Below are positions 1-64,000 of a stretch of DNA of 64,000 bases, one piece after another. Source of the DNA: Candidatus Planktophila sp. (GTDB taxonomy: Bacteria > Actinomycetota > Actinomycetes > Nanopelagicales > Nanopelagicaceae); assembly GCA_021741905.1 (NCBI GenBank), contig JAIOWZ010000003.1, positions 1-64,000 of the forward strand, written 5' to 3'. Numbering within the stretch: position 1 is the stretch's first letter; the number at the start of each line of letters is the position of its first letter. Position numbers and translations under genes: made by a program. The notes beneath the pieces were generated by a model that made no database searches, was not told the DNA's origin, and saw only the letters and a program-made list of their open reading frames with translations.

Positions 1-480
1 GATGCAGGAAGTAAAGAGGGCGCCACAGTTGTTGTTGATGGTCGCACACTAGAAATTGCTGGCGATGGCTTCTGGCTGGGCCCAACCTTGTTTGACCATG
101 TGACCCCTGAAATGTCTATTTATAAAGATGAAATCTTTGGTCCGGTATTAAGCATTATTCGTGTTAAGTCATATGACGAAGCGTTAAATCTTGTTAACTC
201 ACATCAATACGGAAACGGCACGGCGATTTTTACAAATGATGGCGGCGCAGCTCGCAGATTCCAGAATGAAGTCGAAGTTGGAATGGTGGGCATCAATGTT
301 CCTATTCCAGTTCCAATGGCGTATTACTCATTTGGTGGATGGAAAAACTCATTATTTGGTGATTCTCATGCGCATGGCACCGAAGGTGTTCACTTCTTTA
401 CTCGTGGCAAAGTTGTTACAAGCCGATGGTTAGATCCAAGCCATGGTGGAATCAACTTAGGTTTCCCACAAAACGATTAA
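1..480 (+). CDS. mmsA: Methylmalonate-semialdehyde/aldehyde dehydrogenase, C-terminal part (5' truncated by window edge)
   Basis: Frame 1 open from base 1; motifs [50 protein letters not shown] typical of the MmsA C-terminus. Confidence 0.85.
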
Positions 481-651
481 TCACCACACTAAACAGAAAT
501 CTGGCACGCCTAAAGCTGTAACGATTTCGCCTTATCTTGAGCAAAAGGTAGAATAACCACGTGCGGCCGATGGAATTGGCCTCTGTAATACCAAATCGTT
601 GATAGAGGCAAGGCCTTATACAGGGCTGGCTTCCTAAGGAAAGTAGTTTTC

Positions 652-2553
652 GTGGCCAAGATTCAAGAGCACCTCAAAGACCTGCCAGTAAAAAAGCGCG
701 ACAACCTACGTAACGTTGCGATCATCGCTCACGTTGACCACGGTAAAACAACATTGGTTGATGCGATGTTGTGGCAGTCCGGTGCATTTGCTGCACACAA
801 GGTTCAGGGCGAAGGCCAAGACCGCATGATGGATTCAATGGATCTAGAACGCGAAAAGGGAATTACGATTCTTGCCAAGAACACTGCTGTTAAGCGCGGC
901 GACACAATCGTTAACATCATTGATACTCCAGGCCACGCAGATTTTGGTGGCGAAGTAGAGCGCGGACTTGAAATGGTTGACGGCGTTATCTTGTTGGTTG
1001 ATGCTTCAGAGGGTCCACTGCCACAAACACGTTTTGTTTTGCGTAAAGCACTGGAAAAGAATTTGCCAGTTATCTTGTTGATCAACAAGGTTGACCGTCC
1101 AGATTCACGTATCGCTGAAGTTGTTGACGAAGCCTACGAACTATTCCTTGATCTTGGCGCGAATGAAGAGCAGATCGAATTTCCGGTTGTGTATGCATCA
1201 GCAAAAGCTGGCCGTGCATCATTGACACGTCCATCAGATGGTGGAATGCCAGAAGAAACAAATCTTGATGTTTTGTTCGACACTATTTTCTCTGCAATTC
1301 CAGCTCCTGAATATCACGAAGGTGCACCATTGCAAGCACACGTTACAAACCTTGACTCATCTCCATTCCTTGGACGTTTGGCTTTGTGCCGCGTGCGCGA
1401 AGGTGTTATCAAAAAGGGTCAGAATGTCACCTGGATTAAGACAGATGGCACAACAGAGCGCGTAAAGATTTCAGAGCTTTTGATTACAGAAGCACTAGAG
1501 CGAGTACCAACCCTTGAAGCCCATCCTGGCGACATCATCGCCGTGGCAGGTATCGAGACAATTACATTGGGCGAGACACTGGCTGATAATGAAAATCCAC
1601 ACGCACTTCCATTAATCATCGTTGATGAACCATCTATTTCGATGACAATCGGTATTAATACATCTCCTCTGGCTGGCAAGAGCGGCAAGCTGCTTACTGC
1701 GCGCCAAGTAAAGGGACGTTTGGATGCAGAGCTAGTCGGTAACGTTTCCTTGCGTGTGCTCAACACTGATCGTCCAGACACCTGGGAAGTACAGGGTCGC
1801 GGCGAGCTACAGCTAGCTGTGCTTGTTGAAATTATGAAGCGCGAAGGTTTCGAACTAACTGTTGGTAAGCCACAGGTAGTTATTAAGAAGATTGATGGCA
1901 AGATTCACGAACCGATGGAGCGTTTAACAATTGATGCACCAGAAGAGTACTTAGGTGTTCTTACTCAGTTGATGGCGCTTCGCAAGGGTCGCATGGAGCA
2001 AATGGTTAATCACGGAACCGGTTGGATCCGTCTTGATTACAAGGTTCCATCGCGCGGACTTATTGGTTTTAGAACTGAGTTCTTAACTGAAACTCGTGGA
2101 ACTGGTTTGCTCCACCACGTATTTGATGGTTACGAGCCTTGGTTCGGAGATATTCGTACCCGTGCAACTGGATCACTTGTTTCAGACCGTATGGGAACCG
2201 TTACTTCATACGCGCTCTATGGCACACAAGATCGCGGAACTATTTTCGTAGAGCCAGGCGATGAAGTGTATGAAGGTATGGTTATTGGCGAGAACTCTCG
2301 TAACGATGACATGGACGTTAACTGTGTTCGTGAAAAGAAGCTAACTAACATGCGTGCTTCAGGCACAGATGAATCAGAGCGTTTGATTCCGCCCAAGAAG
2401 CTCAACATGGAAGGTGCTCTTGAATTCTGTCGCGAAGATGAGTGCGTGGAGGTAACACCTGCCGTTGTTCGTATCCGTAAGGTTGTTCTCAACGGTGATG
2501 AGCGCGCTCGTGCGACTTCACGTCAAAAGAAGGCAAACCTGAACGTTAATTAA
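652..2553 (+). CDS. typA: Translational GTPase TypA/BipA
   Basis: GTG start; G1 AHVDHGKTTLVDAML, G3 DTPGHADFGGEVER, G4 NKVD; EF-G-like C-terminal domains. Confidence 0.95.
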   Translation: MAKIQEHLKDLPVKKRDNLRNVAIIAHVDHGKTTLVDAMLWQSGAFAAHKVQGEGQDRMMDSMDLEREKGITILAKNTAVKRGDTIVNIIDTPGHADFGGEVERGLEMVDGVILLVDASEGPLPQTRFVLRKALEKNLPVILLINKVDRPDSRIAEVVDEAYELFLDLGANEEQIEFPVVYASAKAGRASLTRPSDGGMPEETNLDVLFDTIFSAIPAPEYHEGAPLQAHVTNLDSSPFLGRLALCRVREGVIKKGQNVTWIKTDGTTERVKISELLITEALERVPTLEAHPGDIIAVAGIETITLGETLADNENPHALPLIIVDEPSISMTIGINTSPLAGKSGKLLTARQVKGRLDAELVGNVSLRVLNTDRPDTWEVQGRGELQLAVLVEIMKREGFELTVGKPQVVIKKIDGKIHEPMERLTIDAPEEYLGVLTQLMALRKGRMEQMVNHGTGWIRLDYKVPSRGLIGFRTEFLTETRGTGLLHHVFDGYEPWFGDIRTRATGSLVSDRMGTVTSYALYGTQDRGTIFVEPGDEVYEGMVIGENSRNDDMDVNCVREKKLTNMRASGTDESERLIPPKKLNMEGALEFCREDECVEVTPAVVRIRKVVLNGDERARATSRQKKANLNVN

Positions 2554-2566
2554 TTTGAATGAAATC

Positions 2567-2598
2567 GGCCCGTGTTAATCACCTAACGCGGGCCTTTT
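2567..2598 (+). terminator. Rho-independent terminator after typA
   Basis: GGCCCGTGTTA-atcacc-TAACGCGGGCC (11 bp stem with one G-U) followed by TTTT. Confidence 0.85.
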
Positions 2599-2636
2599 CC
2601 ATGTTCTGCCTCAATTTGTCACCTCTCTGAGGCAAG

Positions 2637-5600
2637 ATGCTCACTGTGAGTAAGCAGCCCTTCAACCTTGTGCGACAGGTACTCCACCCTGCTCCTACGG
2701 TTTTGGATGCATTTCAAGTCTCAGTTGTTTCTCACCGTGGTTGCCCCATTGTTGTGCAAGGCGGACCCGGCACAGGCAAGACGACTGTTTTAATCGAAGC
2801 AGCACTTGCCCGAATTCAAGAAGGACAAAATCCAGACTCGATACTGCTGCTGACCTATGGTCGCGAGCGAGCATCTGAACTTCGTGATTCGATTGCACTG
2901 CGCACGACAAAGACAATGTTTGAACCATTGGCAAGAACTTTCCATTCATTAGCATTTTCGGTTTTAAAGATGAAGGCAAAGGGAGACCCCGATCCGATTT
3001 TGCTCAGTGGCCCAGAACAAGAAAGCTATATCCGCGAATTGCTGAAAGGTGATATCGAAGATGGTTTTAAAGAATGGCCCGAAGAATTACATAAAGCGTT
3101 AATTACAAATGGGTTTGCTCGCGAACTTCGCGATTTAATTCTGCGTGCATCAGAGCGCGGCATAGACGCCAATGAGTTAGCAATACTCGGTAAGCAAGAG
3201 GGTGAAAAGTATTGGGAAGCAGCCGCTGCCTTCTGGAAGAGATACACCAATTCGATGGTCATGCGCGAGTTCAGCGCGCAAGATGCAAAGCTGCGCATTG
3301 ATCCTTCAGAATTAGTCTCACGGGCATCGATTCATCTGCGTAACAATTCAGATTTGCTGGATCAACTGCGCCTGAGATTTACAACAATTATGGTGGATGA
3401 GTTTCAGGAAAGTGATCCTGCACAACGCGAACTACTCTCACTGCTTGCAGATAGAGATGTAATCATCTGTGCTGATGCAGATAGCGCCGTTGGTCGCTTC
3501 CGTGGAGCAGATCCTGATGGGTTGTCAGCAGCGCTAGATCCATATCGGGCAGAGGAAGTTGTGTTGGGTCATGTCTATCGCAATGCAAAGGCAATCTTTG
3601 ACGTTGGTCATAAATACGTGCAGAAATTTCCTGGATCTCCGGTAACCAGGAAACGCTCTGCGGTAAATGAAAATCAAGGTTTTGTGGGGGTTTATCGCTT
3701 TAGATCTGGCGCGGAAGAGGCAGCCTTTATTGCTCATCAATTCCGAAGTGCTCACTTGCGACAAGGGATTTCCTATAGTGACATGGCTGTGGTTCTGCGC
3801 ACACCAGGTGTTCAAGCATCAGCTTTGCGGCGAGCGTTTTCACAGGTAGGTATTCCTGTTGCATCTGAGCTTCAAGCGTTAGCTGGAAATCCCGCAATTA
3901 CTCCATTTTTATTATTGGCACGTGTTGCAATCGGTGCGCAACCACTTAATTTAGATACTGCAGAGCGCTTACTGCTCTCTGAATTTGGTGGCGCGGACTC
4001 TATTTCTTTGCGTCGCATTCGCCGAGCGATGATTACAGCGCGTCCTGAAGGTGATGATCGTTCAGGAACGCAGTTGTTGCTAGATGCAATTAGTGATGGG
4101 CAATTATTCATTGAAGGTGCAGACAGCGTGCTGCGCGTTCATGCCTTGTTAAAGGGCGCAAAGGCAATAGCGCGAAATAAGACCGCGCTAGCCGATGATC
4201 TGTTGTGGTTTATTTGGGACAACGCTGTAACAAGTGACGGACAGAAGCTGTCCAATGCATGGCGCAATCAAGCATTGCGTCCAGGAATCCGTGGAGCAGC
4301 AGCTGATCGTGATCTAGATGCGGTGATGCAGTTGTTTGAATCGGCTGCTCGTTATTCTGAACGTTTTCCGCTATCAGGTCCTGCTGCTTTTGTTAATGAA
4401 ATCGCAACTGAAGATATTGCTGGCGATGTTATTACAGCCAAGGGAGTACGCCCAGATTTTGTGGAGATCCTTACCGTGCACAGTGCAAAGGGTCGCCAGT
4501 GGGATTTGGTTGCAATCGCAGGTCTGCAAGAAGGAACCTGGCCTAATTTGAAGCAGCGTTCTTCACTCCTAGGTGCTGAACGATTAGTGGAACGCAAGCG
4601 AAATCCAGAAACTCCAAGAGATCAGCTAGATGTCATTGCAGCCAATGGACTGATGCAGGATGAACAGCGCTTGTTCCATGTGGCTTTAACGCGCGCCAAA
4701 CAATCACTTTTAATCACTGCGGTGCAGCGTGAGGATGAAGAGCCATCACAATTCTTTGAAGAAATCGAAGTCATGTTTACAACAGCTAAGGGTGAGGAGC
4801 CCGTCCTTACTGATGTTCCTCACCCAATCACAGCACCTGCATTAGTGGCAGAACTTCGTGCGCAGTTAGCTGGGCCAAAGGCACAAGAAGCCGCAGCGCT
4901 CTTGAAGGCGATGAGTACTGAGGGAATACATCTTGCAAATCCGACGAGTTGGATTGGTTCTGTTCCATTGAGTACTGATGCGTCAGTTATTGATGCAGAC
5001 CAAGAGGTAATCGTTTCACCATCAGGTGCTGAGTCATTTCTTGAATGCGGTGTGAAATGGTTCTTGCAAAATAACGGTGGTTCAGATGGTGATAGCACTG
5101 CGCAGGTTTTGGGTTCTGCGATTCACGCCTTTGCAGCCAAAATGGTGCAAGAACCTGACATTAGTCGTGAACAGCTAATTGAATCCTTGGAAAAATCGTG
5201 GAAATTAATTGATCCTGAAAGTGGCTGGGTCAGTGCATCCCATCTTGAATCAGCGGTCATCATGCTTGAAAAGTTTGTGGAATATCACAAGGAAACTAAG
5301 CGCGAAGTAAAGGGCGCTGAACTACGCTTTGATGTGAAATTAGGTCGTGCACGAATTATTGGAACTGTAGACCGCCTTGAAGTAGAAGCCGATGGTTCGC
5401 TATTTATTATTGACTTTAAAACCGGAAACACCGCAATTAGCAAAGAAGATGCAAAGAAGAATTTGCAGCTTGCTAGTTATCAGTTAGGTGTTGCCGAAGG
5501 TGGATTTGCTGACGGCAATAAGTCGGCAGGTGCCGAACTTGTGTATTTGGGCACAAGTAGTGCTGGGGCTGCAATCCGCCAACAATATGCAATAGATCTT

Positions 5601-5747
5601 GAAGAAACAAAGGCAACGATCGAAACGATCGGTGAGGGGATGGGTGCTGCGACCTTCTTCGCTACCATCAATAAGCGCTGTAAAGGCTGCCCAGTAAGGA
5701 AATCCTGCCCTGTTCAAAGTGATGGGCGGGCGGTGAACGAGTCATGA
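2637..5747 (+). CDS. adnA: ATP-dependent helicase/nuclease AdnA-like subunit (UvrD-like motor plus PD-(D/E)XK nuclease, C-terminal Cys cluster)
   Basis: Walker A GGPGTGKTTVL, DEFQESD, HSAKGRQWDLV, FIIDFKTGN nuclease motif, RCKGCPVRKSCP; adjacent to adnB as in Mycobacterium. Start may be GTG 2646. Confidence 0.85.
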   Translation: MLTVSKQPFNLVRQVLHPAPTVLDAFQVSVVSHRGCPIVVQGGPGTGKTTVLIEAALARIQEGQNPDSILLLTYGRERASELRDSIALRTTKTMFEPLARTFHSLAFSVLKMKAKGDPDPILLSGPEQESYIRELLKGDIEDGFKEWPEELHKALITNGFARELRDLILRASERGIDANELAILGKQEGEKYWEAAAAFWKRYTNSMVMREFSAQDAKLRIDPSELVSRASIHLRNNSDLLDQLRLRFTTIMVDEFQESDPAQRELLSLLADRDVIICADADSAVGRFRGADPDGLSAALDPYRAEEVVLGHVYRNAKAIFDVGHKYVQKFPGSPVTRKRSAVNENQGFVGVYRFRSGAEEAAFIAHQFRSAHLRQGISYSDMAVVLRTPGVQASALRRAFSQVGIPVASELQALAGNPAITPFLLLARVAIGAQPLNLDTAERLLLSEFGGADSISLRRIRRAMITARPEGDDRSGTQLLLDAISDGQLFIEGADSVLRVHALLKGAKAIARNKTALADDLLWFIWDNAVTSDGQKLSNAWRNQALRPGIRGAAADRDLDAVMQLFESAARYSERFPLSGPAAFVNEIATEDIAGDVITAKGVRPDFVEILTVHSAKGRQWDLVAIAGLQEGTWPNLKQRSSLLGAERLVERKRNPETPRDQLDVIAANGLMQDEQRLFHVALTRAKQSLLITAVQREDEEPSQFFEEIEVMFTTAKGEEPVLTDVPHPITAPALVAELRAQLAGPKAQEAAALLKAMSTEGIHLANPTSWIGSVPLSTDASVIDADQEVIVSPSGAESFLECGVKWFLQNNGGSDGDSTAQVLGSAIHAFAAKMVQEPDISREQLIESLEKSWKLIDPESGWVSASHLESAVIMLEKFVEYHKETKREVKGAELRFDVKLGRARIIGTVDRLEVEADGSLFIIDFKTGNTAISKEDAKKNLQLASYQLGVAEGGFADGNKSAGAELVYLGTSSAGAAIRQQYAIDLEETKATIETIGEGMGAATFFATINKRCKGCPVRKSCPVQSDGRAVNES

Positions 5748-8700
5748 CAAAAGCCCAGTACACACCTGAAGACATCATCAAAAAGTTGCAGGCACATCCA
5801 AAGTTTGGTTCAGAGATTAAACCAATTACCAAACACCAATCAGCGATCATTAGTAGTGGGCTAGAACCCGCTGTTGTTATTGCAGGTGCCGGCTCTGGCA
5901 AGACCGAGACAATGAGCAACCGCGTTTTGTATTTAGTTGCAAACGGTTTTGCCACACCTGATCAAATCTTGGGTCTGACCTTTACTCGTAAGGCTGCCGG
6001 TGAACTATCTGTTCGTATTCGCAAGCGTCTGCGCCAACTCTCACAATTAAAAGAGTTTGAGCACATCACATCTTCAAACACTTCTGTTACTACCTACCAT
6101 TCTTATGCTGGCAAGTTACTCAGCGAGCATGCGATTCGTTATGGGATAGATGCAGATGCTGATCCATTAGGCGAGGCAGCCATTTGGCAGATCGCATCTG
6201 ATGTTGTGCGTAACTGGTCTGATGATTCTTATCGCAATGACAGCGCCGTAAGCACTGTAATTAAAGATTTGTTGGGACTTTCTAAATTTATGTTAGAGCA
6301 CCAAGTCAAGGCTGCAGATATTGAAGCGATCGGCAACGAAATGCTGGGCAAGTTAGAACTACTTGCAGGCAGCACTAATGAAGATACCCGCGCAGTTGCG
6401 CGTGCAATGCGCCAACGTAATTCGCTCTTGCCGATGGTTGATGCATTTATGGAACGTCGCAAAGCATCAGGTGAGCTTTCATTTGATGATCAGATGTCGT
6501 TGGCTGCAGATATTTCACAGAACTTTGCAGATGTAGGCGCATTAGAGCGTGGCAAGTACACAGTGGTTTTGCTGGATGAGTATCAAGACACATCACAGTC
6601 GCAGGTGCGCATGTTGTCGTCTCTCTATGGGGCAGGACATCCAGTAATGGCTGTGGGAGACCCATCGCAGGCTATTTACACCTGGCGTGGGGCATCTGCC
6701 GGGACTATGGCCTCATTCGACAAGTACTTTCCAAAGGCGCAAGGGCAAACCGGAACTGAGCAATTCTCACTTCCTACAACTTTCCGCAATGACGCAATCA
6801 TTCTCGCTGCGGCCAACAGCATCAGCGCACAGATCAAGGCTGATGGTGGACAACAAGTTGTCGAACTAGAAGCGCGTGATGATGCAGGACCAGGTGAACT
6901 TGCCTATGGGATCTATGAAACTGTTGAAACAGAGTCACAAGCAATCGCTGAATACTTCAAAGCGCTTTGGAATCCAGAAGATAAGAAATCTTTTGCTGTC
7001 TTAGTCCGAAAACGTAGTCAAATACCTTCAATCGAAGGTGCTTTGCGCGAACAAGGCCTACCTGTTGAGGTAATCGGTATTGGTGGCTTGATTCATATTC
7101 CAGAGGTGGCAGATGTTGTGACCTTAATGAAGATTATCACTGACCCTGATGCAGGTTCATCATTGATGCGCCACTTAACTGGGCCACGAATTAATTTAGG
7201 TCCTCGTGATATTGCAGCACTCGGTGGATTTAGCCGAGAGCGCGCTAAAGCTATGCATGCAGATTCAAAGAGTTTCATCAAAAAGATTGCTGCCGGAAAT
7301 CCTGATCAACTAGAAGCAGATGATCAATTCTCTGGATCCATTATTGATGCACTTGATGAAATCACTTCGGCGAAGAAGAGTGGGTTTAGCGAGCTTGGTT
7401 ATCAACGTCTAGTCACCTTCGCACAAGATCTTCGTCGTTTGCGCTCACGTGCCGGCGGACAAATCACGGATTTAGTAACAGAGATTGAGAACTACCTAAC
7501 ACTTGAATCTGAAATTACTTTGCGTGAAGGAACACAGACAGGTCGCAGGCACCTAGATCGATTCCTAGATGAGGCTTCAAAGTTTGAACGAAGCGGTGGC
7601 TCTGTTTCAGCCTTCCTAGATTGGCTAGATATTGCATCTGATGAAGAAGGTGGCTTAAAGGTTGGAGCCCCTGAAGTACGCACAGATGTAGTGCAAATCC
7701 TTACGGTTCACATGGCAAAGGGTGCTGAGTGGGATGTTGTTGCTGTGCCTGGTTTATCGGAAGGAACATTCCCTGGGGTTAATCGCTCTGACCCGGATAA
7801 CTGGCTAAAAAATGAAAAGCATGTGCCATTTGCCCTGCGCGGAGATGCACACGAGCTGCCACGGTTTACATTAGATGGAATCACAAAAAACAGCGATGCG
7901 GCAAAGGCAATTAAAGAGTTTGCTCGTCAATGTGTTGATCACATCAAGATGCGCGAAGAAATGCGCCTTGCCTATGTTGCTGTGACCCGTGCTCGCACCC
8001 ACTTAATCTGCACAGCCTCATGGTGGCGAGATGGCGCAAACTCGGTATCTCCATCAAACTTCTTTACTCTGATTGCAGGTGCGGCAAGTGCCAACGGTGG
8101 TCGATTGATTTCAGATGTTGCCGCACCTGAAGATGGTGCTGAAAACCCAACACTTGAGAATCCACAAACAGCTGTGTGGCCACGAGATTATCTGGGGGAT
8201 AAACGGGCACAGTTTGATGCAGCTATCGAATTAGTTAATGCTTCAAGTGTTCATCCATTGATCGATTCACAGGATCCTGAAGTGAACTCTTGGATTATGG
8301 ATGCTCATAGTTTGATTACCGAACAACGAAAGCGCGCTATAGATGTGGTTAAAGTCGCATTACCAACTCGTCTTTCAACTTCCACTTTGGTTGCTTTGCA
8401 TGAAAACCCACAAGAGCTTGCACTGAACATTCGTCGTCCAATGCCACGTGGCCAAGATCAATACTCTCGTCGCGGTACGGCATTTCACTTATGGGTAGAA
8501 CGTCAATTCACAGATGCCGCTACCTTATTTGGTGATGAGTATCTAGATTACTTAGATCCACTAGATGATGATTCAAAGTTGGAGGATCTAAAGGCTGCCT
8601 GGTTAAAGAGTGCTTACGCAAATCGCACACCTGCCCGGGTGGAAGTTCCTTTTGAAACAACTATTGCAGGGGTGTTAATCCGTGGTCGAATTGATGCTAT

Positions 8701-8944
8701 TTATGCTGATGGAGATGGCTTCCAGGTGGTTGATTGGAAGACAGGTTCAAAGCAGTTAGGAAAGTCGGCGCAGGTGCAATTGGCAATGTATCGCTTGGCC
8801 TGGGCAAAGTTATCTGGCTGCGATATTTCAAAGGTTTCTGCGGCGTTCTACTATGTGCCATCAGGTGTTACAGATCAGCCAGCAGACCTTTTGGATGAGG
8901 CAGCACTAATAGCTCTGATTTCCTCTGTTGACCCAGCGTCCTAG
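5744..8944 (+). CDS. adnB: ATP-dependent helicase/nuclease AdnB-like subunit
   Basis: ATGA overlap with adnA; GAGSGKTETM Walker A, DEYQDTS, HMAKGAEWDVVAVPGL, AYVAVTRAR, FQVVDWKTG nuclease motif. Confidence 0.87.
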   Translation: MTKAQYTPEDIIKKLQAHPKFGSEIKPITKHQSAIISSGLEPAVVIAGAGSGKTETMSNRVLYLVANGFATPDQILGLTFTRKAAGELSVRIRKRLRQLSQLKEFEHITSSNTSVTTYHSYAGKLLSEHAIRYGIDADADPLGEAAIWQIASDVVRNWSDDSYRNDSAVSTVIKDLLGLSKFMLEHQVKAADIEAIGNEMLGKLELLAGSTNEDTRAVARAMRQRNSLLPMVDAFMERRKASGELSFDDQMSLAADISQNFADVGALERGKYTVVLLDEYQDTSQSQVRMLSSLYGAGHPVMAVGDPSQAIYTWRGASAGTMASFDKYFPKAQGQTGTEQFSLPTTFRNDAIILAAANSISAQIKADGGQQVVELEARDDAGPGELAYGIYETVETESQAIAEYFKALWNPEDKKSFAVLVRKRSQIPSIEGALREQGLPVEVIGIGGLIHIPEVADVVTLMKIITDPDAGSSLMRHLTGPRINLGPRDIAALGGFSRERAKAMHADSKSFIKKIAAGNPDQLEADDQFSGSIIDALDEITSAKKSGFSELGYQRLVTFAQDLRRLRSRAGGQITDLVTEIENYLTLESEITLREGTQTGRRHLDRFLDEASKFERSGGSVSAFLDWLDIASDEEGGLKVGAPEVRTDVVQILTVHMAKGAEWDVVAVPGLSEGTFPGVNRSDPDNWLKNEKHVPFALRGDAHELPRFTLDGITKNSDAAKAIKEFARQCVDHIKMREEMRLAYVAVTRARTHLICTASWWRDGANSVSPSNFFTLIAGAASANGGRLISDVAAPEDGAENPTLENPQTAVWPRDYLGDKRAQFDAAIELVNASSVHPLIDSQDPEVNSWIMDAHSLITEQRKRAIDVVKVALPTRLSTSTLVALHENPQELALNIRRPMPRGQDQYSRRGTAFHLWVERQFTDAATLFGDEYLDYLDPLDDDSKLEDLKAAWLKSAYANRTPARVEVPFETTIAGVLIRGRIDAIYADGDGFQVVDWKTGSKQLGKSAQVQLAMYRLAWAKLSGCDISKVSAAFYYVPSGVTDQPADLLDEAALIALISSVDPAS

Positions 8945-8963
8945 CTCAAAGTTCTAAGCTGAA

Positions 8964-9770
8964 TTAATCTGTTGGGATCTCTATCTGCAAGGGCAGATGA
9001 TCGCTCATTCCTTTATGTGAATAGATAATCTGCTTAACATCGCTAGCTGTAAGAGTTGGCGATAACATAAAGTCAATTTGAACTTTTGGAAGCCAGCTTG
9101 GGAATGTGTTACCACTTCCAAGTGAGTGCCACTTTATTCCTGCCACAACTCTGGTAAATGGAATATTCATGTCTCCCATGATGATTGTTTTGTGTGGCTC
9201 ACTGCCTAATTTGTGAGCCCAACGCTTAATCAAGACTAATTGCTTGTAATTGTAAAAAGGCACGAAAGAAAGATGGGTATTAATGATCAACCAACCGTTT
9301 TCTAGATGTGCAGCAAGAGCACTTCTTGGATGATCGCGCACATAGAAACGTTTCAACTTTCCGTCAACAGGAAACATCATGAAAACGCCAAATGGTGCGC
9401 CCTTTAAATCTAAGCGATGCCAGGATTTAACTGGCAACTGTGAAACCATTCCGATTCCATAGCCCGCTTCACCTTCTTGGCTTTTGTTTGTCACTATCTT
9501 TAAATCTGTTGTTTCAGGTTTACGCCACTTTTCATCTGGATTACCAAACAGTGATGGCGCAAAAGCCCAATCAGCAGCCCCCATGGCAGTTGCAATATTT
9601 CCAACTTGGTTGTGATTGCCTGAACGTTCCAGGAAGTAATCAACTTCTTGGACACCAATAACATCGCTCTTTAAATTCAGTATTTCTGCCTCTAACAGGG
9701 CCAAAGCATCAACGGACGGGTCTGGTGGAATGGCCATTCCGTGCAGCAAATTCCATGAGGTTACGCGCAT
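8964..9770 (-). CDS. Endonuclease/exonuclease/phosphatase family protein
   Basis: MRVTSWNLLHG, VIGVQEVDY, IINTHLS, IIMGDMNIP, SDHLPLQIE: EEP motifs. Confidence 0.85.
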   Translation of the reverse strand: MRVTSWNLLHGMAIPPDPSVDALALLEAEILNLKSDVIGVQEVDYFLERSGNHNQVGNIATAMGAADWAFAPSLFGNPDEKWRKPETTDLKIVTNKSQEGEAGYGIGMVSQLPVKSWHRLDLKGAPFGVFMMFPVDGKLKRFYVRDHPRSALAAHLENGWLIINTHLSFVPFYNYKQLVLIKRWAHKLGSEPHKTIIMGDMNIPFTRVVAGIKWHSLGSGNTFPSWLPKVQIDFMLSPTLTASDVKQIIYSHKGMSDHLPLQIEIPTD

Positions 9771-9776
9771 TGCCCA

Positions 9777-9789
9777 AGGCTAGTAGCGT
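9777..9789. promoter_or_regulatory. Paired divergent -10-like elements for the EEP gene (-, TAGCCT 9777-9782) and nudC (+, TAGCGT 9784-9789)
   Basis: TAnnnT hexamers 6 nt (minus) and 8 nt (plus) upstream of the start codons in a 27-bp gap. Confidence 0.55.
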
Positions 9790-9797
9790 TCACCCCT

Positions 9798-10754
9798 ATG
9801 AGCGCATTGTCACCAATAAATCGCGAGAGCGAGCTGCGCGCTGATGCCACAAAATTGGCCGAGCTCTGGAAGACGGCACAAATAATTCATCTAGTTGATG
9901 CTCGCTTGAGCGCGGGAGATGATTCACTGACCTTTATTGATGCGGCTGCTGTGGCTGCGGCTCAGGAAGTATTTGAAGAAGGTGATCGTTTTTTCTTAGG
10001 CGTGGGCCGAGATGATAACCAGGCTTACTTTGCTTGGCGCACAACCTGGATTAATCCTCCTGAAGATGATGGAACTGAACAGTTTGAACAGTGTAAGTAT
10101 GAAGGATTTAAGAGTTTGCGCCAAGTTGGTGGGCATTTAGATACTGATGAATTAGCGCTAGCCATGCACGCGGTTGGTTTAGCTAACTGGCATTGGACCC
10201 ACACACATTGTTCAAAGTGTGGAGCAAAGACAGTTAGCGATCTTGGTGGAAGTGTTCGTGTGTGTCCTGAAGATGCCACGCAACATCACCCACGGACAGA
10301 TCCGGCGGTAATTGTTTTGGTAAAAGATAAGGATGACCGCATTCTCTTGGGACATCAACCCGTATGGCCAGACAAGCGCTTTTCTACATTTGCAGGATTT
10401 GTGGAAACTGGCGAATCTTTTGAAGAGTGCGTTTCACGGGAAGTATTTGAAGAAGCTGGTGTTTATGCATCAGAGATCAAGTATTTAACTTCACAACCTT
10501 GGCCATTTCCTGCCTCGATCATGATTGCATTTGAGGCGATTACCCATCGTCCAGAAGAGGCTCGTCCTGATGGCACAGAGATAACTGAAGTACGCTGGTT
10601 TTCGCGTGATGAAATGAAGGCTGCTGTTGCCACCCAAGATATTTTGTTGCCACCAAAAATTTCAGTTGCTCGTCGCATGATCGAAGCTTGGTACACACGG
10701 GTTGATGGATATACACGAGATCAGTTGCGCGGTGGTGAATCGTGGAGACCGTAG
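9798..10754 (+). CDS. nudC: NAD(+) diphosphatase NudC-like (Nudix with zinc ribbon)
   Basis: HCSKCGAKT...CPEDATQHHPRTDPAVIVLV; Nudix box GFVETGESFEECVSREVFEEAGV. Confidence 0.9.
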   Translation: MSALSPINRESELRADATKLAELWKTAQIIHLVDARLSAGDDSLTFIDAAAVAAAQEVFEEGDRFFLGVGRDDNQAYFAWRTTWINPPEDDGTEQFEQCKYEGFKSLRQVGGHLDTDELALAMHAVGLANWHWTHTHCSKCGAKTVSDLGGSVRVCPEDATQHHPRTDPAVIVLVKDKDDRILLGHQPVWPDKRFSTFAGFVETGESFEECVSREVFEEAGVYASEIKYLTSQPWPFPASIMIAFEAITHRPEEARPDGTEITEVRWFSRDEMKAAVATQDILLPPKISVARRMIEAWYTRVDGYTRDQLRGGESWRP

Positions 10755-12421
10755 GAAACTTACGCGCAGAAGAGATTCTTGAAGCGCTAGATAATGAACA
10801 ACGCGCAGTTGCACTTGCTACACGTGGACCAGTTTGTGTAATTGCAGGGGCCGGAACTGGAAAAACCCGCGCAATTACACACCGCATCGCATACGCCGCA
10901 GCTATTGGCACCATGGATCCCCACAAAGTTTTAGCTCTTACATTTACGGCCCGTGCAGCCGGTGAAATGCGCACCCGACTTCGCTCACTTGGTGTTCCAT
11001 CTGTAGCTGCTCGAACAATCCACGCAGCAGCACTCAAGCAGTTAACCTTCTTTTGGCCACAGGTATTTGGTGGCCGCACACCTGATTTGCTCACTACCAA
11101 GAGTGGATTTTTAACTGAAGCGATCAAGCGCGCACAACTACAAGGCGAACTCTCCATCACATCCCGTGATTTACTGCGTGATATTGCAACAGAGATTGAG
11201 TGGGCCAAGGTTTCACAAATCGCACCTTCTAACTACTTAAGCGAATCCTTAAAGCGCACGGTCAAGCCGCGGATTAATCCTGAACAACTTGCCAAGATCT
11301 ATACGGCATATGAAAGCGTGAAGCACCAGGAGCGAGCAATTGATTTTGAGGATGTATTACTGCTAACTACTGCAATGATCGAAGAAGAGCGCGAAGTCCG
11401 AGAGCGTGTGCAAGATCAGTACCGATTCTTTACGGTTGATGAGTATCAGGATATTTCACCGCTGCAGCAGCGTTTAATTAATGCCTGGCTTGGATCACGA
11501 CAAGAGCTATGTGTTGTTGGTGATCCTGCACAAACAATTTACTCATTTGCCGGTGCCACACCGGTGTTTCTCAATTCATTCACACAACGTTTTCCAGAAG
11601 CTGAGATTGTGCGCCTAACAACTGGCTATCGATCTACACCTGAAATTATTTTTACCGCTAACAGCATTTTGCGAAAAGGTGCGATGGGCAATGAGTTAGT
11701 TGCAATCAATGATCACGGAAGCAAGCCAACCATTACTGCCTATAACGATGAGTCTGCAGAGATTGCAGGAATCGTTCGTGACATCACTCAGCTAATCTCC
11801 GAAGGAACACCTGCCCAAGAGATTGCAGTTCTTGCCCGTACTAATAGCCAATTAAATGGTTTAGAAAAAGCTATGAATTCTGCGAACCTGCCATACCAAG
11901 TTAGAAATACCGAGCGTTTCTTTGAACGTAAAGAGGTTCGTGATTTCTTAAAGCAGGTTCGGACAGCTTCGGTCATTCCTACCGAAGGTGTTGTTTGGTT
12001 AGATGAACTTCGGACTTTAGCTCAGCCATTTTTGACTGGGGGAGCAATTGATGGCATCGCAGCACTCATGCATCTTGCACGCGAATTAGATGGTGACTCT
12101 GGATTTACGCCAAAGAATCTGCGCGCATACCTACGCGAAGTTGAAGATCGCGTTCAGCAAAACAATCCACCAACTATGCCTGTCACAACTCTTGCCACTC
12201 TGCATGCAGCTAAAGGACTTGAATGGGATCGAGTATTTCTCATGGGTGTTAGCGATGGAATTTTGCCCCTTGAAAACAACAGCACTACTGGGGATCAAGC
12301 ATCAATTGATGAAGAACGCCGTTTGTTCTATGTTGGAATTACACGGGCTAAATCAGATCTACGATTGAGTTATCGAGGCAAGGCCTCACGATTCTTGGCC
12401 GAAGCGGGCCTTACTAACTAG
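10742..12421 (+). CDS. uvrD2: ATP-dependent DNA helicase UvrD2-like (short form)
   Basis: GAGTGKTRAITHRI, DEYQDISPLQ, GDPAQTIYSFAGA, LHAAKGLEWDRV, FYVGITRAKS; gene order nudC-uvrD2-whiB7 as in mycobacteria. Confidence 0.85.
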   Translation: METVGNLRAEEILEALDNEQRAVALATRGPVCVIAGAGTGKTRAITHRIAYAAAIGTMDPHKVLALTFTARAAGEMRTRLRSLGVPSVAARTIHAAALKQLTFFWPQVFGGRTPDLLTTKSGFLTEAIKRAQLQGELSITSRDLLRDIATEIEWAKVSQIAPSNYLSESLKRTVKPRINPEQLAKIYTAYESVKHQERAIDFEDVLLLTTAMIEEEREVRERVQDQYRFFTVDEYQDISPLQQRLINAWLGSRQELCVVGDPAQTIYSFAGATPVFLNSFTQRFPEAEIVRLTTGYRSTPEIIFTANSILRKGAMGNELVAINDHGSKPTITAYNDESAEIAGIVRDITQLISEGTPAQEIAVLARTNSQLNGLEKAMNSANLPYQVRNTERFFERKEVRDFLKQVRTASVIPTEGVVWLDELRTLAQPFLTGGAIDGIAALMHLARELDGDSGFTPKNLRAYLREVEDRVQQNNPPTMPVTTLATLHAAKGLEWDRVFLMGVSDGILPLENNSTTGDQASIDEERRLFYVGITRAKSDLRLSYRGKASRFLAEAGLTN

Positions 12422-12457
12422 TCGATTCACGCTCATTTATGCGAGGAATTAATTGCC

Positions 12458-12487
12458 TTGCCAGTACCTCAACCCATGGTTTATCCT
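12458..12487 (+). promoter_or_regulatory. Predicted whiB7 promoter (-35 TTGCCA, 18-bp spacer, -10 TATCCT)
   Basis: TTGCCA 12458-12463 and TATCCT 12482-12487; AT-rich aattaatt lies just upstream of the -35. Confidence 0.5.
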
Positions 12488-12536
12488 TATGACTGCATTC
12501 CCATGGCGGGTATGAAAATGAATGGAAGGAACGAAT

Positions 12537-12695
12537 ATGTCTAATGCATCATTCGTATCAGCAAACGCAATGCGTTCTGCTGTGATTCCTTCTGCTCATA
12601 CAACCAATAAGCCTTCTACTTGGCATGCGACGAAGCCAGCGTTTTACGCAGCTTTTTATGCCGGATACGAGGCCAATGGTGGTTCGATCGAATAA
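12537..12695 (+). CDS. whiB7 upstream leader ORF, 52 aa (MSNASFVSANAMRSAVIPSAHTTNKPSTWHATKPAFYAAFYAGYEANGGSIE); below the ORF-track cutoff
   Basis: ATG with purine-rich SD (GGAAGG) upstream; TAA about 23 nt before the terminator hairpin upstream of whiB7. Confidence 0.65.
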   Translation: MSNASFVSANAMRSAVIPSAHTTNKPSTWHATKPAFYAAFYAGYEANGGSIE

Positions 12696-12716
12696 CTCGA
12701 TTTAGAACTAAAAGCC

Positions 12717-12759
12717 AAGGGCCTCGAATCCAAAAGGATTCGGAGCCCTTTTTGTTTTT
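12717..12759 (+). terminator. Intrinsic terminator/attenuator in the whiB7 leader
   Basis: GGGCctCGAATCC-AAAA-GGATTCGgaGCCC followed by TTTTTGTTTTT; lies between uORF and whiB7. Confidence 0.85.
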
Positions 12760-12840
12760 CCAAAACAAACTTCACTCCAGAAAACCAACGACAACCACAA
12801 GAGACCGAAGCAAGATCTAACAGAAAGAAGAGGTGAGGAC

Positions 12841-13239
12841 ATGAGCGTTCTCTTCAGTGAACTACTGGTACCAGGCTGGGCAGATGAGAAGATCGGCTTG
12901 GATGCCGTAACAGGCACGTATTCAGATGGATCATCATTTAATTTGCCATGCCACACTGCAGATCCTGAGCTCTACTTTTCTGAGGATGAGATGCAAGTGC
13001 AAGAGGCCAAGTCACTCTGTGGCGGATGTCCTGTGCGTGCACAGTGTTTAGAAGGTGCGTTATCGCGCCAAGAGCCAGCAGGTGTATGGGGCGGTGAACT
13101 ATTTGAAGAAGGTCGCATCATTGCCAAGAAACGCAAAGCTGGACGACCAACTTTGAAAGAAATCGCTGCACGTAATGCAGAAGGCGAACTGATTGAACTC
13201 AACGTTAAAGGTGATGAGCGTGAGGAGAGTGCTGCATAA
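12841..13239 (+). CDS. whiB7: WhiB-family Fe-S transcription factor, WhiB7-like (C-terminal AT-hook)
   Basis: LPCHTADPELYF...EAKSLCGGCPVRAQCLEGALSRQEPAGVWGGELF four-Cys WhiB core; KKRKAGRPTLK AT-hook; downstream of uvrD2. Confidence 0.9.
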   Translation: MSVLFSELLVPGWADEKIGLDAVTGTYSDGSSFNLPCHTADPELYFSEDEMQVQEAKSLCGGCPVRAQCLEGALSRQEPAGVWGGELFEEGRIIAKKRKAGRPTLKEIAARNAEGELIELNVKGDEREESAA

Positions 13240-13267
13240 GGTGAAGATTTGAGTTAATCTCACGCTC

Positions 13268-13651
13268 ATGAAGCAAGATCCAGCCAAGGCTCGCGCACTA
13301 GTGGCATCCCTACTCTTTGTTGAGGCAGGCGTTGTGCTCGCCATTGCTGGTTGGTTAATGGTGCTTACAGTCACGGCTGACTCTTTTGAATTTCTTCCAT
13401 TGCTAGGCGTGCTGCTATTCGCATTGCTAGGCGGCGGTGGGCTACTCCTGTGCGGGTTGTTCTATAAGAGTGGCGCTTACTATGGTCGCGCACCTGCAGT
13501 GTTAGCTAACTTAATTGCCTTGGGAGTTGTCTCTTATCAAATAGAAGCGCACTTGTGGTTTGTTGCAATTCCATTGGCTGCATTAGCTGGAACAACTCTA
13601 ATCGCGGTGTTGCGCGCTATTCCAACTGATTCAACTGGAACAGTTATTTAA
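13268..13651 (+). CDS. Small integral membrane protein, unknown function
   Basis: 127 aa with several hydrophobic segments; TAATCT 7 nt upstream of ATG. Confidence 0.65.
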   Translation: MKQDPAKARALVASLLFVEAGVVLAIAGWLMVLTVTADSFEFLPLLGVLLFALLGGGGLLLCGLFYKSGAYYGRAPAVLANLIALGVVSYQIEAHLWFVAIPLAALAGTTLIAVLRAIPTDSTGTVI

Positions 13652-13661
13652 AAAAAAAGAC

Positions 13662-14381
13662 TTACCACTGAACAATCTGATTGTCTTCCCACAAGACTCC
13701 TGTGGCATCACCAGCATTAAACTCTCTTGTTGCTAACCACAGAGCACACGCTGCTCCTTCTTCTGCACTTCGTGGCGCATCGGCTCCGCCCATATCTGTT
13801 CGTGAGTGATTAGGACAGACAGCATCAACTAAAACTCCGCGAGCACCCAAACCAGTTTCATGAGCAAGATTTCGAACAAGTGCATTAACACCAGCTTTAC
13901 TAATTCGATATGGCGCAAGACCGCCGACATTGCCAGGCCCTGACATTCTTCCTAAACACGCTGAGTAAATAATAATGCGGCCACTGCGAGCTTCAACCAT
14001 TGCTGGTGCTAAGCCATTAACAATTGTGAAGACAGAATCTAGATTGATTGCCATAACACGGCGCCACTCTTCATCGTTGGTTTTTAAAGTCTTAGACATT
14101 TTATCGCTCATGACACCGTGAGCCAGAATCAGTAATTCCGGCGCAGAATGTTGCTGCGAGATCATTGCAACAGCGATGCGTGTTGCTTGCATATCTTCAA
14201 GATCAACTACATATGGGGTGAATTGTTGACTAGGGTGACTTTGCTGCAAAGATTTCTGAGCCTGTGACAAGCGGTTCGAATCTTTGGCAATAATCACAAT
14301 GTCATAGCCAAGAGCTGCCAAGGATTTGGCATTTTCAAACCCCAAGCCTCTGCTTGCTCCGGTGACCACTGCTAAAACCAT
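13662..14381 (-). CDS. SDR family NAD(P)-dependent oxidoreductase
   Basis: VVTGASRGLGFENA (TGxxxGxG), YRISKAGVNALVRNLA (YxxxK). Confidence 0.9.
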   Translation of the reverse strand: MVLAVVTGASRGLGFENAKSLAALGYDIVIIAKDSNRLSQAQKSLQQSHPSQQFTPYVVDLEDMQATRIAVAMISQQHSAPELLILAHGVMSDKMSKTLKTNDEEWRRVMAINLDSVFTIVNGLAPAMVEARSGRIIIYSACLGRMSGPGNVGGLAPYRISKAGVNALVRNLAHETGLGARGVLVDAVCPNHSRTDMGGADAPRSAEEGAACALWLATREFNAGDATGVLWEDNQIVQW

Positions 14382-14442
14382 GGGTAAAGCCTGCCCCAGA
14401 TAACCTCGAAATGGAGACTGAAATCAATGTGGCCAATCTCGC

Positions 14443-14482
14443 CTTATGAGCGCCAAATCGTGCTTATGAAGGCCAGATTCTG
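14443..14482 (+). repeat. Imperfect tandem direct repeat (2 x 20 bp) upstream of kgd
   Basis: CTTATGAGCGCCAAATCGTG / CTTATGAAGGCCAGATTCTG, 15/20 identical, just 5' of a TAGGCT -10 (14487-14492). Confidence 0.6.
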
Positions 14483-14525
14483 CCGATAGGCTTAGGGATG
14501 TAATCAATGCAGAAGGAGCTTGCCA

Positions 14526-17500
14526 GTGTCGGCACAGGATTTTGGCGCAAATGATTGGCTCGTAGATGAGATGTACGAGCAGTATTTAGCGAATCCTTCT
14601 TCCGTAGACCCAACATGGGTTGAGTATTTCAAAACAAATAAGCCAGGAGCACCAGCAACAACTGCTGCACCAAGCAAAGGTGTTCCGCCCGTCCCTAAAG
14701 CACAACAAAAAGCCGCACAACCTGCACCTGTTGTTTCACAACCCGCACCGGCAGCTGCGCCAACACCCGCACCTGTTGCGCCAACACCCGCACCTGTTGC
14801 GCCAACACCACAACAACCAATTCTTCGAGAGACTGCGGCAGCACAACCAACTCCTGCAGATCCAGTTGTTAAACCAGTTCCAGTTTTGATTACTCCTGCT
14901 GCATCTTCACTTGAACCAATTCGCGGAGTTTCAGCTCGGGTCGTTCAAGCAATGGAAGGATCACTTTCTGTTCCGACTGCAACATCTGTCCGTGCAATTC
15001 CTGCGAAGTTGATGATCGATAACCGCATCGTGATCAATAATCACTTGAAGCGCGGTCGTGGTGGAAAAGTTTCATTCACTCACCTCATCGCATTTGCAAT
15101 GATCAAGGCGGTTCGTGCGATGCCAGAGATGAACGCATTCTTTGGTGAAATTGATGGCAAGCCAGCAATAGGAAAACCAGAACACATCAACCTTGGTGTT
15201 GCAATCGATTTGGCGAAAGAAGATGGATCTCGTCAGTTACTCGTTCCATCAATTAAGGGATGTGAAGAATTAGATTTTGGACAATTCTGGAGCGCATACG
15301 AAGCTGTTATTAAGAAAGCGCGCGGTGGTTCATTAACTGTTGAAGATTTTGCTGGAACAACAATGTCTATTACAAACCCAGGAACTATCGGAACAGTTCA
15401 CTCTGTTCCTCGCTTAGTTCAGGGCCAAGGCCTCATTCTTGGCGTCGGAGCAATGGATTATCCAGCCGAGTTCCAGGGCGCTAGTGAGCAAACACTGATT
15501 GAGATGGCTGTAAGCAAGGTAATTACCCTTACAAGTACATACGACCACCGAATAATTCAAGGTGCACAATCTGGCGATTTCTTGCGCCACATGCACCAAT
15601 ACTTGTTGGGCGCAGATGGTTTTTATGATGAAATCTTTAGTTCACTACGCATTCCATATGAGCCAATTCGCTGGGCTACAGATTTTGCTTTCTCACGCGA
15701 TGAGGAAATCAGCAAGACCGCCCGTGTTCAGCAGTTAATTCAGTCTTACCGCACATTTGGTCACTTGATGGCAGATGTTGATCCGCTTGAATATATGCAA
15801 CGATCACACCCTGATCTAGATGTTGTCACACATGGTTTAACACTTTGGGATCTTGATCGCGAATTTGCAACAGGTGGCTTTGGTGGCGAACGCTTTATGA
15901 CACTTCGTAAAATTCTTGGAATCCTGCGTGATGCATACTGCCGTTCTGTAGGTGTTGAATTTATGTATATCCAAAACCGCGCTGAACGTGAGTGGATTCA
16001 AAATCGAGTTGAAGTTGGATATGCAAAACTTCCTCGTGATGAGCAGTTGCGCGTACTACGCAAATTAAATAGTGCTGAATCATTTGAGTCATTCCTGCAC
16101 ACAAAGTTTGTTGGCCAAAAGCGATTCTCGCTGGAAGGTGGAGAATCAGTAATTCCACTTCTTGATGCCGTTATTTCATCTGCAGCAGAAACTGGACTAG
16201 ATGAAGTGTGTATTGGAATGCCACACCGAGGTCGCTTAAATGTTCTTGCAAACGTTGCTGGAAAATCAGCTGGCCAAATCTTCCAAGAGTTCCAGGGCCA
16301 TTACACAGAAAACCAGGTCCAAGGTTCTGGCGACGTGAAGTATCACCTAGGAACTTCAGGGGTCTTCACAGCAGATTCGGGTGCAACAACAAATGTTTAT
16401 CTGGCTGCAAATCCATCTCACCTCGAAGCTGTAAACCCAGTACTAGAAGGCATTGTTCGTGCAAAGCAAGACCGCATGAATGTGAAGAATGCTTATTCTG
16501 TAATGCCTATTCTTATGCACGGAGATGCATCATTTGCCGGTCAAGGTGTTAATGCTGAAGTTCTGCAGCTGGCTGGTCTTCCTGGCTACCGTACTGGTGG
16601 AACAATTCATATTGTTATTAATAACCAAGTTGGATTTACGACATCTCCACATGCTGCACGCACTTCTGTCTACTCAACGGATTTTGCAAAGATCACACAA
16701 GCGCCGGTATTCCATGTTAATGGGGATGATCCAGAGGCATGTGTTCGCGTTGCACGTTTGGCATTTGAGTACCGTCAAGAATTTAACAAAGATGTCGTCA
16801 TCGACATGATTTGCTACCGGCGCCGGGGTCACAATGAAGGTGATGAGCCAAGCTTTACTCAGCCTTTGATGTACAAGATGATCGATGCAAAGCGATCAAC
16901 TCGTACCTTGTATACCGAAGCACTTGTTGGCCGTGGAGACTTAACGCCACAAGAAGCAGAGGAAATTGCAAACGATTATCAAGTACAACTCGAGTCAATG
17001 TTTGCTGCAGTTAATAACATCGAGCCTGATCACGATGCGAATTTCAAGGCACCTGTTGCTCCGGAACCAGAATTAATCACAACTGCAATCGCTGAAAGCC
17101 TGGCACGCGAAATTACTGCAACTCAATTAGCCGTTCCTGAAGGCTTTAGCGTTCATCCTAAGTTAACTCCGCAGCTAGCAAAGCGAGTCGAGTCTCTCAA
17201 TGATGGAACTATTGATTGGTCTACTGGCGAAATGCTGGCCTTTGGTTCTCTTCTAAAAGATGGTCACCCAATTCGTCTTGCTGGACAAGATGCGCGCCGA
17301 GGAACTTTCTCAAACCGTCATGCGGTAATCGTTGATAAAGAAAATGGCAACGAGTGGACACCGCTTCGCGGACTCATTAGCGATGAAAATCAGTTCTTTG
17401 TCATCGACTCATTGCTCAGCGAATACGCTGCTATGGGCTTTGAATACGGTTATAGCCTAGAAAGAGAAGAAGCCTTAGTTCTTTGGGAAGGCCAGTTTGG

Positions 17501-18239
17501 AGATTTCGCCAACGGTGCTCAAACAATTATTGATGAATTCGTTTCCTCAGCATTGCAAAAGTGGGGCGAGCGTTCTTCCGTTGTACTACTTCTTCCACAT
17601 GGCTATGAAGGACAAGGACCAGATCACTCTTCAGCACGTATTGAGCGATTCCTACAACTTTGTGCAGAGCAGAACATGACCGTTGCACAACCTGCAAGCC
17701 CAGCAAATTACTTCCACCTACTTCGTTGGCACGCAAAGAATCCTGCACGCCGTCCACTAATTGTCTTCACGCCAAAATCAATGCTTCGTCTCAAGGCTGC
17801 TGCATCAAAGCTTAGTGATTTCACTTCAGGTCACTTCCAAGAAGTCATTGGTGATGATTTAGTGCAAAACGCTTCTCGCGTTATTTTCTGTTCAGGAAAG
17901 ATTTATCACGATCTAGTAGCAGAGAGAGCAAAACTGGGTGAGACAGGAACAGCAATTGTTCGAGTTGAGCTCTTGTATCCACTTCCTGTTGATGAAATGG
18001 TTGCAGAAGCCAACAAGCATCCAAATGCAAACTTGCTATGGGTTCAAGATGAACCTGCAAACCAAGGCCCATGGTCACACATTGCACTCCGCACATCCGA
18101 AGCACATGGCGGGCATGGATTTGGTAACCGAACACTGCGCCGCATCTCTCGCCGCGCAACTGCATCTCCTGCAACTGGTAGCCATCATTTGCATGAGGAT
18201 GAGCAAAAAGCATTGTTGCTCGAAGCATTCACGCGTTAA
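14526..18239 (+). CDS. kgd: Multifunctional 2-oxoglutarate decarboxylase/dehydrogenase E1 with E2-like N-terminal domain
   Basis: FGANDWLVDEMYEQYLANPSSVDPTWVEYF N-terminus; acyltransferase-like domain with TSTYDHRIIQGA; E1 domain GMPHRGRLNVLANV; AGAAGGAG SD places start at GTG 14526 rather than TTG 14520. Confidence 0.95.
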   Translation: MSAQDFGANDWLVDEMYEQYLANPSSVDPTWVEYFKTNKPGAPATTAAPSKGVPPVPKAQQKAAQPAPVVSQPAPAAAPTPAPVAPTPAPVAPTPQQPILRETAAAQPTPADPVVKPVPVLITPAASSLEPIRGVSARVVQAMEGSLSVPTATSVRAIPAKLMIDNRIVINNHLKRGRGGKVSFTHLIAFAMIKAVRAMPEMNAFFGEIDGKPAIGKPEHINLGVAIDLAKEDGSRQLLVPSIKGCEELDFGQFWSAYEAVIKKARGGSLTVEDFAGTTMSITNPGTIGTVHSVPRLVQGQGLILGVGAMDYPAEFQGASEQTLIEMAVSKVITLTSTYDHRIIQGAQSGDFLRHMHQYLLGADGFYDEIFSSLRIPYEPIRWATDFAFSRDEEISKTARVQQLIQSYRTFGHLMADVDPLEYMQRSHPDLDVVTHGLTLWDLDREFATGGFGGERFMTLRKILGILRDAYCRSVGVEFMYIQNRAEREWIQNRVEVGYAKLPRDEQLRVLRKLNSAESFESFLHTKFVGQKRFSLEGGESVIPLLDAVISSAAETGLDEVCIGMPHRGRLNVLANVAGKSAGQIFQEFQGHYTENQVQGSGDVKYHLGTSGVFTADSGATTNVYLAANPSHLEAVNPVLEGIVRAKQDRMNVKNAYSVMPILMHGDASFAGQGVNAEVLQLAGLPGYRTGGTIHIVINNQVGFTTSPHAARTSVYSTDFAKITQAPVFHVNGDDPEACVRVARLAFEYRQEFNKDVVIDMICYRRRGHNEGDEPSFTQPLMYKMIDAKRSTRTLYTEALVGRGDLTPQEAEEIANDYQVQLESMFAAVNNIEPDHDANFKAPVAPEPELITTAIAESLAREITATQLAVPEGFSVHPKLTPQLAKRVESLNDGTIDWSTGEMLAFGSLLKDGHPIRLAGQDARRGTFSNRHAVIVDKENGNEWTPLRGLISDENQFFVIDSLLSEYAAMGFEYGYSLEREEALVLWEGQFGDFANGAQTIIDEFVSSALQKWGERSSVVLLLPHGYEGQGPDHSSARIERFLQLCAEQNMTVAQPASPANYFHLLRWHAKNPARRPLIVFTPKSMLRLKAAASKLSDFTSGHFQEVIGDDLVQNASRVIFCSGKIYHDLVAERAKLGETGTAIVRVELLYPLPVDEMVAEANKHPNANLLWVQDEPANQGPWSHIALRTSEAHGGHGFGNRTLRRISRRATASPATGSHHLHEDEQKALLLEAFTR
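14757..14810 (+). repeat. 21-bp tandem repeat (about 2.5 copies) encoding APTPAPV linker inside kgd
   Basis: gcgccaacacccgcacctgtt repeated exactly. Confidence 0.85.
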
Positions 18240-18265
18240 ATAGTTATTAAGGGAGGTAGATCCCA

Positions 18266-18583
18266 GTGTCAAACATTTCAATTATCGGGGATGAAGGTAA
18301 ACCAGTTCTATACGCTTCAATGACTTCAGAGGGCAAACTATTTTTCGAATTTGAGCTTTACGGCCGTAATGAAAACGAGGGTGATTACGAGTTTAACCAC
18401 ACCGTTGAGCCTGAAGAGTTTCCTGGAATCGCTAACAGATTTGGACTAAATCCCGAAGAACCAATTTTGACAGTAATTCAACAGATAACGGATATGGGTA
18501 AAGGTCAAGAGTTAGAGCGGGCGCTAACCAAGCAGGAGATCAAAAATGAACTCTGGACTTGGCTCAGCACTCCTTGGAACTAG
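18266..18583 (+). CDS. Hypothetical acidic protein (105 aa)
   Basis: GTG start with GGGAGG SD; no family recognised. Confidence 0.6.
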   Translation: MSNISIIGDEGKPVLYASMTSEGKLFFEFELYGRNENEGDYEFNHTVEPEEFPGIANRFGLNPEEPILTVIQQITDMGKGQELERALTKQEIKNELWTWLSTPWN

Positions 18584-18664
18584 TTGCTTCATGGCTAAAT
18601 TTATGACTGGATAGTTGTGTACTGGGCACTTAGAAATTTCTTCTAAATCGAATAAGGTATTGAG

Positions 18665-20188
18665 ATGCAAAAGTTGAAAAGAGTTGGAATTTCCTTCATA
18701 TTGCTCCTTTCTGGACTTTGGCCCACCGTCCCTGCTCAAGCCGGCGACCTGGGGCCGTGGACTCTAGATCCATATTTCCCATCTAATTTTGTAGCAATTC
18801 TGATCGAAATGACTAGAGAGGATGTTCTATTTGCAGTCGGAGGGATCCTTCTGCCCAATGATGAAGTGTCTTCATGTTCTATCTATCGTAAAAATAGTTT
18901 TGCCGACCAATGGAATTTAGTTGCTTCAACCCCAATTTGCTTTAATAACTTAACTTCCTCATCCGATGGAATGAGATTAGTAGCCGCAGCTTGGGGTAGT
19001 GACATATACACATCAAGTGATGGTGGAAAGAATTGGGTAAATCGCAATAAGCCTGATTGGTGGTTTGGATTTTCAAGTTCGAGTAGTGGGCAAACCGTTA
19101 TTGGCACAACAGAGAAAAGAACCTTCTGGATTTCCCACGACTATGGCGTGAGCTGGAATGCTCCTTTTGCCGAGGCACCCTCGAGTAATAGTTTCACAAA
19201 TTCAGCTATTTCTGCAGACGGCAATAAGATGATTATCGGCGATTACTTTGGATACTTATATGTTTCAACCGATGGAGGTAAAACTTGGCGGACCTCAGGT
19301 AATCTCAAGGGTTGGTCTGGGGTCGCGATCTCATGAAACGGATCTAGGATGTTCGCAACGGCACCCAATGAAGAAGATACACCTGGTGGAATTCTTCTTA
19401 GTTTGGACGACGGAAATTCTTGGACACAAATCGGGGCCGATAACTCGTGGTATCTAGCTGGGATAACTCCAAACGGAAATCACGCGTACGCGCTAACCAT
19501 AACTGCTGACGAAATGTATAATCTTTTTGTTTCAAATGACTTTGGAAAATCGTGGCAGGCCATTTCTGTTCAGTTTTCAGCCGGCAGCGTGGCAATTTAC
19601 AACAGTGGGCAATATGTTTTTGCACTTCTCAACTCATCGGTTGGAGATTGGCCATACCAGTTGTATTTTGCAGAGTACAAATGTGGTGTCGGTGGAGTAG
19701 ATACCTGCGCAGAAGCAGCAGCTGCTGCCAAACGTGAGGCTGAGAAAAAGTTAGCTCGTGATGAAATTTCGAACAAGTTCAAGAACTCTTTGAAGGTAAC
19801 CATTGAAACCTTCAAGCGGGCTGAGATAATTGGAATTACTTCAGAGAATATTGATGCAGTGCAGGCAGAGATTCTCGCGCTCCCTGAAGGTTCACGATCA
19901 GACATTGTTCAAATTCTTAAAGTCGCTCGAAAGTATGAAGTAATTGGAAAAGTAGCCTCAGATCAGGTCAATTCAATACAGTCAAATGAATACATTGAAA
20001 TTGGACTTATTTCTAGCACCAATAAAAATAAAATCGCTTTAGTCTCTGCAATACGCAAATTACCTGCAATAGATCGAGATAGTTACGCAGAGGTTAAATC
20101 GGCAATAGATACTGAGATGGCAACGATTCAAGCAAGAAAAGATCGCACTGCTGCAATTAAGAATCGCATTTCTTCTCGCGCTAAATAA
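18665..20188 (+). pseudogene. Secreted BNR/sialidase-repeat-like protein, interrupted by one in-frame TGA (19334-19336)
   Basis: ORFs 18665-19336 and 19349-20188 share a frame; signal peptide; repeats SSDGGKNW, STDGGKTW, SLDDGNSW, SNDFGKSW span the stop. Confidence 0.75.
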
Positions 20189-20256
20189 GGATTGGTTAAA
20201 GCCGGGCTTCTCGCGCGGCTTAGCAATCAGAACTCAGGCACACTCACGCACCTAAG

Positions 20257-20299
20257 TGGCTGGTGAGGGACTCGAACCCCCGTTGATTAAGAGTTAAAG
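20257..20299 (-). other. Degenerate 3' fragment of a tRNA-Lys(CTT)-like gene
   Basis: Minus strand CTTTAACTCTTAATCAAC-GGGGGTTCGAGTCCCTC-ACCAGCC-A: anticodon loop/3' stem, T-arm and acceptor 3' strand; no matching 5' GGCTGGT, variable loop apparently deleted. Confidence 0.55.
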
Positions 20300-20323
20300 A
20301 ACCGTGACCATACCTAGAGCATT

Positions 20324-20361
20324 AAAAAACCCGCGATGGCCATTGGCTACCGCGGGTTTTT
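20324..20361. terminator. Bidirectional intrinsic terminator downstream of the sugar ABC ATPase gene
   Basis: AAAAAACCCGCG...CGCGGGTTTTT with an inner TGGCC/GGCTA stem. Confidence 0.85.
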
Positions 20362-20372
20362 AAGTAATCTAA

Positions 20373-21452
20373 TTAAACACGCTCACCCGTTGCTGGATCG
20401 AACAAGTGAACAGAACTCTTAATTGCCTCGACAGTAATTGTGTCACCTGGCTTTGGAGGATTCTTTGGATCCCAGCGAACAATTACTTGAGCACCTTCAT
20501 CAGATGCGTTAGCAAACTTCACAGTTGCATCAGCTGGCTTTCCGTATACGAATGCATCTGAACCAAGCTCTTCCACAACTTCTACCAGAACATGGAAACC
20601 CTTTGATGATGGTGTGAAGCCTTCTGGACGAACACCAACTGTTACGGATGATCCTGCACTTGCTGGAACATCTATCGCTAGATCTCCAAGCATCGCCTTT
20701 CCACCGACAACAGGTGCGATAAGCAGGTTCATAGCAGGAGATCCAATAAAACCTGCAACGAATGCATTTGCTGGGTTGTCATAAAGATTACGTGGTGTAT
20801 CAACTTGCTGTAGCAAGCCATCCTTAAGAACTGCAACGCGATCACCCATAGTCATAGCTTCAACCTGGTCGTGTGTTACATAAACAGTCGTGATTCCTAG
20901 ACGACGCTGCAATGCAGCGATCTGTGTACGAGTTGCAACACGCAACTTCGCATCAAGGTTTGATAGTGGTTCATCCATTAGGAAAACCTGTGGCTCGCGA
21001 ACAATTGCACGTCCCATTGCAACGCGCTGACGTTGTCCACCTGAAAGAGCTTTTGGCTTGCGCTCTAGGTATGGCTCAAGGTCAAGCAACTTTGCTGCTT
21101 CTAGAACACGACGTTCGCGCTCTTCCTTTGGAGTTCCTGCAATCTTTAACGCAAATCCCATGTTCTCTGCAACTGTCATGTGTGGATACAGTGCATAAGA
21201 CTGGAACACCATCGCGATGTCGCGATCTTTTGGTGCAACATTTGTTACGTCGCGATCGCCAATTAAAATACGGCCGCCATCGATCTCTTCAAGTCCGGCC
21301 AACATGCGAAGTGATGTTGATTTACCGCAACCTGATGGACCAACAAGAACTAAAAACTCTCCATCATTAACGGTGAGACTTAGCTTGTCGACTGCAGGTG
21401 CTGTTGTTCCTGGGTAGATACGTGATGCGCCATCAAAAACTACTGATGCCAT
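20373..21452 (-). CDS. ugpC: Carbohydrate ABC transporter ATP-binding protein (MsiK/UgpC/MalK family)
   Basis: GPSGCGKSTSLRMLAGLE, LSGGQRQRVAMGRAIVREP, YVTHDQVEAMTMGDRVAV; start at MASVVFDG after GGAGAG SD. Confidence 0.88.
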   Translation of the reverse strand: MASVVFDGASRIYPGTTAPAVDKLSLTVNDGEFLVLVGPSGCGKSTSLRMLAGLEEIDGGRILIGDRDVTNVAPKDRDIAMVFQSYALYPHMTVAENMGFALKIAGTPKEERERRVLEAAKLLDLEPYLERKPKALSGGQRQRVAMGRAIVREPQVFLMDEPLSNLDAKLRVATRTQIAALQRRLGITTVYVTHDQVEAMTMGDRVAVLKDGLLQQVDTPRNLYDNPANAFVAGFIGSPAMNLLIAPVVGGKAMLGDLAIDVPASAGSSVTVGVRPEGFTPSSKGFHVLVEVVEELGSDAFVYGKPADATVKFANASDEGAQVIVRWDPKNPPKPGDTITVEAIKSSVHLFDPATGERV

Positions 21453-21515
21453 GAGATTTCTCTCCTTCTCCGGGCAGGTACGTGCCCGACGGTCCGAGGA
21501 TGAAGGTGATGGCCG

Positions 21516-21525
21516 GTTGGCCAAC
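21516..21525. promoter_or_regulatory. 10-bp palindrome GTTGGCCAAC near the predicted TSS of the ABC ATPase gene
   Basis: Perfect palindrome 6 bp downstream (minus strand) of TAACCT (21532-21537). Confidence 0.35.
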
Positions 21526-21623
21526 GGCGCTAGGTTACGCACAAAAGGGGGTATTGGGAAGATCTGGCTCGGCGCCACAACCTGCTTCTAGTCACATCTG
21601 GAAGATCGTATACTTCTCACATA

Positions 21624-22919
21624 ATGGAACCCCCCTCGTTGGCTTCACTATTTATTGATCTAGCAACTATCGCTGGGCTAATTGTCCTGGCCTCATTCTT
21701 TGTTGCTGCAGAAATCGCCCTGATCTCGCTTCGAGATAGCCAAGTCCGCCAAATCGCATCTCGTGGAAAACGAGGCGCTCGCGTTGCAGCCCTTGCCGAA
21801 CACCCCAACCGCTTGTTGGCCGCTGTTCAAATTGGGGTAACTGTCAGTGGATTTCTCTCTGCAGCACTTGGTGCTGATCAACTAGGTGATTATGTAATTC
21901 CATGGCTTGAATCCCTTGGGATTTCAACGGGCTGGAGCACGACAATTTCACTCATTGGCGTCACCTTGGTGATCGCATACTTCTCATTAGTCTTTGGTGA
22001 ACTAGTTCCAAAGCGGGTTGCACTCTTTAGAGCTGAAGAAATTGCCCTGAAAACTGCTGGAACCATCAATATTGTTGCAAATATCTTCCGGCCGATTATT
22101 TGGCTGCTCTCAAAGTCAACAGATTTTGTTGTGCGTGCATTTGGTGTTGATCCCAAAGAACAACGCAGCCAGATGTCTGAAGAAGAACTACTTGATTTAG
22201 TCGTTGGCCACGCTGCATTAACAGATGAAGAACGTGACATTGTTGAAGAAGTGTTCAATGCCTCAGAGCGTCAGGTCCATGAGGTTATGGTGCCGCGCAC
22301 TGAAGTTGATTTCATGGATGCTTCTTTAACCGTTGGAAAAGCAATTGAATTGGCCGTGGACAAAGCACATTCACGATACCCGGTTGTTCGTGGATCATCT
22401 GATGAAGTTGTGGGCTTTATCCATGTGCGCGATTTGCTGGATACTTCACTTGCTAGCAAGAACACCAAGATCGTTGAACTGGTGCGAAACATTATGTATT
22501 TACCTGGAACGAAAGGTATTTTGCCTGCTCTGACTGAGATGCGTATCCAAGGTCAACACCTAGCAATCGTTTTAGATGAGTATGGCGGCACCGACGGAAT
22601 AGTCACTCTTGAAGACTTGGTTGAAGTACTCATCGGAGATATTCGGGATGAATATGACGATCACCAGGATGAGATTTCACAAGAAGAGCGCACAGGAGAT
22701 TTCGAAGTAGATGGCCTTATTTCTATTGAAGATTTGATAGAGCAGACCAAGTTAGATATCCCTGAAGGCCCGTATGAGACTGCAAGTGGCTTTGTCATGC
22801 ACTTCTTAGGCCGAATCCCACATGAGCATGATGTTGTTAAGGTCAATGGCATCCGAATCACGGTGCTGACTATGGAAGGCAAACGCGCGGGTCAGCTATT
22901 GATCTCGCGATCTGCTTAA
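21624..22919 (+). CDS. Hemolysin/CNNM (CorC/HlyC) family transporter with CBS domains
   Basis: N-terminal TM domain (CNNM), [39 protein letters not shown]. Confidence 0.92.
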
Positions 22920-22932
22920 CTGTGAAAGAATT

Positions 22933-23937
22933 GTGTCCATGACACAGAAGCGAGTTCTATCAGGCATTCAGCCAACAAGTGACTCCTTCCACCTAGGCAA
23001 TTACTTAGGTGCTCTCAAGCAATGGGTCGAACTCCAAGAAGGCAATGATGCTTTTTACTGCATTGTTGATTTACATGCACTTACTGGTGAAATTGAGCCG
23101 GCGCTATTTAGAAAGCGCACCTTGTCATCTGCGGCCCAATTAATTGCACTAGGTATCTCACCTGAAAAATCAACATTATTTGTTCAGTCCCATGTTGCAG
23201 AACATAATCAATTGGGATGGATCATGGAATGTCTTGCAGGTTTTGGTGAGGCCAGCCGTATGACTCAGTTCAAGGATAAATCCGCGAAGGGCGGAGCAGA
23301 TACTGCTCGCGTTGGACTATTTACATATCCAATGTTGCAAGCAGCAGATATTCTTTTGTATCAAGCTCATTATGTGCCGGTCGGCGAGGACCAACGCCAA
23401 CACATTGAATTAACTCGTGATTTAGCTACCCGTTTTAATTCACGTTTTGGTGAAACCTTTAGATTACCAGAGGGCTACATTCTTAAAGCGGGTGCAAAGA
23501 TTTATGATCTGCAAGAGCCAACCTCAAAGATGAGCAAATCATCTGGCTCTGCAGCAGGAGTTCTAGAACTTATGGACACATCAGAGGCAAATACAAAGAA
23601 AATTAAAAGCGCAGCAACAGATGCAGGCCGCGAAGTTACATTTGATGAAAAAGAAAAACCAGGTATTAGCAATTTACTAACAATCCATTCATCACTTTCG
23701 GGGACTTCCATTGCTGATCTCGAAAATCAGTTTGCAGGAAAGGGCTATGGCGATTTTAAGACTGCTGTGGCCGAAGTTGTGGTCGAGTACTTCCGCCCAA
23801 TTCGAGCTAAGGCCATGGAACTTTTAGAGGATGAAAAGCACCTGATTGATCTTCTGCACGAGGGTGCTGAAAAAGCACGCGCTGTGGCCTCTGTGACCCT
23901 CCAAGACGCCTATAAAAACTTAGGGTTAGTGAAGTAA
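22933..23937 (+). CDS. trpS: Tryptophan--tRNA ligase
   Basis: [47 protein letters not shown] (KMSKS). Confidence 0.96.
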
Positions 23938-24015
23938 TTAAGCCATTATCTCAACCCCTAGTTGAGAGTTTCCCAAAAACGTTACACCGCTGATACCAAA
24001 ATAATGGCTGGCGCC

Positions 24016-24045
24016 TTGAGTTTAATCACGCTCAAGTAATAGGCT
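24016..24045 (+). promoter_or_regulatory. Predicted promoter upstream of the bmpA nucleoside-transport operon
   Basis: TTGAGT 24016-24021, 18-bp spacer, TAGGCT 24040-24045; TTGAG/CTCAA inverted repeat overlaps the -35. Confidence 0.45.
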
Positions 24046-24119
24046 CCCAATTACACAAAGCTTCACTATGTGCCCTGAAAAGCAGGTATTGAAGATCCCC
24101 TTGAATCCTTGGAGGAAAA

Positions 24120-25172
24120 TTGAAGAAAGTATTTCGTCTTGTAGCAGTTGTTGCTGCAGCTGTCTTGGTAGCGACAACATTTGTTGCTCCATCAGCGACA
24201 GCAGCATCAAAGGTAAAAGTTGGCCTTGCTTATGACATCGGTGGACGTGGCGATAAGTCATTCAACGATTCAGCAGCAGCTGGTCTTGATGCAGCAAAGA
24301 AGAAGTTTGGCGTTACAGCTAAGGAAGTAACAGTTACACAGGGAACAGACTCAGAGCGCGAAGACAAGCTTCGTTTGCTAGCTAAGGCTGGTTACAACCC
24401 AATCATCGCTGTTGGTTTCCTCTATGCAGGACCAATCAAGGCAGTTGCATCAGATTATCCAAACACACAGTTTGCGATCATCGATGATGCTTCAGTTGAT
24501 CTACTCAACGTTGCTGGTCTAATTTTTGCTGAAGAGCAGGGTTCATACCTTGCAGGTGTAGCAGCAGCTCTTGCTTCAAAGTCAGGCAAGGTTGGTTACA
24601 TTGGTGGAGTTCGTATTCCTCTACTACAGAAGTTTGAAGCTGGATTCGTTGCTGGTGTTAAGGCAACAAAGAAGTCAGTGACAGTAGATGTTAAGTATGT
24701 AACTGAGTTCCCTGATTTCTCTGGCTTCAATGACCCAGCTAAGGCAAAGGTTATTGCTAAGGGAATGATCGATAAGGGTGTAGATGTTATTTACTCAGCA
24801 GCAGGTGGATCAGGTGCGGGTAACTTCGCAGCTGCAACAGATGCTGCAAAGGCTGGCAAGAAGGTTTGGACTATCGGAGTTGACTCTGATCAGATCCTTA
24901 CAGCTTCAGCTGCTGAGAAGAAGAACATGCTTACATCAATGATTAAGCGTGTAGACACAGCTGTTTACGATGTTATTGCAACAGCAGTTGCAGGATCATC
25001 TGTTAACGACATCATCGACGAGTCAGGTATCTACGGTCGTCGTTACGACCTAGCACTTGGTGGCGTTGGCGTTTCATACACAGGTGGATACATCAACAAG
25101 TACAAGGCGCAGATCGATAAGGCTGCTGCTGCAATCAAGTCAGGCAAGATCAAGGTTCCAACAAAGCCATAA
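24120..25172 (+). CDS. BMP family ABC transporter substrate-binding protein (nucleoside)
   Basis: Signal peptide; AYDIGGRGDKSFNDSAAAGL, FLYAGPIKAVASDYPNTQFAIID; GGAGG SD before TTG start. Confidence 0.92.
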   Translation: MKKVFRLVAVVAAAVLVATTFVAPSATAASKVKVGLAYDIGGRGDKSFNDSAAAGLDAAKKKFGVTAKEVTVTQGTDSEREDKLRLLAKAGYNPIIAVGFLYAGPIKAVASDYPNTQFAIIDDASVDLLNVAGLIFAEEQGSYLAGVAAALASKSGKVGYIGGVRIPLLQKFEAGFVAGVKATKKSVTVDVKYVTEFPDFSGFNDPAKAKVIAKGMIDKGVDVIYSAAGGSGAGNFAAATDAAKAGKKVWTIGVDSDQILTASAAEKKNMLTSMIKRVDTAVYDVIATAVAGSSVNDIIDESGIYGRRYDLALGGVGVSYTGGYINKYKAQIDKAAAAIKSGKIKVPTKP

Positions 25173-25191
25173 TCTCGCTTACGTAAGTGGC

Positions 25192-25240
25192 GTTTGGCCC
25201 AGCAATGGAGTTAAATCTCCTTGTTGGGCCAAATGTTTTT
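25192..25240 (+). terminator. Strong hairpin with T-tract between the BMP gene and ABC ATPase gene
   Basis: GTTTGGCCCA...TGGGCCAAAT with internal GGAG/CTCC, then GTTTTT. Confidence 0.75.
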
Positions 25241-25271
25241 CCCTAGAAAATTGAGTCAAAGGAGAGTTTAA

Positions 25272-26777
25272 GTGTCAGTAGCAGTTGAACTGCGACACAT
25301 TACTAAGCGCTTTCCAGGCGTAGTAGCTAATAAAGATGTTTCGATGAAGGTTGAGACAGGCACGGTCCACGCTCTTGTTGGCGAAAATGGCGCTGGTAAA
25401 TCTACTGTGATGAAGATTCTCTACGGAATGCAGCATCCCGATAGTGGCGAGATCTTAATTAACGGCAAAACTGTTAACTTGAAGAACCCCAACGATGCGA
25501 TTGAACTAGGAATTGGCATGGTGCATCAGCACTTTATGTTGGCTGATAATTTTACAGTTCTTGAAAATATTATTCTTGGCGCAGAGCCACAACACGGAGT
25601 GACAATTGATTTTAAATCCGCCAGTGCCAAGGTTGCTGAAATGTCGAAGGCATATGGCCTTGATGTGGACCCAGATGTTTTGGTTGAAGAACTTGGTGTT
25701 GGGCAACGTCAGCGAGTAGAAATTTTGAAGGTGCTATATCGCGGTGCGAACATTTTGATTTTTGACGAGCCAACCGCAGTTCTTGTGCCGCAAGAAGTTG
25801 ATGATCTTTTCGGAGCCCTTGAAGGCCTTCGAGCGATGGGTATGGCAGTTATTTTCATCTCACACAAACTTGATGAAGTATTGCGTGTGGCAGATGATGT
25901 AACTGTTGTGCGTGCGGGTGAAACAGTCGCTGAGGTTAAAGCTAAAGATGTAACAGCGCGTCAATTGGCAGAACTCATGGTGGGTAGTGAACTGCCCCAA
26001 CCAACAACACATGGAGACACTCGTCGAACTGAAGTTACTTTGGCGCTCAAAGATGTCTCGATCCCAACTTCAACGGGCAGTCGTGATTTGATTTCACACA
26101 TCAGTTTCAATCTGCGCGCAGGTGAGGTTGTTGGAATCGCTGGCGTTGAAGGAAATGGGCAGGCTGAACTTGTTGAAGCGATCATGGGGCTGCGCAAATA
26201 CACCGGTTCCATTGATTTTCGAGGCTCATCCATTGATGACATGAGCGTTGCACACCGTCACGACCTAGGTATTGGTTTGATTCCAGAGGATCGTCAACGC
26301 CAGGCATTAATGATGGATTCACCATTGTGGGAGAACCGCATTTTGGGTCACCAACGTGGCAAGCCTGTAATGCGCGGTTTTATTCTTGATAAGAAAGCAA
26401 CAATCGAGGATACAAAGCGCATCATGGAAGAGTTTGATGTTCGTGCGCCAGGGCCGATGACTGCTGCAGCTGCACTATCTGGTGGAAATCAACAGAAATT
26501 TATCGTTGGTCGTGAAATGAGTAAAGCTCCTGCACTCCTTGTTGCATCGCATCCGACACGAGGTGTTGATGTTGGGGCGCAAGGTGCCATTTGGGAAGTA
26601 CTTCGTGAAGCACGCACTCAAGGCATGGCAATTGTGTTGATCTCGGCTGACCTTGAAGAGCTCATCGGAATGTCAGATAGATTGTTAGTGATGTTGCGCG
26701 GTGTAATCACGGCAGAACTTGATCCGCAGAAAACTACCCCCGAGCAACTTGGCTCAGCGATGACAGGTGCAGCATGA
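25272..26777 (+). CDS. ABC transporter ATP-binding protein (double ATPase, nucleoside/ribose type)
   Basis: GENGAGKSTVMKILYGM, GVGQRQRVEILKVLYRGA, second half LSGGNQQKFIVGREMS. Confidence 0.92.
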   Translation: MSVAVELRHITKRFPGVVANKDVSMKVETGTVHALVGENGAGKSTVMKILYGMQHPDSGEILINGKTVNLKNPNDAIELGIGMVHQHFMLADNFTVLENIILGAEPQHGVTIDFKSASAKVAEMSKAYGLDVDPDVLVEELGVGQRQRVEILKVLYRGANILIFDEPTAVLVPQEVDDLFGALEGLRAMGMAVIFISHKLDEVLRVADDVTVVRAGETVAEVKAKDVTARQLAELMVGSELPQPTTHGDTRRTEVTLALKDVSIPTSTGSRDLISHISFNLRAGEVVGIAGVEGNGQAELVEAIMGLRKYTGSIDFRGSSIDDMSVAHRHDLGIGLIPEDRQRQALMMDSPLWENRILGHQRGKPVMRGFILDKKATIEDTKRIMEEFDVRAPGPMTAAAALSGGNQQKFIVGREMSKAPALLVASHPTRGVDVGAQGAIWEVLREARTQGMAIVLISADLEELIGMSDRLLVMLRGVITAELDPQKTTPEQLGSAMTGAA

Positions 26778-27877
26778 AGCAATTGTCGCCTCAGAAGATT
26801 GCACTCGCAGTTGCCGCACCTCTTGCAGCTGCAGTAGTTTCAATTGTTGTGTCAAGCCTTGCAGTATTGGCTTCGAATAAATCACCGATGTTGGCCTATA
26901 AGACTATGTGGGAGTTTGGAACCGAGGGCGGCTCACTTATGGAGATGCTTAATCAAGCAACTCCATATTACATCGCAGCAATTGCGATCGCTGTTACTTT
27001 CCGCGCTGGTTTATTTAACATCGGCGTGGAAGGACAGCTTCGTCTAGGTGCATTATTTAGCGCCTACATCGGTGCCATGTTTACTTTGCCACCAGTGCTT
27101 CATGTTCTTGCTGTATTTATTGTTGCGATGACTATTGGTGGGATTTGGGCATCAATCGCGGCATATCTAAAGGTCAAGCGTGGTGTTAATGAGGTTATTT
27201 CAACAATCATGTTGAACAGTTTGGCTGTTGGTCTGACCTCATTCTTGTTCTCTAAGTATTTTGCAGTTATTACTGAGGGGTCAAATAACCTATCAACTAA
27301 AGAGCTTCCTGAATCAGCATGGTTCCCTGATTTGGTGCCCCTGCTAACAAAATTAGGAGTACCTGAACAACCCGGTGGAAGCGTCAATGGAATGCTCCTG
27401 GTCGCCATTGCCCTGGGATTTATTTTCTGGTTTGTCGTTAATCGCACACGGTTTGGTTTCGAACTTCGTGCCTCTGGTGCTAACCCAATTGCGGCGCGAG
27501 TAAGCGGTGTAAATTCAAAGAAGATGATTGTGATCGCATTAGTAATTTCTGGTGCAATAGCTGGGTTATCCGGATTACCAGCAGTGCTTGGCGAAACTCA
27601 TGCATACAACATGGGGTTCCGATCAGGTATTGGTTTCTCTGCAATCGCTGTTGCACTTCTTGGTCGAAATTCAGCAGGAGGTATGGCAATTAGCGCTTTG
27701 CTATTTGGCTTCCTCGAAGTGAGCTCACGCGCACTGGAACTGATTGATATTGCCCCAGAAACTTACGTCATTATGCAAGGCTCTATTTTGCTTAGCTCTG
27801 TGATTGCCTATGAAGTGGTGCGTAGACTCAAATTGACTTTACAAAGTAAAGAGCTTGCAAAGGTGGTCGCAGCGTGA
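26774..27877 (+). CDS. Nucleoside ABC transporter permease
   Basis: Hydrophobic; AGLFNIGVEGQLRLGAL, ATGA overlap with ATPase gene. Confidence 0.9.
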   Translation: MKQLSPQKIALAVAAPLAAAVVSIVVSSLAVLASNKSPMLAYKTMWEFGTEGGSLMEMLNQATPYYIAAIAIAVTFRAGLFNIGVEGQLRLGALFSAYIGAMFTLPPVLHVLAVFIVAMTIGGIWASIAAYLKVKRGVNEVISTIMLNSLAVGLTSFLFSKYFAVITEGSNNLSTKELPESAWFPDLVPLLTKLGVPEQPGGSVNGMLLVAIALGFIFWFVVNRTRFGFELRASGANPIAARVSGVNSKKMIVIALVISGAIAGLSGLPAVLGETHAYNMGFRSGIGFSAIAVALLGRNSAGGMAISALLFGFLEVSSRALELIDIAPETYVIMQGSILLSSVIAYEVVRRLKLTLQSKELAKVVAA

Positions 27878-29109
27878 AAAATAAAGCCACCAAGCTGCTT
27901 CTAAATGCGACATATTTATTGTTGCTTATTTCAATTATTCGACTCATTACAGGTGCAACAGATTTAACAAGTATCGGCACGGCATCGGCTGCCTTATTAC
28001 TTTCGGTACCAATTATTTTGGCAGGACTTGGCGGTCTGTTCTCAGAACGTGCAGGAGTTGTCAATATTGGACTAGAAGGAATGATGATTTTAGGTGCTTG
28101 GGCTGGTGGTTTTGTAGGCTCAGTACACGGTCCATGGTTTGGATTAATCGCAGCGGTTATTTTTGGAGCTGTTGGTGCCCTGTTACATGCAATTGCAACT
28201 ATTTCATTTGGTGTTGACCACGTTGTATCAGGTGTTGCAATCAACATCATGGCAGCGGGCCTTGTTCGCTACCTTTCAACAATTTTGTATCAAGGTGGAT
28301 CATGGCCAGGGCCTTCACAATCTCCAGATGTAGACCCAATCTCAAGTAACGGCTTACCAATTCTTTCTGGTGGCCGCTTCTTTGGCTGGCAAAGCCCAGA
28401 TATTTTGACTCCTATCGCTGAAAAACAATGGTTTTTGATCTCAGATTTTGTAGGAATTCTCCGAGGCGTAACTGGTGATCTTTCTTACGTGACCCTTATT
28501 GCTGTTCTGTTCATTCCACTGTCCTTCTTTGTTTTGTGGAAGACCTCTTTCGGTTTGCGTCTTCGTAGTGCTGGTGAGGCACCGATTGCAGCTGAATCTC
28601 TTGGTGTAAATGTCTATGCCATGAAGTATGCGGGTGTATTGATCTCAGGTGGTCTTGCAGGTCTTGGTGGTGGCTTCCTAGCTATCGTTGCAGCTAATCA
28701 CTATCAAGAAAATCAAGTAGCTGGCCGTGGATACATTGGTCTTGCCGCTTTGTTATTTGGTAACTATCGACCAGGGGGCATATTGGCAGGTGCGGCCTTA
28801 TTTGGTTTTGCAGATGCGTTACAGCTTCGTGATTCAGAATCAATCCACGCTCTTATCTTGTTAGTTGCAGCAATTCTTGGCTTCCTTGTGTATAAAAATA
28901 TCAAGCGAGGCAAGATTTTGAGTGCGGCGATAAGTGGTGTTATGGCAGCAGGATTCGTATGGTTCTACTTTGCTGTCGATGAATTACCTGGGCAACTAGT
29001 GACGATGACTCCATATATTGCAACACTACTTGTTATGTCTCTTGCCTCGCAGCGATTACGAATGCCGGCGGCAGATGGCATGCCATATCGTCGGGGTGGT
29101 TTGCGATGA
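27874..29109 (+). CDS. Nucleoside ABC transporter permease
   Basis: ERAGVVNIGLEGMMILGAW; overlaps previous ORF by 4 bp. Confidence 0.9.
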   Translation: MKNKATKLLLNATYLLLLISIIRLITGATDLTSIGTASAALLLSVPIILAGLGGLFSERAGVVNIGLEGMMILGAWAGGFVGSVHGPWFGLIAAVIFGAVGALLHAIATISFGVDHVVSGVAINIMAAGLVRYLSTILYQGGSWPGPSQSPDVDPISSNGLPILSGGRFFGWQSPDILTPIAEKQWFLISDFVGILRGVTGDLSYVTLIAVLFIPLSFFVLWKTSFGLRLRSAGEAPIAAESLGVNVYAMKYAGVLISGGLAGLGGGFLAIVAANHYQENQVAGRGYIGLAALLFGNYRPGGILAGAALFGFADALQLRDSESIHALILLVAAILGFLVYKNIKRGKILSAAISGVMAAGFVWFYFAVDELPGQLVTMTPYIATLLVMSLASQRLRMPAADGMPYRRGGLR

Positions 29110-29507
29110 CCCAGATCAACTGGGATCAGATTCACCAAGCAGCAATTGGCGCGATGAAGAACGCCTACGCTCCGTACTCAAAATTTCCAGTTGGTGTTGC
29201 AGCCCTTGTGAGTGATGGGCGGATTGCAACTGGATGTAATGTTGAAAACGCAAGCTATGGAGTGGGATTATGCGCAGAGTGCGGATTAGTTTCTAATCTG
29301 ATTTCTACCGGTGGTGGACGATTAATAGCGGTTGTTTGCGTTGATGGACAAGGAAACTATTTAGCCCCATGTGGTCGTTGTCGCCAATTGTTATTTGAAC
29401 ATGGTGGCCCTGAAGCACTATTGATGACAGATGATGGACCACAAAAAATGTCTGCGATGTTGCCGTGGGCCTTTGGCCCAGATGATTTAGACCGCAACGA
29501 GCGCTAA
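29106..29507 (+). CDS. cdd: Cytidine deaminase
   Basis: YAPYSKFPVGVAAL, GCNVENASYGVGLCAE, PCGRCRQLLFEHGG. Confidence 0.95.
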   Translation: MTQINWDQIHQAAIGAMKNAYAPYSKFPVGVAALVSDGRIATGCNVENASYGVGLCAECGLVSNLISTGGGRLIAVVCVDGQGNYLAPCGRCRQLLFEHGGPEALLMTDDGPQKMSAMLPWAFGPDDLDRNER

Positions 29508-30803
29508 GTGATGGAAGCCTTCTCAGCCGCTGAAATAATTGCGGCAAAGCGTGATCACCATTCATTAACCGATCCACAAATAGATTGGGTTGTTGACGCC
29601 TATACGCGCGGTGCTGTGGCAGATGAGCAGATGTCTGCGTTGCTGATGGCCATCCTGCTTAATGGAATGGAAAATCGAGAAATATCGCGATGGACCGATG
29701 CCATGATCAATAGTGGCGAGCGCATGAATTGGTCTGCGCTTTCTCGCCCAACTGTTGACAAGCATTCAACAGGAGGAGTCGGTGACAAAATTACTTTGCC
29801 ACTAGCACCACTGGTTGCTGCATGTGGGGCTGCAATTCCACAACTATCTGGTCGCGGACTTGGTCACACGGGTGGAACTTTAGATAAGTTGGAATCTATC
29901 CCGGGATGGCGAGCATCACTATCAAATGCCGAAATGCTCAAAGTTTTACAGGATTGCGGAGCGGTAATTTGCGCAGCAGGTGCGGGGTTGGCTCCAGCAG
30001 ATAAAAAACTGTATGCGCTGCGCGATGTGACTGCAACGGTTGAAGCAATTCCACTCATCGCATCTTCGATTATGAGTAAGAAAATCGCTGAAGGAACAAG
30101 TGCACTTGTCTTAGATGTTAAAACAGGTGGCGGTGCATTCATGAGCGATCCAGAAAAAGCAAAAGAACTTGCCCATGTCATGGTTGGTTTGGGAAAGCGC
30201 GCTGGCGTTAAGACTGTTGCACTTGTGACAGCCATGGATGTTCCATTGGGCCTAACTGCAGGTAATGCACTTGAAGTTCGGGAGTCGGTAGAAGTTTTGG
30301 CCGGCGGGGGACCATCAGACATTATTGAGCTAACTGTTTTATTGGCACAAGAAATGTTGGAACTTGTTGGAATTAAGGATGCAGATCCTGCGGCAGCATT
30401 AAAAAATGGAAAAGCGATGGATGTGTGGCGTCACATGATTTCAGCCCAAGGTGGAGATCCAGATGCAAAGCTTCCAGTAGCCAAGGAAAATACTGTTGTC
30501 ACTGCAGATCGTGATGGAACTATTCTGTCTATGGATGCGATGAAGGTCGGAATGGCTGCCTGGCGCTTAGGCGCAGGTCGTTCTCGCCAGGGGGAGAGCG
30601 TCCAAGCTGGTGCCGGAATTGAGATCCACGCCAAACCAGGAGAGAGTATTGAGGCAGGATCGCCCCTTTACACGCTCCATACAGACACTCCAGCCGCCTT
30701 TGCCAGGGCTTTGGAGTCGCTTGAGAACTCTGTAACCATAGGGGCAGTACCTGCTGGCGGTATTGATCGCCTGCCGTTAGTTATTGAACGCATCGTTGAT
30801 TAA
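29508..30803 (+). CDS. deoA: Thymidine phosphorylase
   Basis: KHSTGGVGDKITLPLAPLVAACG, SGRGLGHTGGTLDKLESIPG. Confidence 0.96.
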   Translation: MMEAFSAAEIIAAKRDHHSLTDPQIDWVVDAYTRGAVADEQMSALLMAILLNGMENREISRWTDAMINSGERMNWSALSRPTVDKHSTGGVGDKITLPLAPLVAACGAAIPQLSGRGLGHTGGTLDKLESIPGWRASLSNAEMLKVLQDCGAVICAAGAGLAPADKKLYALRDVTATVEAIPLIASSIMSKKIAEGTSALVLDVKTGGGAFMSDPEKAKELAHVMVGLGKRAGVKTVALVTAMDVPLGLTAGNALEVRESVEVLAGGGPSDIIELTVLLAQEMLELVGIKDADPAAALKNGKAMDVWRHMISAQGGDPDAKLPVAKENTVVTADRDGTILSMDAMKVGMAAWRLGAGRSRQGESVQAGAGIEIHAKPGESIEAGSPLYTLHTDTPAAFARALESLENSVTIGAVPAGGIDRLPLVIERIVD

Positions 30804-30812
30804 GGGGCAAAA

Positions 30813-31910
30813 ATGTCAATGAACAGTATTCCTACTAAGGATCAGATCAAATTGGTACCCAAGGTCTTATTACATGACCACCTTGATGGTGGGCTCCGAC
30901 CACAAACAATTATTGATATTGCTCAAGAGATCGGTTACACCGCCCTTCCTACTCATGATGCAACAGAGCTTGCGACATGGTTTCGCGAAAGCTGTGATTC
31001 AGGTTCATTAGTTCGCTACCTTGAAACCTTTGATCACACGATTGCAGTGATGCAGCGCCGTGAAGACATCATTCGTGTTGCCCGTGAATGCGCACTTGAC
31101 CTTGCACGAGATGGTGTTGTGTACGCCGAAGTTCGCGGCGCACCTGAGCTGTTTACAGGACAAGGTCTATCTATGTCTGATGTTGTTGACGCAACAATTG
31201 AAGGATATGAAATTGGAATGAAAGAGGCAGCAGCCGAAGGACATCCAATAGTTATGCGTTCTTTATTGTGTGGAATGCGTCAAAACAAAAACTCACAAGA
31301 AGTTGCCGAGTTAGTAGTTAAATACCGAGACAAGGGAGTTGTTGGATTTGATATCGCTGGCCCTGAAGATGGTTTTCCGCCATCTGATCAAAAAGATACT
31401 TTTGATTATCTTCGTAAAGAAGATGCCCATTTTACTATCCATGCTGGTGAAGCGTATGGAATCCCCTCCATCTGGGAAGCCATCCAACTCTGCGGAGCCG
31501 AAAGGCTAGGTCATGGTGTTCGAATCATCGATGACATCGATTTTTCTGGCCCTGAACCAAAGCTAGGTCGACTTGCATCATATGTTCGCGATCGTCGTAT
31601 TCCACTAGAGCTGTGCCCAACATCAAATCTGCAAACAGGTGCTGCGGCAAGTTATGCCGAACATCCAATAGGTGCTTTGGCAAAGCTTCGTTTTCGCGTA
31701 ACTTTAAATACTGATAACCGATTGATGAGCCAAACCTCTATGTCTTTTGAGATGGAAGAGGCTGTTAAGGCATTTAATTGGGATTTTGCAGAGCTCCAAA
31801 GACTCACTATTAACGCTATGAAAAGCGCGTTTATCCCATATCCAGAGCGCTTAAAGATAATTGAGCAGATCATCAAGCCAGGGTATGCAAAGGTTTCATC
31901 TGCTTCATGA
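30813..31910 (+). CDS. add: Adenosine deaminase
   Basis: KVLLHDHLDGGLRPQT, FTIHAGEAYG, ERLGHGVRIIDD, LCPTSNLQTG. Confidence 0.95.
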   Translation: MSMNSIPTKDQIKLVPKVLLHDHLDGGLRPQTIIDIAQEIGYTALPTHDATELATWFRESCDSGSLVRYLETFDHTIAVMQRREDIIRVARECALDLARDGVVYAEVRGAPELFTGQGLSMSDVVDATIEGYEIGMKEAAAEGHPIVMRSLLCGMRQNKNSQEVAELVVKYRDKGVVGFDIAGPEDGFPPSDQKDTFDYLRKEDAHFTIHAGEAYGIPSIWEAIQLCGAERLGHGVRIIDDIDFSGPEPKLGRLASYVRDRRIPLELCPTSNLQTGAAASYAEHPIGALAKLRFRVTLNTDNRLMSQTSMSFEMEEAVKAFNWDFAELQRLTINAMKSAFIPYPERLKIIEQIIKPGYAKVSSAS

Positions 31911-33094
31911 TTGATTTCGACGATCCAGCCTTTGTATCTAACCCATACCCAGCGCTGAAAGAACTTCGTGCGGCGGGCCAACCTGTGTGGCACGAGGGAA
32001 TGCAGATGTTTCTGGCCGCACGCCATGTCGACGCTAATGATGTTTTTCGCAACAAATCACTAGGAAGAATATTTACAGAAAAAACACCAGAGTTTGAATG
32101 GGAAATCTTTAACTGGCTACATGCCGATTCCATCCTAGACAGTGAACCACCTAAGCACACCCGTCTTCGTTCACTTGTCGCAAAAGCATTCAACCGTCAA
32201 AAGATTGAAGGTATGCGACCTGCTGTCGAGCGAATTACCGAGCAATTACTTATTGCCATTGATGACAAAGTCAAGTCAGGTCAAACATTTGATTTGATTG
32301 CAGATTACGCCGAACCTTTACCAGTTAAAATCATTGCCGACCTATTGGGTTTCCCAGAATCTGAAGAGCACTTACTTCGCCCATGGTCACAAGCAATTGT
32401 GAAGATGTATGAAGTTAATCCAAGCGTGCAATACCAAAATGAGGCAAAGGTAGCTGCGCAAGAGTTTGCAGATTATGTTCGTGATTTAGCTGAGAGCCGC
32501 AAGAAGTCCCCAGGAGCAGATCTAATTTCAGATCTTGCAGCTGTGGAGGAAAATGGCGAGAAATTGAACATGCACGAACTGGTTGCTACATGCGTGCTAT
32601 TACTTAACGCTGGTCACGAGGCAAGTGTGAATGCTTTTGGAAATGGAATGGTTGCAGCCCTGCAACGTCCAGATCAAGCTGTTTTACTTCGGACTAATCC
32701 TCGCGACATTACTAATACCGCCCTTGAAGAGTTCATGCGCTTTGATGCGCCGCTGCATATGTTCGAACGTACCGCTACAGCAGATACTGAAATTGGTGGA
32801 GTAGTGATCAAAGAGGGGCAAAAGATTGCAGCCCTCATAGGCTCTGCAAACCGTGATGAAACAGTGTTTTCAAGCCCAGAGTCGATGGATTTAACTCGTG
32901 ATCCAAATCCCCACATTGGTTTTGGCGCAGGCATTCACTTCTGCATAGGCGCTCCATTGGCTCGACTTGAGATGAGTGTTTCCTTGCCTGCGTTGTGGGA
33001 AAAATACCCAGACATGCAATTAGCAGGAGATGCGATTCGTCGCCCAACCTTCGTTTTACGTGGTTATGAAAGCGTGGCAATACGCGCTAACTAA
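31907..33094 (+). CDS. Cytochrome P450
   Basis: Heme motif FGAGIHFCIGAPLARLE, ExxR-region EEFMRFDAPLHMFERTA, I-helix LNAGHEASVNAFG; ATGA overlap with add. Confidence 0.93.
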   Translation: MIDFDDPAFVSNPYPALKELRAAGQPVWHEGMQMFLAARHVDANDVFRNKSLGRIFTEKTPEFEWEIFNWLHADSILDSEPPKHTRLRSLVAKAFNRQKIEGMRPAVERITEQLLIAIDDKVKSGQTFDLIADYAEPLPVKIIADLLGFPESEEHLLRPWSQAIVKMYEVNPSVQYQNEAKVAAQEFADYVRDLAESRKKSPGADLISDLAAVEENGEKLNMHELVATCVLLLNAGHEASVNAFGNGMVAALQRPDQAVLLRTNPRDITNTALEEFMRFDAPLHMFERTATADTEIGGVVIKEGQKIAALIGSANRDETVFSSPESMDLTRDPNPHIGFGAGIHFCIGAPLARLEMSVSLPALWEKYPDMQLAGDAIRRPTFVLRGYESVAIRAN

Positions 33095-33933
33095 AGACCT
33101 ATTGGGTGCCAAACAGTTTTGGCTTCCATAAAGGCAATGATGCGCCCAGGGTCTGCCGACTTAAAGGAATGAATTCGCTTCAAGTTTTCAGCTCCAGCCA
33201 CCTTGATTTCAGCATGTTTCTTAGCTGGCAGCCCTGAAATATCTAAGGCATCTATATCCATATGTGATGCCATCCATGGCGCGATTTCATCTTTCTTGCC
33301 TGTCAAGATATTGATTACACCTGCAGGTAGATCACTTGTCGCTAAAACTTCAGCAAATGTCATTGCAGACAATGGTGCCTTAGTGCTTGCTAGAACAACA
33401 ACCGTGTTTCCTGATGTAATGATCGGTGCGATGACATCAATCAATCCAAGCAGTGATGGCGTTTCAGGTGCAATTGCCGCTACAACTCCCATACTTTCAG
33501 GAATCGTGAAGTTATAGAATGGTCCAGCAACAGGATTTGTGGAACCTGCAAGAGATGCGATTTTATCGGTCCACCCTGCATACCAAACAAGGCGATCAAT
33601 AGAGTCAGTAACTTCTTTGTCTGCTTTTACTTTTGATACGCCAGTAACATTAACAATCTCTTCTACAAATTGTCCACGGCGACCTTCTAGCATTTCGGCG
33701 ATACGATACAAAATCTGTCCACGGTTATAAGCAGTTACCTTGTTCCATCCAGCATGTGCCGCGCGCGCTGCGACAACTGCATCACGCAAATCTTTACGAG
33801 ATGCAAGGCAAGGATTAGCAACAAATACACCCTTGGCATTTTTTACTTCATAGGTGCGACCTGATTCACTGCGAGGGAATGCGCCATTGATATATAGCTT
33901 GTATGTTTTCTTCACATCGATGCGATTACTCAT
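33091..33933 (-). CDS. Aldehyde dehydrogenase-like protein lacking the catalytic half
   Basis: 280 aa with ALDH N-terminal/NAD-domain features (YKLYINGAFPRSESGRTYEV, SGNTVVVLASTKAPLSAMTFAEVL); no ELGG or catalytic Cys segment. Confidence 0.8.
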   Translation of the reverse strand: MSNRIDVKKTYKLYINGAFPRSESGRTYEVKNAKGVFVANPCLASRKDLRDAVVAARAAHAGWNKVTAYNRGQILYRIAEMLEGRRGQFVEEIVNVTGVSKVKADKEVTDSIDRLVWYAGWTDKIASLAGSTNPVAGPFYNFTIPESMGVVAAIAPETPSLLGLIDVIAPIITSGNTVVVLASTKAPLSAMTFAEVLATSDLPAGVINILTGKKDEIAPWMASHMDIDALDISGLPAKKHAEIKVAGAENLKRIHSFKSADPGRIIAFMEAKTVWHPIGL

Positions 33934-35365
33934 GGCTAACTCCCTTCAGATATGCGGCCAGGCCGTGGCGTCCGCCTTCGCGACCCCACCCCGATTCCTT
34001 ATATCCACCAAATGGTGATGTCGGATCAAATTTATTAAATGTATTAGCCCAGATAACACCTGCGCGAAGCTGTTGTGATGCCCACAATGTGCGGCTTCCC
34101 TTTTCACTCCAGATTCCTGCTGATAAGCCAAAGGGAGTGTTATTGGCCTTTTCTATCGCCTCTTGAGGAGTTCTAAAGGTTAGGACAGATAGAACTGGAC
34201 CAAAGATTTCTTCGCGTGCAATGCGATGTGCCTGCGTAACACCAGTAAAGATTGTTGGTGCAAACCAGAATCCCTTGCTTGGCAGATTACACGCCGGACT
34301 CCAGCGTTCGGCTCCTTCGGCATCGCCCACTGCAACAAGTTCAATAATTTTTGCAAGTTGTTCTTTGCTATTAATCGCACCAACATCGGTGTTCTTATCC
34401 ATCGGATCGCCCACACGAATTTTTTCCATACGATTCTTTAGCTTATGCAGGACTTCCTCAGCAACATTTTCTTGCAGGAGTAGACGAGAGCCAGCGCAAC
34501 AGACATGCCCTTGATTAAAGAAAATACCATTAACAATTCCTTCAACAGTTTCATCAATTGGGGCATCATCAAAAACGATATTGGCAGCCTTGCCACCGAG
34601 CTCTAAAGTCACACTCTTGTTAGTTGGTGCCACGGCTCGAGCAATAATCTTTCCAACTTCAGTTGAACCAGTAAATGCAATCTTGTCGATTCCTGGATGA
34701 TTCACAATCAAGGCTCCCGTTGATCCATCACCAGTCACAATATTGACCACACCTGCTGGAAGTTCCGCCTGCTGGCACACTTCTGCAAATAGCAATGCAG
34801 TAAGAGGAGTGGACTCGGCTGGTTTAAGTACGACTGTATTTCCTGCAGCAAGTGCCGGTGCGACCTTCCATGCCAACATCAATAATGGAAAGTTCCAAGG
34901 AATAATCTGTCCTGCAACACCTAGTGGCTTGGGAGATGTGCCAAGACCTGCGTATTCAAGCTTGTCTGCCCATCCTGCATGATAGAAGAAGTGAGCAGCA
35001 GCCAATGGAATATCTGTGTCTCGTGATTCACGAATTGGTTTACCGTTATCGAGAGTCTCTAGTACTGCAAATTCACGTGCACGCTCTTGCATGATGCGAG
35101 CGATTCGATATAAATACTTTCCGCGCTCTTTGCCAGACATTTTTGACCACGTGGTCGTATATGCCTTACGTGCTGCTTTCACCGCCGCATCAACATCTGC
35201 TTTTCCAGCAAGCGCGATCTGACTTAGTACCTCTTCAGTTGCTGGATTGATTGTTGGAAAGTGCTTGCTACATGCAACAAATTTTCCACCGATGAAGTGC
35301 CCATACTTAGGCTTGATCGTGACAATCGCGCGCGATTCAGGCGCTGGGGCGTATTCGAAGGTCAT
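33926..35365 (-). CDS. Aldehyde dehydrogenase
   Basis: [53 protein letters not shown]. Confidence 0.93.
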   Translation of the reverse strand: MTFEYAPAPESRAIVTIKPKYGHFIGGKFVACSKHFPTINPATEEVLSQIALAGKADVDAAVKAARKAYTTTWSKMSGKERGKYLYRIARIMQERAREFAVLETLDNGKPIRESRDTDIPLAAAHFFYHAGWADKLEYAGLGTSPKPLGVAGQIIPWNFPLLMLAWKVAPALAAGNTVVLKPAESTPLTALLFAEVCQQAELPAGVVNIVTGDGSTGALIVNHPGIDKIAFTGSTEVGKIIARAVAPTNKSVTLELGGKAANIVFDDAPIDETVEGIVNGIFFNQGHVCCAGSRLLLQENVAEEVLHKLKNRMEKIRVGDPMDKNTDVGAINSKEQLAKIIELVAVGDAEGAERWSPACNLPSKGFWFAPTIFTGVTQAHRIAREEIFGPVLSVLTFRTPQEAIEKANNTPFGLSAGIWSEKGSRTLWASQQLRAGVIWANTFNKFDPTSPFGGYKESGWGREGGRHGLAAYLKGVSHE

Positions 35366-35376
35366 AGTCGTCTCCC

Positions 35377-36324
35377 TTAATCCATCGTCACATACTGAGG
35401 GCTAGTGTAATAACCATCATCCATCTTCATGCGTTGCATCAAAAGGTCATTGAGCAATGCACTGGCACCAATTCGAAAGAGTTTCGGATTAAGCCAATCT
35501 GGTCCAACAGTTTCATTGACCAAAACTAATTGCTTGATTGCATCTTTAGTATTACGGATTCCGCCGGCAGGTTTAACCCCAATGCGCACTTGGGTCATCT
35601 CATAGAAGTCGCGTACGGCTTCCAGCATCACCAACACAACTGGGGGAGTTGCAGCTGGTGCAACCTTTCCCGTAGATGTCTTTATAAAGTCGGCACCTGC
35701 TGCCATTGCCAAGAATGATGCTTTGCGAACATTGTCATATGTAACTAATTCGCCAGTTTCGAAGATAACCTTTAAGTGCGCCTTATCGCCACATACTTCG
35801 CGGATTTGTACGATCTCATTGAAAACATCGATGTAGCGACCTGCCAGAAAAGCGCCACGATCAATCACCATATCGATTTCTGCAGCACCTGCATCAATGG
35901 CATCTTGAGTATCTTGAATCTTGACCGGCATTGACGCGCGACCAGAAGGAAAAGCAGTTGAAACCGCTGCTACTGGGACATGTTGGCCACCAATTAAATC
36001 AAGATGCGTGCGAGCAACTGCAACCATGTCGTTGTAGACGCACACGGCGCCGACGCTAGGAACCGTTGAATCAGTTGGGTCTGGTCTAACAGCTTTTGTA
36101 CACAAAGCCTTTACTTTCCCAGGAGTATCTGCGCCTTCAAGAGTTGTTAAGTCCACCATGGTAATTGCAGTATCAATCGCCCAGCGCTTTGAAGTTGTTT
36201 TGATGCTTCTAGTTGCAAGCATGGCTGCTCGGGCTTCAGCACCCACTTGGTCTACACCAGAGAGATTGCCAAGGTAGCTCTTTAGTGAGGCATCAGAGCC
36301 ATCAACTAGACCATAAAAACTCAC
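35377..36324 (-). CDS. deoC: Deoxyribose-phosphate aldolase
   Basis: TALxx AVSTAFPSGRA, GAAEIDMVIDRGAFLAG, KVIFETGEL, GADFIKTSTGK, GVKPAGGIRN. Confidence 0.95.
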   Translation of the reverse strand: MSFYGLVDGSDASLKSYLGNLSGVDQVGAEARAAMLATRSIKTTSKRWAIDTAITMVDLTTLEGADTPGKVKALCTKAVRPDPTDSTVPSVGAVCVYNDMVAVARTHLDLIGGQHVPVAAVSTAFPSGRASMPVKIQDTQDAIDAGAAEIDMVIDRGAFLAGRYIDVFNEIVQIREVCGDKAHLKVIFETGELVTYDNVRKASFLAMAAGADFIKTSTGKVAPAATPPVVLVMLEAVRDFYEMTQVRIGVKPAGGIRNTKDAIKQLVLVNETVGPDWLNPKLFRIGASALLNDLLMQRMKMDDGYYTSPQYVTMD

Positions 36325-37961
36325 GATAACAATTCCTTAAGCGGTGGACGTAGTTGATCCAAAACAACTTGCGCAGTTTTCGAATCCTTTTCAATAACCT
36401 CAATGTAACACTTCATCTTTGCTTCAGTACCGCTGGGACGAATAATAATCCGAACACCACCATCTAGCCAGATTCTCAATCCATCTGTCGGTGGCAACCC
36501 ATCGGTAGGGGTAGCCAAATCATCAATTGATGTAACTACCCGACCTGCAATATTTTGTGGTGGGTTAGCACGAAGTCCACCGAGTATGACATCTACTTTG
36601 GATAAATCACTTAAGCGGATAGAAATCTGTTCAGTCGCGTGAAATCCATGGCGGGACCAAATTTCATCCAATAAATCAAGAAGAGTCTTTCCATCTGCTG
36701 CAAGATCTGTTGCAATTTGTGCCACAGTAATTGCTGCCGAAATTCCATCTTTGTCATTTACAGTTTTTGCATCAACAGCGTAACCAAGTGCTTCTTCATA
36801 GCCGAAGGTCAGATTCTTGACTTTTGCTAGCCACTTGAATCCAGTCAGAGTTTCCTTGAATTCAATGTTGTAGTGTCCAGCAATTTTTTTCAGGATTGAA
36901 GAGGAAACAATGGAGTTAGCAAAAATACCGTCGCTACTCTTTCGAGCAATAGATTCGCCCAATATCGCGCCTAATTCATCGCCACGAAGCATGCGCCAGC
37001 CTGTTACCGGGTCTTTAACCGCAGTAGCACATCGGTCTGCATCTGGATCATTTGCAATAACTAGATCTGCATCAAATGTCTTGGCTGTTTCAAGTGCTAA
37101 ATCAATTGCACCTGGTTCTTCTGGATTAGGAAATGCAACTGTAGGAAAATCCGGATTTGGTGCGGCTTGTGCAGCTACCAGGATTGGCGATGGATAACCT
37201 GCTTTATGGAAAACCCGTTGAAGGGTTTCGGTGCCAACGCCATGCATCGCTGTATAAACAATTTTCAGTGTTCCTGGAGTTGTGGCAAGAGATGCTGTGC
37301 ACTCGATGTACTTTTCAATTAACTCTTCACCAAGGACTGTCCAAACTTTTCCGCGAGGTAGTTCTTTTAGGGATGTAATGGCATCAATTTTGTGTGCAAT
37401 TGAAACATCGGTGGGCGAGACAATTTGAGATCCACGGTATTCGATCCCATCTACACTTCCACCAAGGTAGACCTTGTAACCATTATCTTGAGGAGGGTTA
37501 TGACTTGCCGTAACCATGATTCCTACATCGCAACCCAATTCATTAGTTGCAAATGCTAAAACTGGAGTTGGTAGCGGACGTGGCAAGACAAAAACCTTCA
37601 TTCCGGCACCGCTCATGATCTCAGCAGTTTCAAATGTGTAATCTTCAGATCCATAGCGGGCATCGCGACCAATTACGACCGAAGTTAAGTTGTGTTCGCG
37701 CATGTATACGACTATTCCAGCTGCGGTGCGACCAACAACTGCGCGATTCATTCCAGATGGACCGGGGCGGTTAGGACCGCGCAGCCCTGCTGTTCCAAAT
37801 TGCAAAAAGCCATTAAAGGATGTGCGAAGTTCGCTTTCATTATTTGTATCAAGCCATTGCTGTAATTGAGAAGCTGTAATGGGATCTGGATCATCAGCAA
37901 TCCAAGCTTGAACTTCGCCCACTAACGATTGATCCATGTGCTTAGAGTAACTTCGGGGCAA
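36321..37961 (-). CDS. Phospho-sugar mutase (PGM/PMM family, PGM2-like)
   Basis: LQFGTAGLRGPNRPGPSGMN, MVTASHNPPQDNGYKVY, ANDPDADRCA, GFEEALGYAV-like segment, RPSGTEAKMKCYIEV; start may be ATG 37937. Confidence 0.9.
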   Translation of the reverse strand: MPRSYSKHMDQSLVGEVQAWIADDPDPITASQLQQWLDTNNESELRTSFNGFLQFGTAGLRGPNRPGPSGMNRAVVGRTAAGIVVYMREHNLTSVVIGRDARYGSEDYTFETAEIMSGAGMKVFVLPRPLPTPVLAFATNELGCDVGIMVTASHNPPQDNGYKVYLGGSVDGIEYRGSQIVSPTDVSIAHKIDAITSLKELPRGKVWTVLGEELIEKYIECTASLATTPGTLKIVYTAMHGVGTETLQRVFHKAGYPSPILVAAQAAPNPDFPTVAFPNPEEPGAIDLALETAKTFDADLVIANDPDADRCATAVKDPVTGWRMLRGDELGAILGESIARKSSDGIFANSIVSSSILKKIAGHYNIEFKETLTGFKWLAKVKNLTFGYEEALGYAVDAKTVNDKDGISAAITVAQIATDLAADGKTLLDLLDEIWSRHGFHATEQISIRLSDLSKVDVILGGLRANPPQNIAGRVVTSIDDLATPTDGLPPTDGLRIWLDGGVRIIIRPSGTEAKMKCYIEVIEKDSKTAQVVLDQLRPPLKELLS

Positions 37962-37978
37962 CCCTTTGAGAAGTCGGA

Positions 37979-39697
37979 CTATTTATCGATAATGTCACAG
38001 AGATTAGTTCCACTTGAAACAGTGGTTCCAATAACGGCTGTGAGATTGGAGATTACGCCCGCCTTGTGAGCAGTTAAGGGCTGCTCCATTTTCATCGCTT
38101 CAAGAACAAAGATCAGGTCGCCAACCTCAACAGATGCACCTTCTTCTACTGCAATCTTAACAACGGTGCCTTGCATTGGACTTGTAAGTCCTGAACCGCT
38201 TGATCCACCAGCCATAGTTTGCTTTGCACGGTGCCGTTTTATAACTGGCTTTGGTGCGTGAACAAGAACTTCAAATCGCTTTCCATTTACTTCCGTAACA
38301 AGATATTCAGGTGCCATGTGAGTTTCAAGAGGCGGTTCACTGAAAGTGAAAGCTGGAATTTGATTGTTGAATTCATTTTCGATGTAACTTGTATAAACCG
38401 TGAAATTCTTTGTGTACGCAGGATCTTCAAGAATTGCACGATGGAATGGAATTGCAGTTGCTAATCCGCCCACTTTGAATTCAGAAAGTGCTCGTCGAGC
38501 GCGTTCAATAGCTTGCTCGCGCGTTGCACCGGTAACAATTAACTTTGCAAGAAGTGAATCAAAGTTGCCGCCGATTGTGTCGCCACCTTGGAAGCCTGCA
38601 TCAACTCGAACTCCAGGACCTGTTGGGATTTCCCATTCAGTTATACGACCTGGTGCAGGCAAGAATGAACGACCAGGATCTTCTCCATTGATTCTAAATT
38701 CTATGGAATGTCCACGAATTACAGGATCATCAAATCCAAGTGCTTCACCATCTGCAATTCTGAACTGTTCACGCACAAGATCAAGACCTGTCACTTCTTC
38801 ACTGACGGGGTGTTCAACTTGTAAACGTGTATTTACCTCAAGAAATGAAATGGTTCCATCGGTGCCTACTAAGAACTCACATGTTCCAGCACCGATGTAG
38901 CCTGCTTCCTTCATGATCGCTTTACTTGAACGATAGAGCTCATCATTTTGTGCTTGGGTCAAAAATGGAGCAGGTGCTTCTTCAACTAGTTTTTGGTGAC
39001 GGCGTTGCAATGAGCAGTCACGGGTACTAACAACAACTGCGTGGCCATGCTTATCAACCAAGACTTGAGTTTCAACATGTCGGGGCTTGTCTAAGTAGCG
39101 CTCCACGAAGCACTCTCCGCGACCAAAACCAGAAATTGCTTCACGCGCCGCTGATGCAAATAGCTCTGGAATCTCTTCCATAGTGCGCGCAACTTTAAGT
39201 CCGCGTCCACCACCGCCGTGTGCAGCCTTTATGGCAACCGGCAAACCATGTTCCTTTGCAAATGCAGTTACCTCTTCATGGCCAGCAACCGGATCTTTTG
39301 TTCCGGCAACCAGTGGGGCACCTGCTTTTGCTGCGATCTTACGTGCAGAAACCTTGTCACCTAATGCGCGAATTGCTTCTGGTGGTGGTCCAATCCAGGT
39401 GAGGCCCGCATCAATTACTGCTTGCGCAAAGTTCGCATTCTCTGAAAGGAATCCATAACCAGGGTGGACAGCATCTGCGCCAGATTCTTTTGCAACAGCA
39501 ATTAGTTTTTCAATATCTAAATATGTTTGTGTGGCCGTTGTGCCATGGAGTGAATAGGCGGTATCTGCCATTTGGGCATGAAGTGATGTGCGATCTTCAT
39601 CTGAATACACTGCAACACTTTCGATGCCGTGATCCTTGCAGGCACGGATAACGCGAACGGCAATTTCACCACGATTAGCAATCAGCACACGTTTCAT
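37979..39697 (-). CDS. Acetyl/propionyl-CoA carboxylase alpha subunit (biotin carboxylase + BCCP)
   Basis: [46 protein letters not shown], biotin motif LEAMKMEQP. Confidence 0.96.
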
Positions 39698-40296
39698 TTC
39701 ATTGCCTTCACTTGTGGCCATGTATATCCAAGTTGAGTAAATGCCTTACGCACAAATGGCATTGAAATACCAACGACATTTGTATAGTCACCTTCTATTG
39801 AGGGAATAAATGGTGAACTAAACCCATCTAGGGTAAAGCCGCCAGCAACATGTAGTGGCTCCTCAGTAGCAACGTAATCTGCAACTTCTTCATCACTCAT
39901 GTGATCAAAAGTAACCCGAGTTGTTACACGATCTGAAATTTCAAGATCTTTGACGGTATCAATTATGCAGTGACCGGTATGAAGCAGGCCAGAGTTTCCT
40001 CGGACTCGCATAGCGCGTTCTGTTGCGATTTCTGGAGTACCTGGCTTACCAAGTGAAACTCCATCAAATTCAAAGGTCGAGTCACACCCAATAATAATTG
40101 CCGGGAAATCAATTTGTTCACGAACTGTATGAGCTTTCGTGATTGCCAAAGCAATGACCAAATCTGCAGGCTGCATGGCATTGAAAAAATCTGTTTCTTC
40201 ATCAACATTGCTGATCATGATCTTGGGGGACAAGCCAGCAGACTCCAATAAGCGACGTCGGCTAGTGGATTGTGATGCTAAAACAATTGTCGGCAT
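39694..40296 (-). CDS. maf: Maf-like nucleotide pyrophosphatase
   Basis: [53 protein letters not shown]. Confidence 0.93.
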
Positions 40297-40298
40297 TG

Positions 40299-40481
40299 TT
40301 ATCCAAACCTTCTTGCACCGAATGTCATCTGATGCGGAAGTGGCTGACGCAACTGTGGCAATCCGTAAAGACTGCGGCGAATCACAGGCGTGAGCTCTTC
40401 ACGTTTGTGTTGGGCCATGACAGCCTCAATCACAGCCAACTCTTCAGAAGTTGGATTCCCAGAGGTAATTTCAAATTGCAT
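40299..40481 (-). CDS. Acyl-CoA carboxylase epsilon subunit
   Basis: 60 aa; ITSGNPTSEELAVIEAVMAQ...FGARRFG; between alpha and beta subunit genes. Confidence 0.85.
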   Translation of the reverse strand: MQFEITSGNPTSEELAVIEAVMAQHKREELTPVIRRSLYGLPQLRQPLPHQMTFGARRFG

Positions 40482-42052
40482 TACAGAGGAATGTTTCCGT
40501 GTTTGCGAGCCGGCAAGATATCGCGCTTTGTCTTTAGGGTTCTAAATGCTTTGGTGATGTATGCCCGAGATTGGCTAGGTTCAATAACTGTGTCAATTGT
40601 TCCGCGCTCTGCAGCCAAATAAGGATTTGCAAGTGATTCGTTGTAATCCTTTACCAACTCAGCACGCTTTGCTTCAGGATCTTTAGCATCTGCTAAATCC
40701 TTACGATACAAAATGTTTACCGCACCTTGCGCACCCATGACAGCGATTTCAGCACTTGGCCATGCGAAGTTAATGTCACTGCCGAGGTATTTAGATCCCA
40801 TGACAATGAAGGCTCCACCATAGGCTTTGCGAGTAATAAGAGTTACTAACGGAACAGAAGCTTCAGCATATGCATACAGCAATTTAGCTCCACGGCGGAT
40901 GATTCCATCCCACTCTTGTTCCGTACCAGGCAAGAAACCCGGAACATCTACAAGAGTAAGAATTGGAATATTAAAGGCATCGCAGAAACGCAGGAAGCGT
41001 GCTGCTTTTTCACTGGAATTGATATCAAGGGTTCCTGCTAATTGATTGGGCTGGTTAGCAATGATTCCAATTGATTCACCTTCAATACGCGCAAAACCAA
41101 CGACGATGTTTGGTGCATAGAGCGCATGAACCTCTAAGAATTCGCCTTCATCTACTAACGCCTGAATTAAAACCTTCATGTCATATGGCTGGTTAGGACT
41201 ATCAGGAATCAAAGTATCAAGTGCAATATCTGAAGCCTTCTTTTCCAAAGTTTCAGTAGGTGGCAAATGAGGTGTGGCATCCATATTGTTTGATGGAAGA
41301 TAGGAAAGAAGTGCTTTTACATAATCAATGGCATCATCTTCATTTTCGGCTAAGTAATGAGAGTTACCGGTGCGAGTGTTATGTGTTCGTGCGCCACCAA
41401 GCTCTTCCATTCCAACTTCTTCACCGGTCACGGTCTTGATGACATCAGGACCGGTAATAAACATGTGCGATGTTTCATTGACCATCACCGTGAAATCTGT
41501 AAGTGCCGGTGAGTAAGCAGAGCCACCAGCACATGGACCAAGAATCAGTGAGATCTGGGGGATGACACCAGAAGATCGTGTGTTGAGGCGGAAGATTTTG
41601 CCGTAGCCATTAAGAGATGCAACGCCTTCCTGAATACGAGCTCCACCCGAATCATTAATTCCAATAAGTGGAATTCCGGATTTAAGTGCGAACTCGGCGA
41701 TCTTTACAATCTTCTCTGCGTGAACTTCTCCCAAGGAGCCACCCATTACGGTGAAATCCTGTGAATACAAAGCTATTGGTCGACCATCAACAGTTGCTGT
41801 TCCGATCACAACACCATCACCGTAAGGACGATTTTTTTCCATTCCAAATTGCGTAGAACGGTGACGGGCAAACTCATCGATTTCGGTAAATGAATCAGCA
41901 TCAACCAGCAATGCAATTCTTTCGCGAGCAGATTTCTTACCCTTTGAGTGCTGCTTTTCAACGGCACGCTCGGATCCACCATGGATGGCTTCCTCAACAC
42001 GATCGCGAAGATCTTCTATTTTCCCGGCAGTTGTATGCAGATCACGGCTCAT
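40481..42052 (-). CDS. Acyl-CoA (propionyl-CoA) carboxylase beta subunit
   Basis: [66 protein letters not shown]. Confidence 0.95.
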
Positions 42053-42056
42053 GGGC

Positions 42057-42064
42057 GTACGGTA
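42057..42064. promoter_or_regulatory. Overlapping divergent -10-like elements for birA (+, TACGGT 42058-42063) and the carboxylase beta gene (-, TACCGT 42064-42059)
   Basis: GTACGGTA in an 18-bp gap between divergent starts; spacers 7 nt (+) and 6 nt (-). Confidence 0.55.
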
Positions 42065-42070
42065 CTAGGC

Positions 42071-42829
42071 GTGGGCAAAGAATTGTTAAGTGCAGCGCTT
42101 GATCCGGCAGAGATCGATAGATTAATTACGCCTTACTGGCGAGTAAGCGTGGTTGAACTCACGAGCTCTACGCAAGGGGATTTAGTACAACGAGTTCGCG
42201 ATGGAAATGCGCATGTCGGGGATGTAATTGCTGCAGAGTTTCAAAGTGCTGGCCGAGGACGATTAGATCGGACCTTTGAAGCACCCAAAGGAACTGCATT
42301 GTTATTTTCTTTTTACATCGAACCACAACGCAATCGTGATGACTGGGGATGGATCCCGTTAATTGCTGGTTACAGTGTTGCAAAGACACTGCATGCCTTT
42401 CATGCAACACTTAAATGGCCCAACGATATTTTAATTAAAAACAAAAAAGTTTCTGGTCTAATTGCAGAAGTTGTTGGCAACGGGGTAGTAATTGGAATCG
42501 GCATTAACGTTGGCATGAGTGAAGATCAACTACCTGTAGAGACAGCAACATCCTTGCTAGTTGAAGGCGGAGTTGATTTAACACGAGATGAAATCTTATG
42601 CGAAGTATTGGAAGAGTTTGAGGATCATTTTCTCCAATGGGATCAAGGCATTGACGAGGTTCAGGCGCTCTACGTGCATCTATGTGGCACGTTAGGCAAG
42701 GAGGTTCGAGTTGAATACCCTGGCGGGGCTACACACTTGGCTATAGCTGAATCAATTTCAGATATTGGCGCGCTCATCTTGGATGATGGGACTCATGTTC
42801 AATCTGCCGATGTAATTCATCTACGATAA
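42071..42829 (+). CDS. birA: Biotin--[acetyl-CoA-carboxylase] ligase
   Basis: VVELTSSTQGDL, AEFQSAGRGRLDRTFEAP, LKWPNDILI; start reassigned from ORF 41948 to GTG 42071. Confidence 0.92.
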   Translation: MGKELLSAALDPAEIDRLITPYWRVSVVELTSSTQGDLVQRVRDGNAHVGDVIAAEFQSAGRGRLDRTFEAPKGTALLFSFYIEPQRNRDDWGWIPLIAGYSVAKTLHAFHATLKWPNDILIKNKKVSGLIAEVVGNGVVIGIGINVGMSEDQLPVETATSLLVEGGVDLTRDEILCEVLEEFEDHFLQWDQGIDEVQALYVHLCGTLGKEVRVEYPGGATHLAIAESISDIGALILDDGTHVQSADVIHLR

Positions 42830-42833
42830 GCCG

Positions 42834-43946
42834 GTGAGCAAAGCCTTTCCAACAGTCGGAGTCATCGGCGCTGGACAACTTGCTCGAATGAGCATCGCAC
42901 CTGCAACCGCCTTGGGTGTTGATTTATTCTTACTTGCAGCTGATTCCAAAGATTCTGCTGCTCAAATTGCCAAGCATGTTGTTGGTGATTACACCGATCT
43001 CAAAACAGTTCGAGATTTTGCAGCACAATGCGATGTCGTTACCTTTGAACATGAATTGATTCCACTAAGCATTGTGAGAGCACTTGAGGCCGACGGAGTA
43101 GTTGTTCGTCCATCTTCAGCAGCATTTGAATTTTCGCAAGATAAAGCTGCAACGCGCCAAAAGTTGCAGGAATTTCCTTCGCCAAAATTCCAAATTGTGA
43201 CTGCAGTAGATCAGGTGATTGAGTTTCCGGTGATCGCTAAAGCAATCTCAGGTGGGTATGACGGCCGTGGTGTTTGGAAAGTTAATTCAGCAAAAGAACT
43301 AGGTGATCTCTTGCAGCAGATACCGAAGCTACTAGTTGAAGAGTTAATTGAATTTGATTATGAGATCGCTGTGATGGTCGCGCGTTCTCCTCATGGACAA
43401 GCGACAACTTGGGCCCCTACGCAAACAGTTCAAAAAGATGGAATCTGTGTAATGACGATTTCTCCTGCACCGCTGCTTTCACCAGCATTAAGTGAAAAGG
43501 CACAAAAACTTGCCTTAGATGTTGCGGCTAAAGTTGCGGTAGTTGGCGTAATGGCAGTTGAAATGTTCGTAAAAGACGACAACTTATTCATTAATGAGTT
43601 GGCGATGCGTCCACATAACTCTGGACACTGGACCATTGAAGGTTCACATACAAGTCAGTTCGAACAACATTTGCGGGCAGTCTTAGATCTGCCACTAGGT
43701 GACCCATCAATGACAGCACCCATAGCGGTCATGGGAAATATTTTAGGTGGAAGTAAGTCAGATATGTATCGTCCGTATCTTCACCTAATGGCACGCACGC
43801 CTGCCCTTCACTTCCATCAATACAAGAAGGATGTGCGACCAGGTAGAAAGATTGGCCATGTAACTTTGTTAGGTAAAGACCTCGTAGAATTAACCCACGA
43901 AGTCCAACATGCTGTGGACTACATGAGCGGAGAAATCGATGAGTGA
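42834..43946 (+). CDS. purK: 5-(carboxyamino)imidazole ribonucleotide synthase
   Basis: [45 protein letters not shown]-like end. Confidence 0.95.
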
Positions 43947-44445
43947 TGTAGCAATCATCATGGGGTCAGATTCAGACTGGCCAACGATGGAAGATGCCGG
44001 AAAGATCTTGGATGATCTTGGAATTTCGTATTCAGTAGATGTCGTTTCGGCACATCGCATGCCACTTGAGATGGTTGAGTTTGCACGAACAGCTCAATCA
44101 AAGGGTTATAAAGTAATTATTGCCGGCGCGGGCGGTGCTGCACATTTACCTGGAATGGTGGCTTCATTAACAACGCTTCCCGTCATTGGTGTTCCAATTG
44201 CACTGAAAAATCTTGATGGAATGGATTCCTTGCTCTCAATTGTCCAAATGCCGGCAGGTGTTCCGGTGGCAACAGTGGGAGTCGGTAATGCAAAGAATGC
44301 GGCGTTACTTGCAGCAAGAATTTTAGGCGCATCTGATGCAGCAATTTCAGCAAAGGTCGCAGATGGCTTAAAGGAAATCAACAAGATTGCAAAGGAAAAG
44401 GGCGAGAACCTAAACTCTCGTCGCAATCACAAAACAGGTTTTTAA
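43939..44445 (+). CDS. purE: 5-(carboxyamino)imidazole ribonucleotide mutase
   Basis: [39 protein letters not shown]. Confidence 0.96.
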
Positions 44446-44843
44446 GCTCTAGCCCGATATTCAATCGCGGGGCAACGATCCATTACCGTTAGCAATCCAG
44501 CGGCTTGCGCGCGTGCAATTGCTTCATGATCAATCACATCTAATTGCAACCAAACAGCCTTTGCGCCGATGGCAATAGCTTCATCTACAACTTTGCCAAC
44601 AAGTGTTGAATTAACAAAGCAATCAACGACATCTACAGATTCTGGAATCTCAGACAAGGTTTTGTAACCAGTTTCACTATGAACAATTTCGGCACGAGGG
44701 TATACCGGAATAATTCGGTGTCCTTTGTCTTGTAGAAGTTTTGCGACTCCAAAGGCAGCACGCTCAGGATTATTGCCAAGTCCAACTACTGCCCATGTCT
44801 TTAGTGCAAGGACAGCATCAATTGTTTCCTTGGTATTAATCAG
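44442..44843 (-). CDS. CoA-binding domain protein (YccU-like); start uncertain
   Basis: [40 protein letters not shown] runs to 44915 but the family match begins near 44843. Confidence 0.85.
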
Positions 44844-46146
44844 TACGCCCCAATGCGTGGAACTTCCACCCAGCGTTGCGCCATAAGGTGCGATCGAGCA
44901 TGTTGCGCCCATCAATAATGATTTTGCTCTTAACTAATGAAGAGATAGCGGCAGGATCAATCTGGCGATACTCCTTCCATTCAGTCAAGTGCAGAATCAA
45001 ATCTGCATCTTTGATTGCATCCTCAATTACTTCTGCGTATTTAAGGTTTGGAAAGCGCTTACGTGCAGGCTCAATTCCCTGAGGATCATGAACTACAACC
45101 TTTGCGCCCGCTGCATGTAATTGAACAGAGATATCTAATGCAGGGGAATCGCGCACATCATCGCTATCGGGCTTAAAGGTTGCACCTAAGACCGCGATTT
45201 TGTATTGAGTAAGATCTTGAGAAAGTTCTCCACGAACAACATCGATAACACGTTGGCGTGCTCGTAAGTTGATTGCATCAATTTCTCGCAGGAATTCAAG
45301 TGCTTGTTTAGCACCTAGCTCTTCGGCGCGAGCCATAAATGCGCGAATATCTTTTGGAAGACAGCCTCCACCAAAGCCAATACCTGCTTGCAAAAATCGG
45401 CTACCGATGCGTGGGTCATAACCAATAGCCTTGGCAAGCACCGTTACATCTCCACCAGCTGCTTCACATACTTCAGCCATTGCATTAATAAAAGAAATCT
45501 TCGTCGCAAGAAATGAGTTAGCCGCCACCTTTACGAGTTCAGATGTTGGTAAATCTGCTCGGACCCATGGAGTCCCTAAAGCAATTACTGGTTCATATAC
45601 CTCTTTCAGAATTTCTTCTGCACGATCATTTGCAACGCCAATTACTAATCGATTTGGCGTCAAAGTATCTTCAACTGCAAAACCTTCACGAAGGAACTCA
45701 GGATTCCAAGCAAGATCTGCTTGCGGTGCGATTTTTGCAAGTTCGGCACGCAGCGCTTGGGCTGTGCCAACTGGAACTGTTGATTTACCAACGACGAGTG
45801 ATCCATCTTTTAGATAAGGAGCGATCCCAGCAACAGCAGACTTTACATATGTTAGATCTGCGGCTAATCCATCTTTGACTTGCGGCGTGCCAACACAAAC
45901 AAAGTGAACATCAGCATCTTTAACCGCCGAAAAATCAGTTGTAAATGAGAGCCGACCCGTCTTCATCTCTTGCTCAAGAAGTGTGTCTAGTCCTGGTTCG
46001 TAAAATGGAAGCTTGCCGCTTTGCAGCAGCGCTACTTTTTCTGGATCTGTATCTACGCCAATTACTGTGAAACCTAGTGAGGACATACAAGCAGCATGGG
46101 TGGCTCCAAGATAACCGCAGCCAACAACCGAGAGAGTTAAAGTCAT
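44836..46146 (-). CDS. ugd: UDP-glucose 6-dehydrogenase
   Basis: LSVVGCGYLGATHAACMSSLGF, GGGCLPKDIRAFMA, LGATFKPDSDDVRDSPALDI. Confidence 0.93.
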   Translation of the reverse strand: MTLTLSVVGCGYLGATHAACMSSLGFTVIGVDTDPEKVALLQSGKLPFYEPGLDTLLEQEMKTGRLSFTTDFSAVKDADVHFVCVGTPQVKDGLAADLTYVKSAVAGIAPYLKDGSLVVGKSTVPVGTAQALRAELAKIAPQADLAWNPEFLREGFAVEDTLTPNRLVIGVANDRAEEILKEVYEPVIALGTPWVRADLPTSELVKVAANSFLATKISFINAMAEVCEAAGGDVTVLAKAIGYDPRIGSRFLQAGIGFGGGCLPKDIRAFMARAEELGAKQALEFLREIDAINLRARQRVIDVVRGELSQDLTQYKIAVLGATFKPDSDDVRDSPALDISVQLHAAGAKVVVHDPQGIEPARKRFPNLKYAEVIEDAIKDADLILHLTEWKEYRQIDPAAISSLVKSKIIIDGRNMLDRTLWRNAGWKFHALGRTD

Positions 46147-46156
46147 GTGGGGGAGT

Positions 46157-47272
46157 TTACTTCAGAGCCCCGCAAGGATTTTCATCAGCGGTACGAGTCT
46201 TGAATTTATCGATCACAGTCGGTTTTGCCTTTGCTGTAGAAGCAGAGGATGGAGATGGGGTTACTTCATCTATAAGTGGCAAATCTTCTCGTAATCGATT
46301 GAAAAGTTCAGGAGCTAAGACTGGATCCCATATAACAACTGCGCCCACTCCTGGGACACGAGCATTGGTATCACTCAGTGGAATCGTCAAGGTGCGAACT
46401 TTACTGGGCGAAAGATTTTTCATCTGTTTTGCAAGAGTCAATAGGTCACTCTTATTGAGTTCAGAATCTGTTGTAACAGTTGCAATCGCTGCGTTAAAGA
46501 AACTAACTAGTTTGATTGGATTGAGAAGAACACCAGTGCTGGTAACTTTTCTGAGCAATGCCCCCATGAATTCTTGCTGACGTTGCATGCGTCCAAGATC
46601 TCCCATGCCATCGAAGTCACGGGTGCGAACATATTTGAGTGATTCAACGCCATTGAGTGTGTGAACACCAGCAGGTAAAACTAAGTGGCTGCCTGGATCA
46701 TCAATATCTCTCTTGGTGCATATTTCAATTCCACCAAGTGCATCTACCATTCCGGCAAATCCGGCAAAACCAATTTCGATGTAGTGATCAATGCGTACGC
46801 CAGTTTCGTTTTCAATAGTTTCAATCAGAAGTGAGGGACCACCAAAGGCAAAGGCGGCATTAATTTTTCCTTGAGCAGCTGGAATAATCCTAGTTTTGTC
46901 TAGAGAAGACACATGCTCAGGAATTGTCACTAATGAATCACGAGGAATCGAAATTAGTGTTGCCTTGTCGCGCCCCTTAGAGATATGAACAAGCAGCATG
47001 GTGTCAGAACGAGAGCCTGCGGCCGTCGCAGTTGATCCAACTCGAAGTAATTTCCGCTGCTCTTTTGTTAATCCTTCACGAGTATCTGATCCAACAAGAA
47101 GGTAGTTAAGGGCCTTGTTTGGTTTATCGGGACGAGTGTCCAGAGCGCCGAAAACATCGATTCGATCAATGGCTCCACTTATCTGCCCTAGGCCTAACCA
47201 AGAAAATGCGGAGATAAGGACAACACCCAGCGAGAGTGAGGTAATAATCCGAATTGCCCGCGTTGATTTCAC
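46157..47272 (-). CDS. LCP (LytR-CpsA-Psr) family protein
   Basis: NYLLVGSDTREGL, RSDTMLLVHISKGRDKATLISIPRDSLVTIP, GGIEICTKRDIDDP, YVRTRDFDGMGDLGRMQRQQEFM. Confidence 0.93.
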   Translation of the reverse strand: MKSTRAIRIITSLSLGVVLISAFSWLGLGQISGAIDRIDVFGALDTRPDKPNKALNYLLVGSDTREGLTKEQRKLLRVGSTATAAGSRSDTMLLVHISKGRDKATLISIPRDSLVTIPEHVSSLDKTRIIPAAQGKINAAFAFGGPSLLIETIENETGVRIDHYIEIGFAGFAGMVDALGGIEICTKRDIDDPGSHLVLPAGVHTLNGVESLKYVRTRDFDGMGDLGRMQRQQEFMGALLRKVTSTGVLLNPIKLVSFFNAAIATVTTDSELNKSDLLTLAKQMKNLSPSKVRTLTIPLSDTNARVPGVGAVVIWDPVLAPELFNRLREDLPLIDEVTPSPSSASTAKAKPTVIDKFKTRTADENPCGALK

Positions 47273-47278
47273 TGTCCG

Positions 47279-47299
47279 AGAGTACTTGAGCGATAGCGT
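47279..47299. promoter_or_regulatory. Paired divergent -10-like elements for the LCP gene (-, TACTCT 47284-47279) and GT2 gene (+, TAGCGT 47294-47299)
   Basis: Spacers to start codons 6 nt (-) and 9 nt (+) in a 36-bp gap. Confidence 0.5.
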
Positions 47300-47308
47300 G
47301 TACGCGTT

Positions 47309-48319
47309 ATGCCGACATCAGCTAATGCGTTATATGGCTCACCGAAGCGAGAGATTTCGGTGATTCTGCCTGTCTTGAATGAGGAGAAGTATTTAGAGGA
47401 TGCTGTGAATGCGATCCTGGCCCAACAATATGATGGGAAGATTGAAGTTATTCTGGCGATTGGGCCATCACAGGACAAAACCCTAGAAATAGCACAGCGA
47501 CTACACATAAATGATTCTCGAGTAGTTATTGTTGAAAATCCAACAGGTCGAACAGCAGCGGGCCTAAATCGAGCAATAGCCTCATCTCAATACTCAATTA
47601 TTGTTCGCGTTGATGGCCATGCAAATATCCCAAATAATTATTGTCAATTAGTGTCAGAGATTTTAGAAAGTACAGGCGCGGTAAATGTTGGTGGCGTAAT
47701 GGCAGCTGAAGGCCAATCTCTTTTTGAGCGATCTGTGGCCCGTGCGATGCGCAGCCCACTTGGGGTAGGTGCTTCTCGATTCCATACCGGTGGTGGTGCC
47801 GGAGAAGTTGACACTGTTTATCTGGGTGCTTTTAGAAAAGAGGCTCTACTTGCAGTCGGTGGTTTTGATGAGCGATTTACTCGCGCCCAAGATTGGGAAC
47901 TGAACTTTAGATTGCGCCAAGCAGGTGGAATTGTTTACTTCGATCCACGATTAGTTGTGACATATCGACCACGATCAACTGTTAAAGCACTAGCAAAACA
48001 GTACTTTGAATATGGGCGCTGGCGACGCGTAGTATCTCGTCGGCATCAGGGCACAATTAATTATCGATACCTAGCGCCACCATTTACAGTTGTAGCAACA
48101 ATGCTTTCTTTGATTTTAGGTTGGTTGGTTTCACCAGTTCTATTCATTCCAGCCCTTGTTTATGCTGTGTTTATCCTGATTGCATCTACCGTTATTGGAA
48201 AAAGCATGGGTGAGATTCTGTGCTTACCCACAATCTTGCTAACAATGCATATTTCATGGGGGTTTGGATTTCTTACTTCGCCTAAGTCTCTTGCCCCTGC
48301 TGTAACCTTGCATCCGTGA
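47309..48319 (+). CDS. Glycosyltransferase family 2
   Basis: EISVILPVLNEEKYLEDAVNAIL, IVRVDGHANIP, FDERFTRAQDWELNFRLRQAGG. Confidence 0.9.
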   Translation: MPTSANALYGSPKREISVILPVLNEEKYLEDAVNAILAQQYDGKIEVILAIGPSQDKTLEIAQRLHINDSRVVIVENPTGRTAAGLNRAIASSQYSIIVRVDGHANIPNNYCQLVSEILESTGAVNVGGVMAAEGQSLFERSVARAMRSPLGVGASRFHTGGGAGEVDTVYLGAFRKEALLAVGGFDERFTRAQDWELNFRLRQAGGIVYFDPRLVVTYRPRSTVKALAKQYFEYGRWRRVVSRRHQGTINYRYLAPPFTVVATMLSLILGWLVSPVLFIPALVYAVFILIASTVIGKSMGEILCLPTILLTMHISWGFGFLTSPKSLAPAVTLHP

Positions 48320-49143
48320 GCACGCCACTGCAGGTATATGAGCCATTTAAAGCTGGCCTGCCTAAATTAGGTCGTTACTGGAAATCCTTATGGTCCAGGC
48401 GTACCTTCATCAAGGAATACTCCAAATCTGAACTTCGGGAGCAACATTTTGACTCGGTTTTTGGACAATTGTGGCTGGTTATAAATCCACTATTGCTCTC
48501 AGCCGTTTACTTCATTTTAATTATCATTATTGGTGGCGCTACAGATAGTGCGCGGTATGCACATTTAACTGCAAGCTTATTTTTATTTTATTTGGTTGCA
48601 AACAGTCTTACCGGCGGCGTGAAGTCAGTGACCGCTGGCCAGCGGCTAATTCTCAACACTGCTTTTCCGCGGATCATGCTTCCAATTTCAGCACTCGTGA
48701 TCGCAATTTTTAAGTTCCTTCCGACACTCATTGTTTTTATAGTAATTAAAGCAATTGTTGGATCACCTTTTACAATCGAGATGCTATGGGCTATTCCAGT
48801 GTTATTGATTACGATTTTTCTAGCCCTCGGACTGGCAATTACAATTTCTTGTATTAATGTTTATTTCAGAGACATTGCAAGTTTTTTGCCTTACCTAACC
48901 CGAACACTTTTGTACTTATCACCGATTCTTTATGCAGCATCTGACTTAAAGCCAAGTCTTCGAGTTATCGAAGTGGTTAACCCACTTTTCCCAATATTGG
49001 ATTCATGGTCTCAAGCAATGGTTCAAGGAGAGGCTCCTGAACTTTCAAGCATGCTTCAAGGCCTGGCTTGGGCAACGGGCATCTTCTTTATTGGTACCTA
49101 TTTCTTTTTATCGAGGGAGCGTGAGTTCGCTGTCCGTCTCTAA
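48316..49143 (+). CDS. Polysaccharide ABC transporter permease (Wzm-like)
   Basis: ABC-2 type hydrophobic protein, REQHFDSVFGQLWLVINPLLLSAVYF, NVYFRDIASFLPYLTRTLLYLSPILY. Confidence 0.88.
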   Translation: MSTPLQVYEPFKAGLPKLGRYWKSLWSRRTFIKEYSKSELREQHFDSVFGQLWLVINPLLLSAVYFILIIIIGGATDSARYAHLTASLFLFYLVANSLTGGVKSVTAGQRLILNTAFPRIMLPISALVIAIFKFLPTLIVFIVIKAIVGSPFTIEMLWAIPVLLITIFLALGLAITISCINVYFRDIASFLPYLTRTLLYLSPILYAASDLKPSLRVIEVVNPLFPILDSWSQAMVQGEAPELSSMLQGLAWATGIFFIGTYFFLSREREFAVRL

Positions 49144-49924
49144 TGCACACCTCACAAATGAACTCGCGGTTTCAATCCGTGGAGTGGGTCTTACTTACAC
49201 AACTTCAATTGATAAGAAGCCAACCCTTAAAGCTCGCGCAAAATCTTTAGGCCGTGGCAAAAAACAGACCCGCGTTGTTCGTGCTCTCGATGATATTAAT
49301 TTAGATATTCAATATGGTCATGTACTAGGTGTTATTGGAACTAACGGTGCTGGTAAATCTTCATTGATGCGCTGTGTCGCGGGTATTTTGCCTCCATCAC
49401 AGGGCCGTATCGAGGTGTATGGATCTGTGAGCACATTGCTCGCACTCGGCGTAGGTTTTAATCCATCAATGTCAGGCCGCGACAATGTATTCCTAGGTGG
49501 ATTAGCTGCCGGAATGTCCCGCGAGGAGATCGCCGGCAATTTTGATGAGATCGCCGAGTTTTCAGAACTAGGCGATGCAATCGATGCTCCTATGCGCACA
49601 TACTCATCAGGAATGTATGCACGATTGGCGTTCTCTGTCGCAGCTGTTGTCCGTCCAGATATTTTAATTATTGATGAGGCCCTTAGTACCGGAGATGCCA
49701 AGTTTAAGGAAAAGAGCCTTAATCGGGTTAAAGAACTTCGTAGCGACGATCGGGCTTTAATTTTAGTGAGCCACGCAATGCAAACACTTCGTGAAACTTG
49801 CAATGATGTTGCCTGGCTGCACAAGGGACAACTTGTACAACGCGGCGAGCCAAATGTAGTTATTGATGCCTATCAAGAGTTCTTACACCTTGGAAAGAGC
49901 GCAGCAATTGATGAGGATGTTTAA
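49121..49924 (+). CDS. Polysaccharide ABC transporter ATP-binding protein (Wzt-like)
   Basis: VIGTNGAGKSSLMRCVAGILPPSQG, YSSGMYARLAFSVA, LIIDEALSTGDAKFKEKS; start GTG 49121 after GAGGGAGC. Confidence 0.92.
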   Translation: MSSLSVSNAHLTNELAVSIRGVGLTYTTSIDKKPTLKARAKSLGRGKKQTRVVRALDDINLDIQYGHVLGVIGTNGAGKSSLMRCVAGILPPSQGRIEVYGSVSTLLALGVGFNPSMSGRDNVFLGGLAAGMSREEIAGNFDEIAEFSELGDAIDAPMRTYSSGMYARLAFSVAAVVRPDILIIDEALSTGDAKFKEKSLNRVKELRSDDRALILVSHAMQTLRETCNDVAWLHKGQLVQRGEPNVVIDAYQEFLHLGKSAAIDEDV

Positions 49925-51188
49925 ACCTTTATTTCTGGCACTATCTATCGCCATAGTTATTCCGACACAATCTACAGCGGTTGAAATTCCTGTAACCTTT
50001 CAAGTGCAAGGTGCTGGCTATGGTCATGGTGTTGGCATGAGTCAAATTGGCGCTAGAGCAAAAGCTTTAGCTGGCGAGACTGCCACTGCAATACTTTCTT
50101 ATTATTACAAAGATGTGGTAATCGAACCACTAGATGATACAAAAATATTACGGGTCAACGTTGGTCACTTGTTAACTTCTGCGAAAATGGCATCTGGAAC
50201 GCAAGATGCCACGATGCAAATCTTCGGTGGTGATATTGGTGATGCACAAGACGTTGTTCCGATAGCAGTAGTACCCATCAAGAGTTCTTTGAACTTTACT
50301 ATTTTAGGCTCAACTGTCGTGCCAAGTGTTGTAACTGGAAAGAAAACTGTCAGCATTCCCCGCGATCGAATCTTTACAGTTCGCTGGAGTGGGACTCGTT
50401 ACTTACCTGGTGTTGATGGTGTGATTTCCTTAACCCACAACAGCACCACAAAAAAGTATCGCTATGGGCAGATGCAATTTAAAGCCGTAAAGACAGCAAC
50501 GCTTGGGTACCGTTTAGAAATTACAAATTCTGTGCGCTTAGCTGATGAATATTTGTGGGGCGTGAGTGAAGTGCCATCATCATGGCCAGAGGCAGCCCTT
50601 CAGGCTCAAGCAATTGCATCTAGAACATTTGCGATGAGTAAAGCTGGAATTTATCGAGCGTCCTGTGATTGTGATCTTTATGGTGAGATATCTGATCAAT
50701 CATTCTTAGGGTATGCAAAGGAAACAGAAAAAGGTTGGGGTCAATTATGGAAAGCAGCGGTAACAAATACCGCTGGACTAACGCTCACACAAGCGGGTAA
50801 ACCAATTGCGGCTTACTTCTCTAGTTCAAGTGGTGGACTGACAGAAACCGCTGGCAATGCTTGGGGATCTCAACGTAGTTACACGCAATCAGTTCCAGAT
50901 CTTGCAAGTCTAGATCCAGCCATTAATCCGCGCTTTTTTCAATGGGATCGAACAATTACCCAAGCATCTGTTGCAGTTGCCTTTGTGCTGCCTGATGTTG
51001 TGAATCTAGAAATTATTATGAAAAATACGAGCGGCACAGTCGCAACGATAAAGGCAACATCAAGTGCAGGAATTCAAAAGAGTTTAAGTGGAGAAACATT
51101 TAGAAGCCGAACCAAAATTCCATCTGCCTATTTTAATTTAGTTGGCGTGCAGAATGCTGTTGAGCCCACCCCAAGTCCCAGTCCGTAA
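49911..51188 (+). CDS. SpoIID/LytB domain-containing secreted protein
   Basis: Signal peptide [70 protein letters not shown]. Confidence 0.9.
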
Positions 51189-52055
51189 TACAACCTCTAA
51201 AGAGCCATCAAGTGAGTTGCGTCGGAACAAAAGATCACTTGCACCAGACAGTGTCCCTGCTTTGACTATTTCACCATCAGGAAGTCTCACCTTTGCTGCA
51301 GCTGTTATATAAGTTCCAGCTTCGATAACACAATTATTACCCAGTGAAATTCCAAGGCCTGAGTTTGCGCCAAGTAAACACTTCTCTCCGATTGAGATTA
51401 CTTCTTTTCCACCGCCACTGAGAGTTCCCATAATTGATGCGCCACCACCAACATCAGTGCCATCACCGACTACAACACCTGAAGAGATGCGACCTTCGAC
51501 CATTGAAGTTCCCAAAGTTCCAGCATTGAAGTTAACAAAACCTTCGTGCATGACAGTTGTTCCAGTGGCAAGGTGTGCTCCTAAGCGAACCCGATCTGCA
51601 TCTGCAATTCGTACTCCACTTGGAACTACGTAATCAACCATTCGAGGGAACTTATCAACACCATAAACACTGACATGTCCATGTGCTGCCCTTAAGCGAG
51701 CACGAGTGATTTCAAAACCATCAACAGCGCATGGGCCAACTGATGTCCACACCACATTACTCAATAATCCGAAGATGCCATCAAGTGCTACTCCGCGGGG
51801 CTTTACAAGTCGGTGTGATAGCAAATGTAAACGAAGGTAAGCATCTGCTGCGTTAGTGGGTGCCTTTGTAATATCAATCTCGATACTAATTACTTCCCGT
51901 GTAACCCCGCGTGCTGCATCGGCACCAGCTAATGCAGTCAACTCTGTTGGGACAGAAGCAGAAAGCGGGGTCAAAGATGGAGACGGGAACCAGACATCCA
52001 AAGTAGTTCCATTGGAGATGGTTGCGATTCCATGGCCAGATGCGATAGTCGTCAT
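51138..52055 (-). CDS. dapD: 2,3,4,5-tetrahydropyridine-2,6-dicarboxylate N-succinyltransferase
   Basis: [58 protein letters not shown] left-handed beta-helix hexapeptides. Confidence 0.93.
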
Positions 52056-52061
52056 GTCCTA

Positions 52062-52078
52062 AGCCTAGCCTCTATTGT
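52062..52078. promoter_or_regulatory. Paired divergent -10-like elements for dapD (-, TAGGCT 52067-52062) and LOG gene (+, TATTGT 52073-52078)
   Basis: Spacers to start codons 6 nt (-) and 7 nt (+) in a 30-bp gap. Confidence 0.55.
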
Positions 52079-52085
52079 TAGCAGT

Positions 52086-52619
52086 ATGCGTATTGCCGTC
52101 TTCTGTTCATCATCCCCAACGATTGATAACAAGTATGTAGAGCTTGCCTATGAACTTGGGCAGGGAATCGCAGCAACATCTAACGAATTAGTTACTGGCG
52201 GCGGTCACATTTCCATGATGGGCGCGGTTTCGCGGGGCGCTCGTGACAAGGGCGGAAAGACTATTGGCGTTATCCCGCAGGCACTTGTAGACATTGAATT
52301 TGCAGATCACGACAACGATGAACTCCATGTAGTTGAAACCATGGGTCAGCGTAAGCACATGATTACAGATATTTCAGATGCATTTATAACATTACCTGGC
52401 GGAGCCGGAACCCTTGAAGAGTTCTTTGAAATCTGGGTTGGTCACTATTTAAAGTTTCACACCAAGCCGGTTGTCATCTTGGATCCATTTGAAGTGTATG
52501 CACCGCTGCACGAATTAATTGTTCATCTTGAAGAGGAAAAATTCATAAAGCCTGGAATGCGCGAAATAATTCGATGGACTACAAATGTTCAAGAAGCCTT
52601 GAAAGCATGTGGTGTATGA
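52086..52619 (+). CDS. LOG family protein (cytokinin riboside 5'-monophosphate phosphoribohydrolase-like)
   Basis: VTGGGHISMMGAVSRGA, GQRKHMITDISDAFITLPGGAGTLEEFFEIW (PGGxGTxxE). Confidence 0.93.
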   Translation: MRIAVFCSSSPTIDNKYVELAYELGQGIAATSNELVTGGGHISMMGAVSRGARDKGGKTIGVIPQALVDIEFADHDNDELHVVETMGQRKHMITDISDAFITLPGGAGTLEEFFEIWVGHYLKFHTKPVVILDPFEVYAPLHELIVHLEEEKFIKPGMREIIRWTTNVQEALKACGV

Positions 52620-53050
52620 GAAGTAATCACATCGCAATGAGCCTTGTAATTAATGCGCCAATTGAAAGAGTGTGGGCAGCTCTTGCAGATTGGGAGTCCC
52701 AAGGTGATTGGATGTTGCAAACCAGAGTCGAAGTCACATCACAGATTCGTGACGGCGTTGGAACATCTATTTCTGCCTTCACGGGGATCGGTAAACTCGG
52801 AGTAATGGACCATATGGTTGTTACTTCGTGGCAACCACCACACATCTGCGATGTATTGCATACAGGGAAAATCATCAAGGGAACCGGGCGATTTGAATTA
52901 GTTGCAATCAATGCAGATGCAACGCGATTTGATTGGTCAGAAGAGATTCTGGCTCCACGAGTCATATTCCTACTTATTGCACCTGGCCTATACGCTGGCG
53001 TGCGTATTTCACTGATGAAGCTTGGCCGCCATTTGCGTCATAGAAAGTAA
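52616..53050 (+). CDS. SRPBCC family protein (polyketide cyclase-like)
   Basis: MSLVINAPIERVWAALADWESQGDWM; ATGA overlap with LOG gene. Confidence 0.8.
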   Translation: MRSNHIAMSLVINAPIERVWAALADWESQGDWMLQTRVEVTSQIRDGVGTSISAFTGIGKLGVMDHMVVTSWQPPHICDVLHTGKIIKGTGRFELVAINADATRFDWSEEILAPRVIFLLIAPGLYAGVRISLMKLGRHLRHRK

Positions 53051-53073
53051 GTTAAACGAAGTAAACTAAGCCA

Positions 53074-53268
53074 ATGGGCAAGCAATCGCAGACTCTGGCA
53101 GATGCGCTTGCCTCCTTGCCCGATGAAGAGCGCATCATCTTGACGATGCACTATCTCAGATCAATGTCGGCAGCCGAGATAGCATCGATGCTAGGGGTGC
53201 CAGAGCGCTCTGCAGAAGCAATCATCAAGCAAGGCAAGGCCAGATTGAGCGCAATTTTGGGTATTTAA
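53074..53268 (+). CDS. Stand-alone sigma-70 region 4-like HTH protein (64 aa)
   Basis: ALASLPDEERIILTMHYLRSMSAAEIASMLGVPERSAEAIIKQGKARL; TAAACT 6 nt before ATG. Confidence 0.75.
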   Translation: MGKQSQTLADALASLPDEERIILTMHYLRSMSAAEIASMLGVPERSAEAIIKQGKARLSAILGI

Positions 53269-53362
53269 GGCCAATATTCGATTTCGCACAACGGTGCATA
53301 GTGCGAGATACTTACCCCCTTGCTTTAAAAAGAGTTTTTCAACCGATTAGAGGAGTCCCCAT

Positions 53363-53542
53363 ATGGCAGCCATGAAACCCCGCACTGGTGATGGTCCAAT
53401 GGAGGTCACAAAAGAAGCTCGCTCTTTGGTTATGCGAATCCCTCTAGAAGGTGGCGGCCGCTTAGTCGTTGAAATGAACGCCGAAGAAGCCAACAACCTC
53501 AGTGCCGCCTTACACGCCGCAGTCGCACTAGTTAAGAAGTAA
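53363..53542 (+). CDS. DUF3117 domain-containing protein (59 aa; below ORF-track cutoff)
   Basis: MAAMKPRTGDGPMEVTKEARSLVMRIPLEGGGRLVVEMNAEEANNLSAALHAAVALVKK; SD GAGGAG. Confidence 0.93.
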   Translation: MAAMKPRTGDGPMEVTKEARSLVMRIPLEGGGRLVVEMNAEEANNLSAALHAAVALVKK

Positions 53543-53573
53543 TTCCTTTTCCAAGGCACTAGCCTTACCAATC

Positions 53574-55052
53574 ATGTCAGCATTACCAATCGCCGCTCCG
53601 CTAGAAATAAAAGCGGCTTCATCGGCTAACTCAATTGCAGTCGGGTTTACTAAAAATCCTGATGATTCATTTGCATTCGTGGGACCGCTAATTGCAGATA
53701 TTGAAAAAGTTTTCGGGTTAAACCTTGTAGACGAACTAACATTTTTTGGTCCAACAGCAAAAGCTGGTGAAATTTTCGAGATTCCAGTCAGCGCAACTGA
53801 ATCCCCAACTGATCGAATCTTCCTAGTTGGAGTTGGAGATCAAAGTGGTTCTGCCCTTCGAGCCGCTGGTGCATCTGTTGGGCGCAAAGTACGGGGAAAG
53901 AATCTGACTGTCTATTCTGCTTGTGCAGTGAAAGAAGTCAAAGCACATGCGATTTCAATGTCGCTAGGTGCTTGGGTATGGAACTTAAAGACAGATAAGA
54001 AAAAAGAAGTGCCGCAGTTGTTAATTGGAAGCAAAGATAAGAAGGAAGTAGAAGATGCAGCAGCAATTGCACAGGCAATGTGCCGCGCTCGCGATTTAGT
54101 CCACACACCGGCAAACATCAAAACTCCTGCGTGGATGGGAAAGCAAGCTGAGTCATTCGCAAAGGGAACTAGCCTTAAAGTTAAAGTTTATGCAGGTGCT
54201 GAACTCAAAGAGTTTGGTGGATTGAAGGCTGTTGGTGGATCATCGCCAAAGCCTGGCCCACGCATGATTGAGGTCTCATACCAACCAAAATCAAGTAAGA
54301 AGTCAATGAAGGCATTGCCCCATATTGTGTTAGTTGGCAAAGGCATCACCTTTGATACAGGCGGCATTTCACTAAAGCGCCCATATGACACGATGATGGC
54401 GATGAAAAGTGACATGGCTGGATCTGCTGCAATTCTTGCGACATTGACCGCGCTGGAACAATTACAACCAAATGTTCGAGTAACTGCATTGATGATGATG
54501 GCTGAAAACGCCATTTCTGGCACCGCACAACGCCCAAGTGATGTCATTAAACATTACGGTGGAACAACGGTAGAGGTAATCAATACAGACGCAGAAGGTC
54601 GTTTAGTATTGGCAGACGGTCTTGCATTTGCAGATTTAAATTTAGATCCTGATTACTTAGTAGATATTGCAACACTTACAGGTGCGGCAACTCTTGGACT
54701 TGGTCGTCAATATGCTGCGATGTATACCCGCGATAAGGTTCTAGCTGCGCAGCTATCAAAGGCTGGCGAAGCATCTGGTGATCGCGTTTGGCATATGCCA
54801 CTTGTTGATGATTATAAAGATTCCCTAGGTAGTGATATTGCAGATTTCAATCACAACGCTAGCAAGCGAAAGTACTCTGCAGGCTCTGTGACCGCAGCAT
54901 TGTTCCTCGAAAACTTTGTAGGAACTCGTCGTTGGGTTCATTTAGATATTGCAGGAACTGCGCGCAGCGAGGTTGATGCCGGGGAGAATTCAAAAGGTGG
55001 GACAGGATTTGGTGTTCGCTTGCTGACCGAATGGATCACTTCACTGTCATGA
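53574..55052 (+). CDS. pepA: Leucyl aminopeptidase (M17)
   Basis: VGKGITFDTGGISLKRP, MKSDMAGSAAILA, NTDAEGRLVLADGLAFA. Confidence 0.95.
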   Translation: MSALPIAAPLEIKAASSANSIAVGFTKNPDDSFAFVGPLIADIEKVFGLNLVDELTFFGPTAKAGEIFEIPVSATESPTDRIFLVGVGDQSGSALRAAGASVGRKVRGKNLTVYSACAVKEVKAHAISMSLGAWVWNLKTDKKKEVPQLLIGSKDKKEVEDAAAIAQAMCRARDLVHTPANIKTPAWMGKQAESFAKGTSLKVKVYAGAELKEFGGLKAVGGSSPKPGPRMIEVSYQPKSSKKSMKALPHIVLVGKGITFDTGGISLKRPYDTMMAMKSDMAGSAAILATLTALEQLQPNVRVTALMMMAENAISGTAQRPSDVIKHYGGTTVEVINTDAEGRLVLADGLAFADLNLDPDYLVDIATLTGAATLGLGRQYAAMYTRDKVLAAQLSKAGEASGDRVWHMPLVDDYKDSLGSDIADFNHNASKRKYSAGSVTAALFLENFVGTRRWVHLDIAGTARSEVDAGENSKGGTGFGVRLLTEWITSLS

Positions 55053-55675
55053 AAATAGATCCACATACTTTTGCTGAGGGATTTATTCCCGAAGATTTCT
55101 TTAAATCTCAGGCTCGCGCCCGTGGTGTTGAGCTTGGAACTACTGACACAACTTCTGGCTCTGGTGCTTTTCTGCGATACTTGGCATTTACCTTAAAAGC
55201 ACAATCAGTCGTTGAAGTAGGAACAGGTTCAGGAGTTGGATCTTTGTGGTTGCTCGATGGAATGTTAGAAAGTGGAACTCTCACCTCAATTGATGACGAG
55301 ATGGAACATACTCAAATTGCAAAGTTGGCATTTTCTGAGGCTGACATTGCACAAGCACGTTATCGCTTAATCACCAACACAGTCGTGGATGTGATTTCAA
55401 AGTTAACTGATCGTGCTTATGACTTAGTTGTATTGCGACATAACCCTGAGGATCTCAGCTATGTAATTGGCGAGGCCCACCGCATTTTGCGAAGTGGCGG
55501 AGCGCTAGTGATTGATAATTACTATGGCGCAGGCAAAGTCAGCGATGCAGCGCAAAGGGACCCAAAAACTGTCGCATTGCGCGATGCTGGGAAGATTATT
55601 AAGAATGACTCTGAGCATTGGGTGAGCTCATTGATTCCAATAGGTGATGGCTTACTTATAGCCACCAAGGTGTGA
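55049..55675 (+). CDS. O-methyltransferase (class I SAM-dependent)
   Basis: SVVEVGTGSGVGSLWLLDGM, YDLVVLRHNPEDLSYVIGEAHRILRSGGALVIDNYYGAGKV; likely ATGA start at 55049. Confidence 0.88.
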   Translation: MKIDPHTFAEGFIPEDFFKSQARARGVELGTTDTTSGSGAFLRYLAFTLKAQSVVEVGTGSGVGSLWLLDGMLESGTLTSIDDEMEHTQIAKLAFSEADIAQARYRLITNTVVDVISKLTDRAYDLVVLRHNPEDLSYVIGEAHRILRSGGALVIDNYYGAGKVSDAAQRDPKTVALRDAGKIIKNDSEHWVSSLIPIGDGLLIATKV

Positions 55676-55685
55676 AGATACTGAC

Positions 55686-56810
55686 ATGATATTTCCGCGA
55701 GTTAAGAATCCTAACCCTGCATCCGGTGCATGGTGGCAGGCTCCAGCACCTTCAAAGAGTGCAAAAGGAAATCTTGTTTTAATTGCACTACTTGCCGGAT
55801 CTCTTGGTGGCTTCTTAGGTGTCAATGCCGCTGGAGGTTCGTTATTTCGCGAAGTTAACTTGGTGTCATCGACTAGCACTATTGAGCGTGCGCCTGATTC
55901 CGTGGCCGGAATTGCACAAAGAGTGTTGCCTTCAGTAGTTTCAATAAATACACGCACACTTAATAGTGGTGGATCCGGATCCGGCTTTGTCATTGACAGC
56001 AATGGATACATCCTGACAAATAACCATGTGATTAGTGATGCGGTAATAAGTGGTGGCAAAATTCAAGTTACTCTCAATGATGGCACTACCTACACTGGCA
56101 AAGTAATCGGCCGCGATGCATCATTTGATTTGGCTGTTCTAAAAATTGATGCAATTGGTTTAAAGGCTTTGCAATTTGGTGATAGTGACAAAATCGCGGT
56201 GGGAGATGCAGTTATAGCGATCGGATCTCCACTTGGACTATCTGGCACTGTTACTACAGGAATTATTAGTGCAAAAGATCGAGCAGTAACCACAGGAGAC
56301 TCGAGAACTGAAAGCTCATTCATTAATGCACTTCAGACTGACGCGGCAATTAATCCAGGCAACTCGGGGGGCCCATTAGTTGATTCGACTGGCGCAGTAA
56401 TTGGAATTAACTCTGCAATCGCTTCACTCGGCACAACTTCGCAAGCAGGTTCAATTGGATTAGGTTTTGCAATCCCAATTAATCAGGGCCGCAAGATTGC
56501 CGATCAGTTAATTAAGTACGGGGTTGCAACATATCCAGTTGTGGGAATCTCGTTGGATGTGAATTACATGGGCGTTGGTGCTCAGATTTCTACATCCGGC
56601 ACCGGGATTTTGCCCGGGAGTCCAGCACAAAAGGCCGGCCTCAAAGCCGGCGATGTCATTATCGAGTTTGATGGTAAGAAGATTAATTCTCCAGAAGAGT
56701 TGATAGTTTCAGTTCGATCCAAGAATGTAGGGGATCGCGTAACCCTTGTTTTTGTGCGTGATGGAGTAGAGAAATCAGTTACTTTGAATCTGATCGCAGC
56801 TAAGAAGTAA
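55686..56810 (+). CDS. htrA: Membrane-anchored trypsin-like serine protease (HtrA/DegP) with PDZ domain
   Basis: YILTNNHVISDAV, DASFDLAVLKID, INPGNSGGPLVDSTGAVIG, PDZ GSPAQKAGLKAGDVI. Confidence 0.94.
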   Translation: MIFPRVKNPNPASGAWWQAPAPSKSAKGNLVLIALLAGSLGGFLGVNAAGGSLFREVNLVSSTSTIERAPDSVAGIAQRVLPSVVSINTRTLNSGGSGSGFVIDSNGYILTNNHVISDAVISGGKIQVTLNDGTTYTGKVIGRDASFDLAVLKIDAIGLKALQFGDSDKIAVGDAVIAIGSPLGLSGTVTTGIISAKDRAVTTGDSRTESSFINALQTDAAINPGNSGGPLVDSTGAVIGINSAIASLGTTSQAGSIGLGFAIPINQGRKIADQLIKYGVATYPVVGISLDVNYMGVGAQISTSGTGILPGSPAQKAGLKAGDVIIEFDGKKINSPEELIVSVRSKNVGDRVTLVFVRDGVEKSVTLNLIAAKK

Positions 56811-56828
56811 GTGGCGTAGGCTAACGAC

Positions 56829-57137
56829 ATGCCCTTTGACTTCGGTGCCGGCGAAATTTTTGGCCTTGCAATTTTGGCCATGCTGTTAGTTGGCCCTGAA
56901 CGTTTGCCGAAATTAGCTGTTGAGGCCGCACAATTGGTAAAGAAAATGCGTGGATTAGCCACTACGGCCACCGCCGAACTTCGCGAAAACTTAGGACCTG
57001 GCTTTGAAGATTTGCAGCCCAAAGATTTAAATCCAAAGACTTTTCTAAAAAAGCAGGTTTCAGATTTACTCGATGAGGAAAAACCCAAACCTAAGGTGAA
57101 TCGCCCAGTAGCGATGATAGATCCAGATCTCCTATGA
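56829..57137 (+). CDS. tatB: Sec-independent protein translocase TatB-like
   Basis: GAGEIFGLAILAMLLVGPERLPKLAVEAAQLVKKMR. Confidence 0.88.
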   Translation: MPFDFGAGEIFGLAILAMLLVGPERLPKLAVEAAQLVKKMRGLATTATAELRENLGPGFEDLQPKDLNPKTFLKKQVSDLLDEEKPKPKVNRPVAMIDPDLL

Positions 57138-58255
57138 ACTTAATCGAACAGATTACGGATGCTTTAAGTAAGGTTCAAGATCCTGAACTTCGTCATCCCA
57201 TCACTGATTTAGGAATGGTTGAAGCGCTGCAGGAAAATAGCGGTGCTGTAACTGTCACTATTTTGCTTACTATTTCTGCTTGTCCGATGCAAGATCGATT
57301 GCGCACAGATGTTACTACTGCAATTACTTCGATAGAAGGCGTTACTTCAGTTGACTTAACTTTTGGGGTAATGACAGAAGAACAACGAAACAATGTAAAA
57401 AAGATTGTTCGTGGAGGACGCGAGAAATTTATTCCATTTGCACAACCCGATTCATTGACTCGCGTTATCGGAATTGCTTCTGGAAAAGGCGGAGTTGGAA
57501 AATCTTCGGTCACAGCAAACCTTGCAGTTGCGGCAGCCAAAAGAGGTTTGAATGTTGGAATTTTAGATGCTGATGTTTACGGTCACTCGATTCCTCGGTT
57601 AATGGGTTTGATGGGACAGCGCCCAACTGCAATTGATCAAATGTTTATCCCGCTTGAGTCCTACGGTGTAAAGACCGTTTCTATGGAGATGTTCAAGCCT
57701 GAACGATCTGATCCTGTCGCATACCGCGGGCCATTGCTCCACCGCGTCCTGGAACAACTGTTATCTGATGCCTACTGGGGCGATCTTGATCTTTTATTGA
57801 TCGATCTTCCACCAGGAACTGGAGATTTAGCTATTTCACTGGGTCAGTTAATTCCAAACTCTGAGATTGTTGTCGTCACTACTCCACAAATTGCTGCAGC
57901 CGAAGTTGCTGAGCGCGCAGGACGTATCGCCCATCAAATTCATCAACATGTTATTGGTGTCATTGAAAACATGTCTCAATTTCCTTGCCCATCGTGCGGT
58001 GAACCAATGTCACTCTTTGGCGAAGGCGGAGGAGAGGAAACATCTCGTCGCCTTTCTCAGTTAGTAGGCAGTGATGTTCCGTTACTGGGAAAGATTCCAT
58101 TTAGCCCAGCATTGCGAACTGGAGGAGATGAGGGAGCGCCGGTAGTCGAGGCCGATCCAACTTCTGTAGCGGCTCTTGCGCTCTTTGATGTAGCAGAAAA
58201 GATTATGAAACGAAGTAAATCTTTACTCGGAGTCCGATTGGGTATCTCTACGTAA
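57134..58255 (+). CDS. mrp: Mrp/NBP35 family Fe-S cluster carrier ATPase (MIP18-like N-terminus)
   Basis: GIASGKGGVGKSSVTANLAVAAAKRG, DLPPGTGDLAISLGQ, FPCPSCGEPMSLFGEGGGE. Confidence 0.95.
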   Translation: MNLIEQITDALSKVQDPELRHPITDLGMVEALQENSGAVTVTILLTISACPMQDRLRTDVTTAITSIEGVTSVDLTFGVMTEEQRNNVKKIVRGGREKFIPFAQPDSLTRVIGIASGKGGVGKSSVTANLAVAAAKRGLNVGILDADVYGHSIPRLMGLMGQRPTAIDQMFIPLESYGVKTVSMEMFKPERSDPVAYRGPLLHRVLEQLLSDAYWGDLDLLLIDLPPGTGDLAISLGQLIPNSEIVVVTTPQIAAAEVAERAGRIAHQIHQHVIGVIENMSQFPCPSCGEPMSLFGEGGGEETSRRLSQLVGSDVPLLGKIPFSPALRTGGDEGAPVVEADPTSVAALALFDVAEKIMKRSKSLLGVRLGIST

Positions 58256-58720
58256 CTCTTTTGCAAGTTCATCCACTAAATCCGCAAGTTCACTGCGCAT
58301 AAAGTCGCGAGTGGCAACCTCACCTAAAGAGTTGCGCAGCGCTGCTAGTTCACGAGTTAGATACTCGGTATCAGCGATCGAACGTTCGTTCTGGTCGCGA
58401 TCTTGATTAAGTTGAATACGATCTCGATCGGCCTGGCGATTTTGGGCTAGAAGAATTAGTGGTGCAGCATAGGAAGCTTGCAATGAAAGGATCAATGTTA
58501 AGAAAATGAATGGGTAATCATCAAAACGAAGATCAACTGGTGCGACAAAGTTCCACACAACCCAAAACAGAACAAAGAATGTCATGTATACGAGAAAGCG
58601 TGCCGTACCTAAAAAGCGCGCAAAACGCTCTGACAAGCGACCAAAAGCTTCTGGATCGAAATTAGGGCGTAGCGAACGACGAGTCTCACGTGGAGTATCT
58701 AGTCCATTTGTCCGTGCCAT
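58223..58720 (-). CDS. DUF1003 domain-containing membrane protein
   Basis: LRFDDYPFIFLTLILSLQASYAAPLILLAQNRQADRDR. Confidence 0.92.
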   Translation of the reverse strand: MARTNGLDTPRETRRSLRPNFDPEAFGRLSERFARFLGTARFLVYMTFFVLFWVVWNFVAPVDLRFDDYPFIFLTLILSLQASYAAPLILLAQNRQADRDRIQLNQDRDQNERSIADTEYLTRELAALRNSLGEVATRDFMRSELADLVDELAKELRRDTQSDSE

Positions 58721-58732
58721 TTTTTGACCTCC

Positions 58733-60010
58733 TTACAATGTTTCTGACTTGAAAGTTACTGGTGACTTTTCTCTGTGATCATGTCGCCAATTTTCAGGTA
58801 ATAAGTGATCGAGCACGTCATCAACTGTGACCGCCCCAAGTAAACGCTCATTGACATCTACTACTGGCAAGGAAAGCATGTTGTAACTAGCCAAATACGA
58901 GGAAACTTCATGCAAAGTTGAATCTGGGTTAACGCCCTTTGCATCGTTATCAACGATTGAACCTAACAATGTTGCAGGCGGTTCGCGTAGCAAACGCTGG
59001 TAATGAACAACTCCAATAAAGCGGCCGGTAGGCGTTTCAACAGGTTGACGACAAATATAGATTTGCGAAGCAAGAGCAGGTGAAATTTCTTTTTGGCGGA
59101 CCGCAGCTAATGCATCTGCAACTGTTGAATCGGCGGTTAGAACAATTGGTTCAGTCGTCATCATTCCACCTGCTGAATAATCTTCGTAGTTCATCAAACG
59201 CAAAACATCTTCTGCATCCTCAGGCTCCATTAATTCTAGAAGCGCATTGGCTCGCTCTTCGCCTATCTCTCGAAGTAAGTCGGCAGCATCATCTGGATCC
59301 ATTTCACCCAGTACATCTGCAGCGCGTTCACCTTCAAGTTCGGCTAACAGGGCAACTCGATCTGTCTCATCCATCTCTTCAAGCACATCGGCAAGGCGTT
59401 CATCATCAAGTGCGATTGCAACTTCGACACGACGTTTAGGTGCAAGGTCTTGCAATACAGCTGCAAGGTCAGCAGCGCGTAGGTTGGCAAGTGTTGTCAT
59501 CAGATTTGCGACACCTTGATTTTGTTCGGTCGTTGCAAAACCTGTGACTTCTTCCCAGGCAACAGTCGATGTGGCACCTTTGCGGCGTAAGCCTCGACCA
59601 CGACGCATGATATGAACGCGGTTGATGAACCAATCACCTGTTCGCGTTTCTTCCATCCCCATGTCTTCGACAACAACGGCTTCACCAGATTCAATTAATG
59701 TAATTGAACGATCTAGCATTTCTCCAAGAACCAGCACTTCACCTGGACGTGTATCGAAACGGCGCATGTTGAGTAATCCAGTGATTACAACCGCACCACT
59801 TTCAATAGAAGTTACTCGGGTAATCGGCACAAAGACTCGACGGCGCAATGGCACTTCAACAACTAGTCCAAGAATTCTCGGTGGTTGATTAGTCGAACGA
59901 AGGGTCGCGACAGCATCTCGCACCTTTCCTACGGGATCACCATTTGGGTCAAAGACCGCGGTACCTGCAAGACGGGCGAGAAATACTCGGTTTAAGAGAT
60001 TGCCGCTCAT
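58733..60010 (-). CDS. PRC-barrel / MgtE N-terminal / CBS domain protein without MgtE membrane domain
   Basis: LADVLEEMDETDRVALLAELEGERAADVLGEMDPDDAADLLREI; CBS segments; start ATG 60010. Confidence 0.88.
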   Translation of the reverse strand: MSGNLLNRVFLARLAGTAVFDPNGDPVGKVRDAVATLRSTNQPPRILGLVVEVPLRRRVFVPITRVTSIESGAVVITGLLNMRRFDTRPGEVLVLGEMLDRSITLIESGEAVVVEDMGMEETRTGDWFINRVHIMRRGRGLRRKGATSTVAWEEVTGFATTEQNQGVANLMTTLANLRAADLAAVLQDLAPKRRVEVAIALDDERLADVLEEMDETDRVALLAELEGERAADVLGEMDPDDAADLLREIGEERANALLELMEPEDAEDVLRLMNYEDYSAGGMMTTEPIVLTADSTVADALAAVRQKEISPALASQIYICRQPVETPTGRFIGVVHYQRLLREPPATLLGSIVDNDAKGVNPDSTLHEVSSYLASYNMLSLPVVDVNERLLGAVTVDDVLDHLLPENWRHDHREKSPVTFKSETL

Positions 60011-60016
60011 GGGATA

Positions 60017-60026
60017 AGGGTACCTT
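60017..60026. promoter_or_regulatory. Overlapping divergent -10-like elements: TACCCT (-, 60022-60017) for the MgtE-N/CBS gene and TACCTT (+, 60021-60026) for the EamA gene
   Basis: AGGGTACCTT in a 22-bp gap; both spacers 6 nt. Confidence 0.55.
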
Positions 60027-60032
60027 TCTCTT

Positions 60033-60932
60033 ATGAGCACTGGCGAATCATTAAATATTGATCAACACACAGCCATGCCTGCACGACCAGATTTGATTCG
60101 TTTAGGAATCGGAATCATTGGAATTGGAACATCTGGTCCATTAATCGCGATGAGCACGATGCCTGTACTGACATTGATCTTTTGGAGAAATCTTGGCGGA
60201 TCACTACTGACTTTGCCCTTTGCATTGCGCCATTCCCGTGACAAAGCTGGCATGAAGTGGGCAGTAATTGCCGGAGTCGTATTAGCACTTCACTTTGTTG
60301 GATTCTTCTTAGCAATGAGAATGACAACAGTTGCGGCCGGAACTGCCTTAGTTGCGCTGCAACCTATTTTTGCTGCTCTGTTTGTAAAGCTTTCAGGTGG
60401 TCATATTCCATCAACGGCCTGGCTTGGAATGATTGTTAGTTTTGTTGGTGTTGTGCTTGTTTCAGGTGTGGATCTTCAAATTTCAGTCAAGTCATTTTTA
60501 GGAGACCTTGCTGCTCTTATTTCTGCAGCACTTGCAGCTGCATACATAATTGCGGGTTCAAAAGCGCAAAGAACTCTTGAAACCACAACCTATACAACTA
60601 TTTGCTATTTCGTGTGTTCGATAACTGCACTGCCGATGGCATTGATTGCAGGAAATCAGATATTTTCTTTTAGTGCAAAGGAGTGGTGGATTCTTTTGGG
60701 TCTCATTCTCGGAGCACAACTGCTAGGCCATTCAATGTTTAATTCAGTTTTAAAGCGAGTTTCTCCAGCAATTGTTTCCCTCATTGTTTTCTTTGAAGTT
60801 CCAGTCAGCGCTATCCTTGCAGCATGGTGGCTAGATCAACGACCTCCACTCGGAATCATTCCAGGCATAGTGTTGATCTTGGCAGGTTGCATATTGTTGG
60901 TAACACGCACGCGAGGATCTTCCAATGATTGA
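60033..60932 (+). CDS. EamA/DMT family transporter
   Basis: Multiple hydrophobic TM segments; FWRNLGGSLLTLPF, TVAAGTALVALQPIFAALF, VPVSAILAAWWLDQRPPL. Confidence 0.88.
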   Translation: MSTGESLNIDQHTAMPARPDLIRLGIGIIGIGTSGPLIAMSTMPVLTLIFWRNLGGSLLTLPFALRHSRDKAGMKWAVIAGVVLALHFVGFFLAMRMTTVAAGTALVALQPIFAALFVKLSGGHIPSTAWLGMIVSFVGVVLVSGVDLQISVKSFLGDLAALISAALAAAYIIAGSKAQRTLETTTYTTICYFVCSITALPMALIAGNQIFSFSAKEWWILLGLILGAQLLGHSMFNSVLKRVSPAIVSLIVFFEVPVSAILAAWWLDQRPPLGIIPGIVLILAGCILLVTRTRGSSND

Positions 60933-61770
60933 TCTGCACACACATACAACTTGTAGTGACGGCACTGACTCGCCCCGCGAACTTGTAAACAAGGCAATTG
61001 TTCAAGGCTTAGAGGTATTAGGAATTTCAGATCATGACACGACATCGGGCTGGGAAGAGGCAACGCACTCTTTGCGAGGTTCTCTGCAGTTGGCATTAGG
61101 TGCAGAAATTTCCTGTCTAACCAATGATGGAATAAGTGTTCACATGTTGGGTTTGCTCTTTGATCCCCTGCATGAAGAGATGCAGCAAGTACTTGAGGAA
61201 ACCAGAGATGGCAGGCTACCTCGCATGCGAAAAATGATTGAAAAAATGCGAGCAGAAGGCATGGATATTTCAATAGAGGATGTTGAAAAAGTAATGCCAA
61301 GTGGCGCAACAATGGGCAGACCACACTTGGCAGATGCACTGGTCTCAAAGAAGATTGTGAAGTCACGAGATGAAGCATTTATAGATTTACTTCACAATGA
61401 TTCACGTTTTTATGTTTCACACGCTGCACCGACGCCTGTAGAAGCTATAGCCCTTATCCGTAGGGCAGGGGGAGTTTCGGTGATTGCACATCCGTTTGCC
61501 TCACACAGAGGACAGATATTGAAGCCAGAGGATTTTTCAGATTTAGTCTCTGCTGGACTAAATGGGATAGAAGTAGATCACCGAGACCAAAACCCTGATG
61601 AACGTGCAATGTTGCGCGTGATTGCACTCGAACTAGATCTCGTTATGACTGGAAGCAGTGATTACCACGGTACTGGAAAGCTCAATTCATTAGCAGAAAA
61701 CCACACAAGTAGGGAACAATGGCAAAAGTTAGAAGCACAAGCAGATGCACGAAGGGTGGTTAACGCATGA
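60925..61770 (+). CDS. PHP domain-containing phosphoesterase
   Basis: MIDLHTHTTCSDGTDSPRELV, ISDHDTTSGW, VIAHPFASHRG, GSSDYHGTGK. Confidence 0.93.
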   Translation: MIDLHTHTTCSDGTDSPRELVNKAIVQGLEVLGISDHDTTSGWEEATHSLRGSLQLALGAEISCLTNDGISVHMLGLLFDPLHEEMQQVLEETRDGRLPRMRKMIEKMRAEGMDISIEDVEKVMPSGATMGRPHLADALVSKKIVKSRDEAFIDLLHNDSRFYVSHAAPTPVEAIALIRRAGGVSVIAHPFASHRGQILKPEDFSDLVSAGLNGIEVDHRDQNPDERAMLRVIALELDLVMTGSSDYHGTGKLNSLAENHTSREQWQKLEAQADARRVVNA

Positions 61771-62378
61771 GAAATATCAGCGCAGTTACTTTTGCGGTCC
61801 AATCTTTTGTCACACTATTTGTGATCATGGATCCTCCCGGTGCAACCCCTATTTTCTTAAGTTTAGTTGCCGACAAATCCGCTCGCGTTCGACGAATCCT
61901 GGCCATACAAGCAGCGGGTGTTTCACTTCTTGTGATCTCAATTTTTGCTCTCTTTGGCCGTGCAATTTTGAATTATCTAAATATTTCAATGGAGGCTTTG
62001 CAAGCAGCAGGAGCACTTTTGCTATTGCTGGTCGCGTTAGAACTCTTGACTGGAAATGCAAAAAAGCATGGCGATGATGGTGATTCCAATGTTGCATTAG
62101 TGCCCCTAGGAACACCGCTTTTGGCTGGGCCTGGTGCAATAGTTGCCACGATGATCTTCGTTCAGCAGGTAGACACAACTAGCATGGCTCTTGGTTTAGT
62201 AGCAGCGGTGCTTGCAGTTCATGTAGCAATTGCCCTGGTCTTGATGGCATCAACAACAATTTTAAATGTCATCAAAGAATCTGGTGTCACCTTAGTTGCT
62301 CGTATAGCTGGCTTATTACTTGCAGCTATTGCAGTTCAAATGCTTGTAGATGCAATACGCGTATTTGTTGCTGCTTAA
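61767..62378 (+). CDS. MarC family membrane protein
   Basis: FVTLFVIMDPPGATPIFLSLV, VPLGTPLLAGPGAIVATMIF, overlap ATGA with PHP gene. Confidence 0.92.
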   Translation: MRNISAVTFAVQSFVTLFVIMDPPGATPIFLSLVADKSARVRRILAIQAAGVSLLVISIFALFGRAILNYLNISMEALQAAGALLLLLVALELLTGNAKKHGDDGDSNVALVPLGTPLLAGPGAIVATMIFVQQVDTTSMALGLVAAVLAVHVAIALVLMASTTILNVIKESGVTLVARIAGLLLAAIAVQMLVDAIRVFVAA

Positions 62379-63712
62379 CTATCTTTAAACTTTTTGGTAC
62401 GGGTGCGTGTGCGCTCTGCACGAACTGGTGCGGCCTCTTGCTTGGCGCGAGGGGCTCGAGATTCTTTGCTTTCAACTTTTGCTACAGGCTTTGCTTTAAC
62501 AAGTCGTCCTGTTGAGCCGGCTGGAATATCGAGGGTCTCATACAAATGTTCTGAGGATGAATAAGTCTCTTCAGGTTCTGCAAGACCAAGTTCTAGAACT
62601 TGATTAATCATCTTCCAGCGAGCAAGCTCGTCCCAATCAACAAAAGTTACGGCAATACCGTGAGCACCTGCGCGAGCTGTGCGACCGATACGGTGCACAT
62701 ATGTCTTTTCATCTTCAGGACATTGGTAGTTGATTACGTGTGTAATGCCATCAATATCAATACCGCGGGCGGCAACATCTGTTGCAACTAGCACATCTGA
62801 CTTTCCTGCTTTGAAATCGCCTAATGCTTTTTCGCGTGCGCTTTGGCCAAGATCACCATGAATTGGCGCAGCCTTAAAGCCACGTTCGATCAAATCTTCA
62901 GCTGTCTTTTGTGCTGTGCGCTTTGTGCGACAGAAAACCATTGTTGGCCCACGACCATTGGCCTGCAAAATACGTGCAAGCATTTCAATTTTATCCATTG
63001 CATGTGCACGCAATACATGTTGCTTAATTCGAGTAACTACCGCTCCTTCATCCTCGCTGTCCTGTGTGCGAATGTGAATTGGCTGGTTCATGAAGCGACG
63101 GGCCAGAGCAATGATGTCTCCTGGCATAGTCGCTGAAAACAACATAGTTTGGGTGCGATTAGGCGTGCTCGAAAGAATCTTTTCGACATCAGGCAAGAAA
63201 CCAAGATCTAACATTTCATCTGCCTCATCCAGAACTAACCGTGAAACCTCTTTGAGTTTTAACTGTCCTTGGCGAGATAAATCTAGAAGTCGGCCTGGAG
63301 TGCCCACGACGATTTCAACGCCAGCGTGCAGAGCCTCGATCTGTGGTTCAAATGCGCGCCCACCATAAACGGCAAGTGTGCGAATACCACGGTTAGAGGC
63401 CAGCTCTTCAATATCTCGTGTTACCTGAGTACATAGTTCGCGAGTAGGAACCACAATTAAAACCTGTGGCATTCCTTTGTTCGCAAAATCGGCCCACTCA
63501 GCATCGTCCGGTGCGATGACTCGTTCAATGACGGGAATACCAAATGCAAGAGTCTTACCTGTACCAGTCTTTGCTTGTCCGATTACATCGCCATCTGCGA
63601 GAGCAATTGGCAAAACCATTTCTTGAATGGCAAAGGGAGCTAAGAAGCCATGTGCGTGAAGTGCTTCAATTGTTTGGCTGCGCAGGGGCAGTTCGGCAAA
63701 TGTTGGTGACAT
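62375..63712 (-). CDS. DEAD/DEAH-box RNA helicase (RhlE-like)
   Basis: AKTGTGKTLAFGIPV, VLDEADEMLDLGF, LFSATMPGD, HRIGRTARAG. Confidence 0.95.
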   Translation of the reverse strand: MSPTFAELPLRSQTIEALHAHGFLAPFAIQEMVLPIALADGDVIGQAKTGTGKTLAFGIPVIERVIAPDDAEWADFANKGMPQVLIVVPTRELCTQVTRDIEELASNRGIRTLAVYGGRAFEPQIEALHAGVEIVVGTPGRLLDLSRQGQLKLKEVSRLVLDEADEMLDLGFLPDVEKILSSTPNRTQTMLFSATMPGDIIALARRFMNQPIHIRTQDSEDEGAVVTRIKQHVLRAHAMDKIEMLARILQANGRGPTMVFCRTKRTAQKTAEDLIERGFKAAPIHGDLGQSAREKALGDFKAGKSDVLVATDVAARGIDIDGITHVINYQCPEDEKTYVHRIGRTARAGAHGIAVTFVDWDELARWKMINQVLELGLAEPEETYSSSEHLYETLDIPAGSTGRLVKAKPVAKVESKESRAPRAKQEAAPVRAERTRTRTKKFKDS

Positions 63713-63733
63713 ATAAATTTGTTCCTATCGGGA

Positions 63734-64000
63734 TTAATTGCGCGGAAAACCTGAAATGCCTCGCCACATTAGGTTGTGAACTAGTTCCACAGCCTCTTGT
63801 CGACTCAACTTGCTATCTCGTTCGAGCCAGTGACGAGCAGTTACTTGCGCATAACCAATCATTCCAACACCCAAAAGCATTGATGCCTCTTTTGGTAGGC
63901 CAGTATCAATTGCAATTACAGCACTTGCTGCAGCTGCACAGTCGTAAGTCATTCTGTTAAGACGTTGACGAACTTGGGGCTCAACACTCATGTCACTTTC
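63734..64000 (-). CDS. TetR/AcrR family regulator, C-terminal part (5' end outside the window)
   Basis: Open through the window edge; SRQEAVELVHNLMWRGISGFP C-terminus. Confidence 0.7.
   Translation of the reverse strand, partial: ESDMSVEPQVRQRLNRMTYDCAAAASAVIAIDTGLPKEASMLLGVGMIGYAQVTARHWLERDSKLSRQEAVELVHNLMWRGISGFPRN

Follow-up and report, generated by a model that had tools for sequence, protein, structure and literature searches.

The window analysed here, a stretch of 64,000 nucleotides of Candidatus Planktophila DNA, carries on its forward strand a complete attenuation leader for the gene whiB7 (positions 12449-12840), in which an AT-rich box and a promoter with -35 and -10 elements are followed by an upstream open reading frame (uORF) of 52 codons led by a Shine-Dalgarno sequence (SD), by an intrinsic terminator and then by whiB7 itself. 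The best explanation of this arrangement, and a very probable one, is that it constitutes a ribosome-mediated transcription attenuator for WhiB7. An AT-rich promoter, an SD-led uORF, a terminator and whiB7 had each been proposed in a preliminary description made from the letters of the window, and all of them lie where they had been placed. The leader was recovered 118 times in the order Nanopelagicales (window included), from at least ten genera, and another 46 examples come from 23 further families of the class. A script located both uORF and terminator in 117 of the 118 analysable leaders, window included, and inspection found both in the 118th (L127), so that the conservation in relatives that the preliminary description had named as a check is present. 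That description had also viewed the leader as an extension of mycobacterial control to a streamlined, low-GC actinobacterium. The leader does exist in such a genome, but its distribution over 23 other families makes it a class-wide feature and not a mere extension of a mycobacterial trait. No Rfam family reached its gathering score in the leader region.

The whiB7 locus and its promoter

The host is a member of the acI / Nanopelagicales group with a Planktophila-like genome of 1.25 Mb in 44 contigs and a coding G+C of 46% (computed on the window ORFs), and near-identical whiB7 sequences occur in uncultured actinobacteria from fresh and brackish water, some of whose records carry the label Candidatus Planktophila or Nanopelagicaceae. 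The gene order at the locus is nudC, encoding NAD(+) diphosphatase (an NCBIfam equivalog call, above cut-off), a UvrD-like helicase gene (10742-12421, forward strand), the leader and whiB7. We tentatively assign the helicase gene to uvrD2 by its position and by synteny with M. tuberculosis, in which the order is nudC-uvrD2-whiB7.

The 132-amino-acid product of the gene at 12841-13239 (forward strand) is, as judged from its sequence, WhiB7 (WblC). It scores above the cut-off for the Pfam family Whib (PF02467), and its best match in the PDB is M. tuberculosis WhiB7 (7kif, E 3.7e-23), with the Wbl chains other than WhiB7 matching at 3e-11 or worse and WhiB1, WhiB3 and WhiB4 all far behind 7kif. 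The four Wbl cysteines and the G(V/I)WGG turn are present (LPCH...LCGGCPVRAQC and GVWGGELFE), and the C-terminal AT-hook KRKAGRPTLK, which aligns with KRPRGRPRK of the M. tuberculosis protein, keeps the GRP core, with Ala in place of the first Arg of RGRP. The WhiB core and AT-hook on which the preliminary identification had relied are thus borne out. No NCBIfam model matched the WhiB7 of the window. Ahead of the Wbl core, an N-terminal stretch (VLFSELLVPGW...; 12841-12942) is conserved in WhiB7 of the Nanopelagicales, the M. tuberculosis protein being shorter there, and the WhiB7 of genus g3 (L158) has about 45 extra residues in this position (here and below, the genus and family labels g1-g10, f4 and f17 are anonymous tool labels). 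Three more Wbl genes exist in the genome of the window besides whiB7. One related genome (G054) has two whiB7-like matches (L043 and L102) on separate contigs, one of them partial, and might be a mixed assembly.

The promoter of the leader (12458-12487, forward strand) has a -35 element TTGCCA (12458-12463) and a -10 element TATCCT (12482-12487) separated by 18 nt, and the box TTAATT (12449-12454) lies 3 bp upstream of the -35 element. Taken alone the promoter match is at chance level (3 promoter-like sites, as against 2.6 expected), so that its reality is decided by conservation across leaders. Among 116 leaders the box reads TTAATT in 80 and TTAATC in 8; a box followed by 3 nt and TTG...TANNNT is found in 101 of the 116, and the spacer measures 18 nt in every one of these 101. 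The same placement of an AT-rich box, 3 bp ahead of the -35 element, has been published for WhiB7 in M. abscessus (PMC10727445) and for WblC in S. coelicolor (PMC7157823), which agrees with the earlier comparison of the box to that of whiB7 autoregulation; the conserved box leads us to infer that this promoter, too, might be autoregulated by WhiB7. Transcription is predicted to start at ~12494, from the spacing of the -10 element only. The end of the -10 element lies 353 nt from whiB7 in the window and at a median of 349 nt in relatives; in mycobacteria whiB7 transcription starts ~350 nt upstream of the gene (PMC4128351). Near the predicted 5' end of the mRNA there is a small hairpin (12496-12514, forward strand), weak in the window (z -0.3), that recurs with differing sequences and has a median z of -1.6 over 86 SD-led leaders.

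Strict and one-mismatch searches for the box-promoter combination in the window's own genome and in relatives (14-19 genomes) recovered whiB7 and otherwise no excess over reversed-pattern controls. Such a result would fit either a very small regulon or further WhiB7 targets whose boxes match less closely. The only other match to the relaxed pattern in the window's own genome (L221, G000 C39:27664-27700) falls inside the reading frame of an apparently McrB-like ATPase and was taken to be due to chance.

The uORF and its control codons

The uORF runs from an ATG at 12537 to a TAA at 12695 on the forward strand (52 codons, MSNASFVSANAMRSAVIPSAHTTNKPSTWHATKPAFYAAFYAGYEANGGSIE) and is preceded by the SD GGAAGGA (12524-12530); most relatives within the genus also have an SD-like sequence here. 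Over 31 close sequences (window included), the median dN/dS of the uORF is 0.40, from pairs that are not independent, third-position differences outnumber second-position differences and there are no frameshifts. Such a pattern points to selection at the protein level and predicts that the uORF is translated. Its N-terminus and its length vary between genera, the latter from ~41 to 73 amino acids.

Within the uORF lies the control block PAFYAAFYA (codons 34-42, 12636-12662, forward strand), which ends directly before the first strand of the antiterminator discussed below. Its residues are identical in 31 of 31 sequences while synonymous changes occur at all nine codons, and this combination indicates selection on the amino acids themselves. 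Among 48 uORFs chosen to represent the order, Ala, Phe, Tyr and Trp make up 51% of codons 9-20 before the stop, as against 17% in the proteins of the window (33 ORFs as background), and Leu, Ile, Val and Met only 3%; the P value computed for this comparison takes no account of relatedness. The enrichment for Ala and aromatic residues exceeds the expectation from base composition and is confined to the reading frame. The sequence of the block differs between genera, with its Ala, Phe, Tyr and Trp composition kept. The same zone contains 16-18% Ala and 5-6% aromatic residues in other families of the class, and family f4, presumed to be Mycobacteriaceae, has runs of Ala in it. WhiB7 serves in the response of mycobacteria to alanine starvation, according to Poulton 2024 as cited in PMC10727445 and PMC13370626. 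We hypothesize that in the Nanopelagicales the sensor codons might specifically report Ala and aromatic residues.

The terminator, the antiterminator and the predicted switch

Between the uORF and whiB7 lies an intrinsic terminator, consisting of a hairpin (12717-12750, forward strand) and a U tract that extends to 12759. It has a folding energy of -24.5 kcal/mol (z -5.4) and is conserved in relatives; terminator-like sites number 6, as against 2.4 expected. The preliminary description made no mention of an antiterminator, the element that, in the modelled folds, turns what would be a plain terminator into a switch; nor did it mention the variants in sensor codons and the leaderless uORFs. The predicted antiterminator hairpin (12663-12731, forward strand; -33.5 kcal/mol) has as its outer strands 12663-12674 and 12720-12731, so that GGAT/CGAGGCC in the last uORF codons pairs with GGCCTCG/ATCC in the 5' arm of the terminator, and the 84 nt around it fold at -35 (z -6.1). 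Its apical loop of five bases, AUAAC (12692-12696, forward strand), holds the UAA stop of the uORF (12693-12695) on a stem that coevolves (p = 5e-5). The stop codon is enclosed by the predicted antiterminator, in the apical loop, in 117 of 117 leaders, as against 28% when the upstream sequence is shuffled. In the 46 leaders from the 23 other families, assessed by folding of the stretch and not by a duplex scan, the stop is enclosed in all 46 and strictly apical in 15. A simple-duplex scan for the antiterminator did not discriminate in the high-GC families (median z -0.3).

Loop indels break the helix register of a MAFFT alignment, and tests of own against swapped strands were used in place of pair counting. 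These used divergent representatives that differ in both strands, although some effect of relatedness remains in them. The antiterminator strand pairs better with its own terminator arm than with swapped ones (p = 5e-5, whether 14 or 18 representatives are used), as do the strands of the hairpin that holds the stop and the arms of the terminator (p = 5e-5 each), whereas control windows further upstream gave p values of 0.10-0.47. Sequence comparison thus shows the parts of the leader, their conservation and their coevolution, including that of the antiterminator with the terminator arm. Genus g2 has a weaker antiterminator, for which the own arm ranks below a swapped one. A candidate anti-antiterminator further upstream found no support in the same kind of test (p = 0.08).

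From these parts we infer the positions of the ribosome, the read-through, the inducers and the autoactivation in the following scheme. RNA polymerase would start at the WhiB7-box promoter and transcribe the uORF, the last codons of which could join the terminator's 5' arm in the antiterminator hairpin, with the uORF stop in its apical loop. In an unstressed cell the ribosome would reach this stop and open the antiterminator, whereupon the terminator would form and whiB7 would stay off. With a ribosome that is stalled in the uORF by an antibiotic or an uncharged tRNA, or that has not been loaded, the antiterminator would form first and whiB7 would be transcribed, and WhiB7 might then boost its own promoter. 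An ensemble calculation on the nascent RNA gives the antiterminator, for a ribosome-free or stalled transcript, a probability of 0.99 before the 3' arm of the terminator emerges, and gives the terminator a probability of 1.0 when a ribosome is modelled at the stop. For the whole leader at equilibrium the terminator is preferred (-95.7 kcal/mol versus -88.2 kcal/mol with the antiterminator enforced), and the switch must therefore be kinetic. Base 12663, the first after PAFYAAFYA, is also the first base of the antiterminator, which would make the block approximately the last place at which a stalled ribosome leaves the antiterminator strand free (assuming a footprint that reaches ~15 nt past the P site).

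The hairpin might instead do no more than end transcription of the helicase operon, the short ORF being incidental, as the helicase gene ends ~300 nt before it and is followed by no other terminator-like site ahead of whiB7; but the conserved promoter sits past the helicase gene and ahead of the uORF, the uORF is itself conserved (dN/dS 0.40) and the antiterminator coevolves with the terminator arm while enclosing the stop in every one of the 117 leaders, and we regard this explanation as highly improbable. No more credence can be given to the idea that the uORF serves to make a functional small protein, with the RNA structures secondary to it. Conservation of PAFYAAFYA as amino acids with free synonymous change is what such a protein would lead one to expect, but the N-terminal part and the length of the product vary widely between genera, and its C-terminal end is conserved where it coincides with the stems of the antiterminator, as TWSxIG* in many Nanopelagicales and as TWSPPV* in several other families.

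Another reading would keep the attenuator and change its trigger to a drug- or ligand-dependent arrest peptide, with PAFYAAFYA stalling the ribosome by way of the exit tunnel and not through codon hunger or generic drug stalling. The invariance at the peptide level, located at the precise point where a stalled ribosome would still free the antiterminator, fits this; however, the block differs between genera with its composition kept, which suits codon-specific sensing better than a single arrest motif, and we consider a trigger of this kind rather unlikely.

Known systems and possible lineage-specific variants

The mechanism of attenuation for whiB7/wblC has been published (PMC10727445, PMC11550727, PMC4128351), as have the antiterminator that overlaps uORF and terminator and the wide presence of the system in actinobacteria (PMC10727445). 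The leader of the window therefore adds one more case of a known system, possibly with two lineage-specific variants; among the papers searched, none names whiB7 together with Nanopelagic*. The window shares with the mycobacterial leader (PMC4128351, PMC10727445) a start ~350 nt upstream, an SD-led uORF followed by a terminator, an antiterminator made from overlapping uORF and terminator sequence and an AT-rich box placed 3 bp before the -35 element. It differs in that its uORF cannot be aligned with the mycobacterial one outside the Ala-rich zone, in that Phe, Tyr and Trp join Ala in the control zone and in the higher A+T content of its genome. The Streptomyces wblC leader, as Lee et al. 2022 is represented in PMC11550727, PMC7157823 and PMC12421871, likewise combines uORF attenuation that answers ribosome inhibitors and amino-acid starvation with an autoregulated promoter, and in the f17 leaders folded here (presumed Streptomyces) the stop is again enclosed by the antiterminator. 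The published WblC box consensus is GAAAWY (PMC7157823), however, compared with TTAATT here, and the f17 uORFs are longer (103-119 codons as called in three leaders). With the M. tuberculosis ilvB1 attenuator (PMC13236596) and the classical amino-acid attenuators the window shares control codons that immediately precede the antiterminator strand, and mutually exclusive antiterminator and terminator. Unlike those, it would control a resistance regulator and not a biosynthetic operon, would sense translation stress in general and has its stop codon in the apical loop of the antiterminator. This location of the stop would amount to a simple physical rule.

In several sister genera the uORF seems to be leaderless, as judged from start sites placed by the -10 element. 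An in-frame start 6-9 nt past the -10 element, without room for an SD, is found in all eight leaders of g6, all ten of g7 and the single one of g10, and also in five of nine in g4 (with GTG starts), in one g3 leader (L158) and in one from g1 (L087). The window's own genus otherwise has SD-led leaders, whose 5' UTR is roughly 40-50 nt long. We tentatively suggest, as a combination that is somewhat doubtful, that the switch has been retuned in two ways: by selection of the control codons for Ala and aromatic residues and against Leu, Ile, Val and Met as well as Asp and Glu, such that it might report the charging of Ala-, Phe-, Tyr- and Trp-tRNA (or arrest by such a peptide) besides ribosome inhibition, and by leaderless uORFs that in several genera might change which inhibitors of initiation are sensed. 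The control of whiB7 is usually framed as antibiotic resistance in mycobacteria and Streptomyces. The presence of the entire switch in all relatives checked, in one of the most abundant groups of freshwater bacteria and one with very small genomes, suggests that the sensing of stalled translation, perhaps under a shortage of amino acids as much as under antibiotics, is the trait that has been kept, and the SD-led and leaderless leaders offer a natural comparison. As a minor observation, about a dozen tandem copies of a AGCAGAAA-type repeat lie between terminator and whiB7 in leader L127.
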